Below are positions 1-64,000 of a stretch of 64,000 bases of DNA, piece by piece. How positions within the stretch are numbered: position 1 is the first letter of the stretch; each line of letters opens with the position of its first letter. Under the pieces are notes generated by a model. The model had not been told where the DNA came from. It saw only the letters and a program-made list of their open reading frames with translations, and made no database searches. The stretch is from Collinsella sp. TF06-26 (GTDB lineage Bacteria > Actinomycetota > Coriobacteriia > Coriobacteriales > Coriobacteriaceae): positions 1-64,000 of the forward strand of contig NZ_NKXR01000011.1 of NCBI RefSeq assembly GCF_002232035.1. Reading direction: 5' to 3'. The position numbers were made by a program, and so were the translations under genes.

Positions 1-15
1 AGCGGGTGGTTTAAA

Positions 16-36
16 GCTGGCCGCTGCGCGGCCAGC
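16..36. terminator. Perfect hairpin, possible bidirectional terminator
   Basis: A 9-base stem (GCTGGCCGC / GCGGCCAGC) encloses a 3-base loop. On the minus strand it is followed by TTTAAA, so it could end a transcript running leftwards out of the window or act as a second stop behind the aldolase terminator. Confidence 0.4.
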
Positions 37-57
37 AGACTAAAGTCTTGAAGCAAA

Positions 58-92
58 GGCCGCCCTGCGCCAAGCTCAGGCGCAGGGCGGCC
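58..92 (-). terminator. Terminator of the threonine aldolase gene
   Basis: A 14-base perfect GC-rich stem with a 7-base loop lies about 20 bases past the stop codon of the aldolase gene. On the minus strand it is followed by a short T run (TTTG). The stem is strong and the U tract is weak. Confidence 0.7.
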
Positions 93-110
93 CCTTGTCA
101 TTACATCAGG

Positions 111-1136
111 CTACAGGACAGCCGCCAGCGCGTCGATGTCCTCCTGCGTCGTGGCCCAGCTGGTGCAAAAGCGCACCACCGTGTGGGTATCGTCGTACTT
201 TTCCCAGTACTCGATCGCCGCATGCTCGCGAATGCGGGCCATGTCCTCGTTGGGCAGAATCACGAACTGCTGGTTTGTGGGCGTCTCCAAAAAGAACTGG
301 TAGCCGCGCTCGTGCAGCACACGACGCAGCGCCTGGGCCGTCTGAATCGCCTGTCGACCAATCTCAAAATACAGGCCATCGGTAAAGAGCGCCTCAAACT
401 GCACGCCCGTCAGGCGGCCCTTGGCCAACAGCGCGCCGTGCTGCTTAATACGCGGAATGGGATGCGCCGGAGCGTGCATGCCGCAGAACACCACAGCCTC
501 GCCGCAAAGCGCGCCGCACTTGGTGCCGCCGATGTAGAACACGTCGCACAGCTGCGCCAGCTCGGGCAGGGTAATGTCGCACTCATCGGCCGCCAGTGCA
601 TAGGCCAGACGAGCACCGTCCACAAACAGCGGAATCTCGCGCTTCTGGCACACCGCGTGAATCGCCGCGAGCTCGGCCTTGGAGTACAGCGTGCCGTACT
701 CGGTCGATAGGCTCACGTACACGGCGCCCGGGAACACCGTGTGCTCGTAGCTCTCGTTTTCGTAGAACACCTGGATATAGTTCTCGAGATCCTCGGCGTG
801 CATCTTGCCCTCGTAGCCGGGGATGGTGAGCACCTTGTGGCCGCCAAACTCGATGGCGCCCGCCTCGTGGCAAGCGACATGGCCGGTCTCGGCGGCAACG
901 ACGCCCTCGTAGGGCGCGAGCAGCATGTCAATCACCGTCGCGTTGGCCTGCGTGCCGCCCACCAGCAAGAACACGTCGGCATCGGGGGCCTGACAGGCCT
1001 CGCGAATCAGCTGCTTGGCACGCTCGGTGTGCGCATCGGTACCGTAGCCGGGCTGCGGCTCCATGTTGGTATCGACGAGCGCCTGCAGCACTGCCGGATG
1101 AGCACCGTGGGAATAGTCGTTGTTGAACGCGAGCAT
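111..1136 (-). CDS. Low-specificity threonine aldolase (beta-eliminating lyase family)
   Basis: A cytoplasmic PLP enzyme that probably cleaves L-threonine or L-allo-threonine into glycine and acetaldehyde, supplying glycine. Its 341 residues match the family length. The N-terminal stretch NNDYSHGAHP and the block ETGHVACHEAGA (about 82-94) are typical of the family. Asp173 in FVDGARLAYA should contact the PLP ring, and Lys206 in GGTKCGA is the expected Schiff-base lysine. The ATG is preceded by GAGAGGA at good spacing. It ends in its own terminator. The next gene upstream (PAP2) is on the same strand but functionally unrelated. The family assignment is firm; preference between threonine isomers cannot be read from sequence. 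Confidence 0.88.
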   Translation of the reverse strand: MLAFNNDYSHGAHPAVLQALVDTNMEPQPGYGTDAHTERAKQLIREACQAPDADVFLLVGGTQANATVIDMLLAPYEGVVAAETGHVACHEAGAIEFGGHKVLTIPGYEGKMHAEDLENYIQVFYENESYEHTVFPGAVYVSLSTEYGTLYSKAELAAIHAVCQKREIPLFVDGARLAYALAADECDITLPELAQLCDVFYIGGTKCGALCGEAVVFCGMHAPAHPIPRIKQHGALLAKGRLTGVQFEALFTDGLYFEIGRQAIQTAQALRRVLHERGYQFFLETPTNQQFVILPNEDMARIREHAAIEYWEKYDDTHTVVRFCTSWATTQEDIDALAAVL

Positions 1137-1181
1137 GGCAATCCTCTCTAGCCGGGCATGGGCCCGATGATTTAAACGCCG

Positions 1182-2045
1182 CTATTGTACGCCGCCCGGA
1201 TAGGCAATGCGTGCGGCAAGGCACTCAAGTGCCAACACCAGGGCAAAGCCGCAGCTCACGTCAGTCAAAAAGTGTGCACCGATCACGATGCGGCCAAAGG
1301 CGACGAGCGCCGCGACCACGGCAGCGACCCAAAAGACCACGCGGCGTCGCGACGGCTTTTCCTTAAAGGACGCCGCAGGAAGCCCGGCGAGCATAAGGCC
1401 GATCGCCGCGTGCGCCGTGTGTCCGCTCGCAAACGACTTAAAGCCGTCCTTGATTACGCCGGCCGCAATATAGCTCCACTTGTCGGGGTTGCCAATCACC
1501 CACCACGGCTGAAAATTGAGCCCCGGCGTGACCTCGATCACGCGCATGCGCGGGCGCGACCACAGCGGCTTGACAACCACGTTGAGGATGATGGCCTGAG
1601 CGACCCACACGGCCAGCACCATCAACGCCCAGCGTGTGAGCTCGTCGGGGTCGGTCGCGCGCGTGAGGCGATAGACGATAAGGTTGGCGACGATGACCAG
1701 CACAAACGTCAGCACCAACTGAGCCGCGATGAGTTTGCCGCCAACCCTCAGGGACGAAACGATCTCGTAGCCGGTCAGGCCCACGTTGACCAGAACGCCC
1801 AGCGCGGCAAGCCACTTGCTCGTCTTGGAATCGGGGCGTGCCGAACGCACGAGCATAACGCCCGCGACGCTCGCCGTCAGCTCAAACGGCAGCTCGCCAG
1901 CGGCCTCGATAAAGCGACCGTACATGCTGCCGATATTGAACAGCGCGCTCGAGATCTGATAATCGAAGAAACTGCCCACGCCCAGACAAAGGCACAGGAC
2001 AACCGCGATCATGGCGACATCTTTCTTATAGATGTATCCGAACAT
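1182..2045 (-). CDS. PAP2-family membrane phosphatase
   Basis: An integral membrane protein of 287 residues with about six hydrophobic segments and a lipid phosphatase signature: a basic motif around K159-x4-R164-P165, SGH at 207-209, and R252-x5-H258-x3-D262, which together form the PAP2 active site. Substrates in this family include undecaprenyl pyrophosphate, phosphatidic acid and phosphatidylglycerol phosphate; the sequence does not say which. An upstream in-frame start adds 12 residues, but the ATG chosen here has GAAAGGAA just before it. A long inverted repeat separates it from mfd upstream, so it probably has its own promoter or depends on read-through. Confidence 0.85.
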   Translation of the reverse strand: MFGYIYKKDVAMIAVVLCLCLGVGSFFDYQISSALFNIGSMYGRFIEAAGELPFELTASVAGVMLVRSARPDSKTSKWLAALGVLVNVGLTGYEIVSSLRVGGKLIAAQLVLTFVLVIVANLIVYRLTRATDPDELTRWALMVLAVWVAQAIILNVVVKPLWSRPRMRVIEVTPGLNFQPWWVIGNPDKWSYIAAGVIKDGFKSFASGHTAHAAIGLMLAGLPAASFKEKPSRRRVVFWVAAVVAALVAFGRIVIGAHFLTDVSCGFALVLALECLAARIAYPGGVQ

Positions 2046-2084
2046 GCTTTCCTTTCGATGGGGTGAAGGGTCGACCCGCAACGT

Positions 2085-2190
2085 GGTGGGACAAAGTTAT
2101 CAGTAGTTTTTCTCCCAGGGTCGCTTGCGTTGACAGGCTCGATGCGACTATCGCACCTGGGACAAAAACTACTGATAACTTTGTCCCACC
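2085..2190. repeat. Long perfect inverted repeat between mfd and the PAP2 gene
   Basis: The two arms, 2085-2111 and 2164-2190, are 27 bases long and perfectly complementary. A second short match (TCCCAGG) continues the stem inward after one mismatch. The outer edge begins 10 bases after the mfd stop codon. Each arm is itself roughly palindromic at its ends (GGGACAAA ... TTT-TCCC), so the element may be two inverted copies of a smaller repeat. It may terminate mfd transcription. It is one of five such structures in this window. Confidence 0.85.
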
Positions 2191-2200
2191 GACTTACTTG

Positions 2201-5200
2201 TTAGTCGTCGTCACTGGCACCCAATTGCTGCAGCAGCATGAGCGCCGCGGCCACGGGGCCGGTGCCGTCGTTGGCGTCGAGGCCGCGACCCAGGCCGCTG
2301 CCCGCGCCGGCGCCCGCCTTGTAGGGCACCGACAGCTTGCGGCTCTTGGGGAAGTTCACCGCGCCATAGCGATTCTTGAACTCAAAGGCTACCTTCTTGG
2401 GAACGTCAACCCCCAGGAAGGTAATGCGCCCACCGCTGAGCGTGACGCTCTCGAGCCCCAGGCGCTCGCCGCGAATGCGGATGCGCGCGCGGTTGAACAG
2501 GTTGAGTCCCGCCAATGGCAGCTCACCATGCGCAGCCTCGGTCTCCTCCTGCACCTCGTCGACACTCTCCAGGTCCTCAGCCGCCGCGAGCTTGCGGTAC
2601 ACGAGCACGCGCTGGTCCACCGCCGGCATGTACTCCTCGGACAAGAAGTAGTCGGCCGGCAGGTTGATGCCCACGCTCGCCGCCTCCACGCCGGCATCGT
2701 CATCGCCGCGCGCCTCGGCCACGGCCTGTCCCAGCATCTGCGTAAACAGGTCGAAGCCCACGCTCGACAGGTTACCGTGCTGTTCGGCACCCATAAGCGA
2801 ACCGGCGCCGCGGATCTCCAGGTCGCGCATGGCGATGCGCATGCCGCTGCCCAGGTCCTGGAACTCGGAAAGCGCGGTCAGGCGTGCCGTGGCCTCCTCG
2901 GTAAGCGGCAGCTCGCCGGGGAACATAAAGTACGCGTATGCCTGCGTGGCTGAGCGGCCCACGCGGCCCTTGAGCTGGTAGAGCTGTGCCAGGCCCAGGC
3001 GCTGCGAGTCCTCGATGATGAGCGTGTTGGCCGTTGCGTTGTCGATACCGCTCTCCACGATGGTCGTGGCGATGAGCACGTCAATCTTCTTGGTCGCGAA
3101 CTCGATCATCACGTCCTCGACCTCGCGCGGGCTCATCTTGCCGTGTGCCACACCCACGCGCGCCTCGGGCGCGGCCTCGTGCACGCGCGCCACGGCATCG
3201 TCGATGGTCTTGACGCGGTTGGACACGTAATACACCTGGCCACCGCGGCCCACTTCCAGACGGATCGCCGCGCTCACCACGTCGGGATCGTACTCTCCCA
3301 CGTGCACGATCACGGGGCGGCGCCCGGTCGGCGGCGTGGTGATCAGGCTCATGTCGCGCACGCCGCTCGTGGCCATCTGCATGGTTCGCGGAATCGGCGT
3401 TGCCGAAAGCGTGAGCACGTCAATCTGCTCGCGCAGGTTCTTGAGCTGCTCCTTGTGCTGCACACCAAAGCGCTGCTCTTCGTCGATGATCACCATGCCC
3501 AGGTTCTTGGGGTTCACGTCGGCAGAAAGCAGGCGGTGCGTGCCGATCAGCACGTCGATCGTGCCCTCGGCAAACGCCTTGAGCGCGCGCTTTTGCTGCG
3601 CCGGGGTGCGGAAGCGGCTGAGCACCTCGACCTCCAGGCCAAACGGGGAAAAGCGCTCAAAGAATGTCTCGTAGTGCTGTTGGGCCAGAATGGTCGTGGG
3701 GCAGAGCACCATGACCTGGCGGCCGGAGTCCACGCACTTAAAGGCTGCGCGCAGGGCGACCTCGGTCTTGCCGAAACCCACGTCGCCGCACAGCAGGCGG
3801 TCCATGGGCTTGGGTGCCTCCATGTCGGCCTTTATGTCGGCGATAGCCTCCAGCTGGTCGCGCGTCTCGTCGTAGGGGAAGCTCTCCTCCATCTCGATCT
3901 GTTCGGGCGTATCGGGCGGACAGGCGATACCGGTAATCGAAGAGCGGCGCGTATACAGGTCGACCAGGTCAAACGCCAGCTTTTTGGCGTTCTTGCGCGC
4001 CTTGTTGGTGGCACGCGTCCAGTCGGCGGTGTTGAGCCTGGTCAGGCGCGGCTTGTCGCCGTCGGGACCGACATAGCGCGTGATGCGGTCGACCTGCTCC
4101 AGCGGCACATAGAGTTTGTCGCCGTCGGCGTATTCCAGCAAGAAGTAGTCGCGCTCCTTGCCGCCCACTTCCTGGCGCGCGATCTCGCTAAAGAGCGCGA
4201 TGCCGTGGGTGGCATGCACGACGTAGTCGCCCGGCTTAAACGGGAAGGTGATCTGCGTAATGTCCACCTTGCGACGGCTGCGGGCGCGGTTGGCGTCCAT
4301 GCGGGCGTTGAGGTCGGCGATCGAGAACACGGCCAAATTGGCATCGGGCACCACCACGCCCTGCGGCAGGGCAGCGTCCACAAAGGTCACGCGCCCGCGC
4401 GAGATGGTGGGCACGGCGGCGCCGGCGGCAGCCTGCGCGGCGCCCGCCTCGAGCGAGCGGGCGTTGAGCGCATCGGCCTTACGCTCGCGAATGGAAGCAT
4501 GGGCCTCCTGGCGTGCGGCACGGTCGGCGGAATCCGCTGCTGCCACGCGCACGCGCTCGCCGATAGCGCCGGCATTTTCGGGGGCGGCCGTCAGCGACTC
4601 CTCAAAGGTAACGCCCTCGTCGCCAAAGGTGAGCTCCATCGACTCGCGCGCACCGCGGTCGGGGATGGCAAACACGCAGGCATAGCGCTTGCCCACGACC
4701 TCCTGGATGCGCGTCATAAAACGGTTGTCCGAGCCTGCGATGGCAGGCTGCTCAATCTTGAGCTCAGCCGTCACCGCACCGCCGGCACGGATGAGGCTCA
4801 CATAGTTCAGGCGTTGCTGGGAGCCAAAGTCGAGTTGCTGGGCACGCACGTACAGGCCGTCCAGACGGTCGACCCCCGCCTCGCCGGCACGCGCCTCGAT
4901 ATCCTCGTAGGCGCGCAGGCAATCGTCGAACAGCGAGCGCGGCTCGGACAGCACCACGAGCGCCTTGCCGATCACATGCGACAGCGGGCTCACGGTCTGG
5001 CCGTACATCACCGGCAAAAAGCGGTCGAGCTCGGGCGTGACGATGCGCGCATCCACCATCTCGAGCAGCGCCGCCAGCTTGCTATCGCTCTGGCTGGCGC
5101 GATAGAGCGCCACATGCATGTTATGGACCGCCTCGTCGGTGAGCGCCAACTCGCGGCACGGGAAGATCTCGATACTGTCCTCGTTGCCGATGGTCTGACC

Positions 5201-5833
5201 CGTTGAACTCACCATACGGCGGATGCGGTCAATCTCGTCGCCGAAAAACTCAATGCGCACGGGCGCCTTTTCCTGCGCGGGAAATACCTCGACGGTGTCG
5301 CCATGCACGCGGAACAGGCCGGGCGCGTCGGCGGCGCCGGCATTGGTGTAGCCCATGCCCACCAGGCGCTGCGGTACCTCGTCAAAAGGAATCTCCTCAC
5401 CCACCGCAAAAGTAGTGGACTCCCAGTAGCGGCTCTCGACCGGCGGCACGCAGCGCAGCAGTGCACGGGCCGAGGCGACCATGATGCAGTTGTCCCCGCG
5501 CGCGATGCGCCCGAGTGCCTCGCAGCGTTGGGCCACTACGGCGTCATCGGGCGCCTGCTCGCGCCAAGGGTAGTCCTTGCGCTCGGGAAAGCGGCACACG
5601 CGCGCCAGGCCCACATAGGCGGCCAGACTGCGTGCGGCGCGGTCGGCGGCATCCTCGCCACTCACGATGTAGACCGTGGGGCGCGGACGACGCGCAAACT
5701 GGGCGGCCGCCATGAGCGTTCGGCCCGACTGAGACACGGCCAGCGTCACGTCCTCGCCAGCATCGAGCCCGGCCTCGACGGTCTGCAGCGCCTCGGCAGT
5801 GTAGAGCTGCGCGGCTATACGGTGAATGAGCAT
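2201..5833 (-). CDS. mfd: Transcription-repair coupling factor Mfd
   Basis: A DNA translocase that removes RNA polymerase stalled at lesions and recruits UvrA. The 1210 residues hold the expected parts in order: a UvrB-like N-terminal module, a CarD/RID-type RNA polymerase interaction region (around the block PGDYVVHATHGIALF), an SF2 helicase core with Walker A GDVGFGKTE and DEEQ box, and a TRCF C-terminal domain. The ATG chosen has GGAGG six bases upstream; an in-frame start nine codons earlier has no such site. A terminator-like hairpin ends only about 30 bases before the ATG, leaving no room for a promoter between the two. Expression must therefore come from read-through from nth or from a promoter in front of the hairpin. 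Confidence 0.97.
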   Translation of the reverse strand: MLIHRIAAQLYTAEALQTVEAGLDAGEDVTLAVSQSGRTLMAAAQFARRPRPTVYIVSGEDAADRAARSLAAYVGLARVCRFPERKDYPWREQAPDDAVVAQRCEALGRIARGDNCIMVASARALLRCVPPVESRYWESTTFAVGEEIPFDEVPQRLVGMGYTNAGAADAPGLFRVHGDTVEVFPAQEKAPVRIEFFGDEIDRIRRMVSSTGQTIGNEDSIEIFPCRELALTDEAVHNMHVALYRASQSDSKLAALLEMVDARIVTPELDRFLPVMYGQTVSPLSHVIGKALVVLSEPRSLFDDCLRAYEDIEARAGEAGVDRLDGLYVRAQQLDFGSQQRLNYVSLIRAGGAVTAELKIEQPAIAGSDNRFMTRIQEVVGKRYACVFAIPDRGARESMELTFGDEGVTFEESLTAAPENAGAIGERVRVAAADSADRAARQEAHASIRERKADALNARSLEAGAAQAAAGAAVPTISRGRVTFVDAALPQGVVVPDANLAVFSIADLNARMDANRARSRRKVDITQITFPFKPGDYVVHATHGIALFSEIARQEVGGKERDYFLLEYADGDKLYVPLEQVDRITRYVGPDGDKPRLTRLNTADWTRATNKARKNAKKLAFDLVDLYTRRSSITGIACPPDTPEQIEMEESFPYDETRDQLEAIADIKADMEAPKPMDRLLCGDVGFGKTEVALRAAFKCVDSGRQVMVLCPTTILAQQHYETFFERFSPFGLEVEVLSRFRTPAQQKRALKAFAEGTIDVLIGTHRLLSADVNPKNLGMVIIDEEQRFGVQHKEQLKNLREQIDVLTLSATPIPRTMQMATSGVRDMSLITTPPTGRRPVIVHVGEYDPDVVSAAIRLEVGRGGQVYYVSNRVKTIDDAVARVHEAAPEARVGVAHGKMSPREVEDVMIEFATKKIDVLIATTIVESGIDNATANTLIIEDSQRLGLAQLYQLKGRVGRSATQAYAYFMFPGELPLTEEATARLTALSEFQDLGSGMRIAMRDLEIRGAGSLMGAEQHGNLSSVGFDLFTQMLGQAVAEARGDDDAGVEAASVGINLPADYFLSEEYMPAVDQRVLVYRKLAAAEDLESVDEVQEETEAAHGELPLAGLNLFNRARIRIRGERLGLESVTLSGGRITFLGVDVPKKVAFEFKNRYGAVNFPKSRKLSVPYKAGAGAGSGLGRGLDANDGTGPVAAALMLLQQLGASDDD

Positions 5834-5858
5834 GCTGTTCCTCCGGCATTGCAACGCC

Positions 5859-5886
5859 AAAAGCCCGCCGAGGCAAGCTCGGCGGG
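5859..5886 (-). terminator. Terminator-like hairpin between nth and mfd
   Basis: The minus strand reads CCCGCCGAG, loop CTTGC, CTCGGCGGG and then CTTTT. It lies about 105 bases past the nth stop and directly ahead of the mfd ribosome binding site. It could end nth transcription, or work as an attenuator in the mfd leader. Confidence 0.75.
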
Positions 5887-5990
5887 TCGTTCGTCAAATT
5901 CGTTGCCTGTCATGGTAACGCATGGAGAGAACTCCAGCCCAAGCGTACGCCCAGCCCCGCAAAAAACGCCAGACGAAGATGCGTTCCGCC

Positions 5991-6656
5991 CTACCCCGTC
6001 ACACGCACGCTGGGGCACAAATCTGCCAGCGGACACTCGTCGCACTTGGGCTTACGGGCATCGCAAATCTCGCGACCAAAGGTGATCCATTGGTGGTTGA
6101 CCGACTCCCAATACTCGTGTGGCAAAATCTTGAGCAGATCTTGCTCGGTCTTGAGCGGCTCCTTGGCATGCGTCTTGGGGCTCAGCATCAGGCGGTGCGC
6201 GATGCGGTTGACGTGCGTATCCACCGCGATGCCTTCCACGATGCCAAACCCAACGTTGAGCACGATGTTCGCCGTCTTGCGTCCCACGCCCGGCAGCTTT
6301 ACAAGCTCCTTCATGTCGGCCGGTACCTCGCCGCCGTAGTCGGCAACGATCATCTGCGCGGCCTCCACGGCATGCTTGGCCTTACTCTTATAAAAGCCGA
6401 GTGACTTAATGGTGTCCGCCACGTCGGTCACACTTGCCCCCGCCATGGCCTCGGGCGTGGGCCACTGGGCAAACAGTTGGGGCGTCACCTTGTTGACCTG
6501 CGCGTCGGTCGTCTGAGCCGAGAGCAGTACCGCGATGAGCAGCCTAAAGGGATTCTCGTGGTCCAAAAAGCACTCGACCGGTCCATAGCGGCGGTTGAGG
6601 CGCTCGCACACCTCAACGGCGCGTTCGCGTTTGGCGGCATTGGTCTCGCGTGGCAT
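5991..6656 (-). CDS. nth: Endonuclease III (DNA glycosylase/AP lyase)
   Basis: A base-excision repair enzyme that removes oxidised pyrimidines and nicks at abasic sites. At 221 residues it has a helix-hairpin-helix motif at about 119-130 (LPGVGRKTAN) with the catalytic Lys127, the catalytic Asp146 (VDTHVNR), and the four [4Fe-4S] cysteines C198, C205, C208 and C214 in C-x6-C-x2-C-x5-C spacing. The start used has GAGGAG six bases upstream; the in-frame codon eight residues earlier lacks a site. Mfd follows on the same strand, giving a DNA-repair pair, although a terminator-like hairpin lies between them. The intact cluster contrasts with the cysteine-free MutY homologue at 12.8-13.7 kb. Confidence 0.95.
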   Translation of the reverse strand: MPRETNAAKRERAVEVCERLNRRYGPVECFLDHENPFRLLIAVLLSAQTTDAQVNKVTPQLFAQWPTPEAMAGASVTDVADTIKSLGFYKSKAKHAVEAAQMIVADYGGEVPADMKELVKLPGVGRKTANIVLNVGFGIVEGIAVDTHVNRIAHRLMLSPKTHAKEPLKTEQDLLKILPHEYWESVNHQWITFGREICDARKPKCDECPLADLCPSVRVTG

Positions 6657-6719
6657 AACGACTCCTCGGCTCAGCGGCACAACAAAACTACGGGCACGAT
6701 TGTCCCACGTATGGGGTCG

Positions 6720-8522
6720 TTACGCCTCCAAAAATGCGCCGGTCTGACGGCTCCACAGGCTTGCGTATTCGCCGCCCGCCTCGACGAGCTGCGCATGCGT
6801 GCCATCCTCGACGATCTCGCCATCCGCCAGCACCACGATGCGGTCGAGCGAGGCCACGGTGGACAGGCGATGCGCCACCACAATGGAGGTGCGGCCGCGC
6901 ATCAGGTTCTCGAGCGCCTCCTGCACCAGCGCCTCAGACTCGCTATCGAGGGCAGACGTCGCCTCGTCGAGCACCAGAATCGGTGCGTCGGTGAGGATGG
7001 CACGGGCGATGGCCACACGCTGGCGCTGGCCGCCCGAAAGCTTGACGCCGCGCTCGCCCACCATGGTGTCGAAGCCACGGGGCAGGCGGTCGATGAACTC
7101 CAGGGCATTGGCCAGGCGTGCGGCCTCGCGGATCTGCTCGTCGGTGGCATCGGGGCGGCCGTAGGCGATATTCTCGCGAATGGAGCGGTGGAACAGCAGC
7201 GCCTCCTGCGGCACGTAGGCAACCTGGCGGCGCAGGCTCTGCTGCGTGCAGCGCGAGACGTCCTGACCGTCCACGAGCACGCGGCCGCCCTGCACGTCGT
7301 CCAGGCGCAGCAACAGCTTGGTGAGCGTCGTCTTGCCCGAGCCCGATTTGCCCACCAGGCCCACGCGCTGGCCCGCCGCCACATGGAGCGTCAGGTCGTC
7401 GAACACGCTCTCGCCCGCCGCGGCATCACGGTATGCAAAGCTCAGGTGCTCAAAATCAATCGCGCCCTCGCGCACCTTGAGCTCGGGGGCGTTCTCGTCG
7501 TCTGCCACCAGACGCGGCTCGTCCAGCACGCGCGTCATCTCGGCCGCATCGCCCAGCGCGCGGTTGATGCGCTGCATCATGGAGCTCACGTAGTTCAGAC
7601 GCATGGTGAGGTTATACGTGTAGGTAAAGATCATGACGAGCGAGCCGGCCGAGATGCCAAACCACGCGTTGCCGCCCGCCACGAACACACTCACCACGGC
7701 CATGGTGATGACGATAAGGCCCGAGGTCGTAAAGTTGCGCTGCATCATGGCGTGCATCGAGACCGTCTCAGCGTCGCGCGCGGCACGATCGGCGGTGTCG
7801 AACAGATCGCGTTCAAAGTCCTCTCGCCCGCAGGTCTTGACGGCCAAGATGTTCGTGACCGCGTCGGACAGCACACCCGAGAGCTTATTCTGCGCGGCGG
7901 ACGTCGCGGCCGAAAGTGGCATGATGCGCTTGTACATAAGCCAGACAAACGCAATGTAGACGACCATGATGCCCACCAGGATCACGGTAAATGTGGGCAC
8001 CACCGGAGCGAGTGCGGCCACGGTGCAGATGACCGAGGTGATGGTGGGGATGAGCGAATACACCGTCACGTCGACCAAGCCCGTATAGCCGCTCATAAAA
8101 CGGCTCGTCTGGCTGACGAGCGACCCGCCAAAGCGGCTGGTGTGAAATGTCATGGATTGATTGGAAAGCGTGTCAAAGCACAGGCGCGCCAGGTGGTAGT
8201 TGCCCGCAATCTCGAGCTTGTAGACGGTGTAGTCCTGCAGCTTGGAGAGGATTTGACCCACCAGGTTAACGAGCACGAGCGCCAGAATGTAAGGGCCAAA
8301 GACCTCGAATACTTGATCGCCTGCCACGGGGCCGGCCTGAACGCGGTCGACGATGAGGGCCATCACGTAGGTGTTGGCAAACGTGAGCAAAAAGATGTAG
8401 CCCGCCGACGAGAACACCGAGAGAAAGACGATCAGCGGCTGCGTGCGCGTGACATCCCAAAAACGCTGCAGCGTGCGGCGCACGGTTGAGCGTTTGAGCG
8501 GGCTGGTGCTTCTCTGAGACAT
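6720..8522 (-). CDS. ABC exporter half-transporter (fused permease and ATPase)
   Basis: A 600-residue half-size exporter expected to work as a homodimer in the membrane. The first 330 residues carry the six-helix transmembrane domain. The ATPase half has Walker A GKSGSGKTT, the signature LSGGQRQRVAIA, Walker B ILVLDEATSALD and the H-loop VAHRLST. The chosen ATG follows AAAGGA; a start 12 codons earlier has nothing similar. This class exports lipids, drugs or peptides. No substrate gene is adjacent, so the cargo is unknown. Usually such exporters come in pairs; this one is single. Confidence 0.9.
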   Translation of the reverse strand: MSQRSTSPLKRSTVRRTLQRFWDVTRTQPLIVFLSVFSSAGYIFLLTFANTYVMALIVDRVQAGPVAGDQVFEVFGPYILALVLVNLVGQILSKLQDYTVYKLEIAGNYHLARLCFDTLSNQSMTFHTSRFGGSLVSQTSRFMSGYTGLVDVTVYSLIPTITSVICTVAALAPVVPTFTVILVGIMVVYIAFVWLMYKRIMPLSAATSAAQNKLSGVLSDAVTNILAVKTCGREDFERDLFDTADRAARDAETVSMHAMMQRNFTTSGLIVITMAVVSVFVAGGNAWFGISAGSLVMIFTYTYNLTMRLNYVSSMMQRINRALGDAAEMTRVLDEPRLVADDENAPELKVREGAIDFEHLSFAYRDAAAGESVFDDLTLHVAAGQRVGLVGKSGSGKTTLTKLLLRLDDVQGGRVLVDGQDVSRCTQQSLRRQVAYVPQEALLFHRSIRENIAYGRPDATDEQIREAARLANALEFIDRLPRGFDTMVGERGVKLSGGQRQRVAIARAILTDAPILVLDEATSALDSESEALVQEALENLMRGRTSIVVAHRLSTVASLDRIVVLADGEIVEDGTHAQLVEAGGEYASLWSRQTGAFLEA

Positions 8523-8647
8523 GGGCTTCCTTTCGCGTCTGATAGGGCGAAAGGCCATTGTTGCACATTAAAGTGCGCTTTAGGCAAGTGCAATGCGAAA
8601 AGCGCCCGCGCCCCGCGTTTACGCCGGCGCGCCGCCGTCCGTTGCGG

Positions 8648-10003
8648 CTAGTCCTCGTCTTCCTGGCCCGCAAGTAACCCTGCGGACTCCAAGCCCAAAA
8701 TCTCGTCGGCCTCCCGCACGTCTTCCAGCGCGTCGATATCCTTAAGCTTGCGCTCCATAACATTGGTGCGCGTGGTGATGATGCCCTCGACCGTTTTGCC
8801 CGCGGTCTCGATCTGCTGTTGGGCGCGACGCAGTGCTGCCTGGTAACGTGGCAGCTCGGCCTTGACGGCGGAAAGTACGCGCAGCACGTCATCGGTGCGT
8901 TTTTGCAACTTAAACGTCTGGTAGCTCATCTGCAGGCTGTTGAGGATGGCGGCCATGGTGCTGGGGCCGGCAACGTTGACGTGATAGTCGCGGCCCAGGG
9001 TCTCGATAAGCCCGGGACGGCTGACGACCTCGGCATACAAGCCCTCAAACGGCACGAACAGAATGCCAAAGTTGGTCGTCGCGGGCACGCTCAGGTACTT
9101 TTCGCAGATGTCCTTGGCCTCGCGTTTGACCATCGCATCGAGCGTCTTGCGCGCAGCGGCGACGGCCTCCGCGTCGCCCGACTCCTGGGCGTCGAGCAGA
9201 TGCTCGTACGCGTCGCCCGGGAATTTGGAGTCGATCGGCAGCAGCACGGGATCGCCCTCGTCTACCGGCAGCTTGACGGCAAACTCAACACGCTCTGAGG
9301 CGCCAGGCTTGGTGGCCACGTTTTCCAGATACTGGTCGGGCGTAAGGATGTCCGCCAAGATCGCGCCCAGCTGCACCTCGCCCAAAATGCCACGCGCCTT
9401 CACATTGCCCAGCACGCGCTTAAGGTCGCCCACGCCGGTGGCGATAGATTGCATATCGCCCAGGCCCTTGTACACGGCCTCGAGTTGGTCGCTCACCTGC
9501 TTAAACGATGCAGACAGGCGATCGTTGAGCGTGCGGGAGAGCTTCTCGTCCACCGTTGCGCGCATCTGATCGAGCTGCACGTTGTTGTCCTTGCGAATGG
9601 CGCCCAGCTGGGCATCGACCGTCTCGCGCACCTTGTCCAGGCGATGCTCGATGCCTTCGCGGTTGGCGCCAAGCTGTTGGGCCGTCTCGCGGCGCAGGTC
9701 GTCCATGCGGTCGCCGGCCTGCGAGAACTCACGCGCGATGGTCAGGTAGCGTTGCTGCTCCACGGCCGCATCGGTCGCCTGCTGCTGCGCGATGGCGTTT
9801 GCCGTGCGGCGGGTTTCGGCAAGCGCGACGTTGAGGGCATCGAGCGTGCTGTTGGCCTGCTCGAGCGCCGCGAGCGTCTCCGCTTCGTTGCCGCCACGCT
9901 CTCGCAACTCGGCACGAAGGCCTTTAAGCTGCAGGGCGCAAACCACAGCAACTCCCACCGCCACTAAGGCGATCACAACAAGCGCAATATCAATAGCAGA
10001 CAT
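8648..10003 (-). CDS. rmuC: DNA recombination protein RmuC
   Basis: A 451-residue protein with one N-terminal membrane segment (about 3-28), a long charged coiled coil (about 30-200) and a C-terminal RmuC domain with the conserved block PIDSKFPGDAYEHL. In E. coli RmuC limits inversions at short repeats and has a nuclease-like fold; its molecular role is incompletely known. The ATG used is preceded by GGAGT. It precedes the ABC exporter, with a GC-rich spacer of about 125 bases between them. The presence of a protein that suppresses inverted-repeat rearrangements is notable in a region so rich in inverted repeats, but that link is only suggestive. Confidence 0.9.
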   Translation of the reverse strand: MSAIDIALVVIALVAVGVAVVCALQLKGLRAELRERGGNEAETLAALEQANSTLDALNVALAETRRTANAIAQQQATDAAVEQQRYLTIAREFSQAGDRMDDLRRETAQQLGANREGIEHRLDKVRETVDAQLGAIRKDNNVQLDQMRATVDEKLSRTLNDRLSASFKQVSDQLEAVYKGLGDMQSIATGVGDLKRVLGNVKARGILGEVQLGAILADILTPDQYLENVATKPGASERVEFAVKLPVDEGDPVLLPIDSKFPGDAYEHLLDAQESGDAEAVAAARKTLDAMVKREAKDICEKYLSVPATTNFGILFVPFEGLYAEVVSRPGLIETLGRDYHVNVAGPSTMAAILNSLQMSYQTFKLQKRTDDVLRVLSAVKAELPRYQAALRRAQQQIETAGKTVEGIITTRTNVMERKLKDIDALEDVREADEILGLESAGLLAGQEDED

Positions 10004-10054
10004 AGACTCCGCCCAACAAACCCAATCGATTATCAATCAAAACCGCGATCAATC

Positions 10055-10618
10055 TTACCCCGCCACACGCACCGGGCGCCCAGCCTCTTCTTGGGCGCTT
10101 CTCTCCTCCGCATATTCCATAATGCGGCGCGCTGTCTTCCTGCTCACTTTTGAGTCATCGCCGGCCAAGTATGCGTATACGTTTCCCTTATTCAGATTCA
10201 AATCGCGGCAGAGACCGTAGCGCGTTACGCCCGATTCCCCTAGCGCCCCCAATGTTCTTTTTCGCATCAGGGCGTTGATCCTTCTGTCCGCCACTGGCTT
10301 TTCCTTCACCGCTCTATACGCACGCCAAACGTTGGCATAACGGTTAGGGAGCTCACTTTTGGCGCATAGAGACGCCATGCCACCCGCTTGATCGTACAAG
10401 GACAAAACGCTTCGGTAATCCTCTTCCATCCACGAGCCCTCGGATAAACCCAGAACGTATTCGGCTTTTCCTTGCGCCAAAGCGAGCAAAAACAGAGGCT
10501 CCGCCACGCGCGGCGCAACCGTCGTCGCCTGCTCAACCAGTTTTCTAAAACTCAGCGACTGCTGTCCGGATAGCTCCCGGCAATAGCCTTTCAAAAATCC
10601 CTCAAAAGTCAGATTCAA
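10055..10618 (-). CDS. HTH protein paired with the nucleotidyltransferase (candidate antitoxin)
   Basis: A 187-residue protein I do not recognise by family name. The C-terminal 55 residues look like a helix-turn-helix DNA-binding domain (YGLCRDLNLNKGNVYAYLAG). The rest is mixed helix with no known motif. The true start is probably TTG at 10618: AAAGGAGGTG lies upstream at ideal spacing, and the TTG overlaps the TGA stop of the nucleotidyltransferase gene, so translation is coupled. Codons are clearly more AT-rich than in the neighbouring rmuC, which suggests acquisition. A tightly linked nucleotidyltransferase and DNA-binding protein is the layout of AbiE-like and related toxin-antitoxin systems, although here the putative toxin comes first. 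Confidence 0.7.
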   Translation of the reverse strand: MNLTFEGFLKGYCRELSGQQSLSFRKLVEQATTVAPRVAEPLFLLALAQGKAEYVLGLSEGSWMEEDYRSVLSLYDQAGGMASLCAKSELPNRYANVWRAYRAVKEKPVADRRINALMRKRTLGALGESGVTRYGLCRDLNLNKGNVYAYLAGDDSKVSRKTARRIMEYAEERSAQEEAGRPVRVAG

Positions 10619-11145
10619 CCGAGCACCTCCTTTTTGTATTGCCTGTATGCGCAGACCATCTCTTGATAACTCCGCTCCGAAGGCGACGACGCCAGCGCCT
10701 CTCCATCGTCGAATATAAGCCGCTCGAGCAGATCCCAATCAAGTCGGTCGATAAATGTTCGACTATGGAGGTCGATGATGTCGTTCGGACGATAGGCATA
10801 GAGCTTCATCACCGCCAGATCCTCCAAAGATGGCGTAAAGTACCTGATAAAATGCGCCCCAATCTCCAATGGGATCAGGCGATCTTCGTAATTGAATGGC
10901 ATCTGGTTGCAATATGCCACTGCCATACCATTCACCTCGGGGTATCGAGCTATGATCTCGCGGAGGCACCTGTCTGCCTCAAACACATCAATGTCATGTG
11001 TAACCGCCCGATTCGTCACGTCGTTTAGCATGAAGGCGCTTCCTCCCACCAATACAACGCTCGGCCTATCGTCTCTTGGACCTATTTCCAGCTCCGCCTC
11101 TTCGTCAATATCCAAAAGAGTCTGCTCTAAATCCTGCTTATACAT
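10615..11145 (-). CDS. DUF6036-type nucleotidyltransferase (candidate toxin)
   Basis: A 176-residue protein with the polymerase-beta nucleotidyltransferase signature: GGS at 34-36 followed by D51-x-D53 in HDIDVF. Proteins of this kind transfer nucleotides to RNA or protein; several act as toxins that modify tRNA. No signal peptide or membrane segment is seen. It is the first gene of a coupled two-gene operon with the HTH protein. Codon use is more AT-rich than the flanking genes, consistent with an accessory island between rmuC and a small membrane protein. A toxin role is an inference from family and layout. Confidence 0.72.
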   Translation of the reverse strand: MYKQDLEQTLLDIDEEAELEIGPRDDRPSVVLVGGSAFMLNDVTNRAVTHDIDVFEADRCLREIIARYPEVNGMAVAYCNQMPFNYEDRLIPLEIGAHFIRYFTPSLEDLAVMKLYAYRPNDIIDLHSRTFIDRLDWDLLERLIFDDGEALASSPSERSYQEMVCAYRQYKKEVLG

Positions 11146-11268
11146 AGCAAATCCTAATATTATTCATCTTCAATAATACTATTCAGTTGCACGACAGGAC
11201 CCACAGGATGCAAGGATTCCACTCGTGGCGATAATCCCTACACCCTAGAAGTCCTAATGCGACAAACG

Positions 11269-11691
11269 CTAGCTCTCCCAGCCGGCGCGGATAGTTGTTA
11301 TGACATCACCTAGGCGCTGGCCCAGTGCCGCTAAATGCTGGAGCACCTCATTGGGCGAGGCACCGTTGAGAATGCACGTGAGGGCATACGACACCAGAAA
11401 GATGGCCGCAAGCCCCAGCGGGATGAGCACGATCATCGCCAGTGTACGCAGGCACTGGCCCACGCGGCGGCGACGCGTACGGCGTTTGTCGAACGCAAGC
11501 TCCTGCGCATACGAATCTTGTTGTACGGAATAGTTCTCTGGCACCGATCCACCCGCAAGCGAAACCGCGGGCGCGGCATTTTGCGCAGGAGGCTGGACGG
11601 CCGCCCCTTGCATTTGCATCTCCATAAGCCGTTGCTGTTGGCGCAACATGCGCTCGGCTTGTTGCTGCGGGGTCTCAAGAAACAGATCCAT
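11269..11691 (-). CDS. Small membrane protein, function unknown
   Basis: A 140-residue protein not recognised by family. It has a Gln/Met-rich N-terminal helix (about 8-28), a flexible Ala/Pro stretch (30-48), a basic patch KRRTRRRR (69-76) and one or possibly two membrane-spanning stretches (about 81-108). A short C-terminal helix follows. The basic patch before the hydrophobic segment predicts a cytoplasmic N terminus. The reading frame stays open much further upstream, but the ATG used here has GGAGG six bases before it. It stands alone between the toxin-antitoxin-like pair and the rubrerythrin operon. Confidence 0.65.
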   Translation of the reverse strand: MDLFLETPQQQAERMLRQQQRLMEMQMQGAAVQPPAQNAAPAVSLAGGSVPENYSVQQDSYAQELAFDKRRTRRRRVGQCLRTLAMIVLIPLGLAAIFLVSYALTCILNGASPNEVLQHLAALGQRLGDVITTIRAGWES

Positions 11692-11941
11692 GCTGGCCTC
11701 CAAAATCGGAGCATTCGACGCTTGCGCCCAGCATCCCGCACCGCCAAGGCCACGGCAACGCAATCCGTAGCAATAGCTGCAAAGTTTCTTGCTGACAAAA
11801 GCTGTCGAAAACCTCAACAACTCCCCTACCAGCACTTTCTTTGAGCTTTTTCGCCAGCAATCTTTTGGCCCTCCGCCCTTACGCCAACTGACCAAAATCT
11901 AACCAAAAGCTTGACGGAAATTGTGAAGACATGGACCCCAA

Positions 11942-11973
11942 ACAAAACGTGCCGCCCCATAAGGGGCAGCACG
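11942..11973 (-). terminator. Terminator downstream of the rubrerythrin gene
   Basis: The stem is CGTGC-x-GCCCC / GGGGC-x-GCACG with loop ATAA. On the minus strand it is followed by TTTTGTTT, a good U tract. It sits behind the long inverted repeat, so the transcript of the rubrerythrin operon would carry both structures at its 3' end. Confidence 0.75.
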
Positions 11974-12022
11974 CAAACTTCTTATCTGCTTTTCTGCAGT
12001 GAGCACGCGACGACTCGAAGCC

Positions 12023-12120
12023 GGAGCGCAGGGCGGGAGGCCGGATTGCCTTCCCTCAACGCGACCCTGCGGAGCCGTGAGCGGGGAGGGAAGGCAATCC
12101 GGCCTCCCGCCCTGCGCTCC
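12023..12120. repeat. Long perfect inverted repeat after the rubrerythrin gene
   Basis: The arms 12023-12057 and 12086-12120 are 35 bases each and perfectly complementary, around a 28-base loop. It begins 20 bases beyond the rubrerythrin stop codon. It has no U tract of its own. The arm sequence is unrelated to those of the other four long inverted repeats. Confidence 0.9.
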
Positions 12121-12140
12121 GCAGCAGCCAGCGCCAAGCG

Positions 12141-12680
12141 CTAGTAGTTCACCACCTGCTCCTCAAAGTACGCCTTGGGGTGGTTACAAACCGGGCACAC
12201 CTCGGGCGCCTCGGCACCCACATGCAGGTGCCCGCAGTTCAGGCACTTCCACACCTTTACGCCCTCGCGCTCAAACACCTCGCCCGACTCAATGCGCTCG
12301 ACGAGCTTGTTGTAGCGCTCCTCGTGAGCCTTCTCGACGGCACCGACGCCACGGAACTTTGCAGCAATCTCGGCAAAGCCCTCTTCCTCGGCGGTCTTGG
12401 CAAACTCGTCGTACATCGTGGTCCACTCGTAGTTCTCGCCCGCAGCGGCATCACGCAAGTTGTCCAGGGTGTCGGGAACGGCGCCGTCGTGCAGATACTT
12501 AAACCACAGCTTGGCGTGCTCGGACTCGTTGCCCGCGGTCTCGGCAAAGATATTCGAGATCTGCACGTAGCCATCCTTCTTGGCCTTAGATGCGTAGTAG
12601 CGATACTTGGTGTGCGCCTGGGACTCACCGGCAAAAGCGGTCTCGAGGTTCTTCTTGGTCTGAGAGTTCTCAAAATCCAT
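12141..12680 (-). CDS. rbr: Rubrerythrin
   Basis: A cytoplasmic peroxidase of anaerobes that reduces hydrogen peroxide with electrons from rubredoxin. The 179 residues comprise a ferritin-like diiron domain (about 1-140) with E19, E52-x2-H55 and E116-x2-H119 as likely metal ligands, and a C-terminal rubredoxin-like domain with C146-x2-C149 and C162-x2-C165. The ATG is preceded by AAGGGA about ten bases away. An in-frame GTG seven codons earlier is possible but worse. It is the last gene behind rrf2 and mutY, so the operon links sensing, DNA repair and peroxide removal. Confidence 0.95.
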
Positions 12681-12778
12681 AGGTGTACTTCCCTTCAACA
12701 CATGCCGCCCGTAGGCTTCGAGCGGCCTTATTTTATGGTACCCCCTGCCGAAAATCTAAACCTTATAATTTGAGCGCG

Positions 12779-13684
12779 CTATACGCTCAGCCAACGATCG
12801 CCCTCGGAGCGGCAAAAACCCTCGCGCTCCAAATCGGCCAGAATGCTTGCGACTAGCTCGCGCTCGACCGGCTCTCGGCCAGCTGCCGCCTCCATCTCGT
12901 TAACGCCTGCAACGGCCTCATCGAGCGTAATACCCGCCGGCTGCCCATCGCGCGCTGCCAGCAGCATGCGCACGATGTGGGCACGCTTTTGACGACGCGA
13001 ACCCTCAAACTTGGACTGGCGACTATAGCCCGCCGATCGCCTAGACGGATTGGGCAACGTCTTCTTAAGATACGCACCATAATCCAGCAGCGCGTAATAC
13101 CACGCGCGCGGCGTGTCGGCATCATCGAGCGGCACGGCAAAGGGAGCAATCTCATCCGCCGTCGCGCCGGGAGCCGCCGGACAGGCGGCCTGAATCAGCG
13201 GCACCAGCTCGCGATCAGGAACGGCCGGCACATCGGGAAAGAAATGATGCAGAAAGACCGTGCGCACGTTGGTCTCCAGATACACACCCGGTAGATCGAA
13301 CGCGAACGACCGGATGCCCTGCGCCGTCGCCGGGCCAATACCGGGCAGGGCGACCAGGTCGCGCGTCTCACGTGGAAACTTCCCGTCCCAGTCCTCTACA
13401 ACGCGCTGAGCGGCCTTGTGGAGCGCCAGGGCGCGTCGGTTGTAGCCCATCCCCTGCCAAGCGTCCAAAACATCGGAAGGCGCGGCCTGGGCAAGCGCCT
13501 GCACGGTTGGAAAGCGATCGAGCCACGCGGGCATACGCGTCTCCACACGCGGCACCTGCGTTTGCTGCAGCATAACCTCGGAAAGCCAAATAATGTACGG
13601 GTCGCGCGTACGGCGCCACGGAAGGTCGCGATAACGCAGGACCCCTTCCGAACGAATCATCGAACGAAAGGGGTCCTGAATCAT
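12779..13684 (-). CDS. mutY: MutY-type adenine glycosylase lacking the iron-sulfur cluster
   Basis: A 301-residue HhH-GPD glycosylase, expected to remove adenine opposite 8-oxoguanine. Present are the catalytic Glu36 in WLSEVMLQQTQV and a helix-hairpin-helix (about 110-124, LVALPGIGPATAQG). Absent are the four [4Fe-4S] cysteines that normally follow the HhH domain: the stretch 200-240 has no cysteine and is rich in Arg/Lys/Ser instead. Where E. coli MutY has its second catalytic residue (Asp in LDGNV) this protein reads LETNV, with Glu137. No NUDIX-like C-terminal domain is present. The ATG follows AAGGAG. It lies 21 bases after the Rrf2 gene. It may be a clusterless MutY or a sister glycosylase with another substrate. 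Confidence 0.8.
   Translation of the reverse strand: MIQDPFRSMIRSEGVLRYRDLPWRRTRDPYIIWLSEVMLQQTQVPRVETRMPAWLDRFPTVQALAQAAPSDVLDAWQGMGYNRRALALHKAAQRVVEDWDGKFPRETRDLVALPGIGPATAQGIRSFAFDLPGVYLETNVRTVFLHHFFPDVPAVPDRELVPLIQAACPAAPGATADEIAPFAVPLDDADTPRAWYYALLDYGAYLKKTLPNPSRRSAGYSRQSKFEGSRRQKRAHIVRMLLAARDGQPAGITLDEAVAGVNEMEAAAGREPVERELVASILADLEREGFCRSEGDRWLSV
13638..13677 (-). promoter_or_regulatory. Strong hairpin inside the first codons of mutY
   Basis: A 17-base inverted repeat (15 of 17 pairs) with a 6-base loop spans codons 3-16 of mutY. Folded in the mRNA it would sit just behind the start codon and could slow ribosome entry. It lies in coding sequence, so it may also be chance in codon choice; the arms AGGACCCCTT / AAGGGGTCCT are perfect over ten bases. 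Confidence 0.45.
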
Positions 13685-13705
13685 GGCTATGCTCCTTATG
13701 CGGCG

Positions 13706-14191
13706 CTATTCCTCCCGGCAAGCATACGCGCAGGCGGCGTACTCGGGAAACGCATCGCGATCGGCGAACTTGGGATCGACGGCCGGGAACTGGCGATGGG
13801 CGACGATATCGCCGAGCGAAACGGAATCGAGATAGTCGCGCATCAGTGCCTGGGCTCCGGCCCACAGGGGATGATAGCAGCACGTGCCCATACGCGCACA
13901 GTCGCCATCGGGCGCGGTGCAGTCGTTCATAACCATGGGGCCCTGAACGGCCTCTACAACCTGACGGATCGTGACATCGTCGGGGCTCACCTTAAGGCGC
14001 ATGCCGCCATGAACACCACGCAGGCTCTCCACAATGCCGGCCTGAACCAAACCGTGTTGGATCGAACGGGCAAACGAATACGGGACATTGACCTCTTCGG
14101 CGGCAGTGCGAACAGAAAGCAGACGCTCCGGGTCCTCGGCAAGCATCGCGAGCATGCGAAGGGCGTAATCAGTCTTCCTCGATATGTCCAT
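13706..14191 (-). CDS. Rrf2-family transcriptional regulator, Fe-S type
   Basis: A 161-residue winged-helix repressor. The N-terminal DNA-binding domain (MDISRKTDYALRML) and recognition helix region (YSFARSIQHGL) are typical of Rrf2. Cysteines C91, C98, C104 and C105 form the cluster expected of IscR/NsrR/RsrR-like members that bind [2Fe-2S] or [4Fe-4S], so it probably senses oxidants, nitric oxide or iron-sulfur status. The ATG follows AAAGGGGA. It is the first gene of rrf2-mutY-rbr, so autoregulation of that operon is likely. Confidence 0.9.
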   Translation of the reverse strand: MDISRKTDYALRMLAMLAEDPERLLSVRTAAEEVNVPYSFARSIQHGLVQAGIVESLRGVHGGMRLKVSPDDVTIRQVVEAVQGPMVMNDCTAPDGDCARMGTCCYHPLWAGAQALMRDYLDSVSLGDIVAHRQFPAVDPKFADRDAFPEYAACAYACREE

Positions 14192-14497
14192 TTTTCCCCT
14201 TTCAAGGAATAGGAACAGCTCGAACGAGCTCCGGGGCCGAGCTTACGTCGAGACGTCAATGACCGTATGGACGCCCAAATAGCAAAACGGGTGCCCACTG
14301 AATGCCGTGTTTGAAGCCTCTTGCATCAAAAACGGCCCACAGTGCAATTCAGTATAACCTAACCCCCTGCTTCGTTGAACTGGTGTTGCGCAACAAACGC
14401 CTTGTTTGAACACATGTCTCAAACGGAACTTGTCCGGGAATTGGAAGGATTTGCTTCTGGGCGAAAGGAGCCGATGGGATCGAGGTCCTATCAAACG
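14192..14497. other. Intergenic region upstream of the rrf2 operon
   Basis: About 300 bases without a gene. It contains the probable rrf2 promoter and the palindrome upstream of it. The remaining part up to the tRNA terminator shows nothing I can support. Confidence 0.5.
14351..14395 (-). promoter_or_regulatory. Probable promoter and operator of the rrf2-mutY-rbr operon
   Basis: On the minus strand TTCAAC (14374-14379) and TATACT (14351-14356) are 17 bases apart, a reasonable sigma70-type pair. Just upstream is the perfect 12-base palindrome TGTTGCGCAACA (14384-14395). A close relative of this palindrome occurs twice at 41.0 kb. It could be the Rrf2 site or that of another regulator. Confidence 0.45.
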
Positions 14498-14526
14498 CAA
14501 AAAGCCACGTCCGAAGACGTGGCTTT
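14498..14526 (-). terminator. Terminator of the tRNA-Asp gene
   Basis: A perfect 11-base stem AAAGCCACGTC / GACGTGGCTTT around the tetraloop begins 8 bases past the encoded CCA. On the minus strand the loop is TTCG and the 3' flank is TTTTTGCG, a strong intrinsic terminator. Confidence 0.85.
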
Positions 14527-14534
14527 AATTGCGT

Positions 14535-14612
<78 letters not shown>

Positions 14613-14720
14613 AGGCAGTCGTTCGCGTTTGTTTCCGCTCGCGTGCGCTGCGGGGATTAGTATACACAGAAGTCTGTCCGGCGCGCAACAACTTTTTTGA
14701 AAAAATTTTTGGAGCCATCC

Positions 14721-14863
14721 GGGAGGGTCTCCGGGGCTGGGGGCGTGGGTTAAGTTTGCTGCTCTACAGTCCTGCGCAAGACGGAAAGCACATTAAGTGC
14801 TTTCCTTTGCGTGCGGAACTCGCGACAAACTTAACCCCCGCTCCCAGCCCCGGAGACCCTCCC
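14721..14863. repeat. Long inverted repeat with nested inner hairpin
   Basis: The arms 14721-14758 and 14826-14863 are 38 bases with 36 pairs. Inside, GGAAAGCAC / GTGCTTTCC forms a second stem around ATTAA. The whole can fold into one cruciform of about 143 bases. Unlike the other long repeats it is not directly next to a stop codon; the phosphodiesterase terminator lies between. Confidence 0.85.
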
Positions 14864-14978
14864 TGCCGTCACTTTGTTCGAGTCGTTGTTGTTCCTCGCC
14901 GCTTCCGCGGCTCGAGGTCCCCGTTCTCCTCGGCGGGGTTGTCTAAGGTTGTCGCTGAAGCTCTACCTTTGGCTCAAA

Positions 14979-15014
14979 GAAAAACGGGAGATGCAATCTG
15001 CATCCCCCGTTTTT
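14979..15014 (-). terminator. Terminator of the phosphodiesterase gene
   Basis: The minus strand reads AAAAACGGG, GATGCA, a short loop, TGCATC, CCCGTTTTTC. It begins 8 bases after the stop codon and has a five-T tract, a standard intrinsic terminator. Confidence 0.85.
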
Positions 15015-15021
15015 GTTGCGT

Positions 15022-15489
15022 TTACTCTAGGTCAATAAACTTGGTGCTCAGGATCTTGCCGTCTTTTACGAGCATTCTGGCCATGGTGGGGCCTCGGCTG
15101 CCTCTGGGGTAGCTGGCACTACCCGGGTTGAGAACCAGGCAGCGGCCTACTTGGGCTTCTTTGGTTACGTGGGTATGACCGTTGATGGCTACGTCTACGG
15201 ATCCCACGGGCAGGTCTTCACGGTAGTGGGCTACGGCGAATTTGAGGCCTTCGTAGGTAAAGAGGGCCAGACGGTCTACATCCGGGCCGTAGTCGCGGTA
15301 GTAGTCGTTGTTGCCTAGGACCGCTCGCACGGGGGCGATGGCGCATAGATGCTCGTAATCCATCTCTGACGTGAGGTCTCCGGCGTGGATGATCAGATCT
15401 GCGCCCTTGAGCTCGTCCAGAAGCGCGGGCGAAAGATAGCCGTGGGTGTCCGAGATGATGTCGATGCGCTTGGCGCTTGCACTGTTCAT
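15022..15489 (-). CDS. YfcE/MJ0936-type metallophosphoesterase
   Basis: A 155-residue cytoplasmic calcineurin-like phosphoesterase, full length for the small YfcE class. Metal-binding motifs are D14-x-H16 (SDTHG), GD at 37-38, GNND (59-62), H88 and GHTH (104-107). These enzymes hydrolyse phosphodiesters such as bis-pNPP or cyclic nucleotides in vitro; the natural substrate is usually unknown. An in-frame start 16 codons upstream is disfavoured because the ATG used follows AAGGGA. It is about 90 bases downstream of the LytTR response regulator and may be in the same transcript. Confidence 0.88.
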   Translation of the reverse strand: MNSASAKRIDIISDTHGYLSPALLDELKGADLIIHAGDLTSEMDYEHLCAIAPVRAVLGNNDYYRDYGPDVDRLALFTYEGLKFAVAHYREDLPVGSVDVAINGHTHVTKEAQVGRCLVLNPGSASYPRGSRGPTMARMLVKDGKILSTKFIDLE

Positions 15490-15580
15490 GGGATCCCTTC
15501 TGCAAAACCGATTCGACGTATATACAAAAAGCCCCACGGCTCCGCAGACAATTGGTCTACAGGGCTGCGGGGCCAGTGTG

Positions 15581-16297
15581 CTAGAGGCTCAGGACCTTCT
15601 TGAGCGGCACAACGCGACGGCGCGAGACCGGCACGCGTTCGTCGACGCCCGTAATGCCCAGCTGGATAGCACCCGAGGGCACCGTCTCGACATCTGTGAC
15701 GCACGCCAAGTTGACGATATAGCGGCGATGAACGCGAAAGAAGCCAAAGTCGCAAAGCTTGGCCTCGAACTGCGCAAGCGAAGTCGTCGATAGAAAACGA
15801 TCATCGACGGTATAGATACAGGAGTAATCGTCCTTGGCCATGATGAAGCGAATGTCATCCACGGGAATGAGGACCTTACGGCCGCCCTTTTCCACCGGAA
15901 TGCGCTCGATGGTGGCCTTGCTGTCCGTGACGGGCTTGGCGCGCTGCATGACCTTCTCGATCGCGCGATCCAGGCGTGCCTCCTCAACCGGTTTCATTAG
16001 ATAATCGACAGCATCTACGTCGAACGCCTCGACGGCATGATCGCTATACGCGGTCACAAACACAATCGCCGGCGGATTCTTAAGCTTATGCAGTGCCTCG
16101 GCAAGCTGCAGACCAGAAGCGCCGGGCATCGAGATATCGAGAAATACGACATCGACGCGGCTTTCCATCAGCATCTCAATGGCGGAGCGGACGCTCGACG
16201 CCTCAGTGATCGTGCCGATCTTGCCCGTCTGCTCGAGCAAGAAGCGAAGTTCCGAACGGGCCGGGGCCTCATCATCCACAATCATCGCACGCAGCAT
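15581..16297 (-). CDS. LytTR-family response regulator (system 1)
   Basis: A 238-residue two-component regulator. The receiver domain (about 1-120) has the acidic pair D8-D9 and phosphoacceptor D54 (VFLDISMPG). The C-terminal LytTR DNA-binding domain (about 135-238) has the typical HRRYIVNL segment. It is the third gene in the operon glycosyltransferase-kinase-regulator and pairs with the kinase directly upstream. LytTR regulators bind paired direct repeats in promoters and control cell-envelope, autolysis or bacteriocin genes. A second very similar protein is encoded at 21.5-22.2 kb. Confidence 0.92.
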   Translation of the reverse strand: MLRAMIVDDEAPARSELRFLLEQTGKIGTITEASSVRSAIEMLMESRVDVVFLDISMPGASGLQLAEALHKLKNPPAIVFVTAYSDHAVEAFDVDAVDYLMKPVEEARLDRAIEKVMQRAKPVTDSKATIERIPVEKGGRKVLIPVDDIRFIMAKDDYSCIYTVDDRFLSTTSLAQFEAKLCDFGFFRVHRRYIVNLACVTDVETVPSGAIQLGITGVDERVPVSRRRVVPLKKVLSL

Positions 16298-16369
16298 AGG
16301 GATTAAACCTTTCGTCAACAAACTACGCCGGGCATCCGCCGCTTGGCGTTGAGCCCATAGCCTTTTATT

Positions 16370-17713
16370 TTACTCTTGAATGTCAAAGATGCTCTCTGAC
16401 AAATCAAGGTGCAGGAGCACTTTGGTGCCCTTGCCCGGTGCCGATTCGACGCGCGTATAGGAGTGCGGTCCATAAAAGCGATGGATGCGCTCAGAAATAT
16501 TGTGCATGGCCACGCCGGCGCCGCCGCCTTGCGGGGAACTGGCATCGGGGCGGGCGGAGCGCTCATCAAACAGCCTGGCGGCGGTGCCCTCGTCCATGCC
16601 CACACCGTTGTCGGCTACGGCAATCAGGATTGCGTCGTCGCCGTCTTGATGGACGGTCACATCGATCCGCAGGGCACCGTCATCGCCCATGCCATGCCGT
16701 ACGGCGTTCTCGACGATGGGCTGTATTACAAAGGCCGGGACCAACGTGTCCTCGACATCCTCGGAGACATCGAAGGTCGCCAGTACGCGGTCCTCGCCAA
16801 AGCGCGCCTTCTCAAACGTCAGGTAGCGCTTGGTCTGGGCAACCTCGCGCGAGACCGGGATAAGCGACCCCGAGTTGTCGAGCGTGGCGCGATAGAACGA
16901 CGAGAACTCGCGCAGCAGCTCGCGGGCGCGCAGCGGATCGGTGCGCGTAAACGACGCGATAGTGTTGAGCGTGTTGAACAGAAAGTGCGGATTGATCTGC
17001 GCTTGTAGGGCACGAACCTCGGCACGGGCCGTGAGCTCCTTTTGCACCTCGAGCTCGTGGATGGCGAGCTGCGTGGACAGGATCTCGGCAAAACCCGAGG
17101 CGAGCGCATACTGGGTACGGTCGACGGCACGCGGGGTCTTGTAGTAGAACTTGAGCGTGCCGACGGTGCGGTCGCCCACCTTGATGGGCGCGATGATACC
17201 GGCGGGAACATGGTTGTGCGAGCCATCCGAACCAACCACGTCCACCACGCGGTTGAACGACTGCACGATGCCGTGCTCAATGACGTAGCGCGTGGCAAGC
17301 GTGTGGATGGGCGAATCGGGCAGCAGCTTTTCCTCGAACTCGCCCGCGCAGGCCAGCACGTTGCCCTCATCGGTGATGGCAACGGTCATGGCACGTGTCT
17401 CGGGCAGGATACGCCGGCACACCAAAAGCGCCGATTCCTGCGTCAGACCGCCCTTAATGTCCTCGAGCATGGCCGAGGCAACCGAGAGCGTCTCCTCGGT
17501 GTACTGGGAGCGTACCGAATCGGGATTGAGCGTCAAAAAGATAAAGATGCACAGGAAGATGCACAGCAACGCACAGGCAATCACCGTGGCAATCGGCTCA
17601 ATGCCAGTCGCCAGGGCAAAGATAAAGTACGCCAACACGCAAACGGCGCAGACAACGGCGATGATACGAAAGATTGAAATTGAATTATCGCGCTGGGCGC
17701 GGCGGTCGATCAT
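16370..17713 (-). CDS. LytS-like membrane histidine kinase (system 1)
   Basis: A 447-residue kinase with two N-terminal membrane helices (about 14-35 and 40-62), a GAF-like sensor region (about 75-215), and a His_kinase/HATPase module. The phospho-acceptor is H243 in QINPHFLFNTLN, followed by a GHKL ATPase domain with N-box VENAVRHG and G-box DNGVGM. The short periplasmic loop means the signal is probably sensed in the membrane or the cytoplasmic GAF-like part. Its ATG overlaps the stop of the glycosyltransferase gene (ATGA), so the two are translationally coupled. Confidence 0.9.
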   Translation of the reverse strand: MIDRRAQRDNSISIFRIIAVVCAVCVLAYFIFALATGIEPIATVIACALLCIFLCIFIFLTLNPDSVRSQYTEETLSVASAMLEDIKGGLTQESALLVCRRILPETRAMTVAITDEGNVLACAGEFEEKLLPDSPIHTLATRYVIEHGIVQSFNRVVDVVGSDGSHNHVPAGIIAPIKVGDRTVGTLKFYYKTPRAVDRTQYALASGFAEILSTQLAIHELEVQKELTARAEVRALQAQINPHFLFNTLNTIASFTRTDPLRARELLREFSSFYRATLDNSGSLIPVSREVAQTKRYLTFEKARFGEDRVLATFDVSEDVEDTLVPAFVIQPIVENAVRHGMGDDGALRIDVTVHQDGDDAILIAVADNGVGMDEGTAARLFDERSARPDASSPQGGGAGVAMHNISERIHRFYGPHSYTRVESAPGKGTKVLLHLDLSESIFDIQE

Positions 17714-18897
17714 TCAGCCCCCTCCAAGATGCTAATCAGTTGTGCGTCGCGCCAAAGTTCGTCCATAATCTTGGGCCAGAAACTCTGAAAACGCAGGTAG
17801 CTTGCGGCGTTTTGGCGGGCATAGGTCTTGGCCTCATCAATACCATGACGCCAGATGCGCAGATACCCCTCGTGCTCGCGGGTAAACATGCTGCGAACCA
17901 TGGCGGTCTTGCACACGCGGTCGTCGAGCTCGCGCGAGATCCACGGACCCGGATAGGGCATGAGTGATGCGGCCGTAACCGGAATGAGCTCCTTTTGGTG
18001 CGCAGCGAACGTCAGCTTGGCCCGCTCGTAGTACCAACGGCACACGTCCTGCATAAAGCGCGGCGAGCGCTTCTCGGACTCGGGCGGCAGGTGGCGCACG
18101 GTCCACTCGTTATCGAACCACACGTCATAGCCGAACATGCGCATGTTAAACAGGTAGTCCAGATCCTCGCCGCGGGTGATAAACGGGTCGAAGGCCACGC
18201 GCGTAAAGGCGCGGGCGTGCAGGGCCATCAGGCCGCCGCACACGTAATTGGAGCGCGAGATGCGGGTGCCCGAGAGCGCCTTTTTCATCCAGCGATTGAA
18301 CTCGATGCGCTTGGTCCACCAGCGATGGCAAATGCCCGCTTTGTCCGTGGGAGCCAGCGGCGACCCGTCGCGATCATAAAAGTATCCGCTCTTGACTAAA
18401 ATCGGCAGGCCCTGACGCGTCTGCTGGCCCAGCGCATAGGTCGCACGCTTCATAAAGTCGGCATCGATGACGGTCTCGTCGTCATCCAAAAACACAACCG
18501 CGTCGTGCCCCAGCACCGCCGCGCAGGCAAGACCCATGTTGCGGATGGCGCCGTAGCCGCGCAGGCTCACGCACTCGCCCGAGCCTTTGGGCACAATCTG
18601 TGCCACGCGGTCGGCAACACGCGAAGCCTGAGTATTGGTAACGACGGTGACCTTAAGTGTGGGATGCGCATTAACGATTTCGTGCACGCGATGGGATACG
18701 TCGGCCGTGGCAGAAACCGGACAGACCACCAAGAGAATGATGCGCGGAATGTCGCGCACCTGTTCGAGTGAAGTCAGGCAGCGATCGAGTTCCGGGTTGG
18801 CGGCGTTGAGCGACGTCGAGTGATCGTAGGTGCCGGGAGCGTTTGCTTGGGTATCATCGCCCGCCCAATATGTTGGGATCACAACCGTGGCGTTCAT
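17710..18897 (-). CDS. Family 2 glycosyltransferase
   Basis: A 395-residue GT-A fold glycosyltransferase. It starts with the typical TVVIPTYW, carries the metal/nucleotide-sugar motif FLDDDETVID, and has a later GEDLDYLFNMRMFGYDV segment for acceptor binding. No membrane anchor is seen, so it probably works at the inner face of the membrane on a surface glycan or glycolipid. The start with AAGGAGG upstream is preferred over a frame extension of 15 codons. It is the first gene of an operon with LytS/LytTR system 1, which suggests that the two-component system responds to the envelope state. A terminator-like hairpin stands just before its ribosome binding site. Confidence 0.82.
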   Translation of the reverse strand: MNATVVIPTYWAGDDTQANAPGTYDHSTSLNAANPELDRCLTSLEQVRDIPRIILLVVCPVSATADVSHRVHEIVNAHPTLKVTVVTNTQASRVADRVAQIVPKGSGECVSLRGYGAIRNMGLACAAVLGHDAVVFLDDDETVIDADFMKRATYALGQQTRQGLPILVKSGYFYDRDGSPLAPTDKAGICHRWWTKRIEFNRWMKKALSGTRISRSNYVCGGLMALHARAFTRVAFDPFITRGEDLDYLFNMRMFGYDVWFDNEWTVRHLPPESEKRSPRFMQDVCRWYYERAKLTFAAHQKELIPVTAASLMPYPGPWISRELDDRVCKTAMVRSMFTREHEGYLRIWRHGIDEAKTYARQNAASYLRFQSFWPKIMDELWRDAQLISILEGAE

Positions 18898-18917
18898 ACC
18901 TTTACCCTCCTTGCAAC

Positions 18918-18955
18918 ACAAAAACGGGGCGCCGCCAAACACAGGCGACGCCCCG
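18918..18955 (-). terminator. Terminator-like hairpin in front of the glycosyltransferase operon
   Basis: A 12-base stem with one mismatch (CGGGGCG.CGCC / GGCG.CGCCCCG type) is followed on the minus strand by GTTTTTGTG and then at once by the glycosyltransferase ribosome binding site. It lies about 125 bases past the MFS gene stop, so it can end that transcript or attenuate the operon behind it. Confidence 0.8.
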
Positions 18956-19079
18956 CGACCTAGCTGGTTCCATCATACCCACTTGGGCTAAACATTGCTC
19001 GGAAGTCAGAATGATTTATGCGGCTACTTCCAAAAGAGTACTGCAGATAGGCACAATTGCTGTACTGAGCCCGGTTGCC

Positions 19080-20330
19080 TTACGCTGCCGCCTGAGTCAT
19101 GCGGGACAGGCGGACCAGCAGCATAAAGCCAACAACCAGCAGCACGCCAATGGAAAGGACGCCCAGCGACGGGTTGCCGGTCAGCGAGGTGACGACCGAC
19201 ACTAGAAAGGTGCCCATGACGCTTGCATAACGACCAAAGATGTCAAAGAAGCCGTAGTACTCGTTGGATTTTTCTTTAGGGATAATGCGGCCAAAGTAGC
19301 TACGGCTGAGCGCTTGCACGCCGCCCTGGAACAGGCCGACCATAATGGCAAGCACCCAGAACTCAAAGGCGGTCTTTAGGAAGAACGCGGCGAACAGCAC
19401 AATGCCCATGTAGGCGGCGACCGCCACCAGAATCATGTTGAGCGTGCCCACGCGTCCGGCGAGCTTGCCGTAGATGATGGCGGACGGAAAGGCCACAAAC
19501 TGCGTGACGAGCAGCGCCAGCACCAGCTGGGTCGAATCGATACCCAGAGCCGAGCCGTAGCTGGTTGCCATGGAAATGACCGTGTGCACACCGTCGATGT
19601 AGAAGAAGAACGCGATCATGTAGACCAGCACGGTCTTGTTGTGGGCGATCTCGCGCATGGTGTGTCCGACCTCGGAGAACACACCGCCCACGATGTGGCC
19701 GATGGTGTCCTGGGGACCGCGCTCGCGACCGTACTTTTGCTTATAGGTGCGAATGAGCGGCAGGGTAAAGATGAGCCACCAGGCACCGGTGATGATAAAC
19801 GACAGACGCGTTGCCAGCATGGTGGGGACGCCGAGAGCGGGGCCACCCATGATAAGCGCCAGGCAAATGATGAACGGCACGGTGGAACCGATGTAGCCCC
19901 AGGCATAGCCCGAACTGGACACGGCGTCCATGCGCTCGTCGGTGGTAATGTCGGGCAGCATGGCGTCGTAGAACGTCATAGAAGAGTTAAGGCCGATGGT
20001 GCACAGCACGTACACGGTCAAAAATGCCATGGCGGACATTGGGATAGCCTGCGCCAGGCAAAGGACCAGGCCCGTGAGGAAGAAGCCCAAGAAGAACTTG
20101 ATCTTGTTGCCAGCGTAATCGGCAAGCGCGCCCAGAATGGGCATGAGCATGGCAATGACTAGCGAGGCAATCGTCTGAGCGTTGCCCCAAGCGACCACCA
20201 GGTCTGCCGAGGAAGCACCGGTATTGATGGCGTTAAAGTAGATGGGCACCACCGAGGTATTGAGCAGCACGAGGGCCGAGTTGCCCACATCGTACATAAC
20301 CCAGTTACGCTCGAGCTTGGTGTATTTCAT
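19080..20330 (-). CDS. MFS transporter, UMF1/Atg22-like
   Basis: A 416-residue integral membrane protein with about 12 hydrophobic segments. The N-terminal block RNWVMYDVGNSAL and the loop ADYAGNKIKFF are characteristic of the UMF1 (Atg22-like) major facilitator group. Yeast Atg22 exports amino acids from the vacuole; bacterial members are uncharacterised, so the substrate is unknown. The start is preceded by GAAGGGG, at longer than usual spacing. It is followed by the shared terminator-like hairpin. Confidence 0.85.
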   Translation of the reverse strand: MKYTKLERNWVMYDVGNSALVLLNTSVVPIYFNAINTGASSADLVVAWGNAQTIASLVIAMLMPILGALADYAGNKIKFFLGFFLTGLVLCLAQAIPMSAMAFLTVYVLCTIGLNSSMTFYDAMLPDITTDERMDAVSSSGYAWGYIGSTVPFIICLALIMGGPALGVPTMLATRLSFIITGAWWLIFTLPLIRTYKQKYGRERGPQDTIGHIVGGVFSEVGHTMREIAHNKTVLVYMIAFFFYIDGVHTVISMATSYGSALGIDSTQLVLALLVTQFVAFPSAIIYGKLAGRVGTLNMILVAVAAYMGIVLFAAFFLKTAFEFWVLAIMVGLFQGGVQALSRSYFGRIIPKEKSNEYYGFFDIFGRYASVMGTFLVSVVTSLTGNPSLGVLSIGVLLVVGFMLLVRLSRMTQAAA

Positions 20331-20431
20331 GGACAGGGCCCCTTCGTATTCGCCCGATATGCAGTTAGTTCATCGTACCCCAATTGTCCAGAGGCGCCGG
20401 TAAGGATTCGGCAAAGGGGCACGCACGAGCC

Positions 20432-21376
20432 CTACTCCTCGCGGTCGAACTCTTCGTCGGCACCGAGCACGCGACCGCTGTAATTGACGTGGTTGGTCAC
20501 GGCTTCCATATCGCCGGTCTCGATAAAGCGGGCGACCGTGCACTCGTAATCGACCAGCGCGCGGTCAAAGACCTCGGGGAAACTCTCGGTCGAGACTTCA
20601 TCAGTAAAGGGGTTCTTCCATGCCAAGTGGCCCAGGTTGCCGGTACGCTCGGGCAGCTCGGTCGTCACGCGGTGCGCAAGGCCGTCGAGCAGCGAATAAT
20701 CGTGCACCAAGCCCTCGAGCAGGGCAATCGCGCGCGTCTTGGCCGAACCGGCCGGCTCGATAGTACGGTAGAGCAGCTGCATGTCGGCTACGGCGCCGGC
20801 GTACTCCCCCGCCGGGATGTCGATACCGTACACGCGCCCGGCGACGTAGCTCATCAGCACGCCGGCAACGCGATTGATGCGGTCGGTCGTGACGATCTCG
20901 CCCGCCGGCGGATAATCCTCGACCGTGGCCCCGTCACGTTTAAGCTGCAGCATCAGCACGTCCAGGTCGCTTTCGAGCACGGCGTGAACTTGACTGCCCG
21001 AAGCCTCGAGCTCGGGGTCGGACTCAACAATGCCAAACTGCTGCTCGTAGACAAAGGGATGGGCATTGCGGTCGAGCACATAGTGCGACAGCAGGCCCAG
21101 CGCAAACGCGCGACCCAGATTGGCATCGCGCGGCTGCAGGTGCGACACGCCATCGCGCAAGCACGAGAACTGGCGCGACATGCGCGAGCGGTGCATGACC
21201 TGAGCCAGCAGCGTGCAGTCGGAAACACGCGGTGTCAGAATGTGAAAGAAAAACGGGTCGGGGCCTTGGTTGCCCAAGATAAAGGCAATGCGCTCTTCAT
21301 CGGACGTGATGACGCCCTGCGGAAGACGGTCGATGCTTTCCTCGCCAAACAGATGATGGGTGATAAGCGCGGGCAT
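20432..21376 (-). CDS. Zinc-dependent phospholipase C-like protein
   Basis: A 314-residue protein of the PF00882 type. It begins MPALITHHLFGEE, with His7-His8 as likely zinc ligands, followed by GNQGPDPFFFH and a HYVLDRNAHPFVY block that would supply further ligands (Asp/His). There is no signal peptide, unlike secreted clostridial alpha-toxin, so it probably acts inside the cell. Short relatives of this kind are common in gut anaerobes and largely uncharacterised. The ATG used follows AAAGGA; a frame extension of ten codons is less likely. It stands alone. Confidence 0.75.
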   Translation of the reverse strand: MPALITHHLFGEESIDRLPQGVITSDEERIAFILGNQGPDPFFFHILTPRVSDCTLLAQVMHRSRMSRQFSCLRDGVSHLQPRDANLGRAFALGLLSHYVLDRNAHPFVYEQQFGIVESDPELEASGSQVHAVLESDLDVLMLQLKRDGATVEDYPPAGEIVTTDRINRVAGVLMSYVAGRVYGIDIPAGEYAGAVADMQLLYRTIEPAGSAKTRAIALLEGLVHDYSLLDGLAHRVTTELPERTGNLGHLAWKNPFTDEVSTESFPEVFDRALVDYECTVARFIETGDMEAVTNHVNYSGRVLGADEEFDREE

Positions 21377-21468
21377 AATGATCCTTTCGATTTCATTCGA
21401 TGCCACCCATTATGCCCACCGCGCGCCCATACCAAACCTGCGATGGTAAACGACGGCACGCAAGCCTC

Positions 21469-22203
21469 TTACGCAAGCCCCAGGTGCGACTTGACCTCGG
21501 CGGCACGACGACGGGACACCGGCACCGTCGAGGTCACGCGATCGAGCCTGAGCTCCATCAACCCCGTGGAGCCAATCTCAACATTGTGCACGTCTTCCAA
21601 ATTGACCAGATAGCTGCGATGGACGCGGATAAAGCCCTCGGAGCCCAAGCGACGTTCGAGCGAAGAGATCGACTCATTAATCAGATATGTTCCCTCGGCG
21701 CAGACGGCGTTGCAAAAATCGGCACGCGCCTCAAAGTAGCAGACATCCGCCACGGGGATGAACACCTTTTTACCCCCGCGGTCCACCGTCAGGCGAAGGG
21801 GCTGGCGCGGGGTATGGACAGCGCGGCGAACACCCAGGGCGGTTTCAATCTTGTCGAGCGCCTTCGACAGGCGCGCGTCCTCGACCGGCTTGACGACATA
21901 GTCGACAGCATCGAGGTTATACGCGTCGGCCGCGAACTCTGCAAACGCCGTCACAAACACCACCACCGGCGGCGTCTTTAGGTTTTGCAGGGTCTCGGCT
22001 AGCTCAATTCCCGAGCGGCCGGGCATCGTGATATCCAAAAACAGCACGTCGGGCTTGTTCGACAGAATCGACTCCACGGCCTCGGTGACATTGCCCGCCT
22101 CGGCAATCTGTCCCACACGTGCATCCTTTTCCAGCAGATAACGTAGCTCAGCCCTAATAGGAGGCTCGTCATCAACCACCAAGATGTTCCATCCCTCGGA
22201 CAT
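21469..22203 (-). CDS. LytTR-family response regulator (system 2)
   Basis: A 244-residue regulator closely similar in layout to the system 1 protein. It has a receiver domain with D11-D12 and phosphoacceptor D57 (LFLDITMPG), and a C-terminal LytTR domain with HRSYLVNL. It lies 39 bases downstream of its kinase. The ATG follows GAGGGGA with slightly long spacing. Similarity between systems 1 and 2 suggests an old duplication; both kinases share the GAF-like sensor layout. Confidence 0.92.
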   Translation of the reverse strand: MSEGWNILVVDDEPPIRAELRYLLEKDARVGQIAEAGNVTEAVESILSNKPDVLFLDITMPGRSGIELAETLQNLKTPPVVVFVTAFAEFAADAYNLDAVDYVVKPVEDARLSKALDKIETALGVRRAVHTPRQPLRLTVDRGGKKVFIPVADVCYFEARADFCNAVCAEGTYLINESISSLERRLGSEGFIRVHRSYLVNLEDVHNVEIGSTGLMELRLDRVTSTVPVSRRRAAEVKSHLGLA

Positions 22204-22242
22204 ATGCGCTTCCCCTCTTTTTTCTCTCAATCCAACCGCGCG

Positions 22243-23634
22243 CTACACCTTCATCGGCGCCGGCTCATGCGGCTCGCCGTTCAGCTCGACGATGACCTGC
22301 GTCCCCACGCCCTCCTGGGACTTCACGCGCATGCCAGAATCTTCCCCGTAAAAGAAATGGATGCGCTGAAGCACGTTGAAGAGCGCCAGGCCGCAGCCTC
22401 GCTTGATGGAGCCGTCGGCGGTAATGCTCTCGGGCTCCTCTCGGCGATGCTGCTCAAACAGGTGCGCGCAGACTTCTTCGCTCATACCGATGCCGTCATC
22501 TTCGACGATGATCTCCAAACCGTCATCGGTCTCGAAAGCCCTAACACGAATAGAAAGCAGCTCGGTCTCGCGCTGCGCGTGCTTGATACAGTTTTCGAGC
22601 AGCGGCTGCAAGATAAACGGCGGTACCAGGCTGTCGCGCACCTCAAAGTCGATGTCGACCGAGACGCGCAGACGGCCGTCGCCATACCGGGCCTGCATAA
22701 GATTGATATAACGAGTGCCCTGTTCCACCTCGTGCTCGAGCGTGGTGAGCGTATCGGAGTCAGAAAGCGTCTGACGATAGTAGTTGGAGAAGTCGATCAG
22801 CAGCGATCGTGCCTTGTCGGGCTCGGTTCGAACGAGCGACACGATGGTGCTGATGGTATTGAATAGAAAATGCGGGTCGACCTGCGACTGCAGGGCGCGA
22901 AGCTCCACGCGGGCCGTGAGCTCGTCCTGGCGCTCGAGCTCAAAGCTGGCGAGCTGCGTGGAAATGAGATCGGCAAAGCCCGAGGCCAACGCCGTCTGGC
23001 GCATATCGATGCTGCTCAGGCGGGGGTAATACAGCTCGAGCGTGCCCACGCAATGCCCGCGCACGGTCAGTGGCGCGACAATGCCGGCGCGCAGACGGGG
23101 AAAATAGCCGCCCGTCTCATTGGAGGCGTCACGCGAAAATACACTCTGTTCGCCGGACTCGATCACGTTGAGTGTGGTCTTGAGCACGACCGGGGTGCCG
23201 GCGGGACACTTTGTCGAATCCTCGCCCCAACTTGCCAACACCTGTTTGCCGTCGGTAAAGCAGATGGCCGACGCGATGGTCTCGGACAGGATGATTTTGG
23301 AAGCACCCAGTGCCGCTTCGGGCGTAAGGCCGCGCGACGTGTAGGCGAATATTTTAGATGCAATGGCGAGTGTACGGTCGGTTGCACTCGATGTGAGGTC
23401 GTCGGGGACCACAAAGACATACGAGAAAAAGAAGCACAGCATGACCAGGCCGGCAATAACGACAACGCCCGGAACGGGATTGGGATTATCGGTTAAATCC
23501 CAGATAAGCAGCAGGATAAGCGCCGGAACGACAATACCGAGCAGGATGGCCTGAACCACATGCTGGGCCGTACGAAAGACCTTGGTAGAGTTGTAGCTCT
23601 TGCCCAGAATCAGCCTGTTTAAATCCACCGTCAT
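22243..23634 (-). CDS. LytS-like membrane histidine kinase (system 2)
   Basis: A 463-residue kinase with two membrane helices (about 27-46 and 56-76), a GAF-like region (about 90-235), the phospho-acceptor H255 in VDPHFLFNTIST, and a GHKL ATPase domain with LENCIKHA and DDGIGM. The start is uncertain: the ATG at 23634 has GAGGGG immediately against it, too close for normal use. A GTG two codons later (23628) has ideal spacing to the same site. An 8-codon leader frame ends in ATGA overlap with the ATG. A terminator-like hairpin lies upstream, so attenuation is possible. Confidence 0.88.
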   Translation of the reverse strand: MTVDLNRLILGKSYNSTKVFRTAQHVVQAILLGIVVPALILLLIWDLTDNPNPVPGVVVIAGLVMLCFFFSYVFVVPDDLTSSATDRTLAIASKIFAYTSRGLTPEAALGASKIILSETIASAICFTDGKQVLASWGEDSTKCPAGTPVVLKTTLNVIESGEQSVFSRDASNETGGYFPRLRAGIVAPLTVRGHCVGTLELYYPRLSSIDMRQTALASGFADLISTQLASFELERQDELTARVELRALQSQVDPHFLFNTISTIVSLVRTEPDKARSLLIDFSNYYRQTLSDSDTLTTLEHEVEQGTRYINLMQARYGDGRLRVSVDIDFEVRDSLVPPFILQPLLENCIKHAQRETELLSIRVRAFETDDGLEIIVEDDGIGMSEEVCAHLFEQHRREEPESITADGSIKRGCGLALFNVLQRIHFFYGEDSGMRVKSQEGVGTQVIVELNGEPHEPAPMKV

Positions 23635-23657
23635 CCCCTCTTGTCCGTAGCACCCAT
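23631..23657 (-). other. Possible 8-codon leader peptide before the second LytS kinase gene
   Basis: The frame encodes MGATDKRG and its TGA overlaps the kinase ATG (ATGA). No good ribosome binding site precedes it. It is reported because it would explain the odd start-site spacing of the kinase by coupled translation. It could equally be chance. Confidence 0.2.
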
Positions 23658-23660
23658 AGC

Positions 23661-23687
23661 AATAAAGAGGGCCGCAAGCGACCCTCT
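23661..23687 (-). terminator. Terminator after the amidohydrolase gene, adjacent to the LytS leader
   Basis: On the minus strand an AGAGGG / CCCTCT stem with inner CGC/GCG pairs is followed by TTTATT. It lies 59 bases past the amidohydrolase stop. The perfect dyad TTGCAT-T-ATGCAA (23691-23703) stands just before it. Confidence 0.7.
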
Positions 23688-23745
23688 CCATTGCATTATG
23701 CAATCAAAAACTGTGTTTTACATCAAGCCATCGACAAACGGTATC

Positions 23746-25023
23746 TTAGGCGCTGTATTTGTTAGCCTCACCAAAAGTGCCGGCCTCGACGATCCAGCCG
23801 TCCTTCATGATGACGTCCATGTTGTCGGTGTTGAGCACGTGGATGTCGGCGGCGACGTCACCGTTGACAACCAGCAGGTCGGCGCACTTGCCGGCCTCGA
23901 TGGAACCGGTCTCGTCCTCGATGTGGCACATCTTGGCACCGTTGAGGGTGGCGCAGGTGATGGTCTCGACCGGAGTGAAGCCGATCTTGTCGACGAACTC
24001 GTACATCTCCTCGGTGGAGCAGGTGCCGTACGGGGTGACGAAGGAGAAGGAGTCGGAGCCGATCGTCATGACGACGCCGCGCTTCTTGGCCTCGCGCAGG
24101 CAGTCGTAGTTGCGCTGCAGCTCCTTCTCGACCAGGGTGCCCTCGTACTTGTCGTGCAGCTCGGGGACGTAGACGGGCGGATAGGTGGCGTACCAGGTGG
24201 GCAGGAAGGCGATCGTCGGGGTGAAGAAGGTGCCCTGCTCGGCCATGAGGTCCATGGTGCGCTCATCGATATCGAAGCCGTGAATCAGCTGCTCGCAGCC
24301 AAAGCGAACGGAATCGTAGGCAGCGGCGTGGTTGTTGTAGCAGTGGCTCCACACGGGGATGCCGACCATCTTTGCCTCTTCGACCACGGCCTGGATCTCC
24401 TCGGAGCAATAGTGCTGGTCGCGACCGGAGTCCCAGCGCCAGATGCCGCCACCGGTAGCCCAGATCTTGATGGCATCGGGGTTCTCGCGCAGGCGACGAC
24501 GAACGGCCTTGCGCAGATCCCAAGGACCGTCGACCTGATCGCCCCAGGGGTGCGATTCCTTGTTGAGCTCCTGGCTGCAGTGGTGGGAGTCACCGTGACC
24601 GGCAACACGGCAGAAGCCGAGTCCGGTGGCCAGAACGCGCGGGCCCTTAAAGACGCCCTTGTCGATGCAGTCACGGATCTGGATACCAAAGCGGCCGATC
24701 TCGCAGACGGTGGTGAGGCCGTGGGTGAGGCAGTCGTAGGCCTGCTTGACGGCGACGGCCTGCTTCTCGAGGAGCGGCTGCATAACCCAATCGGTGTCAT
24801 CGTCGGTCAGGTTGCCCGAGAAGTGCAGGTGGGTGTCGATCAGGCCGGGAAGGACGGTCTTGCCGGCGGCGTCGATAACCTCAACGCCCTCGGGAAGGTC
24901 CTGCATAGCACCGGCATACTCGATCTTGCCGTTGTCGTCGACGAGAACGAGGGAGTTCTCGACCGGCTCGGCACCGGTACCGTCGATGAGCTTGCCGCCA
25001 ACGATTGCGTACTTAGTGGACAT
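23746..25023 (-). CDS. Metal-dependent amidohydrolase
   Basis: A 425-residue amidohydrolase-superfamily enzyme of the imidazolonepropionase-like/dipeptidase group. Metal ligands visible are H65-x-H67 (DTHLHF), K186 (AIKIWATGGG, probably carbamylated), H227 (SHCYNNH), H248 (IHGFD) and D324 (GSDSFSF), which fits a binuclear site. There is no signal peptide. Related enzymes cleave N-acyl amino acids or Xaa-Pro-type dipeptides. The APC permease gene is directly upstream on the same strand with a gap of about 130 bases, so the pair probably imports and hydrolyses one amino-acid derivative. The start has AAGGAGG upstream. Confidence 0.85.
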   Translation of the reverse strand: MSTKYAIVGGKLIDGTGAEPVENSLVLVDDNGKIEYAGAMQDLPEGVEVIDAAGKTVLPGLIDTHLHFSGNLTDDDTDWVMQPLLEKQAVAVKQAYDCLTHGLTTVCEIGRFGIQIRDCIDKGVFKGPRVLATGLGFCRVAGHGDSHHCSQELNKESHPWGDQVDGPWDLRKAVRRRLRENPDAIKIWATGGGIWRWDSGRDQHYCSEEIQAVVEEAKMVGIPVWSHCYNNHAAAYDSVRFGCEQLIHGFDIDERTMDLMAEQGTFFTPTIAFLPTWYATYPPVYVPELHDKYEGTLVEKELQRNYDCLREAKKRGVVMTIGSDSFSFVTPYGTCSTEEMYEFVDKIGFTPVETITCATLNGAKMCHIEDETGSIEAGKCADLLVVNGDVAADIHVLNTDNMDVIMKDGWIVEAGTFGEANKYSA

Positions 25024-25105
25024 GGTTCCTCCTTATGGATCCATATAGTGGGCGAGGCCGTGTTGGGTTAAGGCCTCACAAAGCTACCCAAGTGGTGCCG
25101 GGTTC

Positions 25106-25134
25106 GGTGCGCGGAAGAGAGGATCCCGCGCACC
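25106..25134 (-). other. Hairpin between the permease and amidohydrolase genes
   Basis: GGTGCGCGG and CCGCGCACC form a 9-base stem with an 11-base loop. There is no T run, so this is more likely an mRNA-processing or stability stem within a two-gene operon than a terminator. Confidence 0.4.
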
Positions 25135-25154
25135 CGATCCGCCCCGGCTAGGCG

Positions 25155-26606
25155 CTACTTTTTGCGGGAATTGGTAAAGGCCATAAGAGCCAGGCCAATG
25201 GCCAGCCAGCCGATCACGATGCTCCACTCCACCATGTTGAGGGAGGCGGGAGAGAACGGAATCACGAGCAGCCCGATGATGACGGCGCAGGCAGCGACAG
25301 CGAGGCAGATGCCAAACTTGCCGCCGGGCACCTCGTAGGGACGAGGCAGGTCGGGCTCGGTGAAGCGCATGCGCAGGCAAGCGAGGGCGACCATGCCGCA
25401 GGAGAAGATGAAGGCGAGGGCCGACACGTTGGTCAGAGGGATGAGCATGTTCTTGCCCAGGAACGGACCGACGACGGTGATGACGCCCAGAACGACGCAG
25501 GCGATCTTGGGAGCGCCGGACTTGGGATCGACCTCGGCGAACTTCTCGGGCAGCTGGCCCTTTCGGCCCATGGCGAGCATGATGCGGCTCGTGGCGCCGT
25601 AGAAGGAGTTCATCGGGCCCATGGGTCCAAGCGTGGCGATGACGAGCATGGCCAGGTACAGGAGCATGTTGATGCCCTTGAGGCAGGCAAGCGCGGGAAC
25701 CGGGCTCTTAACGAACTCATGCCAGTCGAGGATGGTGCCGAACGAGTAGATGCAGACCATGTAGAAGCCGCCTGCGGCCAGCAGGGCCAGGGAGATGATC
25801 TTGCCGAACTTGTTCCAGTTGAGGCCCTCGGCTGCTTCCTCAGCCTGCTGAGGAATGGTGTCGAAACCGGCGTAGAAGAACGGGGTCAGAACCAGGACCG
25901 ACACGATGCCGGCGAACAGGCTGGTGCCCTCGGTAGCGGGCTTGCCGCCACCAGCGCCGGTGACCTGGGAGAACACGGGCATGGCGTGTTCCGGCGAACC
26001 GGTGAACAGCGAGACGCCCATGGCGAGCAGCATGCCGCAGAGCAGGGCCTTGGTCAGGAAGGCCTGGAGCTTGGCGGCCGAGCTGGCACCGCGGAAGTTG
26101 AGGAAGATGACGTAGACTGCAAAGCCGAGCGCGATCAGCGTCGGGAACAGGTAAACGTCGGCGCCCAGGATGGTATAGAGCTTGACGGCACGCAGCCACT
26201 CAAGACCGGGCAGGCTGCCGAACATCTCGGACACGAGGGTCGAGATAGCGATTGCCTCCCACGGGCACAGGATGCCGTTGCCCAGGGCCAGGAGCCAACC
26301 GGTGATATAGCTCAGCGTACGGCCAAAGCTACGATCGACATACTCGACGATGCCGCCCGAGATGGGGATAGCAGCCGTGAGCTCACCGAAAACAGCTCCG
26401 ACGGGCACGAGAAAGATTGCACCCAAGAGGAATGCGATCATAGCGGGAACGGGACCGCCGCCCACGACCATCCAGTCGCCGACCTGCAGAACCCAGCCAG
26501 TTCCGATGATGGCACCGAAACCGATGGTGAAGAAGTTCCAGAGCGAAAGCGTTTTCTTCATGCCGCCGTTACCTTCGACTGCAACTTCTGCGTTCTTGTC
26601 CGCCAT
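25155..26606 (-). CDS. APC-family amino acid permease
   Basis: A 483-residue secondary transporter with about 12 membrane helices. The first helix motif GFGAIIGTGWVLQVGD, the GGIVEYV segment and FYAGFDTIPQQAEE are typical of the amino acid-polyamine-organocation superfamily. The substrate cannot be read. It is the first gene of a likely operon with the amidohydrolase. The start is well supported by GGAGGGG. Its mRNA leader can form two hairpins. Confidence 0.88.
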   Translation of the reverse strand: MADKNAEVAVEGNGGMKKTLSLWNFFTIGFGAIIGTGWVLQVGDWMVVGGGPVPAMIAFLLGAIFLVPVGAVFGELTAAIPISGGIVEYVDRSFGRTLSYITGWLLALGNGILCPWEAIAISTLVSEMFGSLPGLEWLRAVKLYTILGADVYLFPTLIALGFAVYVIFLNFRGASSAAKLQAFLTKALLCGMLLAMGVSLFTGSPEHAMPVFSQVTGAGGGKPATEGTSLFAGIVSVLVLTPFFYAGFDTIPQQAEEAAEGLNWNKFGKIISLALLAAGGFYMVCIYSFGTILDWHEFVKSPVPALACLKGINMLLYLAMLVIATLGPMGPMNSFYGATSRIMLAMGRKGQLPEKFAEVDPKSGAPKIACVVLGVITVVGPFLGKNMLIPLTNVSALAFIFSCGMVALACLRMRFTEPDLPRPYEVPGGKFGICLAVAACAVIIGLLVIPFSPASLNMVEWSIVIGWLAIGLALMAFTNSRKK

Positions 26607-26965
26607 TGTTCCCCTCCTTTCCTTATTGACGCCTCTTTGGCGTCACCCCTTGCGCGGTCTGTTTTGCCGCGCGCTTTTATTTCATGGCTTTAAGATACGG
26701 CCTTGGCACAGCAGCGCCGTTTGTAGCTCGACCGAAGGCAGAACTGCAAAACGAACGGCGCCGTTTTTGGGACGAACGGCGGGGGACGCCACTCGTTGCG
26801 AGCGTCCGTTTTGATGACGTGATTCGATCACTCGTGGAGGGTGTCGTTTTATGGTGCCAAGCCCACCCTGTTCGTGCCGTTTATCGAACTTTTGTCGCAC
26901 GCGCTCATTTGCTGCACGTCTTTTTTGTAGGATGAACGGGTTATACATGAGACGAGGTGGTACAA
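26607..26965. other. Divergent intergenic region between the permease and C39 protein genes
   Basis: About 360 bases that must hold promoters for both genes. Two small hairpins lie near the permease. No convincing -35/-10 pair could be picked out by eye for either direction. Confidence 0.5.
26627..26672 (-). promoter_or_regulatory. Two hairpins in the permease mRNA leader
   Basis: TGACGCC / GGCGTCA with a 5-base loop (26627-26645) and GCGCGG / CCGCGC with a 9-base loop (26652-26672) lie directly upstream of the permease ribosome binding site. The first could also be a protein-binding dyad (TGACGCCNNNNNGGCGTCA). No known riboswitch is recognised. Confidence 0.35.
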
Positions 26966-27970
26966 ATGGCATACGGATACAACGACGGCGAACGGCAGCG
27001 AAACGTTCGCCTTGCCGGGCGTACCACGCCAACATCCAGGAGTATTTCTGACAACGACGGGCCGCAGAACCCGCAGCGTCCGCAGGATCGCCCCTCGTCC
27101 TCTATGCCGCAGGATGCCAGCACGCGTCAGGCGGATCGCCCATACTCGGGCACCCGTCAACGCCGGGCCGAAGTGCATCGGCGGCAGAAAAACGATCGAC
27201 GAAAGTCCGACAATCACACCATCCGTTTCTTTTCGAAGCCCCGCGGCGGACGCGGCGCAAAGCAGCCACGACCGATGGGACATGTCAGGGCCGTCAATCC
27301 GCAGATTCATCGTCTCTGCCTTGTCCTTTGCTCCATCATGGCATGTCTTGCCTTTGTGTATCTGGGGTCGTGCGCCTCGCATGGCTCTGCCGGTCTAGAG
27401 CCCACCGCCGAGGAAAAGCTCCTCAAAGCCCCGGTCGCACCCGGCTACTCGTTTGCTTTTTCGACCCCGCGTTCGCAGTGGAGTGCCGGCACCATGCCGC
27501 ATATCTACCAGATCGACCCCGCATGGTCGGAGCTGCCCTACGCCGGCGGCACTATCCGCCAAAACGGCTGCGGACCCACCTGCCTCACCATGGTCTACAT
27601 CTTTAAAACGGGGCGCACCGATATGACACCGGCGGATATGTGCGCGCTTTCCGAAGCGGGCAACTATGCCCCCACCGGTGCCACCGAGTGGTCATTTATG
27701 ACGAGCGGCGCATGGCGGCTGGGACTTAACGGGGCACAGCTCTACAACGACCGAGACTCGATGGCTCAGGCCTTGCGCTCGGGTGCTCCCGTAATCGCCG
27801 CCGTGCGTCCCGGCACGTTTACTAACGTAGGTCATTACATCGTGCTCTACGGCATTGACGACGCCGACCAGATCGGTGTCTACGACCCCAACTCGCCCAG
27901 CCGTAGTGCCCGCCGCTGGGGCGTAGTGGAGGTCCTCAACGAAATCGAAGCCATGTGGGCCTACTACTAG
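26966..27970 (+). CDS. Membrane-anchored C39-like cysteine peptidase
   Basis: A 334-residue protein. It has a basic, Arg/Gln-rich disordered N terminus (1-105), one membrane helix (about 115-136, LCSIMACLAFVYL), and an extracellular C39_2 papain-like domain. The putative catalytic residues are C202 in RQNGCGPTCLT, H290 in NVGHYIVLYG and D307/N309 in YDPNSP. It lacks an ABC transporter, so it is not a bacteriocin processing transporter but a surface peptidase or amidase of unknown substrate. ATG 26966 has GAGGTG upstream; a GTG three codons earlier overlaps that site and is less likely. It faces away from the permease and ends next to a repeat element. Confidence 0.8.
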   Translation: MAYGYNDGERQRNVRLAGRTTPTSRSISDNDGPQNPQRPQDRPSSSMPQDASTRQADRPYSGTRQRRAEVHRRQKNDRRKSDNHTIRFFSKPRGGRGAKQPRPMGHVRAVNPQIHRLCLVLCSIMACLAFVYLGSCASHGSAGLEPTAEEKLLKAPVAPGYSFAFSTPRSQWSAGTMPHIYQIDPAWSELPYAGGTIRQNGCGPTCLTMVYIFKTGRTDMTPADMCALSEAGNYAPTGATEWSFMTSGAWRLGLNGAQLYNDRDSMAQALRSGAPVIAAVRPGTFTNVGHYIVLYGIDDADQIGVYDPNSPSRSARRWGVVEVLNEIEAMWAYY

Positions 27971-27981
27971 TCATTGGGCAC

Positions 27982-28206
27982 TCATTGGGGACAGACTTAA
28001 ATGAGTGGCCCAGACTGCCCGGAACTGCCGGCACGGAAGGCGCATCCCGCTTTGAAGTTCAATAGCGGGATGCGCTTTCCGTTAGCGGCCTGCTTGGGAA
28101 ACTGAGAGCCACTTTTCGGCAAAATTCCGGGATGCATTTTCCGGTTGAGGGCCTCAAAGGAAACTGCACCCGTTTTGGACTACTCATTTAAGTCTGTCCC
28201 CAATGA
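27982..28206. repeat. Repeat element with 25-base perfect terminal inverted repeats
   Basis: The ends 27982-28006 and 28182-28206 are perfectly complementary over 25 bases and include GGGGACAGACTTAAATGAG. Between them lies an array of five 14-base motifs in alternating orientation. The left edge is 11 bases from the C39 stop codon. The outer repeat resembles short palindromes often seen between bacterial genes and associated with REP-type transposases, but no such transposase is encoded here. Confidence 0.85.
28035..28172. repeat. Alternating 14-base motif array, copy 1 (five units)
   Basis: Units start at 28035 (reverse, GGAAGGCGCATCCC), 28067 (forward, GGGATGCGCTTTCC), 28097 (reverse), 28129 (forward, GGGATGCATTTTCC) and 28159 (reverse). 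Steps are 32, 30, 32 and 30, so spacers are exactly 18, 16, 18 and 16 bases. The first two units form a hairpin with 16 of 17 pairs. Confidence 0.9.
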
Positions 28207-28368
28207 CTACTCGCCTCCTCACTTGCAGCCATCTCAACAGACACTATGACCCAATCCGAGGGCACTAAAAAGATAGGAGCCCCCGCTCGTGACCGCGGGT
28301 CGGGGCTGCGACAATGATGTTGAAGCGCCATAGGCGCAGCCGCGCCGCAACGAGGTTGGGAGGCTCCC

Positions 28369-29490
28369 ATGCCAAAGTATTCTACCGCGTTCGGGATGGA
28401 CGTCCACCTGAGGTCGACCACCGTCTGCGCCCTCGACGCGGACACCGGCGAGGCCGTGACGAGGAGGTTTCCCGGCAACCCCTGGGGCGAGATCGCCGGG
28501 TGGATGGACGGGTTCCCCGGCCCGTCGCTCGCGGCCTACGAGAGCGGCTACCTCGGCTTCGCCCCGCAAAGGGAGCTCGCCGGGCTCGGCGTCGAGTGCG
28601 TCGTCGCCGCGGTCTCGAAGATCCCCAGGTCGGCCGCCGACTCGGCCTCCAAGAACGACAGGAACGACGCCGCCAGGATGGCCAAGGCGATACTCGCCCA
28701 CGACATCTCCCCCGTATGGGTCCCCTCCCCCGAGGTCGAGGGCATCAGGGACCTCGCCGGCGCCTACGACGAGGCGACCGCGCGCCTGGCGACCGCCAAG
28801 CAGCGGCTGCTCGCCTTCCTCGCAAAGCGAGGGTTCGCCTACGGCGGCACCACGCCCGCCGGCAACCCGAGGAAGTACTGGACCTACGACTTCCTGAGGT
28901 GGCTCGACAAGGTCAGGCCGGAGGACGATGGCGGGGTCCGGACGCTCGCCGCCCTGAGGAACGAGGTCGAGGCCGCGGCGGAGGCCCGGGCGGACCTGCT
29001 CTCCGAGTACAGGGCGGCCGTGGATGCCAGCCCGATCGCCGCGGAGGTGGCCGCCCTCCAGTCGATCAAGGGTTGCGCCTTCGCACTGGCCGCGGCCTTC
29101 TCGGCCGAGGTCGGCGACTTCACGAGGTTCCGCTCCGGAAGGCAGGTCACGGCCTACTTCGGCCTCGCGCCGAGCCAGAGGTCGAGCGGCGACTCCGTCC
29201 GGCTCGGCGGACTCAGCGGCGCGGGCAACGCGCTCGTGAGGAAGCTGGCCGTCGAGGGCTCATGGTGCTACGCCGCGGCGCGGCACCAGCCGAAGCTCAT
29301 GCCGAGGGACACGGGCGTGCCCCTCGAGATAAGGATGCACGGGAGGAAGGGGTCCGAGCGGCTCCTGCGGCGGCGCGAGGAGATGCTCGCCCGCGGCATG
29401 CCCCAGGCGAAGGCCAACGCGGCCACCGCGGCCGAGCTCGTGAGGTGGCTCTGGGCCCTCGGCATGATGTGCCGGGAGGGCGCGGAATAG
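28369..29490 (+). CDS. IS110-family transposase (DEDD recombinase)
   Basis: A 373-residue protein of full family length, with no internal stop. The N-terminal RuvC-like domain has D11 (GMDVHLRST), a Glu in AYESGYLG and the NDRNDA motif (DEDD set). A coiled middle follows, and then the C-terminal Transposase_20 domain with IKGCAFALAAAF and the serine-bearing GLAPSQRSSGDSVRLGG segment, where the recombinase serine is expected. GGGAGG lies upstream of the ATG. Codons are strongly GC-rich (many AGG Arg codons), different from the host genes around it, which supports recent arrival. It appears intact and potentially active. Confidence 0.95.
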   Translation: MPKYSTAFGMDVHLRSTTVCALDADTGEAVTRRFPGNPWGEIAGWMDGFPGPSLAAYESGYLGFAPQRELAGLGVECVVAAVSKIPRSAADSASKNDRNDAARMAKAILAHDISPVWVPSPEVEGIRDLAGAYDEATARLATAKQRLLAFLAKRGFAYGGTTPAGNPRKYWTYDFLRWLDKVRPEDDGGVRTLAALRNEVEAAAEARADLLSEYRAAVDASPIAAEVAALQSIKGCAFALAAAFSAEVGDFTRFRSGRQVTAYFGLAPSQRSSGDSVRLGGLSGAGNALVRKLAVEGSWCYAAARHQPKLMPRDTGVPLEIRMHGRKGSERLLRRREEMLARGMPQAKANAATAAELVRWLWALGMMCREGAE

Positions 29491-29753
29491 ACATAGCCCC
29501 CGTCCCGGCGAGCCGGGCGGCCTTCGGGGATACCCCCTATTTCGCTGTGCGCGCGGAGCCCTCCGCATGCGCCCCGACAGACTTGGGGAACCCCGCCGAA
29601 GGAATGGAGTGCGGGCCGACAGAACGGTATCCGCGGATATGAGACTGAGCCGAAGGCGTCGACGACATGCCGGGGGCGGACCGGGACGGGTTCAACGGCA
29701 GGCCCCGCCGACCGATTGCAAGCGGTCGGCGGGGCCATTGTGGCCCTTGACAG
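29491..29753 (+). ncRNA. Candidate bridge RNA region of the IS element
   Basis: The 260 non-coding bases after the transposase gene can fold into several hairpins, including CCCGGCGAGCCGGG near 29503-29516 and a perfect 14-base stem with 8-base loop at 29701-29736. IS110-family recombinases use an RNA from a non-coding end of the element to pair donor and target DNA, and in the IS1111 group it comes from the right end. The guide loops were not identified; the RNA ends are unknown. Confidence 0.4.
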
Positions 29754-29771
29754 CGGATTGGGTCATATGAG

Positions 29772-29805
29772 CAAAAGCCCCGCAGTCGGAGCGGACTGCG
29801 GGGCT
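29772..29805 (-). terminator. Terminator of the carbamate kinase gene
   Basis: A perfect 12-base stem AGCCCCGCAGTC / GACTGCGGGGCT with 6-base loop, followed on the minus strand by TTTTGC. The insertion sequence begins just beyond this T run, so the terminator is intact. Confidence 0.9.
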
Positions 29806-29870
29806 CATGAAGAGAGGCTAGTTTGTGGGCGCTTTGCCTGGCGCCCACGAGAGAGGCAACGGAGTAGGGA

Positions 29871-30833
29871 CTACTCGTGGATGCGGGTACCGGAGAGGCC
29901 GGCCATGGTCTCGGCGGCCTTGTCCAGGGCGCCGATGATGCAGGTGCGGCCCTTGCGGGAACGGGCGAACTTGATGGCAGCGCGGACCTTGGGCTCCATG
30001 GAACCCTTGCCGAACTGGCCCTCGTCGGCCAGGCGCTCGGCCTCGTCGGCGGTGAGGTCCTCGAGCTCCTCCTGGTTGGGCTTGCCAAAGTTGATGGCGA
30101 CATGCTCGACGGCGGTCAGCAGGAACAGGACGTCGGCGTCGCAGTCCTCGGCCAGCAGCTCGCCGCCCAGGTCCTTGTCGATGACGGCGGGAACGCCCTT
30201 GTAGCAGCCCTTGTTCTCGTAGTCGCGGACGACGGGGATGCCGCCGCCACCGCAGGCGATGACGATGAACTCGTTGTCGAGCAGGTTGAGGATGGAGTCA
30301 GCCTCGACGATCTTCTTGGGATCGGGGGAGGCGACGACGCGACGCCAGCCGCGGCCGGAATCCTCGACGAAGACCTTGGAGGGGTCCTCGGCCATGAACT
30401 CCTTGGCCTGCTCCTCGGTGTAGAAGGGGCCGATCGGCTTGGTCGGGTTCTTGAACGCGGGGTCGTCGGGGTCGCACTCGATCTGGGTGACGACGGTGGC
30501 GGCGTGCCAACGCTTGTAGCGCTTGTGCATCTCGCGGCCGATGCCCTGCTGCAGGTGGTAGCCGATGTAGCCCTGGGACATGGCGCCGCACTCGGGCAGC
30601 GGCATCTCGGGGGTGCCGATGGCGTCGTGGGCGGCGGCGAAGGCGTTCTGGATCATGCCGACCTGCGGGCCGTTGCCGTGGGTGATGATGATCTCGTTGC
30701 CCTGCTCGATGAGACCGAGGAGAGCGTGGGCGGTGTTGCTCACGGCCTCGATCTGCTCGACGGGGTTGTTGCCGAGGGCGTTGCCGCCAAGGGCGACGAC
30801 AATACGATCGGGCTTGCCAAGAGGCTTAGACAT
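29871..30833 (-). CDS. arcC: Carbamate kinase
   Basis: A 320-residue cytoplasmic enzyme that makes ATP from carbamoyl phosphate and ADP, usually the last step of arginine deiminase or agmatine catabolism. The conserved blocks are IVVALGGNALG (about 11-21), ITHGNGPQVG and ACGGGGIPV. The chosen ATG has AAAGGA upstream. No arcA or arcB gene is next to it, so the carbamoyl phosphate source must be encoded elsewhere. Upstream is an unusually AT-rich gap of nearly 700 bases. Its codons are biased to favoured GC-ending codons, as in nifJ, which suggests high expression. Confidence 0.95.
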   Translation of the reverse strand: MSKPLGKPDRIVVALGGNALGNNPVEQIEAVSNTAHALLGLIEQGNEIIITHGNGPQVGMIQNAFAAAHDAIGTPEMPLPECGAMSQGYIGYHLQQGIGREMHKRYKRWHAATVVTQIECDPDDPAFKNPTKPIGPFYTEEQAKEFMAEDPSKVFVEDSGRGWRRVVASPDPKKIVEADSILNLLDNEFIVIACGGGGIPVVRDYENKGCYKGVPAVIDKDLGGELLAEDCDADVLFLLTAVEHVAINFGKPNQEELEDLTADEAERLADEGQFGKGSMEPKVRAAIKFARSRKGRTCIIGALDKAAETMAGLSGTRIHE

Positions 30834-31199
30834 TGCTGGAATCCTTTCTGTAAAAGGCCTACAACCCATTAATAACCCGCGTCCGTGCGATACGCGAGTT
30901 TATTAAGGTTTATATTCTCTTTATCGCTCATTTTATTCATTTTGAAAATACCTAAGCGGCGAACGGTCGATTTTACCCGCTCAGCGTAAAGAAGCCCAGT
31001 TCAGGCATATCTACGCCATTTACGTGCAACTTTATTTAAATAGAGCAGGGATTAGACCAGATTATGCAAACTATATCTTTGCTAAACACAAAACGGACAG
31101 CGCAATATCTTACTCGCACTATACGCGATTCTATACATTAATTTGACGAGTATGCACCCCTGCAAAAACATGGGGCTTTTCATCCAACATAAGGGATAG

Positions 31200-31418
31200 C
31201 CGATCGCGCTTCACCCCGCGGCAAGCGACTGCGAGTTCGCAGTATGGAACTTTACCGTCGGCTTCTGCATGAACGCTGCCGACGCCCTTTCGCTCCTGCG
31301 CGCCCAAGCAGCCGAGAACGCTAACGGCACCACTGTCAACCTGGCCACCCTCAACAACGGCGCCGCCAGCCTTTTCGCAAAGTACCGTGCTGGTTCGCTG
31401 GCTTTGAGGCCTAAGTGA
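31200..31418 (+). pseudogene. Probable gene remnant
   Basis: An open frame of 72 codons whose only ATG is at 31269, leaving 49 residues (MNAADALSLLRAQAAENANG ...). Its GC-rich third positions contrast with the AT-rich sequence before it, as in coding DNA. No ribosome binding site precedes the ATG, and the frame is closed by a TAG at 31197. I read it as the 3' end of a decayed or truncated gene; the family is not recognised. Confidence 0.3.
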
Positions 31419-31424
31419 GCTTTG

Positions 31425-31518
31425 CTATTTGCCAATTTTTGTATGATTTGGGTCAAATCTATTTGTCAATTTTTGTATGATTAGGGGCAAATCTATTTGC
31501 CAATTTTTGTCAATGAGG
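31425..31518 (+). repeat. 34-base tandem direct repeats upstream of the AAA ATPase gene
   Basis: Units start at 31425, 31459 and 31493, with a period of exactly 34. The first two are complete, differing at three positions, and the third breaks off after 18 bases into the ribosome binding site. Each begins CTATTTGYCAATTTTTGT and continues ATGATTWGGGKCAAAT. The position right before the start codon suggests a regulatory role, for example repeated binding sites. Confidence 0.85.
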
Positions 31519-31525
31519 TGTTTTA

Positions 31526-32887
31526 ATGCTACGCCGCAAGGTCACTGATAGGCTTTTGAGCTGGAAGAATAACTCCCATAAGGCCCTGCTTGTTACCGGT
31601 GCGCGTCAGATTGGCAAGAGCTATGCGATTCGCGCGTTTGGAAAGAGCAACTACGCTTCGTATTATGAGGTCAATCTGCTACTTGATGCCGAGGCAAGAG
31701 ACGTACTTGTTGGCGCTAAGAACTCCATTGACTTCATCAACCGTGTGGCCCTTCTTGCGGATGCACCGCTTGTTGAAGGAGACACGCTTATCTTCGTCGA
31801 TGAGATTCAGGAGTATCCGCAGATCGTTACACTTATGAAGGCGCTGGTCGAGGACGGACGCTTTAGCTATGTCTTCTCGGGGTCTATGCTTGGGACTGAG
31901 TTTAAGGGGATCTCTTCTTTCCCGGTGGGGTATGTCGAGCACATTGTTATGCGGCCAATGGATTTTGAAGAGTTTTGTTGGGCAAACAGCATCAGCGAGA
32001 ATGTGCTTGCAGACATCCGCAGCTGCCTTGTCGAGAGGCGTCCCGTCGAAAATTTTATTCATGAGGCGATGCTCAAAAACTTTAGAGCTTATATCGTTTG
32101 CGGCGGCATGCCGGAGGTCGTTCAGAACTATATCGATTCGGGCTATTCGCTCGTGAGAACGCGTGAGCTTCAAATTCAGCTAGTCGATCAGTACAAAAGC
32201 GATATCTCTAAATATGCATCGACTCGAGCGTTTAACGTTCGCTCCATTTTCGAGCAAATTCCCGTTCAGCTTGAGGCGGAGTCCCATCGCTTTATCGTCT
32301 CGTCTCTAGGCGAGGGAGCTCGTCTTCAAAAATACGAGCAGGATTTCCTATGGCTGGTGAACGCAGGCGTTGGATTGATGGTCCCCCAGGTGACGGAGGC
32401 ACGAAGTCCTCTCAAGAGGACGGAGAAAACGACGGCCTTTAAACTATACGAGTCCGATACAGGTATGCTCGCATCGCGGTATCCCGGCAGCACGGCACGC
32501 GCCGTCTACCTTGACATGAAAACCCCCAACCTCGGCGGCCTCTATGAGAACGTGGTCGCACAGGAACTCGTTGCCCTCGGAGCAGATACGTGGTACTACC
32601 AAACGCGTGAGGTCGGTGAAGTCGACTTTGTAATCGAAGGTGCCCGCGGGCATGTTGTCCCAATCGAAGTCAAATCGGGCAAGAAAGTTCGAGCGCATGC
32701 AGCCCTCGACCGTTTGATGAGTGTGGGCGAGTACAAAATTCCCGAGGCCGTTGTGCTGAGCCACGAAAACCTTTGCAAAGAGGGCAAGATCCTTTACGTT
32801 CCAATCTATATGACATTCTGTCTCGATGAGTTTATGGAAAAGGACGACCCCAACAACGATTTCTCGTTTGCACCCATATCCCTCTAG
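31526..32887 (+). CDS. AAA_14/DUF4143 ATPase with PD-(D/E)XK-like C terminus
   Basis: A 453-residue protein of a widespread, poorly understood family. The N-terminal AAA domain has Walker A GARQIGKSY with K31 and Walker B LIFVDEIQEY (about 88-97). The DUF4143 part ends in a nuclease-like core: GEVDFVIEG followed by PIEVKSGK. GAGGTG lies upstream of the ATG. Proteins of this family are often mobile and patchily distributed, and biological roles are unproven. Codons are more AT-rich than in nifJ or arcC, which suggests acquisition. Its promoter region consists of the 34-base repeats. Confidence 0.88.
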   Translation: MLRRKVTDRLLSWKNNSHKALLVTGARQIGKSYAIRAFGKSNYASYYEVNLLLDAEARDVLVGAKNSIDFINRVALLADAPLVEGDTLIFVDEIQEYPQIVTLMKALVEDGRFSYVFSGSMLGTEFKGISSFPVGYVEHIVMRPMDFEEFCWANSISENVLADIRSCLVERRPVENFIHEAMLKNFRAYIVCGGMPEVVQNYIDSGYSLVRTRELQIQLVDQYKSDISKYASTRAFNVRSIFEQIPVQLEAESHRFIVSSLGEGARLQKYEQDFLWLVNAGVGLMVPQVTEARSPLKRTEKTTAFKLYESDTGMLASRYPGSTARAVYLDMKTPNLGGLYENVVAQELVALGADTWYYQTREVGEVDFVIEGARGHVVPIEVKSGKKVRAHAALDRLMSVGEYKIPEAVVLSHENLCKEGKILYVPIYMTFCLDEFMEKDDPNNDFSFAPISL

Positions 32888-32910
32888 GCCATCTGGGTCC
32901 GCAACCAGGT

Positions 32911-33034
32911 CCCCCTCTATGCCCAAAGTAACGCGCTTTTCGCGCCAAAGGCGCGAAATAGCAAGGGATAGAAGGCAGTGATAACCAAATCCCCCCTATG
33001 CCCAAAGCCGCGAAACAGCGAAGGGAACAAAAGG
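32911..33034. repeat. Imperfect direct repeat after the AAA ATPase gene
   Basis: Two related segments, 32911-32975 and 32990-33034, share CTATGCCCAAAG, GCGAAA-AGC and AAGGGA blocks. The first carries an extra hairpin, TTTCGCGCC / GGCGCGAAA with loop AAA, that could end the ATPase transcript although it lacks a T run. The function is unknown. Confidence 0.6.
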
Positions 33035-33086
33035 CCCCACCAGCCACGTCCTTCATCCGCCCACACAATCCGAGGACGTAGTCATA

Positions 33087-33211
33087 GCAGGATCTGAGGG
33101 CTAACCTTCGCGGACACTCCGCAGGACGAAAGAACCCCCGCCGCACGTAGTGCGCAGCGGGGGTTCTTTCATGTCCGAGGACGTCCGCGAAGGTTAGCCC
33201 TCAGATCCTGC
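33087..33211. repeat. Long perfect inverted repeat with nested terminator, after nifJ
   Basis: The outer arms, 33087-33115 and 33183-33211, are 29 bases and perfectly complementary. Nested inside is a perfect 14-base stem GAAAGAACCCCCGC / GCGGGGGTTCTTTC (33128-33170), itself topped by CGCAC / GTGCG. The element starts 10 bases after the nifJ stop and lies between two converging genes, so it is well placed to act as a bidirectional terminator. Confidence 0.9.
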
Positions 33212-33221
33212 GGTGGGAGAC

Positions 33222-36761
<3,540 letters not shown>

Positions 36762-37212
36762 ATACCCCTCTCCTCTCATATAGGTATACAGGCCCCGGCG
36801 ATCGCCGGGATGTTGGCGTGATGGGATTTTCGCTGTTGCTTCCAATCATCTGGCAGGCGGACTTGGCAGCAGGTGCATGGCGTGGAGAGAAGGCATGCCG
36901 AGGCGAGGAGGGCTGCACGCGCTCCACAGGCCCAGCCACCCGTCTTGCACATGACCGAGCGCCGCAAAGGCCGCATGCCGGATGCTCCCGGGCACGCCCC
37001 GGCGATGGGAGGCGCCCGCAACGAAAATCCGCATGCGGGTTTATTGTACCCCGCCGTCAAGTGTAATAGCGGCAAATATAGGCGGGCGGTAAAGGTTTAC
37101 CTCGACTGACCGCCAAGGGCCAAAATGGCCCCTCCATCCCCGGGCGACTGGCTCTGGCGCGCCGAGGAGTGTCCCCAAGTGCCGGCAGAAAAGAAACGTC
37201 CCTATCTGCCGG
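36762..37212. other. Intergenic region upstream of nifJ
   Basis: About 450 bases. It contains the nifJ leader with the palindrome at 36794-36809 and, at its far end, a hairpin GCCGGCAGA / TCTGCCGGC (37181-37213) that touches the stop codon of the FHA gene and may end that operon. A GC-rich open frame on the plus strand has no start site and is not called as a gene. Confidence 0.5.
36794..36809. promoter_or_regulatory. Perfect 16-base palindrome in the nifJ leader
   Basis: The sequence CCCGGCGATCGCCGGG is fully self-complementary and lies about 33 bases upstream of the nifJ ATG. It may be an operator or an mRNA hairpin near the ribosome binding site. It does not match the Rex consensus. Confidence 0.35.
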
Positions 37213-38151
37213 CTAGAGGGCACCGAAGAGGATGGCGTAGGTAGTGGATTCGCCGAGCTTGAGCTCGTCGCCGGGATTGAGTTGGGCGGAACGGCCGGGC
37301 TCGACCTGAATGCAGACGCGCGTGGCCCCGTTTACCACCACGGTTCCGTTGGTGGACGACAAGTCCTCGACGTGCCAGATATTTTGAGCATCGCACCAGA
37401 TATGGGCATGGCGGGCCGAGACATCGTCGCCGACGTCGGTAATATCGCCCTCACCAGTGGCCAGCGCACCAATCTCAACACCCTGCTCACTCGGCTGAAT
37501 CCAGCGCGGGGCGCTCACGACAAAACTGTTTTGCACGCGCAGCAAGCCCAAGGGGTGCGCCGGGGCGGGTTCGCGCTCGCCTGCGGTCATCGACATGCCA
37601 AGCGAACGCGGCGTGGAGGTGCCTCCGCCACAGGTCGCGTGCGCGTAGTCGATGGCATAGTTCACCGAGGACCGCACATCCGCTGAACAACCGACGGCGA
37701 CAAACAGCACCAGCACGGCCTCGGCGCGCTCGGCGGGCATGAGTTTCGCCGCCTGGGACAGGCGATCGAGCGCGTTGCGATAGAGATTCGTGTCCTGGTG
37801 ACACTCTTCGAGCGCGCGTACCATCGGTTCACCTGCAGGGCCGCACACCATATTGATCACAGCCGTGGAGTCCATGGGATTGCGCTGGCGCAGGGCCAGT
37901 TGCGACATAATACGCGCAGCCGAGGTACCGTATTCGGCAAAGTAGCGCTGCTGAAGCGTGCCGACCGGCGCGCGAACGATAAAGCGGGAAACCCAAGAGC
38001 GATCGGCGGCCCGGCTCTGCGGGCTGCGGCCGTCGGCGAGCGGACGGGACGAAAGCACCAAGCCGCACAGCTCGATATGGCTCAGATGCGCCGCGCGCTT
38101 AAAGATGTCAAACATGGCCCCGCATGGGGTGAGCTCAACTTGAGATGCCAT
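37213..38151 (-). CDS. FHA-domain protein of the second kinase module
   Basis: A 312-residue protein. The first 190 residues form an unrecognised helical domain (with a conserved-looking CGPAGEPMVRALEE segment). The C-terminal 90 residues are an FHA phosphothreonine-binding domain with SARHAHI and DLSSTNGTVV, lacking only the usual GR entry motif, which reads DITDVGDD here. It starts 3 bases after the stop of the kinase gene; AAGGAGG lies inside the kinase end, so the genes are coupled. It probably binds the phosphorylated kinase or its targets. Confidence 0.8.
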   Translation of the reverse strand: MASQVELTPCGAMFDIFKRAAHLSHIELCGLVLSSRPLADGRSPQSRAADRSWVSRFIVRAPVGTLQQRYFAEYGTSAARIMSQLALRQRNPMDSTAVINMVCGPAGEPMVRALEECHQDTNLYRNALDRLSQAAKLMPAERAEAVLVLFVAVGCSADVRSSVNYAIDYAHATCGGGTSTPRSLGMSMTAGEREPAPAHPLGLLRVQNSFVVSAPRWIQPSEQGVEIGALATGEGDITDVGDDVSARHAHIWCDAQNIWHVEDLSSTNGTVVVNGATRVCIQVEPGRSAQLNPGDELKLGESTTYAILFGAL

Positions 38152-38154
38152 GAC

Positions 38155-39999
38155 CTAGGCCTCCTTGGTCGTAGAAATAGAATCGGACGATACTTCGACA
38201 GGTCCGCCAAAAGTACGGGCAGCTGCGGCTCCACCGGCAAGCGGAGTCGCCATCTGGACTTTTGTGCGTCGCGGTGCCGAAACGGGAAGTTCAAAGGCAA
38301 AGCCCATCGCAAGCAAAAACCACGTAAGCGTATAGGTTGCAACCAGAGCGGCAACAAGGCCGCCCATCACGGCGCGTTGGGAAAATACGCTACATGCAGC
38401 CACAACCAGCACCGGAACCTCGCAGGCAGAAAGCGCAAGCACACCCTGCAGGAAGCCCGAGCGCCGATTGCGCGCAAGTGCCCCCGCGACAACGCCGGCT
38501 ATGCCTGGCAGCGCCAACGCCAGTGCGGCAATAATACCCGGTATCGACCCAGACCACACGAGCGATCCCAAAGTCGCCGTCACGCGAGCGCCCGACGCCA
38601 GCAGCGCGGCCGAAACCACGACCACAGCCCAAACCACGCCACAGACGACCGTCGCGCCGACCATCAGCGCGCGACGAACCGCGCGGCCAGACGCATCCAT
38701 GGGGCACGGCGTGAGCGGCTCGCCGCGGAGCGAACGACCGACATTTTGCGCATAGTGGTCACAAAACGCCGAGAGCGCCGCCTCGACCGCCGCCGGCTCG
38801 GGACGATCTTTTTGATGGCTGGACAGACAGGCCATCACCACGTCGAACAGCTGGGCATCGACAAACGCCAACGCATCGCGTAGCTCCTCGGAATCCGGCT
38901 CAAGCCCCAGCTGCTGGGCCTGCTCGGCCGCGGCGAGCGCCACATCGGGCTCACGACGAAGCAGCTGAGTCAAATCGCAACCGGGTGCATGGGCACCAAT
39001 GGGATAGTCGGGCAGCGTGTCCATCTTGAGACGGTAGGGGCTGGCGATGTCGCGCGTCTTTTTGCGCGAACCCGAGGTGCCCGAAGCGCTCGGCGCGGCT
39101 TCGTATGGCGCGACGCCGGCAATGAGCTCGTAAACCGTGCTTGCCGTGGCATAGACGTCGATCGCCGGCGACATACGCAAAGCGCGCAGGTCGGGAATAT
39201 CGTCGGTGAGCATCTCGGGCGGGGCGTAGGCAACCGTCGCGCGACGCAGCGTGGCATAGCGCTCCGTAAACGACGCCTTGCCGCCGGTACCGGCCACGGC
39301 CGACGCAGGCTCAAGCGCCAGCGACGAGCCAAAATCGATCAGGCACAGGTCAAAGGTGCCCTCGGCAAGCTGCCGGTCAAGCGGTAGACGCGCCGTACGC
39401 ACCATAATATTAGCGGGCGAGATATCACGATGGACAAAGCCCTCCCCCACCAGGCTCATGCGGCAGAGCAGGTCGAACAGGTCACGCCCCAAGCGCGCCG
39501 CCACAAGCGGCGATAGGCGGCCGGCATCGTCCACGGCAAGTCGCGAACGCAAGCGGGCAAGCGTCTCGCCCTCGACCCATTCCATGACAATTACAGGCAC
39601 ACCGTCAACCTCGCCCCAGCCATAGAGGCGGGGAAAACCCTTAAGGCCCGAAAGGGCGCGATGGCATTCATATTCCTCGCGAAACGCCGCTTTGAACTTG
39701 GCGACCAGCGCCTCATGAGCGGCGGCATCGTCAAACTCATCGCGCGTCGGCAAGATGAGCTGTTTGAGTGCCACGGCCTCGCCTTGGGCGTTGATGGCAC
39801 GCGTCACGCGGCCGATACCGCCACGGCGCATGGTGGCATCGTCGGCAAACAGTATCGTAAAACGACGCAGGTAGGCAGGCAGTTCGTCCTGACCGAGCGC
39901 AATGGCCGGCTCAAACCCGTCGACACGCGCCAGGCGCAGGCCGACCATGGGATCGCGACCGAGCGATTGTGGTGTGGTGGATGCAAGATCGGTCATCAT
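38155..39999 (-). CDS. Membrane Ser/Thr protein kinase (second kinase module)
   Basis: A 614-residue Hanks-type kinase. It has a glycine-loop region RGGIGRVTR, catalytic lysine in VALKQL, the HRD loop FVHRDISPANIMV, DFG in LIDFGSS and the activation segment end YAPPEML. A 100-residue linker follows, then four to five membrane helices in the C-terminal third (about 430-580), with no PASTA domain. Its ATG overlaps the stop of the upstream gene (ATGA). It differs in layout from the kinases at 52.9 and 61.2 kb. It forms a three-gene coupled module with a membrane protein and an FHA protein. Confidence 0.88.
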   Translation of the reverse strand: MMTDLASTTPQSLGRDPMVGLRLARVDGFEPAIALGQDELPAYLRRFTILFADDATMRRGGIGRVTRAINAQGEAVALKQLILPTRDEFDDAAAHEALVAKFKAAFREEYECHRALSGLKGFPRLYGWGEVDGVPVIVMEWVEGETLARLRSRLAVDDAGRLSPLVAARLGRDLFDLLCRMSLVGEGFVHRDISPANIMVRTARLPLDRQLAEGTFDLCLIDFGSSLALEPASAVAGTGGKASFTERYATLRRATVAYAPPEMLTDDIPDLRALRMSPAIDVYATASTVYELIAGVAPYEAAPSASGTSGSRKKTRDIASPYRLKMDTLPDYPIGAHAPGCDLTQLLRREPDVALAAAEQAQQLGLEPDSEELRDALAFVDAQLFDVVMACLSSHQKDRPEPAAVEAALSAFCDHYAQNVGRSLRGEPLTPCPMDASGRAVRRALMVGATVVCGVVWAVVVVSAALLASGARVTATLGSLVWSGSIPGIIAALALALPGIAGVVAGALARNRRSGFLQGVLALSACEVPVLVVAACSVFSQRAVMGGLVAALVATYTLTWFLLAMGFAFELPVSAPRRTKVQMATPLAGGAAAARTFGGPVEVSSDSISTTKEA

Positions 40000-40901
40000 A
40001 GGGCAAGCGCCGCCACGTTATTCTTGAAGTTACCGAGTGCGACGTCATCATCGCCGTAATGGCCGACCCATTGACATAGGTTGGTGTAACAGCCCCACAG
40101 ATTGGCATACTGCTGATACCACTTTGACCGGGGCGAGAATGTCTGACGACCGAACTCGGCTCGAATGACAAACATCTCCCCGACCAGGCTGTCGCACGGC
40201 CTGGGATCTCCCGTAGAGTTATAGGTCGAAACCACGTCATTGGCGCGAGAAACATAGCCGTCGAGCATGTTGTACTTGGTCACAAGCCAACTGTGAATGC
40301 TCTCTTCCTCAGCAGCGGAAAGGCCACCGGAGTTTGCATCGCTGTCAGTGTTGCCGCCCGTCGAACCGCCATTTCCAGACCCTCCGGCAGAGGAGCCCGA
40401 CCCAGAACCGCCGCCCGAACTCGACGAATCCGAGCCGGAGCCAGAAGTATCCGAGCTACCGGGCTTTCCGGGCTGCTGGGCGTCCTGTTCCTGCTGCTGC
40501 TCGACCTTATTCACCGTTGCCGCCACGCTATTGTTGGACAACCGATCGATGATCTTGGTGTTGGTGAGCACGATGGTTTTGCCATTGGCAAGCGTGACTT
40601 CGTTGTCCGGGGCCTCGGCGCCGTCCGCGTCGTCAGTGCCAAACACAATATGCGCGACCACACTTGCCCAAGCATATCCAGTCGTGGTGCCCAGGTCACT
40701 TTTGACCTCATGCCCTACGCGCGGTTCGCGTGCGGCATGTGCCTGTATCATGGACGGCACGGTCATGCCATAGGCAGAAACGCCAGCTATGACCAGCACC
40801 AGCGAGCACGACAGCAGCGCGTACGCCCGAGGCGCCAAGCCCAGTCGGCGTCGCATGCGCACCGCGGCGCCGCGCTTTGTCTGAGTGCCACCGGGCCGCA
40901 T
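39996..40901 (-). CDS. Membrane-anchored extracytoplasmic protein of the second kinase module
   Basis: A 301-residue protein of unrecognised family. It has a basic N terminus, one membrane helix (about 25-48), an extracytoplasmic part with a Ser/Gly-rich linker (about 150-190), and a C-terminal helical domain with four well-spaced aromatic/cysteine residues (WGCYTNLCQW). The start with GGAGGAG is preferred over a 31-codon extension. As first gene before the kinase and FHA genes it may be the sensor or the substrate of the kinase. A terminator-like hairpin lies directly before its ribosome binding site. Confidence 0.72.
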   Translation of the reverse strand: MRPGGTQTKRGAAVRMRRRLGLAPRAYALLSCSLVLVIAGVSAYGMTVPSMIQAHAAREPRVGHEVKSDLGTTTGYAWASVVAHIVFGTDDADGAEAPDNEVTLANGKTIVLTNTKIIDRLSNNSVAATVNKVEQQQEQDAQQPGKPGSSDTSGSGSDSSSSGGGSGSGSSAGGSGNGGSTGGNTDSDANSGGLSAAEEESIHSWLVTKYNMLDGYVSRANDVVSTYNSTGDPRPCDSLVGEMFVIRAEFGRQTFSPRSKWYQQYANLWGCYTNLCQWVGHYGDDDVALGNFKNNVAALAL

Positions 40902-40911
40902 GCGTTCTCCT

Positions 40912-40941
40912 CCAACAAAAACACGCCGCTCGGGAGCGGCG
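40912..40941 (-). terminator. Terminator-like hairpin in front of the second kinase module
   Basis: CGCCGCT / AGCGGCG with loop CCCG, followed on the minus strand by TGTTTTTG and at once by the ribosome binding site GGAGGAG. It lies 206 bases after the recR stop. It can be the recR terminator or an attenuator for the kinase module. Confidence 0.75.
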
Positions 40942-40985
40942 CATTCATTCGAATCCACATTTGAGTGTATCAGCGAACCCAAAAG

Positions 40986-41071
40986 GTTGCGCAACGAATG
41001 GGCGAATTAAGGACGCGGGCGGAAGCATCCATGCGATAAGCGGATACGAAGCATCTTTGTTGCACAACAAA
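40986..41071. promoter_or_regulatory. Two GTTGYRCAAC palindromes upstream of the kinase module
   Basis: GTTGCGCAAC (40986-40995) and TTTGTTGCACAACAAA (41056-41071) share the core GTTG-CR-CAAC. The same core appears in front of the rrf2 operon at 14384-14395. The sites probably bind one regulator. The distance between the two sites is about 70 bases. Confidence 0.45.
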
Positions 41072-41146
41072 CTCATAGTCGCACGGGGAAATTATGACTG
41101 CCCCGTGCGTCGCCAGGAAAACATACGGCAGGAGCAGGCTCGCCAC

Positions 41147-41743
41147 CTAAATCGTGCGACGGGCCTCAATGGCGCGTCCAAGCGTAAGCTCGTCGGCATA
41201 CTCCAGGTCGCCGCCCACGGGCAGGCCGCTCGCCAGACGCGACACCTCAACGCCCAGCGGCTTGATAGTGCGGGCCAGGTAGCTCGCCGTGGTCTCGCCC
41301 TCAATATTGGGGTTGGTGGCGATGATGACCTCATGGATATCCTCGTGGCCCAAACGCGCCAGCAGCTCGCGGATGTGCAGCTGCTCGGGACCAATCTTGT
41401 CCATGGGGCTGATCACGCCGCCCAGCACATGGTACAGGCCATGGTAGCTGCCCGTGCGCTCGATTGCCTGGACGTCGCGCGGCTCGCCCACCACGCAAAT
41501 GCGAGTAGTGTCGCGCATCGAATCCTGGCAGATGGAGCACTCGTCGGCCGTGGCGTAGTTAAAGCAACGGCTGCAAAAGTGGACCTCCTGCTTAACCTCC
41601 AGGATGGCCTCGGCCAGGCGGCGGGCCTCCTCGGCATCGGCCTCGAGCAGGTAATAGGCGATGCGCTGGGCCGACTTGGGACCAATGCCCGGCAGACGGC
41701 CCAGCTCATCGAGCAATTTTTGCAGACTATGGTTGGCACTCAT
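41147..41743 (-). CDS. recR: Recombination protein RecR
   Basis: A 198-residue protein of RecFOR recombinational repair that helps load RecA at gaps. It shows the N-terminal HhH ([14 protein letters not shown]), a four-cysteine zinc motif (CSRC ... CSIC), a Toprim domain ([21 protein letters not shown]) and a C-terminal GGDLEY motif. The reading frame continues 29 codons upstream through ybaB, but MSANHSLQ is the conserved start. It lies 13 bases after ybaB. Confidence 0.96.
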
Positions 41744-41756
41744 ATATATGCGTGTC

Positions 41757-42077
41757 TTAGAACGGCATGCCCGGGATGTTGAGGCCGCCGGTGATGGCGC
41801 CCATCTGCTTGTTGGCAAGCTCGTTGACACCGCGGACGGCCTCGTTGACGGCAGCCATGATCATGTCCTGCAGCATATCGACGTCCTCGGGATCGAGGGC
41901 ATCGGGGTCGATGGTGAGGTTGACGAGCTCCATCTCGCCGTTAACGGTCACCTTGACCATGCCGCCGCCGGCAGAGGCGTCGACGGTCTGGGACTTAAGG
42001 TTTTCCTGCGCGGCGGCAAGCTGCTCCTGCATCTTGCGAGCCTGCTTCATCATTTGCTGCATGTTCATACCGGCCAT
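41757..42077 (-). CDS. ybaB: YbaB/EbfC nucleoid-associated protein
   Basis: A 106-residue DNA-binding protein of the YbaB/EbfC family, with an alpha-beta-alpha fold and the conserved [19 protein letters not shown] strand region. It has AAAGGAG upstream. In many bacteria the order is dnaX-ybaB-recR; here ybaB and recR stay together but two small genes separate them from dnaX. Confidence 0.95.
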
Positions 42078-42416
42078 GATGGCTCCTTTACGTGCGGCCG
42101 CGCGACAAGCTGCAAGGGCAGCCGGAGCGCGACGGGACTTTCAAACTCAAAAATCGTACCACGGCGCGGGGCAAGCAAGCGGGGCGGACACGCTACCTCA
42201 GTCGATATACATGTCCTCTAATACAAACCACGCGCAAAGATTATGCAAGGCCGAATTATGCAAGGTTGCATAATATCGCATACTCAATCTAGTAGAGCCG
42301 AATCCGGCATTTCATGTGTGCCACTAAATAGCTAAATGCCAAACCGCTGCTCGAGGCGGAGCACATGGCGGCAGGGTATAATTTGATTGTCATAGATTGC
42401 AATTTGGAGGTGCCCC
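42078..42416. other. Divergent intergenic region between ybaB and a small membrane protein gene
   Basis: About 340 bases. It contains the dyad ATTATGCAA-GG-TTGCATAAT (42255-42274) and an extra half-site ATTATGCAAGG (42239-42249). Promoters for both directions must be here. A TATAAT-like element at 42375-42382 lies about 35 bases before the plus-strand ATG. Confidence 0.45.
42239..42274. promoter_or_regulatory. ATTATGCAA dyad, probable operator
   Basis: A perfect inverted repeat with 9-base arms and 2-base spacer, preceded by a third half-site in direct orientation 15 bases upstream. The half-site also occurs as a dyad at 23691-23703. Confidence 0.45.
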
Positions 42417-42884
42417 ATGAATGCCCCCGACGCGCTCCAAAACATCCGCTCAAAACACCCCGTTGCATATGTGGTTCTCTATCTCTTTGTCGGCTGGGCA
42501 TTGCTGGTTGTCATCACCCATGCCATAGCTTTTGGAGCAGAACTGCTGATAGCCAGCTCGGACCAGCCCGTCGTCAAATGGGAGACGACCGATGAATGCA
42601 CCGACGGAACCCGAACCATTTACTACAACAGCCCGTCCCTCTACCAAGAGTTCAAGGTCAAGATAAAGGACTCCAAGATTGTCGATGCCGAACTGGGCTC
42701 TTTATTTACAATCGGAGCAACCGTCAACGCCGAGCAAGTCGAGTACACGGACGGCCATGCGACGTATCGTATCGACCTCAGCATCCTAGGCCGACCGTCA
42801 CGCGCTTGTCTGCTCGAATGCGATATACGCGGCACCACACTACACATGTCCGAAATACAGATGCGCCCGGACAAAAGAAAGTGA
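42417..42884 (+). CDS. Small membrane protein, function unknown
   Basis: A 155-residue protein not recognised by family. One membrane helix (about 17-47, YVVLYLFVGWALLVVITHAI) is followed by an extracytoplasmic domain of about 105 residues rich in beta-type sequence. The start is well supported by GGAGGTG. It is oriented against all neighbours and interrupts the dnaX-ybaB-recR order. Confidence 0.65.
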   Translation: MNAPDALQNIRSKHPVAYVVLYLFVGWALLVVITHAIAFGAELLIASSDQPVVKWETTDECTDGTRTIYYNSPSLYQEFKVKIKDSKIVDAELGSLFTIGATVNAEQVEYTDGHATYRIDLSILGRPSRACLLECDIRGTTLHMSEIQMRPDKRK

Positions 42885-42906
42885 TATATGGCCGAGTCGG
42901 AAGAGA

Positions 42907-43167
42907 CTAGGCATAGACTCGTCCGCCTTCGTAGGCAAAACGCAGGATGAGCGGGGCATTGTTACGCACGAAATCATCGAGTTCTTTGAGGTCCGCTTCG
43001 CTAAAGCCCTCATGTGACACCCAATTGAATGCCGGCAAGATACACTCCGCCGCGTCAAAACCCCAATCGCGCGGGCGCTCCACAACGACCTTCACCGTGT
43101 TGTCCTCACGGACTTCGGAATACGAAACTTGCGTATCGTCCTCGAGGCGGACATATTCCCACATCAT
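42907..43167 (-). CDS. Small acidic protein, function unknown
   Basis: An 86-residue soluble protein, acidic and rich in aromatic residues (MMWEYVRLEDD ... LRFAYEGGRVYA). GGAGCGAG lies upstream of the ATG. No known motif is seen. It follows dnaX by 54 bases on the same strand and may be co-transcribed with it. Confidence 0.6.
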   Translation of the reverse strand: MMWEYVRLEDDTQVSYSEVREDNTVKVVVERPRDWGFDAAECILPAFNWVSHEGFSEADLKELDDFVRNNAPLILRFAYEGGRVYA

Positions 43168-43221
43168 AAGCTCGCTCCGTTCAAAGAAGTCTCTTCCTGA
43201 GCAGTATACCCGCCCGTACAG

Positions 43222-45702
43222 CTACTCCACCGGTTTGAAGATGGTGGACTGGCCGAAGACGCTGCGGATGAGGGCTTTGGCCTCGTCCTCGGTCTGCGGG
43301 ATGCTTGGGGCTGCGCCTTGATGGCCGAAGGGGCTGCCCGCGCCGGGGTTGGACTCCCAGGGAGCCGCAGGAGCGTCCTCCTCTTTGGGGGCAGTTGCAG
43401 CGGGCTTGGGCGCGGACGCCGCACCCGGCACGTCGAACGGAGGCAGATCGTCCCCACCAGCATCGGCAACAAAACCGCCAACCATGGCATCGTCGTAGGG
43501 AACCTGCTCGGATTCCCATGGCGCAGACGGCGCGGCGGGCTGAGCCTTGGGAGCGGACGCGCGCTCGGGCGCTCGGGGCGCGGGCTCGGTCGGGAGCTTG
43601 CCCGTGGCAGGAGCGCCGGCGGGGTTGTCGGAGCGCAGCCAGGGGGCTTTGCCCAGGTCAGACGACTTGGGCGCGGGCGAGGCAGGCTTGGGCGCGGGTG
43701 TCGGAGCAGCCGGTTTGGCCATGACGGGCTTAGGCGCCGACGGGGTCGGCGCCGCTATCGGTGCTGCTTTTGGCTGCGTCGCGCTGGCGCTCGAGGATGC
43801 AGGGGCCGCCGAGGACACGGGCTGCGGGTCCGCAGATACCGCAGCCCGTGCAGATGGAGAATGCTCCTCATGTTGAGGAGCCGGCGTGCCACCCCCATCC
43901 AGGACATAGTCGACGGTACGACGACCGAAGACCGCACTGACTGTCGGCAGGACCACCGACTGCGTGTCGGCGCGTCCAAGCATCTTGATGGCAAAGGTCG
44001 AGCCCGCGGGGAACGAGACCGTGAGCCTGGAGCCGTCGTCAGCCGTGGCGCGGGCATTGAGCAAAAGCCCCGCGTAGGAAGCCTGACGCGCCTTGACACG
44101 CTCGACAACCTCGGCCCATTTGCGCTGCAGCTCTCCGGCATCCTCGACCGCGGGCGTCTCGGCAGTACCGGCGGCGGCAACCTGGGCGGCATTGTTGGAC
44201 TGGGGCTTAGGTGCCGGAGCGGTGGCAGGCGCGGGAGCCGCAACGGGCTGAGGCGTCGGAGTCGGCGCAGGCTGAGGTGCAGGCGCTGCAGGCTTGGAAG
44301 CTGACACGGACGCAGAACGGGACGCAGGCTGGGCAGCCGGAACAGCAGCACCACGGTCCCAAGGCATACCGCCCTGGCGCGCGGACGTAGCAGCGGGGGC
44401 AGCGGATGCCGCCGGAGCGGCAGCACGAGCGCCCGAAATTAGCGTCGGCTGTTGGGCAGCAGCGGGTACGGATGCTGCAGGCGCGGCGGCCTGAGCAGCA
44501 GCCACGCTCGCCGGCACGGCGCCGTTGGCAACCATGGCCTCCAAGCGGGCCACGCGCTCGGCCAATGCCTCAATCGTTAAATCGGCCTCGGGACGTGCCA
44601 GGCGCGTGCAGGCGATCTCGAGCACCAGGCGCACGTCGCTCGCGCCCCTCATCTCCAGTGCGGCATCGTCGAGCACCGTCAGCACACGGGCCAGGCGGTC
44701 GGCAGGATGCTCGCCAAAGGCAGCGGCCTCGGCAGCAAGCGCCTCGGCCTGCTCGGAGCCGCCCTCAAACAGCTCGGCACGGGCACCGGCAACGCAGGCA
44801 ACGTACACGTCACGCACATGCGCCACCAGGTCGCGCGTCAGCTCCAGCAGGTCGTTTCCTTCCTCGACCTGCGCACGGATCAGTCCATAGAGCTCGGCAA
44901 CATCGCGATCGGCAATGGCGCGGGAAAACTCGCCCAGAATCTGGTCCGAAACCTCGCCTAAAAGCGAGCGGGCGTCGTCCGCATGCACAGAACCGTTGCC
45001 AAAGACGCTCAGCTGCTCCAGCGTGGACAACGCGTCGCGCATACCGCCCTTGGCATGGCGCGCCACGATAGCCAGCGCCTCATCGTCGTAATCGAAGCCC
45101 TCCTGCTCGCACACGTAGGACAGGCGATGCGCAATATCCTCGTTGCCGATGCGATGGAAATCGAAGCGCTGGCAGCGCGAGAGGATGGTCTCCAGAATCT
45201 TTTGCGGGTCGGTGGTGCACAGCACAAAGATCACGTGCGCCGGCGGCTCCTCGAGCGTCTTGAGCAGCGCGTTAAACGCCGCCGTCGTGAGCATGTGGAC
45301 CTCGTCGATGATATAGATCTTGCACTTGCCGCGCACCGGGGCAAAGTTGACGGAGTTGATGATTTCCTCGCGCACATTGTCCACGCCCGTGCGGGAGGCG
45401 GCATCGAGCTCGTAGACATCGGGGTGGTTACCCTCGGCAATGAGCTCGCACTCCTCGCAAGTACCGTCGGGCATGCAGCCGCTTGCACCCTCGGCGCGCG
45501 CCGCCTCGGCATTGCGGCACAGCAGCGCCTTGGCCAGAATGCGCGCCATGGTGGTCTTGCCCGTGCCGCGCGGTCCGCAGAACAGGTAGGCGTGGGACAG
45601 GCGCCCCTCGGTGATGGCGTGCTCGAGCGTCGAGACGATATGCTGCTGGCCCACCACGGAGTCAAAGGTGAGCGGGCGATACTTTCGGTACAACGATTCC
45701 AT
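43222..45702 (-). CDS. dnaX: DNA polymerase III subunits gamma/tau
   Basis: The clamp-loader ATPase of the replicative polymerase. The 826 residues begin with an AAA+ core: Walker A FCGPRGTGKTTMARI, a zinc-binding set of four cysteines (CRNAE ... C ... CEEC) and Walker B IIDEVHML with sensor FVLCTTD. The second half is a very long Ala/Pro-rich, low-complexity region (about 400-826) that in tau would tether the helicase and polymerase. The start MESLYRKYRPL is the conserved one and has GGGGGAG upstream. The linker is unusually long; no slippery frameshift site was identified by eye. Confidence 0.95.
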   Translation of the reverse strand: MESLYRKYRPLTFDSVVGQQHIVSTLEHAITEGRLSHAYLFCGPRGTGKTTMARILAKALLCRNAEAARAEGASGCMPDGTCEECELIAEGNHPDVYELDAASRTGVDNVREEIINSVNFAPVRGKCKIYIIDEVHMLTTAAFNALLKTLEEPPAHVIFVLCTTDPQKILETILSRCQRFDFHRIGNEDIAHRLSYVCEQEGFDYDDEALAIVARHAKGGMRDALSTLEQLSVFGNGSVHADDARSLLGEVSDQILGEFSRAIADRDVAELYGLIRAQVEEGNDLLELTRDLVAHVRDVYVACVAGARAELFEGGSEQAEALAAEAAAFGEHPADRLARVLTVLDDAALEMRGASDVRLVLEIACTRLARPEADLTIEALAERVARLEAMVANGAVPASVAAAQAAAPAASVPAAAQQPTLISGARAAAPAASAAPAATSARQGGMPWDRGAAVPAAQPASRSASVSASKPAAPAPQPAPTPTPQPVAAPAPATAPAPKPQSNNAAQVAAAGTAETPAVEDAGELQRKWAEVVERVKARQASYAGLLLNARATADDGSRLTVSFPAGSTFAIKMLGRADTQSVVLPTVSAVFGRRTVDYVLDGGGTPAPQHEEHSPSARAAVSADPQPVSSAAPASSSASATQPKAAPIAAPTPSAPKPVMAKPAAPTPAPKPASPAPKSSDLGKAPWLRSDNPAGAPATGKLPTEPAPRAPERASAPKAQPAAPSAPWESEQVPYDDAMVGGFVADAGGDDLPPFDVPGAASAPKPAATAPKEEDAPAAPWESNPGAGSPFGHQGAAPSIPQTEDEAKALIRSVFGQSTIFKPVE

Positions 45703-45818
45703 GGGTGCTCCCCCGGGTATACTGAGTCTTGTTGCCGCGGCGGCCATGCGGTCGCACGGCATACTGCATTCCATAATAACCCGTACGGCGAGCCCGCCGC
45801 GATAGGAGTCCAAAGAGC

Positions 45819-46535
45819 ATGGCAGACGCAGAGAGCAACCTCGTTCCCTCCGAAGCAGCCGACCAGGTCGAGGTCGCGCTCGAGGAGCAGGCCGCAGCCG
45901 ACGACGGCATCCTGTACCTCAACGAGTACCAATACGAAAACGACCTCGTCACCGACTTCGCCCGCCTGGTCGCCTCGCCCAGGCGTCGCGGCTCGCTGTA
46001 TGTCGCCGCGGCAATTGCCGCGCTCATCGGCATCGGCATGCTGGTGGCCGGCGGCAACTGGATCAAGTTTGGCGTCGTCTTGATCGTATTCGGCGCCTTT
46101 TTGGCCTGGTGGAGCAAAAACCTGCACCACACCCTCGCCCGCGACTTTATCGACGCCGTTGAGGCCGACGAGTCCATGGGTGGCCGCTATCGCCGCGTCG
46201 CCGCCAACGAGGACGGCCTGATGGTTTGGGGCACGAGCGGCAAGTCGCAGTTCTTCCCGTTTGAAAAGCTCGACCACGTGCTCGACGGCGAGCGCATCTT
46301 TGTGGCCATGTTCGCCGACCAGGGCGTGACGATCCCTAAGGACACCTTTGTCCGCGGCGATGCCGAGCAGTTCGGTCCCTTCCTTAAGGCGCGCATCAAC
46401 AAAAAACTCCGCATCGAGACCAAACGCAAGAAGATGAAGGCAGAAAAGGCCGCTGCCGAAGCAAAACAGGGCGACAAGCCCCAGGAGACCAAGGGCAAGC
46501 AGCGCAAGCAGAAGAAGAGCAAGAAGAAGCGGTAG
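45819..46535 (+). CDS. YcxB-like membrane protein
   Basis: A 238-residue protein with an acidic N terminus, two membrane helices (about 59-78 and 82-96), then a cytoplasmic YcxB-like beta domain (about 100-195) with FPFEKLDHVLDG, and a Lys-rich tail (about 200-238). The basic tail may contact RNA, DNA or the ribosome. The function of the family is unknown. It is divergent from dnaX. Confidence 0.7.
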   Translation: MADAESNLVPSEAADQVEVALEEQAAADDGILYLNEYQYENDLVTDFARLVASPRRRGSLYVAAAIAALIGIGMLVAGGNWIKFGVVLIVFGAFLAWWSKNLHHTLARDFIDAVEADESMGGRYRRVAANEDGLMVWGTSGKSQFFPFEKLDHVLDGERIFVAMFADQGVTIPKDTFVRGDAEQFGPFLKARINKKLRIETKRKKMKAEKAAAEAKQGDKPQETKGKQRKQKKSKKKR

Positions 46536-46563
46536 GCCGGCCGACACCGAAGGCGCCTCGTCC

Positions 46564-46603
46564 CGCGCCCGATTCCGGGCCGGGGCGCCTGGAATCGGGC
46601 GCG
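46564..46603. terminator. GC-rich palindrome between converging genes
   Basis: CGCGCCCGATTCC and its complement form a 13-base perfect stem with a 14-base loop, placed between the stops of two converging genes. There is no T run. It probably works as a bidirectional transcription barrier. Confidence 0.5.
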
Positions 46604-46640
46604 CGTACCGCCAATGGACCCGTTTTGCCTTGCTCTCGAG

Positions 46641-47309
46641 CTATTTCACTTCAAACCTTAAGAGCCTCCGCTCCGGCAGATCGGTCATCTTCATCGTGTA
46701 AGTCCCGGGAAATGCTTTCTCAAAACGGACGGTCTCGTAACCTTCGAAATAGTCGTTGGTGTTCTGCATCATAAATGGGACGAGCAACTCGTTTTCTGCC
46801 CCAACCTCCACGGCAAACGCAGCAGAGCCGCCAAGGACCGGCATGGCTTGCGTTATCAGATCGGTATTGACTACAAAATCATAGTTTGGCGCAGACTCCG
46901 GAACCAGATGCCAAACATACGCTTTGATTCCACCGTCGATATTATCCCTATTTCTGACACGCATCTTTACGGCGATAACGCACGTGATGTCGGCATCCTT
47001 CAGTCTCGTTTTCGTATCCACGGTGCCATATTTTGAATAATCGTCATGTGCTCGTTTGAGATACTCGCGCGGCGTGAGCAACTCTGCCCCGTCTATGCAA
47101 AACGAATACCCATCAGTCACCACATCCTTCGACCCCAGAAACGCTCCATCCATCGAGAGCCATTCGCCCTCCGCGTAATATTTCTCAGGAATGACCGTCC
47201 GGTTCCCGTTAACGACGCTCACCCTCATGCCCGCAAGGCCGGCAGCAGCACAGCAAAAAAGCGCGAGCGCCGATCTTCTCATCCACAGGGTCTTCTTCAT
47301 CGCGCTCAC
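46641..47309 (-). CDS. Membrane-anchored protein at the end of the ABC operon
   Basis: A 222-residue protein with an N-terminal signal-anchor (about 12-30) and an extracytoplasmic beta-rich domain that ends in an immunoglobulin-like pattern (FPGTYTMKMTDLPERRLLRFEVK). The family is not recognised. The GTG at 47309 overlaps the ATPase stop (GTGA). An ATG three codons later (47300) is an alternative. Its place as last gene of secreted protein-permease-permease-ATPase suggests an immunity or accessory role. Codons are more AT-rich than in dnaX. Confidence 0.6.
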   Translation of the reverse strand: MSAMKKTLWMRRSALALFCCAAAGLAGMRVSVVNGNRTVIPEKYYAEGEWLSMDGAFLGSKDVVTDGYSFCIDGAELLTPREYLKRAHDDYSKYGTVDTKTRLKDADITCVIAVKMRVRNRDNIDGGIKAYVWHLVPESAPNYDFVVNTDLITQAMPVLGGSAAFAVEVGAENELLVPFMMQNTNDYFEGYETVRFEKAFPGTYTMKMTDLPERRLLRFEVK

Positions 47310-47950
47310 GACCTTTCCCGAACTTTCACAACGGCACCGTCGCGCATGCAGTAAACCCGATCGGCCAGTTCCTCGAGCACCTCTCCGTCATGGCTGGACA
47401 GAAGGACCTCACGACCCGTTGATGCCGCCATCGCCACAACGCGCTTGAGCATTTCAACGCCCGCTTCGTCGAGGGCATTCGTTGGCTCATCGAGAACAAG
47501 CAGCTTCGGCTTCTCCATAATTGCCGCAGCTATCCCCAGACGCTGCTTCATCCCAAGCGAGTATGCTCGGAACTTCTTTTTTTCGTCTGCATCGAGCCCC
47601 ACGAGCCGCAGGGCAGAGCGAATGTCCTCGGGGGTGGCAACGCCCTTGATCTGAGCGATGAGCTTCAGATTGTCGTAGCCAGACAGATATCCCAAAAAGG
47701 AAGGCGCCTCGATCAACATCCCCAGACTCGGCGGGAACGAGATGTCCGCCCCAAGCCTTTGGCCATCGATAGAGATTTCGCCTTCGGTAGGCTTGATCAA
47801 CCCGCAAACCGCTCGCATGAGCATGGTCTTACCCGAACCGTTTATCCCCTGAAGCCCGACCACAGTCCCAGGGTCAACCTCGATGGACACGTTGCGCAGG
47901 ACATCGTTTTTACCCATGCGCTTCGATACGCCCCTTACGATCACACTCAT
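47306..47950 (-). CDS. ABC transporter ATPase
   Basis: A 214-residue ATPase subunit. Walker A is QGINGSGKT, the signature is YSLGMKQRLGIA, Walker B is LLVLDEPTNALDE and the H-loop is LSSHDG. It resembles the bacitracin/lantibiotic-immunity subgroup of ATPases. The ATG overlaps the stop of the second permease gene, and its own stop overlaps the next gene, so the whole operon is translationally coupled. Confidence 0.92.
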   Translation of the reverse strand: MSVIVRGVSKRMGKNDVLRNVSIEVDPGTVVGLQGINGSGKTMLMRAVCGLIKPTEGEISIDGQRLGADISFPPSLGMLIEAPSFLGYLSGYDNLKLIAQIKGVATPEDIRSALRLVGLDADEKKKFRAYSLGMKQRLGIAAAIMEKPKLLVLDEPTNALDEAGVEMLKRVVAMAASTGREVLLSSHDGEVLEELADRVYCMRDGAVVKVRERS

Positions 47951-48783
47951 ATCTTGTCCCCCTTTTCTATAAGGTCGGCCCTTCGAAACCACAGTCCACC
48001 CAACGATAGGCATAACGACATAATCACAATTGAAAACAAGCCACTCGAGCCCGCCGCGATTCCATCTTTGACAATTCCGCCCCAGCGCAACAGCATCAAG
48101 GCGTTACCCAATAGCGCCCAATGTCGTGCATATGCCGAGCAGATCAGGTAGCTCATTAAAACCACAAACGAGACTGACGACCCAAGCACAAACCCAACCG
48201 CTGCCTGCGCAAACGCAAGCGCCTCAAAAGCAAATAAGAGACCTATGAAAAACGGCAGCGCATCTGCCTCGGCAGCTTTGAGAAACCACGGCGCCAAATT
48301 AGCCAGTTGAAGCGACTCACCATGAATGACCGCGCTGAACGAGGAGCTCACCACCAAGCTCCAAATCACAACAGAGCAAACCACCACGAGCAGTGAAAAT
48401 GCCGTTACTGCCGCCACCAAGATAAAACGCGAGACCCACCAAAGGGTTCTTGCCCGGCATCGAACAAGCGCTTGCAAACCAAACCCGTGCAACGATTCGG
48501 TCGGATAGTCGAGTGTTGTATAGAGAATAAGCAGAATGAGAAATAGCCATCCTAGCGGAGGCACAAACATGACCCCGGGCCTAGGCTCAAACGGAGCAGA
48601 TCCGGCAAACACGAGCGCAAGATTATCCGCAAACCCCAAGGTATCCGTTCTAACCCCATACACAGAAGACAATCCGTAGGCGTACACCAAGTTCGCAACG
48701 GTCACTGCCGCAATTGCAATAAAAGTGATGATGTTCTTCTTCAAAACGGTCCTCAGGTCCGCGGCGACCAGCCTAAACAGCAT
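47947..48783 (-). CDS. ABC transporter permease (second)
   Basis: A 278-residue membrane protein with about six to seven hydrophobic segments and no soluble domain. It has GAGGTGG upstream and its ATG overlaps the stop of the first permease gene. Its partner is the ATPase downstream. Together with the first permease it forms a two-permease exporter as seen in bacteriocin-immunity-type systems. Confidence 0.82.
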   Translation of the reverse strand: MLFRLVAADLRTVLKKNIITFIAIAAVTVANLVYAYGLSSVYGVRTDTLGFADNLALVFAGSAPFEPRPGVMFVPPLGWLFLILLILYTTLDYPTESLHGFGLQALVRCRARTLWWVSRFILVAAVTAFSLLVVVCSVVIWSLVVSSSFSAVIHGESLQLANLAPWFLKAAEADALPFFIGLLFAFEALAFAQAAVGFVLGSSVSFVVLMSYLICSAYARHWALLGNALMLLRWGGIVKDGIAAGSSGLFSIVIMSLCLSLGGLWFRRADLIEKGDKI

Positions 48784-49664
48784 CAGACCACCTCGCGTCT
48801 TTTCCACGCCCCAGAAAAAGCCAACGAAGCAAGGGTCAATAATATGATTTCCGCAAAACCGGCTCGAATGTCTGGCCAGTTATTCAGCGATTCCGACCTG
48901 ATGCTGTTGAGGATATTGCAGTTAAACCCCACACAAGCCATTACGCCGAAGATCCAGCCATTTGCAAAATGCCACGCAACCATTAGCAGATACGGGACAA
49001 TTATCGCTTTGATTCTGCTACGAAACAAAATTGAGAAGCCAGTTACAGCCATGGATAAAGTCCCGAGCGTGACAGCATCGAACAGCGTGTATGCGAGCAC
49101 ATATGACAAAGGATGCGAATAAAATAGACCGGAGAAGTAGCTATGCAGGTAAAGTCCTACGTAAGTCGACTCATCGACCCGAGGAAGATACGCAGGAAAA
49201 AGCATCGAGACGATCAGGAAATTGACGAGCAGAGGAATGGCAGTCACTGTAAACGCGGAGAGGAAAGCAGACAGCATCTTTACGTTCACGTACGCCTTTC
49301 TGGAAACGCGCGTGCATATCTGCATGTCATAACCACTCAAACGCTCAAAGAGACACGACCAAGATCCAGCCAACATTGCAAGCAGGGGCAGTGCATAGAA
49401 AAACACCGACGCAGACAGTGGCGCGTTCGCGCTCACAACAATCCAGTTACCGAAGCTGCTTTCACGTGTTTGACCGAGATAATTTTCGGCTTGCACGCCA
49501 ACGCCGTAACCAAAAGAAAGAAGGTTGTGGCGCTCTTTTTCCAAATTTGCCCACGGCTCCAGCGCGGCAGCTATTGCAACTGCGACCGCAATCAAGAGAG
49601 CAAGGATAAAAGCTGGACGTCTAATCGTTTTCGACAGTTCGTATCTTGCGAGCTTTTGGTTCAT
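48783..49664 (-). CDS. ABC transporter permease (first)
   Basis: A 293-residue membrane protein. One membrane helix near the N terminus (about 17-37) is followed by a loop of about 60 residues, probably outside, and then five more hydrophobic segments. The start is well supported by GGAGGAGG. The loop between the first two helices may bind the transported molecule. It lies 54 bases after the secreted protein gene, its probable substrate or partner. Confidence 0.82.
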   Translation of the reverse strand: MNQKLARYELSKTIRRPAFILALLIAVAVAIAAALEPWANLEKERHNLLSFGYGVGVQAENYLGQTRESSFGNWIVVSANAPLSASVFFYALPLLAMLAGSWSCLFERLSGYDMQICTRVSRKAYVNVKMLSAFLSAFTVTAIPLLVNFLIVSMLFPAYLPRVDESTYVGLYLHSYFSGLFYSHPLSYVLAYTLFDAVTLGTLSMAVTGFSILFRSRIKAIIVPYLLMVAWHFANGWIFGVMACVGFNCNILNSIRSESLNNWPDIRAGFAEIILLTLASLAFSGAWKRREVV

Positions 49665-49718
49665 ACGTCCTCCTCCCCCTTCCGACCCAGAAAGCCGGAA
49701 GGGAGCCATTTCAAACAA

Positions 49719-50231
49719 CTATGCGGGAAGCTTGTGGAAATGCCCGACGCAGTCGGGGCTCCATACACCAATAACAGTGCCGTAGCCAGACTCCGCCCAT
49801 GCAGTCAGTCGCGCCGCAGATCGCCCGTTCTCACGGACGAGGTTATACATTTCCCACTGTCCCTTGTGATTCGAACGATACGTTCCCTGAGTACAATTCA
49901 TGCTGCCGCTACCGCTTGTGTTATACGCACCGTCTGTATATAACCGAAGCGGATTTCCCGTATGGCCCTGGATATCCAGATAGAGCGATGAGGAATCATC
50001 CTTTTGACGGTAGCCAGTTGCACTCGTCCCGGCACATTGAAAACTAAATGCCTTATCGGCATTGTTCGTACAGGTCGTAATTCCCGTATCGGCGTTTTGA
50101 GTAATGCTGGAAACCTGAGAGGTGTCAAACTCCTCTTGTGCAAACGATGCAGCGGGAACCCCTAGGGACAGACCAGCTGCAATCACCAAGCCGACTCCGA
50201 TTCGAGCAATAGCGCTCCTTGGCTTAATCAT
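49719..50231 (-). CDS. Secreted small protein of the ABC operon, C-terminal GVWSPD motif
   Basis: A 170-residue protein with a clear Sec signal peptide (about 1-32, cleavage near ASFAQ-EE). The mature part is about 138 residues with cysteines in NADTGITTCTNN, FQCAG, MNCTQG and PDCVG, so two disulfides are possible. It ends GVWSPDCVGHFHKLPA. I do not recognise a named family with confidence; short secreted proteins with a C-terminal WSPD motif are found next to ABC transporters in Gram-positive bacteria. The ATG follows GGAGAAGG; it is the first gene of the transporter operon. A bacteriocin or signalling role is inferred from context only. Confidence 0.68.
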   Translation of the reverse strand: MIKPRSAIARIGVGLVIAAGLSLGVPAASFAQEEFDTSQVSSITQNADTGITTCTNNADKAFSFQCAGTSATGYRQKDDSSSLYLDIQGHTGNPLRLYTDGAYNTSGSGSMNCTQGTYRSNHKGQWEMYNLVRENGRSAARLTAWAESGYGTVIGVWSPDCVGHFHKLPA

Positions 50232-50305
50232 GGCCTTCTCCAATCAAAAGCGGTTAACAATGCGTCGACGCACGGCAACCTTCGCATGAATAGAGAAAGA
50301 TGTCT

Positions 50306-50355
50306 GTAAACACCCGCTATTGAGTTGATTGCTCAGGCGTTTACACGTTGTTTAC
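50306..50355 (-). promoter_or_regulatory. Repeated GTAAAC half-sites upstream of the secreted protein gene
   Basis: One GTAAAC (50306-50311) and two GTTTAC (50339-50344, 50350-50355) hexamers stand in the gap between the regulator stop and the secreted protein gene, the last two overlapping the regulator stop. The first and second form an inverted repeat. They are candidate LuxR-type binding sites. Confidence 0.3.
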
Positions 50356-52476
50356 CTGCGATAACAATAAAATTAGCTCCGCCTTATTCTTGATCTTCAA
50401 CTGGCGGTAAGATGCAGACCGCAGCGCTTGCACCGTAGATGCAGCGTAACCGACATCCTCCGCAATGGCCTTTGTCGTTGCCCCCTCTGCCGTCATCAGC
50501 AAAATTTGCGACTGAACATCAGAAAGGGAGCGCGACGTAAGCAGGGCCAGCTGGCGCACGCGGGCCGTTTCGGTGGACCCGTTCGCCCGGTACTCCAAGA
50601 CGGCCTTCTCGTCCTCAACCGAGCGGGCGAGCGCGATGTGCGTAACGAACATGGGCACAGACCAGCAAACAATCACCGTTGCCACGACGACATTGACAGC
50701 CGAACTTTGCCCCAACAACGACGCGAGGAACAACGGCTCGAAAACCGTCAGATCCTGCACCATATTGAGCAAGACAGCCCAAACAGGAGCCGTCGCCCCG
50801 AAGCAAAGCATCCATATCCCAAGCATTTTGCGCTGCGGACAGCTTCGCATCACTATATATGTGAGCAGCACCCCCGTCAGCACCGCAAGTCCATGGATTC
50901 GCCCCCTAGCGACCGCATAGATTAAGGCAACCATGCCCATTGACACCAACGGCACGATAGCCCGAGCATGGGCATGCACCTTAAACGGACGCAGCCCAAC
51001 AGCGAGCGAAGCCGTAGACGCCACGCCGCAAAACAGGACCGGCACAGCCATCAACGGAACGCGTATGCACATCAATGCCGCGATATAGATAAAAGACCAT
51101 TCCACAGCAGATAGCACCGCCCATACGTACGGGCTTCCGAGCCAAATCGCTTCACCCGCTCTATCCAGCGCAGCGCCACGATTCGCTTTTCCACCCGCGT
51201 AGCGTAGCGACAGAAGCAGTCCGAGACCCAATGCGTAGCTTAAGAGGGAAAAGGCGACAGCCCGCGAAACACCGGACCCCCAATCGCTATCCGCCATTAC
51301 CAAGGGCCCCGCCGCAAGGAGGATAAAGAATAATGTGAGCAGGTATCGAAACAGCCGGCGCGTTCGAGCTGATGCCACTATATCGTCAGCATGCCGCTGC
51401 GGTAGCTCATGCCCTACAGTATCGCCCTCACCCGCAAACAGCGCCACGAGCTCGCGTGAGCCCGCAACCGACGCCTTCCCGTATGCTCGGTGAAGCGTTG
51501 TTCTCACCGTCGATGGCTTCGTATCCGTCTCCTTGGCAATTTCCGCCGGCGTTTTCCCTTTGAGCAGCAGTCGAACAAACTGCTCTTCTCTAGGCGACAG
51601 GGCAGGGGAAAACACCCCCGCATCGAATGTGTCGGACGCACAGGCGATATCCGAATTGTTGTCCCGTTTCCCCCTTAGCAACATGCATACGAAGGCAGCA
51701 GCGATAACGGACCCCATCGCCAGCAATGCAATGACCACGGCATCGCTTGCGAAGTATGCCGCCTCAACAGCCGGAATAAGACCAATAGGAACTGCTACGA
51801 GCACAGAACAGGCAAACACGTCGCGCCGCCCATGGCCAAAGGCACGAGGGCGGCAAAACGGCGGGGCCACAGTCAATGCGAGATAGACCAACGGAATTAA
51901 AAGCGCAAGGCCAATTGACGCGGCCGTTACAGGGGGCATCCCCCATGGCTCGGGAACGACTCTCCATGAAACTCGACAGCAAAACAGCAGGCAAGACATG
52001 ACGGCTATTGTTTCTGTAAAAATCGCGTCCTGCGGGTGACGAGTTTCCCTTTCGTCAGTCCGTGTCGACCTCTGCGTCAAAGGAGAGTCCGCCGTGCCCC
52101 AAATAACATATGAGAGAAGCAGCGACCCAACAAAGCACGAGACACACGAAACGCCATGTAACAACCAAATCGGTGCAAACACGATTGGAATAGAGTCTCC
52201 GCGAGCATAGAAAGCCAGGTCGGCCCATTCGGGAACCGTTGCAATAACACCAAGGAAAACACCGATGGCACCGAGATGCCTCGGCCTTCTCATTCCCCCC
52301 TTGCATAGCGCAGCACCATGAACAAACGCCGCGAGGCATGCGCCCAGGATAACGAGCCAGGTCATTGCACCTGACGCTAGGCCGATTGAAGATGAAAACC
52401 GGTGATAAGGGGTGACCGCCATTACGACAAGCGCAATGGCGCAGGCAAATGTAGCAGAACGGCGGGAAAAGAGCAT
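50341..52476 (-). CDS. Membrane regulator with two LuxR-type HTH domains
   Basis: A 711-residue protein. Residues 1-270 hold about seven membrane helices; a LuxR HTH follows at about 289-348 (LSPREEQFVRLLLKGKTPAEIA ... STVRTTLHRAYGK). Then residues 370-640 hold a second set of membrane helices, and a second LuxR HTH ends the protein at about 652-711 (LSDVQSQILLMTAEGATTKAIA ... STVQALRSASYRQ). Single seven-helix/LuxR proteins are common in Coriobacteriia; a head-to-tail double is unusual. GGAGG precedes the ATG. It lies upstream of the secreted protein-ABC operon on the same strand and probably controls it. Confidence 0.82.
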   Translation of the reverse strand: MLFSRRSATFACAIALVVMAVTPYHRFSSSIGLASGAMTWLVILGACLAAFVHGAALCKGGMRRPRHLGAIGVFLGVIATVPEWADLAFYARGDSIPIVFAPIWLLHGVSCVSCFVGSLLLSYVIWGTADSPLTQRSTRTDERETRHPQDAIFTETIAVMSCLLFCCRVSWRVVPEPWGMPPVTAASIGLALLIPLVYLALTVAPPFCRPRAFGHGRRDVFACSVLVAVPIGLIPAVEAAYFASDAVVIALLAMGSVIAAAFVCMLLRGKRDNNSDIACASDTFDAGVFSPALSPREEQFVRLLLKGKTPAEIAKETDTKPSTVRTTLHRAYGKASVAGSRELVALFAGEGDTVGHELPQRHADDIVASARTRRLFRYLLTLFFILLAAGPLVMADSDWGSGVSRAVAFSLLSYALGLGLLLSLRYAGGKANRGAALDRAGEAIWLGSPYVWAVLSAVEWSFIYIAALMCIRVPLMAVPVLFCGVASTASLAVGLRPFKVHAHARAIVPLVSMGMVALIYAVARGRIHGLAVLTGVLLTYIVMRSCPQRKMLGIWMLCFGATAPVWAVLLNMVQDLTVFEPLFLASLLGQSSAVNVVVATVIVCWSVPMFVTHIALARSVEDEKAVLEYRANGSTETARVRQLALLTSRSLSDVQSQILLMTAEGATTKAIAEDVGYAASTVQALRSASYRQLKIKNKAELILLLSQVNNV

Positions 52477-52914
52477 ACGGCCTCCATAGCGTGTCATTAT
52501 ATCGCTCGAGCCGCTCGTTTATCTCTGTTCTCACACCAGCCAGCATCAATGATTCAGGCGAACTCCAATCCGCGCCAGATCACGGTCCGGCTTTTGTTCG
52601 CAGTCCCCACATCAAAGCGGGATGCGGTTTCCTTTTGGACGCCGATTCGGAAAGTCCGTCCCGTTCCAGGCCAATATTCTGGGATGCAGTTTCCACAGCC
52701 CACCCCAATCGGAAAGCGCATCCCATTATTTGGCTGAAAACTGGGATGCGCTTTCCGGACGCGTCGAAACGGAGTCGGATCGATCGGATCACCTCGTCCC
52801 CGTTTCCTCGCCATCTTCCTGAGCGTGCTACACTAGCAGCATCTATGCCACCGCGAACGGCTCGGCCCCGCGCCCGCCGCTCGCAAACGAACTTTAAACG
52901 CACGAGGGTTGGCC
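52477..52914. other. Divergent intergenic region between the LuxR-type regulator and the kinase cluster
   Basis: About 440 bases. The middle third is filled by array copy 2. The remaining 110 bases up to the kinase gene hold no clear promoter by eye, although the main kinase/cell-wall operon must start here. Confidence 0.5.
52619..52756. repeat. Alternating 14-base motif array, copy 2 (five units)
   Basis: Units start at 52619 (forward, GGGATGCGGTTTCC), 52649 (reverse, GGAAAGTCCGTCCC), 52681 (forward, GGGATGCAGTTTCC), 52711 (reverse, GGAAAGCGCATCCC) and 52743 (forward, GGGATGCGCTTTCC). Steps are 30, 32, 30 and 32. It lies in a divergent promoter region and has no bounding inverted repeat, unlike copy 1. 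Confidence 0.92.
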
Positions 52915-54768
52915 ATGCCGCTTTTCTCGCAACATACCGCCCGGTTCTCGCCGGACGTTCCTTTGGAGGGCACCAGCTCTCGCGAGCTGCTCAAGCGGTA
53001 CCAGCCGCTCGAGACACTTGCGACCGGCGGTTTTGGCTCCATCGAGATCTGCCGCGACACGCACCTGCGCCGCCGCGTCGCCATTAAACGCATCCCCCTT
53101 ATCAACGGTGCCGGCATGCCCGCTAGCGACATCATGGATGTCCTGCGCGAGGCGCACACTGCCGCCATGCTTCAACATCCCAACATCGTGCAGGTCATCG
53201 ACTTTACGCATGACACCGCCTATGCCTACCTGGTCATGGAGTATGTCGATGGCATGTCACTTGCCGAGTTTTTGCATCGCGTGGACGGCCACTCGCTCAC
53301 CTTTGACGAGGCCGCGGCCATTGCCGATGCCCTGGGCCAGGCGCTCACCTTCGCCCATAGCAATGGCGTACTCCACCTGGACATTAAGCCCGCCAACGTG
53401 CTCATCGACCACTCGGGCAATGTAAAGCTCACCGACTTTGGCATGGCGCGACTGTCGTCCGCCGGTGGCTTTGGCGGCTCGCGCGGCGGCACCATCGGCT
53501 ACATGCCGCCCGAGCAGCTCGATATCGAGACCGGCACGGTCGACGAACGCGCCGATGTCTTTGCCCTTGCCTGCGTTATCTATGAGGGCTTGTGCGGCAG
53601 CGCTCCCTTTATGGCGGCCACGCCCGCCGACTCGCTCGACCGCATCATCGGCGGCGCCACCTATCCCAGCGAGCTGATACCACACTTTCCCCCGGGAGCC
53701 GAGGCCGCGCTCATGAGCGCGCTCTCCCCCATGCCGCAGGACCGCCCCAACAGCATCGAGGCATTTTGCGACCAACTCCTTGCCGGTCTGGGCAGCGTGC
53801 GCGAGGGCCGTCGCAGTCTGGAGCAAATGGTTGGCGAGCTTTCGGATGACGAGCAAGAGCTCGACGATATCGAGCCGTCGTACTACGAGGACGACGCCAT
53901 CGAGGTCGACCCCGCGCTCGGCTGGGCGGGCACGCGCTGGAGCCATGCGCGCGACTACACCATGCACGCTATCTCGGCGCTAACGTGCGGCACCTTTAGC
54001 TTTTTGCTGATGCAAACGGCCGGGGTCGCGGCGCTTCCCGGCCTGGTCATTGCGGCCATCGCGATCGGAGCGGCGGCTGGCCTGGCCCCCCAGATTGGCT
54101 CGGCCATCTCGGCTGTGGGCTTTTTGGTGCTCATGGCCAACGCCACCATGCAGGCGCAGGGCATCCTGTCGATGTTGCCCGTCGCGGTGATCTTTGCCGC
54201 CGCCATGTCCGGTTGGTGGATCGCCTGGGGTCGCACCGAGGCTGCCGCGAGCGCCGCACTCACCTGCGCGCTTGCGCTTGGCTGTCTGACCGGCAATACC
54301 TTCCTGGCAGCTGGGGTCACCGCCGGCGTCGCGTCATTTTGGCTCGGCCCGGCAAGCGCCGCCGCGGCAACGGGCATGGGCGCACTTTTTGCCCGTCTGG
54401 CCACGGTCGCGCTTTCAGCCGGAGGCGTGCTGGGGCTCGGTAACGTTGCCGCAGCGCTGGGAGACCCACTCCTTTGGGCTGCCTTTGTGCTGGTAGCGGC
54501 AACTGCCGCGGCGTCATCTGCGCTGCTCAACGCCCATGCCAAGCGTGCCGATCAGGGCTCAAACCTTGCCGTAATCGCCGCCATCGCTGTCGCCGGCATC
54601 GGCTGCGCAGCGGCGTCCTGTCTTGCACACCATATGGAAATTGCCAGCCTTGCAGCCGCGGTCGTCGCCAAGGCGGCGGTTGCGGGAACCCTATCCTCTA
54701 TAATCGTTGGGATATGCCTATATTTGCTCGGATACCAAAGAACCTATACGGAGAGTGATCTTTCGTGA
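52915..54768 (+). CDS. Membrane Ser/Thr protein kinase, first gene of the cell-wall cluster
   Basis: A 617-residue kinase. The Hanks-type domain (about 28-290) has glycine loop LATGGFGSIE, catalytic lysine in VAIKRIPL, and DFG in LTDFGMARL. The catalytic loop reads HLDIKPANV, with Leu in place of the Arg of HRD, so it is a non-RD kinase, probably active without activation-loop phosphorylation. The C-terminal part (about 355-610) has many Ala-rich membrane helices and no PASTA repeats. It occupies the position of pknA in related clusters. Its stop overlaps the fhaA GTG start (GTGA). The ATG follows GAGGG. Confidence 0.88.
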   Translation: MPLFSQHTARFSPDVPLEGTSSRELLKRYQPLETLATGGFGSIEICRDTHLRRRVAIKRIPLINGAGMPASDIMDVLREAHTAAMLQHPNIVQVIDFTHDTAYAYLVMEYVDGMSLAEFLHRVDGHSLTFDEAAAIADALGQALTFAHSNGVLHLDIKPANVLIDHSGNVKLTDFGMARLSSAGGFGGSRGGTIGYMPPEQLDIETGTVDERADVFALACVIYEGLCGSAPFMAATPADSLDRIIGGATYPSELIPHFPPGAEAALMSALSPMPQDRPNSIEAFCDQLLAGLGSVREGRRSLEQMVGELSDDEQELDDIEPSYYEDDAIEVDPALGWAGTRWSHARDYTMHAISALTCGTFSFLLMQTAGVAALPGLVIAAIAIGAAAGLAPQIGSAISAVGFLVLMANATMQAQGILSMLPVAVIFAAAMSGWWIAWGRTEAAASAALTCALALGCLTGNTFLAAGVTAGVASFWLGPASAAAATGMGALFARLATVALSAGGVLGLGNVAAALGDPLLWAAFVLVAATAAASSALLNAHAKRADQGSNLAVIAAIAVAGIGCAAASCLAHHMEIASLAAAVVAKAAVAGTLSSIIVGICLYLLGYQRTYTESDLS

Positions 54769-55778
54769 ACTTCCTGAACATCTTCGAGGACCACGTGGCC
54801 GGCATCTTCGGTGCCACCCGTGCCCCGTTCTCCTTTAAGAAGCTTGCCAAGCAGGCCGCTCGCGACATGGAGGATCAGACTCTGGTGATCAACGGCGTCA
54901 ACACGGCGCCGGCACTCTATACCATCCTGATCGCCGCCGACGACGATCCCATGCTCGCCCCGTTCTACCCCGAGCTTTCGCGCGAGGTCCGCGAGTTTGT
55001 GAAGGCGCAGGCCGAAAAGCGCCGCTATGTCTTTGTCGGCGAGCCCCTCGTGCGCTTTATGATCGATCCGCAGCTGCGCGCCGGCAAGTTCTCGGTCTTT
55101 GCCGAGAACGTCGATGCCCCCACGCTCGGCCGCCTGTACGAAGAAGAGCGCGCCTATCAAAACGGTCTGGGCCAAAACAACTCCGCGGCAAGCCGTGCCG
55201 CCAGCGCCCCGCGCGCCGGCCAGCAGCAGTTTGCTGCCCCGCAGCAGCAGCGCCCCGCCGCCATGCCCCAGCAGCAGCCGACGCCTCGCGCCGCCGCTCC
55301 CGACCCGCTTGCCGTGGCAGACCCCTTCGCGCCTAGCGTCCCCGACCCCGCCGCAGTACCCATCCCGGTGCCGCAGACCGTCTCGCGCGACGCGCTTGCC
55401 GGCATGGGCGGAGCCGCCGCGACCGGTGCCGCCGTGGGCCTAGGCGCCGCAGCCGGCATCGCCTCCAACATGGCGAGCACTCGCGCCCCGCAGCGCCCGC
55501 TCGCCCAGCTCGTCGACGTCGTGAGCGGCGAGAGCCATAGCATCACCTCCGCACAGGTGACTATCGGTCGCGAGCGCTCGGTTTCCGATATTGCCCTGCG
55601 CGACCCCAACGTGTCGCGCCGCCACGCCCAGCTCACCTTTACGGGCTCGGATTGGTCGATCGAGGACCTCAATTCCACCAACGGCACGCTCGTCAACAAC
55701 CGCCGCATTACGCGCTGCCCGCTGCGCAACGGCGATCTGCTGACGTTTGGCCTGAGCACCTTTGAATTTAGGGGATAG
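54765..55778 (+). CDS. fhaA: FhaA-like protein (DUF3662 plus FHA)
   Basis: A 337-residue cytoplasmic protein. The N-terminal DUF3662 domain (about 1-125) begins MNFLNIFEDHVAGIFG, an Ala/Pro/Gln-rich linker follows (about 135-240), and the C-terminal FHA domain (about 245-335) has VTIGRERSVSDI, SRRHAQL and DLNSTNGTLVNN. In mycobacteria FhaA binds phosphorylated MviN and regulates peptidoglycan synthesis. It starts with GTG overlapping the kinase stop. Confidence 0.9.
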   Translation: MNFLNIFEDHVAGIFGATRAPFSFKKLAKQAARDMEDQTLVINGVNTAPALYTILIAADDDPMLAPFYPELSREVREFVKAQAEKRRYVFVGEPLVRFMIDPQLRAGKFSVFAENVDAPTLGRLYEEERAYQNGLGQNNSAASRAASAPRAGQQQFAAPQQQRPAAMPQQQPTPRAAAPDPLAVADPFAPSVPDPAAVPIPVPQTVSRDALAGMGGAAATGAAVGLGAAAGIASNMASTRAPQRPLAQLVDVVSGESHSITSAQVTIGRERSVSDIALRDPNVSRRHAQLTFTGSDWSIEDLNSTNGTLVNNRRITRCPLRNGDLLTFGLSTFEFRG

Positions 55779-55784
55779 TCGCTT

Positions 55785-56201
55785 ATGAACATCGATATCG
55801 TCCTTTTTGCAGGCCGCATCGTCCTGGTCGCCCTGCTCTATATCTTCCTGTTCGCCGTCATGAAGACCGGCGTGGGACTTGTGCGCGGGCAGCGTCGCGA
55901 CTCGGCTATCTGGACGATCGATGTGGACAAGGGTCCGCGCGGTATCCGCGGCATCCACGTAGACATGCTCGGCCCCGTCATCGTCGGTCGCTCGCCATCT
56001 TCGGACATCTGCATCAACGAACCGTTCGTCTCGGCCTCGCATGCGCGCTTTTCGCTGCAGGGCCCGGCGCTCATCATCGAGGACCTCAACTCGCTTAACG
56101 GCACGCTCGTCAACGGCCGCCAGCTTGTGGAGCCCGCAACGCTGCGCGAGGGCGACGAAGTCCAGATTGGCGACGTGGTCATGAAGGTGAACCGTCGATG
56201 A
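55785..56201 (+). CDS. fhaB: FhaB-like protein
   Basis: A 138-residue protein with one N-terminal membrane helix (about 5-25) and a C-terminal FHA domain (GRSPSSDI, SASHARF, DLNSLNGTLVNG). In Actinobacteria FhaB (FipA) is a kinase substrate that supports division and wall synthesis. It lies 6 bases after fhaA and its stop overlaps the phosphatase start (ATGA). Confidence 0.92.
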   Translation: MNIDIVLFAGRIVLVALLYIFLFAVMKTGVGLVRGQRRDSAIWTIDVDKGPRGIRGIHVDMLGPVIVGRSPSSDICINEPFVSASHARFSLQGPALIIEDLNSLNGTLVNGRQLVEPATLREGDEVQIGDVVMKVNRR

Positions 56202-58132
56202 TCGACGAGGAGAACAAGTCCGCAACCATGACCGAGGCACCGGCTGCTGCCGTAGCTGCACCGGCCCACGCCGCTCCGGCGGACTCCACACCCGTGGAGC
56301 CCGAGGACACCGTGTTCTCCCTGCCTCTTTCGCATGTAACGCATGATATTTCGGATCTCGCCGATAACGAGGGCGAAGAGGATGCCGTAGCGGCGCCCAT
56401 CGGCGCACATGCTGCGGAACAGCCCACAGCGCCCGAAGCAACCCCGGCGCCGGCTCACTTTGCAGAGCCCGTCGCCGCGGCAATCAACGAGAGCGCTGCG
56501 GTGTTTGCGGCACCCGAGCCCGCCGCGCCGGCGTTTCCCATAGCCCCAGCATCCGAGGTTGCGCCCGTGTCTACGCCGGCGCCCGAAGCGGGGCCATCCC
56601 CCGAGGACGGCCCCGCACCCAAGATCCCGCAGCCTGCGCCCGCAAGCGAGTCCGATACCGTGGCCGAGCCCGCCGCCCAGTCGCAAAGCACGCCCGCGCC
56701 GTCGCACTTTGCGACACCCGAGCCTATAGACGTCAGCCTGCAAGACGACGAGTCGACCGCCTGCGCGTCCGAGGAGCCCGGCTCCCCGGACACCGGCGAT
56801 TCCGAATCAAACGCCGAGACCGACACCGTCTCTCCCGGTGACACAGCCGAGATCGACGTAGCCGCCGTTGAAGCCAAGCTCAAAGACCCCGGCTCGACCA
56901 TGAGCTTTGAGCCCCTGACCGAGGAGCGCATCGAGACCGACTCGACCTATGATGCCGGCACCACCACGCAACTCATGTGGGGCGCCCGCTCTGACGTTGG
57001 CTGCGTACGCCCGCACAATGAGGATTCCTACCTGGTGCAGTCGCCGCTCTTTTGCGTATGCGACGGCATGGGCGGTCACGCCGCCGGCGAGGTAGCCTCT
57101 TCCATCGCCGTCGAGACTATTGCCAAGACGGCCCCGCAGTCCGCCGACGCAGCACGCCTGGCCGCAGCCGTCGAGGCAGCCAACGCCGCCGTAATCGAGG
57201 CCGCCTTGAATGGCCTGGGCAAGCCCGGCATGGGCTGCACAGCCACTTGCGCCTATATCGAAAACGACACGCTCGCCATCGCCCACGTGGGTGACTCTCG
57301 CGCCTACCTGCTCCACGAGGGCACGCTCATCCGCGTGACCCGCGACCACTCCTACGTGGAGGAGCTCGTGGACGCCGGCGAGATTACGGCAGACGAGGCT
57401 CGCGTCCACCCCAACCGCTCGGTCATCACCCGTGCGCTGGGCTCGGACCCCGCCATGTATGCCGACCACTTCACCCTGCATATCGAGGAAGGCGACCGCC
57501 TGATCCTGTGCTCCGACGGCCTTTCGAGCATGATTCCCGATAGCGATATCGAGAACATCGCCACGCAGTCCTCAACCGCGCAAATCTGCGTCGACAACCT
57601 AGTGGACGCGGCGCTTGCCGCCGGCGGCCACGACAACGTGACCGTAGTAGTCGTTGACCTGGTTGACGATGGCGTTATGCGCGAGGCGCAACGCGTGCGT
57701 CGCCGCAACATTACTATCGCCGCCATCCTGGCCCTCGTCTTTGTGCTGGCAGCTGGCATCTGGGCCTACACGGGTGTCACCGGCTCGTACTACCTGGGTA
57801 CCTACCAGGGCAATGTCGCCGTCTGGCGCGGCCTTCCCGGCAAGCCGCTCGGACTCAAGCTCCACTGGCTCGAAAGCGAAACCAGCATCAAGCTGTCCGA
57901 CCTGCCCGAAGACACGCAAAACCGCCTCAAGGCGGGCATTCCGCAAACAAGTGTCGACGATGCGCAGGACACGATATCCAAGTACCGCCACCAGATCGAT
58001 GAAGAGCAGACCCGCCAGGTGATCGACGCGCAAACGATTCGCGACAACACCAATCAGGGATCGACCTCCGAATCAGATTCCGAGAAAACCGCCGAACAGT
58101 CCGCCGAGGCCGAAGCCTCCGAAAAGAACTAG
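56198..58132 (+). CDS. pstP: PP2C-type Ser/Thr phosphatase with long N-terminal extension
   Basis: A 644-residue protein. The PP2C domain (about 263-490) has RSDVGCVRPHNEDSY, FCVCDGMGGHAAGE, HVGDSRAYL and GGHDNVTVVVVD, with all metal-binding aspartates. One membrane helix (about 508-528) and an extracytoplasmic tail follow. Ahead of the enzyme is an extension of some 250 residues rich in Ala, Pro, Glu and Thr that ordinary PstP proteins lack; it is full of possible phosphorylation sites. The ATG overlaps the fhaB stop, so the extension is probably translated. It should reverse the action of the neighbouring kinases. Confidence 0.88.
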   Translation: MIDEENKSATMTEAPAAAVAAPAHAAPADSTPVEPEDTVFSLPLSHVTHDISDLADNEGEEDAVAAPIGAHAAEQPTAPEATPAPAHFAEPVAAAINESAAVFAAPEPAAPAFPIAPASEVAPVSTPAPEAGPSPEDGPAPKIPQPAPASESDTVAEPAAQSQSTPAPSHFATPEPIDVSLQDDESTACASEEPGSPDTGDSESNAETDTVSPGDTAEIDVAAVEAKLKDPGSTMSFEPLTEERIETDSTYDAGTTTQLMWGARSDVGCVRPHNEDSYLVQSPLFCVCDGMGGHAAGEVASSIAVETIAKTAPQSADAARLAAAVEAANAAVIEAALNGLGKPGMGCTATCAYIENDTLAIAHVGDSRAYLLHEGTLIRVTRDHSYVEELVDAGEITADEARVHPNRSVITRALGSDPAMYADHFTLHIEEGDRLILCSDGLSSMIPDSDIENIATQSSTAQICVDNLVDAALAAGGHDNVTVVVVDLVDDGVMREAQRVRRRNITIAAILALVFVLAAGIWAYTGVTGSYYLGTYQGNVAVWRGLPGKPLGLKLHWLESETSIKLSDLPEDTQNRLKAGIPQTSVDDAQDTISKYRHQIDEEQTRQVIDAQTIRDNTNQGSTSESDSEKTAEQSAEAEASEKN

Positions 58133-58148
58133 AAAGGGAGTGCCGCTT

Positions 58149-61019
58149 ATGAGTCGCCGCAACACCGAGCTGCTCTTGCTCATCGCCTCGGCGTTCCCCG
58201 TCATCCTGCTGTATGCGATGTACGTGCTCACCGCGGGCGCCGCCATCTCCTTTGAGACGCTCGCGGTGCCGATCGGCCTCTTTGCCGCCTTCGCCGCGGC
58301 ACATATCGCCGTGCGCATCTTGGCGCCCGGCGCCGACCCCGCCATCCTACCCATCGTATTTATACTTTCGGGCATCGGCATCACGTTCGTGACACGCCTC
58401 GCCCCCGCTCTCGCCATCTCACAGCTCATCATCCTGTTTGTCTCGGTGGCGCTCATGGTGGGAACGCTCGCGTTGGTTAAGAACCTCGACGTAGTCATGC
58501 GCTACAAGTACACTTTTGGCATTATCGGCATCATTCTGCTGATGCTGCCTATCTTTATCGGCACCACGATCTCGGGCTCCAAGCTGTGGATTCGCATCGC
58601 GGGCTTTACCATCCAGCCCGGCGAGTTCGCCAAAGTCTTTATCGTGCTGTTCTTGGCCGGGTACCTGGCCGAGAACCGCGAGCTGCTCTCCATCTCCAAC
58701 CGCAAGATCCTGGGCTTTAAGATCCCTCGCCTGCGACTGCTGCTGCCGCTGTTTGCCGTGTGGGGCGTTTGCCTACTCGTTGTCGTCTTCGAACGCGACC
58801 TGGGTTCGGCCGTGCTGTTCTACACCATCTTCTTGCTGATGCTCTACGTTGCCACGGGTCGATTCTCGTATGTCGTTATCGGCCTTGCGCTCTTGGCCGT
58901 CGGCGCCGTGGGCGCCTACAAGTTCCTGTCGCACGTTCAGGTGCGCTTCCAAGTTTGGGTCGATCCGTTTAAGGACGCCCAGGGCCAGGGCTACCAGATC
59001 GTCCAGTCGCTCTTCTCGCTTGCCGATGGCGGTCTGGTCGGTGTTGGTATCGGCAACGGCATGGCCAACAACATCCCTGTCGTCGAGTCCGACTTTATCT
59101 TCTCTGCCATCGGCGAGGAGATGGGCCTTTTGGGCGGCGGCGCCGTGCTCATCCTGTTTATGCTCTTTGCCGTGCGTGGCCTCACCACGGCTGCCCGCGC
59201 TAAATCCGACCTCGCCGCCTTTAGCGCCACGGGCCTTACGGCCGCCATCAGCTTCCAGGCCTTTTTGATCGTGGGCGGCGTTACCCGCCTGATACCGCTG
59301 ACCGGCGTCACCCTGCCCTTTATGAGCCAGGGCGGTTCCTCGCTGCTGGCAAGCTTTATCATCGTCGCGCTCCTGCTGCGCGCCGGTGACGAAGCAACCG
59401 GACGCGAGGCCGAGCTTACCGGCACCGGCACCATGACCGCCATCACCGATGATCAGGCCGCATCCGCCGCCGCCCCGACGGGCACGCGCTTTGCCACCTC
59501 GTCTTCCTACGGCAGCGGCAGCCATTCCGTCGGCTCGCGCATGCGCCGTCGCCTGCTCGACACGCCTGAATCCGGTGTGCTCGGCCGCGTGGCGCTCGCC
59601 AACCGTCTAACCCGTGCGGTGCTCGCCTTTACGGCGCTGTTCGCCATCCTTATCGGCAACCTCACCTATGTCCAGGTCATCAAGGCCAAGGACTATCAGG
59701 ACATGCCGACCAACAACCACACCATCGCCCGCTCCAAGTACATCCAGCGCGGTTCCATCATCACGTCCGACGGCGTGACGCTGGCCGAGTCGCTGCAGCA
59801 GGAGGACGGCACCTACGTACGCTCCTACCCCAACGGCAACCTGGCAGCGCACGTGGTTGGCTACGTGAGCCAGCAGTATGGCACCACCGCCATCGAGAGT
59901 GTCATGAACGACACGCTCACCGGCTCTAAGGATTACTCCAGCTGGAACAACGCCATCGCGTCGCTCGCGGGCCAGACCCAGCCGGGCAACACCGCCAAGC
60001 TCACCATCGACTCGCGTATCCAGACGGCGGCCGAGCAGGCGCTCAAGGGCTTTAAGGGCGCTGTAGTGGTCATCGACCCGCGTACCGGTGCGGTGCTCGC
60101 ATGCGCCAGCTCGCCCACCTATGACAACACCAACATCGACGCCCTGCTGCAGGCGGGCGGCGGCGAGGACGGCTCTATGTACAATCGCGCCATGGACGCG
60201 CTGTACACGCCGGGCTCCACGTTTAAGGTCGTTACGCTTTCCGCGGCACTCGAGACCGGTACCGCCAGCCTTACCAGCACCTACCAAGCGCCCGGCTCCA
60301 TGGACATCGGCAACGCACCGGTCACCAACTATGCCAACGAGAGCTACGGCACCATCAGCCTGCAGCAGGCCTTTGCCGTGTCCTCCAACGTCGTCTTTGG
60401 CCAGGTGGCAAACGAAGTTGGCGCAAACACGCTCGTGCAGTTTGCCAACGCCTTTGGCTACGGCCAAAAGCTCGGCCAGGACCTGACCTCCGCGGCCTCC
60501 ATCATGGCCGACCCGTCGCTCATGACCGAGTGGGAGACCGCCTGGGCCGGCGCCGGCCAGCCTGTCGGCATGGACCACACGCCCGGGCCGCAGACCACCG
60601 TCATGCAAAACGCCGTGATTGCCGCCGCCATCGCTAACAGTGGCGTGGTCATGGACCCGTACTTTGTAGCCCAGGTACTCGCCCCGGACGGAACTGTGGT
60701 CAAGACCACGCAGTCCCGCTCGCTGGGTCAGGCTGTCAGCTCTGCCACGGCCGACCAGGTCAAGCAGGCCATGCTCGCCGTCGTCCAGTCCGGTACCGGC
60801 ACCGATGCCCAGGTCCCCGGCGTCAAGGTCGCCGGCAAGACCGGCTCGGCCGAGACCGGCGGCACCAACGTCAACTCGATGTTCGTTGGCTTTGCACCTT
60901 ACGATTCACCCACGGTCGCCATCTCGGTGGCCTTGGAGGATTACGACAAACACGACGTCAAGGCGGCCAAGATTGCCGGCATCGTCCTGACCGCGGCGCT
61001 CGCCGCACAGGGAGCGTGA
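58149..61019 (+). CDS. SEDS glycosyltransferase-class B penicillin-binding protein fusion
   Basis: A 956-residue protein that joins two cell-wall enzymes normally encoded by rodA/ftsW and pbpA. The SEDS half (about 1-425) has around ten membrane helices with FTIQPGEFAK, the WVDPFKDAQGQGYQ loop with the candidate catalytic Asp, and ESDFIFSAIGEEMG. A linker of about 55 residues, one more helix (about 490-510) and the PBP half follow. The transpeptidase motifs are S690-T-F-K, SSN in AVSSNVVFG, and KTGSAE. Gly polymerisation and crosslinking are thus in one chain. The ATG at 58149 follows AAGGGAG; an earlier GTG overlaps that site. No frameshift is seen. Confidence 0.93.
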   Translation: MSRRNTELLLLIASAFPVILLYAMYVLTAGAAISFETLAVPIGLFAAFAAAHIAVRILAPGADPAILPIVFILSGIGITFVTRLAPALAISQLIILFVSVALMVGTLALVKNLDVVMRYKYTFGIIGIILLMLPIFIGTTISGSKLWIRIAGFTIQPGEFAKVFIVLFLAGYLAENRELLSISNRKILGFKIPRLRLLLPLFAVWGVCLLVVVFERDLGSAVLFYTIFLLMLYVATGRFSYVVIGLALLAVGAVGAYKFLSHVQVRFQVWVDPFKDAQGQGYQIVQSLFSLADGGLVGVGIGNGMANNIPVVESDFIFSAIGEEMGLLGGGAVLILFMLFAVRGLTTAARAKSDLAAFSATGLTAAISFQAFLIVGGVTRLIPLTGVTLPFMSQGGSSLLASFIIVALLLRAGDEATGREAELTGTGTMTAITDDQAASAAAPTGTRFATSSSYGSGSHSVGSRMRRRLLDTPESGVLGRVALANRLTRAVLAFTALFAILIGNLTYVQVIKAKDYQDMPTNNHTIARSKYIQRGSIITSDGVTLAESLQQEDGTYVRSYPNGNLAAHVVGYVSQQYGTTAIESVMNDTLTGSKDYSSWNNAIASLAGQTQPGNTAKLTIDSRIQTAAEQALKGFKGAVVVIDPRTGAVLACASSPTYDNTNIDALLQAGGGEDGSMYNRAMDALYTPGSTFKVVTLSAALETGTASLTSTYQAPGSMDIGNAPVTNYANESYGTISLQQAFAVSSNVVFGQVANEVGANTLVQFANAFGYGQKLGQDLTSAASIMADPSLMTEWETAWAGAGQPVGMDHTPGPQTTVMQNAVIAAAIANSGVVMDPYFVAQVLAPDGTVVKTTQSRSLGQAVSSATADQVKQAMLAVVQSGTGTDAQVPGVKVAGKTGSAETGGTNVNSMFVGFAPYDSPTVAISVALEDYDKHDVKAAKIAGIVLTAALAAQGA

Positions 61020-61151
61020 TGCCCATGATCGAATCGGACACCCGAGGCGCGCCGCGGCCGAAGAGTTAGCGGCAACGCGCCACACGGCCCCAGCGGCCAC
61101 ATCGTAGGTACTACACACATCGTTGAGCGAATAGTTATGTTAGGAGCAGGA

Positions 61152-63119
61152 ATGGAACAGAGGGTCCTCGGGGGAAGATACCTCCTCAAGGATAAGGTGG
61201 GGACAGGCGGTATGGCGACCGTCTACCGTGCACAGGACCAGGTCCTCGACCGCACGGTAGCCGTCAAGATCATGCTGCCACAGTATGCTGGCGACGCAAC
61301 CTTCGCCGCACGCTTTAAGCAGGAGGCCCAGGCGGCAGCCGGTCTCTCCTCCCCCTATATCGTGGGCGTCTACGATTGGGGCAAGGACGGCGACACCTAT
61401 TACATCGTCATGGAGTACCTGCGCGGCACCGACCTTAAGAGCGGCATCAAGAGCCACGGCGCTCTCGACCCCAAGAAGGTCGCCCAGATCGGCTCGCAGA
61501 TCAGCTCCGCGCTTTCGGTCGCCCACAAGCACGAGATCATCCACCGCGACATCAAGCCGCAGAACATCATGGTGCTGCCCGACGGCAACATCAAGGTGAT
61601 GGACTTTGGCATCGCGCGCGCCAAGAACAGCCACCTCACGCAAGACAACAACGTGCTGGGAACCGCCCACTACGTCAGTCCCGAGCAGACCCGTGGTCAG
61701 GACCTCGGCCCCACCTCGGATATCTACTCGCTGGGCGTCGTGATGTACGAGTGCGCCACCGGCCGCGTGCCCTTTGACGGTGATGACGCCATCTCAGTCG
61801 CACTCAAGCAGGTCAACGAGCTGCCTATTCCGCCGAGCCAGATCAACTCCGGTGTCGACGCCGACCTTGAGCGTATCATCCTCAAGTGCATGGAGAAGGA
61901 CCCGGCAAACCGCTTCCAGACCGCCGACGAGCTGCGTCAGGTGCTCAACAGCTACCTGTCGGGCCGTGCCGTCAACATCTCGGAGCCCACGCGCATCATC
62001 GGTGCACCCGGTGAACTGGGCGCCACCAAGACTCGCGAGCTTTCCGATCAGACGCGCGCCATGGTACGTCCCGTCTCGGGCGTGAGCGGCCAGAATACCG
62101 CCCGTAGCTCGGTTTCGGGCTCCACCGGCTCCTACGAGGTCGAAAAGCCCAAATCCAACAAGAACAAGATCATCGCCGCCGTGGTGGCAGCCGTTGCCGT
62201 CATCGGTATCGTGGTGGCCTTTGCCACAGGACTCTTTGGCGGCGAGCAGGTCACCGTGCCCGATGTGCTGGGCAAGGACCAGCAGACTGCCGTCGAGCAG
62301 ATCAAGGAAGCCGGCCTCGAGGTCGGCACCATCGACCAAAGCTACAACGACGATATCGACGAGGGCAAGGTCGCCGAGCAGACGCCCAACGGCAAAACCA
62401 AGAAGGCCAAGGGCACCAAGGTGAACCTGGTAATCTCCAAGGGCCCCAAGCCCTCCGAGAAGGTCGAGGTTCCCCGGCTTGTCGGCCTGACCAAGGACCA
62501 GGCAGAAGCCGCGCTGGCAAGCGTTGGCCTGAAGGGCAACGCCTCCGAGGAGGCCAACGAGGCCGATGAGGGCCAGGTCTTTGAGCAGGGCACCGAACCC
62601 GGTAAGGAAGTCGAGAAGGGCACGACCATCTCGTACAAGGTCTCCAGCGGTCCTGACACCACCTCCGTCCCCGATCTGACCGACATGACCGAGGCCCAGG
62701 CGCGCAACGCCCTCGATATGGCAGGCTTTGGCGTCGACGTGAGCTACCAGGAGAACGATTCGGTTACCGAGGGCACCGTGATTAGCTGGAACCCCAGCGG
62801 CAAGCAGAAGCCTGGCGCCACGATTACCGTCGTCATTGCCAAGAAGTCCGGCAAGGCCAGCGTTCCGGGTAACCTGTACGGCAAGAGCATCTCCGCCGCC
62901 GTCACCGCGCTCAACAACGCCGGGTTCTACAACATCGCGTTCTGCGACCAGAACGGCAACCCCGTGAGCGGCAACGAAAACGCCACCGTTACGGGCGTCT
63001 CCCCCACCGGCAAGCAGTCCACCGACAACACGATCACGCTGACGGTCGCACTTTCTGGCTCGGGTTCGGGCTCTGGCTCGGGCACGAGCACGGGCGACGA
63101 TTCCGGTACGACCAACTAG
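61152..63119 (+). CDS. pknB: PASTA-domain Ser/Thr protein kinase PknB
   Basis: A 655-residue receptor-like kinase that senses peptidoglycan fragments or lipid II. The kinase domain (about 9-275) has GTGGMATVYRA, VAVKIM, HRDIKPQNIMV and MDFGIARA. A juxtamembrane linker and one membrane helix (about 343-363) follow, then four PASTA repeats (about 366-640) and a Gly/Ser tail. The ATG follows TAGGAGCAGGA; another ATG five codons upstream lacks a site. The gap to the fusion gene is about 130 bases. A strong terminator follows, closing the cluster. Confidence 0.95.
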   Translation: MEQRVLGGRYLLKDKVGTGGMATVYRAQDQVLDRTVAVKIMLPQYAGDATFAARFKQEAQAAAGLSSPYIVGVYDWGKDGDTYYIVMEYLRGTDLKSGIKSHGALDPKKVAQIGSQISSALSVAHKHEIIHRDIKPQNIMVLPDGNIKVMDFGIARAKNSHLTQDNNVLGTAHYVSPEQTRGQDLGPTSDIYSLGVVMYECATGRVPFDGDDAISVALKQVNELPIPPSQINSGVDADLERIILKCMEKDPANRFQTADELRQVLNSYLSGRAVNISEPTRIIGAPGELGATKTRELSDQTRAMVRPVSGVSGQNTARSSVSGSTGSYEVEKPKSNKNKIIAAVVAAVAVIGIVVAFATGLFGGEQVTVPDVLGKDQQTAVEQIKEAGLEVGTIDQSYNDDIDEGKVAEQTPNGKTKKAKGTKVNLVISKGPKPSEKVEVPRLVGLTKDQAEAALASVGLKGNASEEANEADEGQVFEQGTEPGKEVEKGTTISYKVSSGPDTTSVPDLTDMTEAQARNALDMAGFGVDVSYQENDSVTEGTVISWNPSGKQKPGATITVVIAKKSGKASVPGNLYGKSISAAVTALNNAGFYNIAFCDQNGNPVSGNENATVTGVSPTGKQSTDNTITLTVALSGSGSGSGSGTSTGDDSGTTN

Positions 63120-63171
63120 TCGCCGCCCCACCGCCCATTACGGCTCCCGCCGCAAACATATTCGCTCACAG

Positions 63172-63211
63172 GCGCCCGCTTGCTCCCCCAGCAAGCGGGC
63201 GCTTCGTTTTT
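63172..63211 (+). terminator. Terminator of the kinase/cell-wall cluster
   Basis: A perfect 13-base stem GCGCCCGCTTGCT / AGCAAGCGGGCGC followed by TTCGTTTTTG. It lies about 50 bases past the pknB stop and is a clear intrinsic terminator. Confidence 0.95.
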
Positions 63212-63223
63212 GACATGACATGA

Positions 63224-63349
63224 ACCAGAAGAGCCCGGTACCGTGACGGTGTACCGGGCTCGATCAATCTCTGGTGTCCCCGGGCGGATTCGAAAACTCC
63301 CCCCGCGGGGAAATTGGTGACGCGGGTGTCGACGGTCCGAATCCTGCCC
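63224..63349 (-). repeat. Duplicated 3' end of tRNA-Arg plus trailer hairpin, and an inverted tRNA fragment
   Basis: The segment 63224-63294 is a near copy of 63354-63422, which is the tRNA-Arg T arm, acceptor strand, CCA and trailer hairpin. The part upstream of the T loop is lost in the copy, so no tRNA can form. In addition 63322-63349 is an inverted copy (26 of 27 bases plus one insertion) of 63410-63436, the T arm and variable region. The trailer hairpins are GAGCCCGGTAC / GTACCGGGCTC and a close relative. It looks like the scar of an integration or rearrangement at the tRNA. Confidence 0.75.
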
Positions 63350-63399
63350 TTAGACCAGAAGAGCCCGGCACCATAGCGGTACCGGGCTCGATATTCCTC

Positions 63400-63475
63400 T
63401 GGTGCCCCCGGGCGGATTCGAACCGTCGACACCCGCTTTAGGAGAGCGGTGCTCTATCCCCTGAGCTACGGAGGC
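63400..63475 (-). tRNA. tRNA-Arg (CCT)
   Basis: A cloverleaf on the minus strand has acceptor stem GCCTCCG / CGGGGGC with one G-T pair, anticodon stem CCGCT / AGCGG with loop CTCCTAA giving anticodon CCT, and T arm GGTTCGAATCC. The discriminator is A and CCA is encoded. Its T-arm end is duplicated downstream. Confidence 0.95.
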
Positions 63476-63780
63476 ATGTCGTATTAGTGTAGCAGATTTA
63501 CGCCGCTGTAATGCAGCGTATACCCACTCTTCGAAGTTGCGGTGGAACAGCCCTCCGGAAAGTGCGTCCCACTATCCAGGCAAATTCTGGGTCAGACTTT
63601 CCCCATGAGACCTCGCTGGGAAACTGTGACCCAGAATTTCGGCTCGAAACGGGACACGGTTTCCCAAACGACCCCGTTCCGGAAACTACATCCCGGAATC
63701 GACGCTCGAACTGGGATGCACTTTCCCGATTGAGCCACATGGGAGACTGCGCCCCACTTTGAGGGGGCGCTCTTTAATGA
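63476..63780. other. Intergenic region between tRNA-Arg and the last gene
   Basis: About 300 bases, of which 200 are array copy 3. The first 60 hold an imperfect hairpin (TACGC ... GCGTA around 63500-63521) and presumably the tRNA-Arg promoter. Confidence 0.5.
63557..63755. repeat. Alternating 14-base motif array, copy 3 (seven units)
   Basis: Units start at 63557 (reverse, GGAAAGTGCGTCCC), 63589 (forward), 63619 (reverse), 63651 (forward), 63681 (reverse, GGAAACTACATCCC), 63713 (forward, GGGATGCACTTTCC) and 63742 (reverse, GGAGACTGCGCCCC). Steps are 32, 30, 32, 30, 32 and 29. The second and third units share a compensated variant (GGGTCAGACTTTCC and GGAAACTGTGACCC), keeping the arms partly complementary. 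Confidence 0.9.
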
Positions 63781-64000
63781 CTACTTGCCTTTGTGGAAAA
63801 GGTTTTTGATAACGGAGGGGATGCTCTTGGCGCCCTTGGCCGTCACATCGATAAAGTCGGGCGAACGCACGAGCTTATCCTCGTCGACGTACTTACGGAC
63901 CGCGCGAAGCGTCTCTTTATCGTCGCGCGTCGAAAACGTAAAGTGACCGTTTTCTTTGGTAAAGATCGCAAAACGCGTAATCTTCTTGGTGCCGCGCAAA
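63781..64000 (-). CDS. C-terminal part of an unknown protein (cut by the window edge)
   Basis: At least 72 residues are in the window, and the frame is still open at the edge, so the start lies outside. The visible part is basic and beta-rich, with FAIFTKENGHFTFSTRDDKE and a Lys-rich end (NLFHKGK). It may be a PH-like or small nucleic-acid-binding domain; nothing firm can be said. Confidence 0.5.
   Translation of the reverse strand, partial: LRGTKKITRFAIFTKENGHFTFSTRDDKETLRAVRKYVDEDKLVRSPDFIDVTAKGAKSIPSVIKNLFHKGK

Follow-up and report, generated by a model that had tools for sequence, protein, structure and literature searches.

Dispersed TIRYT-type terminal inverted repeats around an unrelated palindromic array in Collinsella sp. 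TF06-26: a probable mosaic formed in place

In this work we describe a 225-base palindromic composite of Collinsella sp. TF06-26, located in a window of 64,000 nucleotides (the whole stretch of DNA that was analysed). Its arms are most likely dispersed terminal inverted repeats (TIRs) of the TIRYT type that surround an unrelated array, and the composite is probably a mosaic formed in place, not a transposon. The same repeats, differing by one base, flank a Y1 transposase in relatives, and in this way a transposase can be assigned to repeats that are scattered through the genome of a common gut bacterium. The perfect inverted repeat around the array is no evidence that the array has moved. Features of the site are collected in Table 1.

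Table 1. Features of the composite and its neighbourhood (window positions)
Feature	Position	Strand	Remarks
Upstream gene, C39-like peptidase domain protein	26957..27970	+	in relatives, a TIR cluster adjoins its stop codon
Left TIR	27982..28006	+	TIRYT-type terminal repeat, core GGGGACAGACTTAAATGA; Y1 transposase in relatives is flanked by the same family
Interior palindromic 14-mer array	28033..28172		units at 28035 (-), 28067 (+), 28129 (+), 28159 (-)
Right TIR	28182..28206	-	perfect inverted copy; exact copy beside the array at 3/22 orthologous sites
IS110-family insertion	28237..29490	+	transposase ORF 28369-29490; the given end is the ORF end
Downstream convergent gene, putatively carbamate-kinase-like	29871..30869	-	downstream in relatives too

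Structure of the composite

Repeat search detected inverted arms at 27982-28012 and 28176-28206 with 94% identity, and their perfect part amounts to 25 bases, TCATTGGGGACAGACTTAAATGAGT. This was also the longest perfect inverted repeat of the 401-base region, in which 100 dinucleotide shuffles gave a maximum of 11 and a mean of 7.8; the search and the shuffles together confirm the 25-base perfect repeats claimed in an earlier note on this DNA. That note correctly placed the left end 11 bases past a stop codon, since the upstream ORF stops at 27970. It was also right that only this copy of the array is bounded in such a way: the arrays at 52619-52757 and 63557-63727, as well as those inspected elsewhere in this genome, lack such ends. 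Both arms contain GGGGACAG, which is a GGGGWSAS motif. The predicted fold of the composite is very stable (-136 kcal/mol, z -12.8), and no Rfam match was obtained at the site. A single TIR folds weakly, into an 8-bp stem with a 13-base loop, and because of this the repeat falls outside the REP definition; inspection of its sequence and fold revealed neither a GTAG nor a CGTC foot.

Besides the units given in Table 1, the interior array holds a degenerate 14-mer unit near 28097. Successive 14-mers alternate in orientation (period about 62 bp), which makes the arrays palindromic in themselves and corrects the earlier note. Arrays of this family reach about 17 units in one place (the two further window arrays named above; positions 2440-2950 of L060). 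The array was also considered as the repeat of a second transposase, a candidate that we rejected: GGGATGCRNTTTCC is absent beside the Y1 genes examined, with one IS200-type tnpA (L101) as the sole exception.

The TIR family and its transposase

With up to 3 mismatches allowed, the TIR core gave 31 matches in the genome of Collinsella sp. TF06-26 and none for the reversed control. Most of the copies are single or form inverted pairs 9-60 bp apart, without an array, and the window TIR family thus has the dispersed singles and dimers that are a feature of TIRYTs/TIRtrons. The alternative offered in the earlier note, that the ends form an independent repeat family, therefore holds, with about 30 copies in this genome; its genome-wide check, whether the repeat always encloses 14-mer arrays, gave a negative answer. 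Across the genus the TIR and array families are co-distributed in one clade, being present in the same 22 of 43 genomes, save for one stray 14-mer in a 23rd. Four genomes without the transposase (G003, G006, G007, G033) carry 7-16 TIR copies. Among the strains compared we caught no TIR or TIR pair in the act of transposing; because most TIR pairs hold the same place in many strains, mobility of the TIRs is something we infer. At several sites (L014, L016, L018, L019) TIRs are accompanied by a further palindrome family, GAGAGTGGATAATCTCCC...GGGAGATTATCCACTCTC, located next to them or in the space between two of them.

In C. aerofaciens relatives, a Y1 (HUH) transposase gene occupies one fixed locus adjoining the gene of ribosomal protein L28, the latter named from its sequence. 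Full-length genes of this group are open frames of 265-283 aa with NHFHL (the HFH motif) and YIHLNP. Pfam assigned Y1_Tnp above the cut-off, C-terminal HTH matches were weak and below Pfam cut-offs, and a profile of the Collinsella Y1 proteins matched TnpArep 4er8 with E=4e-4. Except at contig ends (L133, L159), every full-length gene is enclosed by two inverted copies of the GGGGACAGACTTACATGA type with a spacing of about 1 kb, and GGGGACAGACTTACATGA, found on both sides of the transposase, is one base from the window TIR. This near-identity bears out the link to a Y1 transposase of the REP-associated type encoded elsewhere, which the earlier note had proposed. The TIR family would have been made, now or formerly, by this TIRYT-type enzyme, which may have scattered the TIRs.

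No intact cognate transposase was found in the genome of Collinsella sp. TF06-26. It retains a 267-bp relic, a TIR pair (C5:60111-60377) around a fragment coding ...LLDYIHLNPVKGALDSLES..., and a query with this fragment returned proteins 81-88% identical in close relatives and 83-91% identical in named C. aerofaciens or Collinsella records. We compared the L28 locus in 21 genomes. Full-length spacing was seen in 11, one of them with a broken frame, and a short relic of about 210-270 bp in five, this genome included; single genomes had a bare TIR-10bp-TIR palindrome, one TIR with a fragment, or a contig end, and two had nothing. As the series is graded and confined to one locus, the relics represent decay in place and not transposed derivatives. 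Running from an intact gene to a bare two-repeat palindrome, it offers a model, open to test, of the way in which the ends of a transposase turn into free-living palindromes.

We rejected another Y1-type protein of this genome (C12:25796-26032; L057 1763-2779, minus strand) as an active mobiliser, because both its HUH motif (MSDCVDL) and its Tyr motif (SVHADP) are lost; no TIR lies within 1.5 kb of its gene. It can be read as a decaying transposase or as one put to other use. Among the Y1 genes that relatives carry at an apparently equivalent chromosomal position, both motifs are kept in G034 and the tyrosine alone is lost in G008 and G009. Inverted repeats of a different kind, around GGGACGGGGC, accompany other Y1 transposase groups of Collinsella (L110, L113, L124); the genus thus harbours several such pairs of transposase and repeat.

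Di Nocera et al. 2013 described RAYT-like genes with long flanking TIRs as TIRtrons or TIRYTs, which share a GGGGWSAS motif and whose TIRs are dispersed as singles, dimers and clusters (PMC3733652). The Collinsella system is alike in having a RAYT-like Y1 transposase between long inverted repeats, in the fit of GGGGACAG to this motif and in its dispersed TIRs; it differs in the single fixed locus of the gene, where decay is graded, and in the changing interiors of its TIR pairs. Most TIRYTs fall into TnpA-Y1 subclass 2.1, whose members have a C-terminal HTH domain and lack REP hairpins (PMC6006769). The Collinsella protein shares with this subclass the Y---NP motif, a HuH with a hydrophobic middle residue, the C-terminal HTH and the lack of a compact REP hairpin beside the gene (PMC6006769), an assignment by features. 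As in REP/REPIN (RAYT) systems, inverted doublets of a short repeat are linked to a single-copy Y1 transposase (PMC3116915), whereas the Collinsella TIR has no GTAG or CGTC foot, forms a weak stem with a long loop and reaches about 30 copies at most. BrickBuilt of Porphyromonas gingivalis, a minisatellite within a MITE, is likewise an intergenic tandem array with small inverted-repeat ends, but that unit occurs 19 times in one genome, and the Collinsella composite at one locus only (PMC4596501). The main texts of PMC3733652 and PMC6006769 contain no mention of Collinsella or Actinobacteria, and our literature search returned no report for the genus.

Variation at the orthologous site and at other TIR pairs

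At the orthologous site of 22 genomes the left TIR is present in 17, the array in 10, and an exact right TIR beside the array in three (this genome, G030 and G011). In the other seven array-positive strains the array passes directly into CTTTAAGGACTGTCCC or TTTAGAGAACGTCCCC, that is, TIR-like or other palindromes. Every array-positive strain has a TIR-like or other palindromic motif right of the array, and judging from these sequences a closer link between array and TIR would be conceivable. Array-free sites range from TIR mosaics down to one TIR-like motif of 29 bases that is joined directly to the stop codon (G005, G009, G023, G034). A search for empty sites found array-free places in relatives that keep TIRs and differ among strains in several modules. 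Array and right TIR vary independently, coming and going separately among the 22 sites, which speaks against the idea that the unit moves as a whole. When array presence is mapped on a tree built from the 1.9 kb upstream, at least three changes on well-supported branches are required; since this tree is poorly resolved and the strains may recombine, losses, gains and exchange look alike on it.

A comparison of positions by eye in the 16 genomes with complete lists shows a single place where a TIR and a 14-mer array are neighbours, the orthologue of 27982-28206. A rough estimate, with about 20 TIR and 10 array places per genome, makes one chance meeting in a spacer not surprising. This coincidence at one orthologous locus speaks against the view of the earlier note that the array could be cargo of a 225-base mobile unit. 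According to that note, terminal repeats found mostly alone, without empty sites and without variation among strains would argue against such a unit. The repeats are indeed mostly alone; variation among strains, array-free sites included, does exist, yet what varies is a mosaic in place and not a unit at several places.

The TIR pair C1:293302 was compared in 16 genomes (L284-L299). Median identity was 1.00 for the arms, 0.92-0.93 for the flanks and 0.55 for the interior, thus the arms are more conserved than the interior at this further locus too. Interiors range from 23 to 159 bp and are of at least five kinds (23, 34, 40-43, 47 and 159 bp), the longest being a mosaic of other palindromes. 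At the TIR pair C37:115969 the interior is constant at 19 bp in 13 genomes. The interior can therefore be replaced with the arms kept, but not everywhere. From the independent variation at the window site and of arms and interior at C1:293302 it follows that TIR pairs behave as stable frames with changeable contents, and this behaviour is the most interesting residue of our analysis. In bacteria, imperfect palindromes are known to gain more perfect arms through template switching (PMC7202029). Variants common to both arms were seen 37 times across sites versus 12.4 expected, and the test for arm-to-arm correction inside single sites gave no significant result (p=0.45). With an outcome that is suggestive across sites and negative inside them, such correction was rejected as proof of template switching.

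Origin of the composite and rival readings

We propose that two inverted TIRs came to lie behind the C39-peptidase gene and that a second, unrelated palindromic array family settled between them. Repeat families would have gathered in a single intergenic spot flanked by convergent genes, where a TIR cluster captured the array. Deletion, replication template switching within palindromes or recombination among strains would then have remodelled the locus without moving it. Such reshaping would alter the interior faster than the arms; which of the processes swaps interiors can only be inferred.

Were the composite a 225-base miniature element, its TIRs would act as working ends, and a TIRYT would move the array in trans as cargo. 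Its perfect ends do belong to the family of the transposase's own ends, and the TIR-array-TIR arrangement recurs in G030 and G011. Still, we regard this origin as very improbable: the location is a single orthologous one, the unit was looked for at non-orthologous sites and not found there, the ends usually occur without the array, the array lacks the exact right end in seven of ten strains, and this genome has no intact cognate transposase. A bidirectional terminator or mRNA 3'-end structure, kept between convergent genes and with its repeat origin secondary, would agree with the very stable predicted fold and the convergence of the flanking genes. This explanation appears improbable, as several strains have a mere 37-base spacer with one TIR-like motif and a separate GC-rich hairpin; because of them, the structure is dispensable.

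TIR pairs could also serve as exchange frames, in which the Y1 protein or single-strand intermediates swap interior cassettes, the array being one content. Arrays, other palindromes and the transposase gene would then be alternative contents of one kind of TIR frame, swapped by Y1. At least five interiors between identical arms at C1:293302 in 16 genomes, and an interior of the L28 locus that goes from the full gene down to 10 bp, agree with such exchange. However, several interiors can be derived from one another by small changes, slippage and template switching explain them without the enzyme, and the 19-bp interior of C37:115969 is stable, so that both the exchange and its attribution to Y1 seem rather unlikely to us. 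The mosaic formed in place thus stays the preferred reading.

The IS110 element lies 30 bases right of the 225-base span, and orthologous sites in relatives lack it. We rejected it as a source of the TIRs, the insertion context of IS110 copies being different. In about 10 of the 14 IS110 copies read (L235-L248) the element directly follows a motif similar to GCCGATGTTTTGGCAACG, which hints at a target preference; the window copy is placed in a different sequence.
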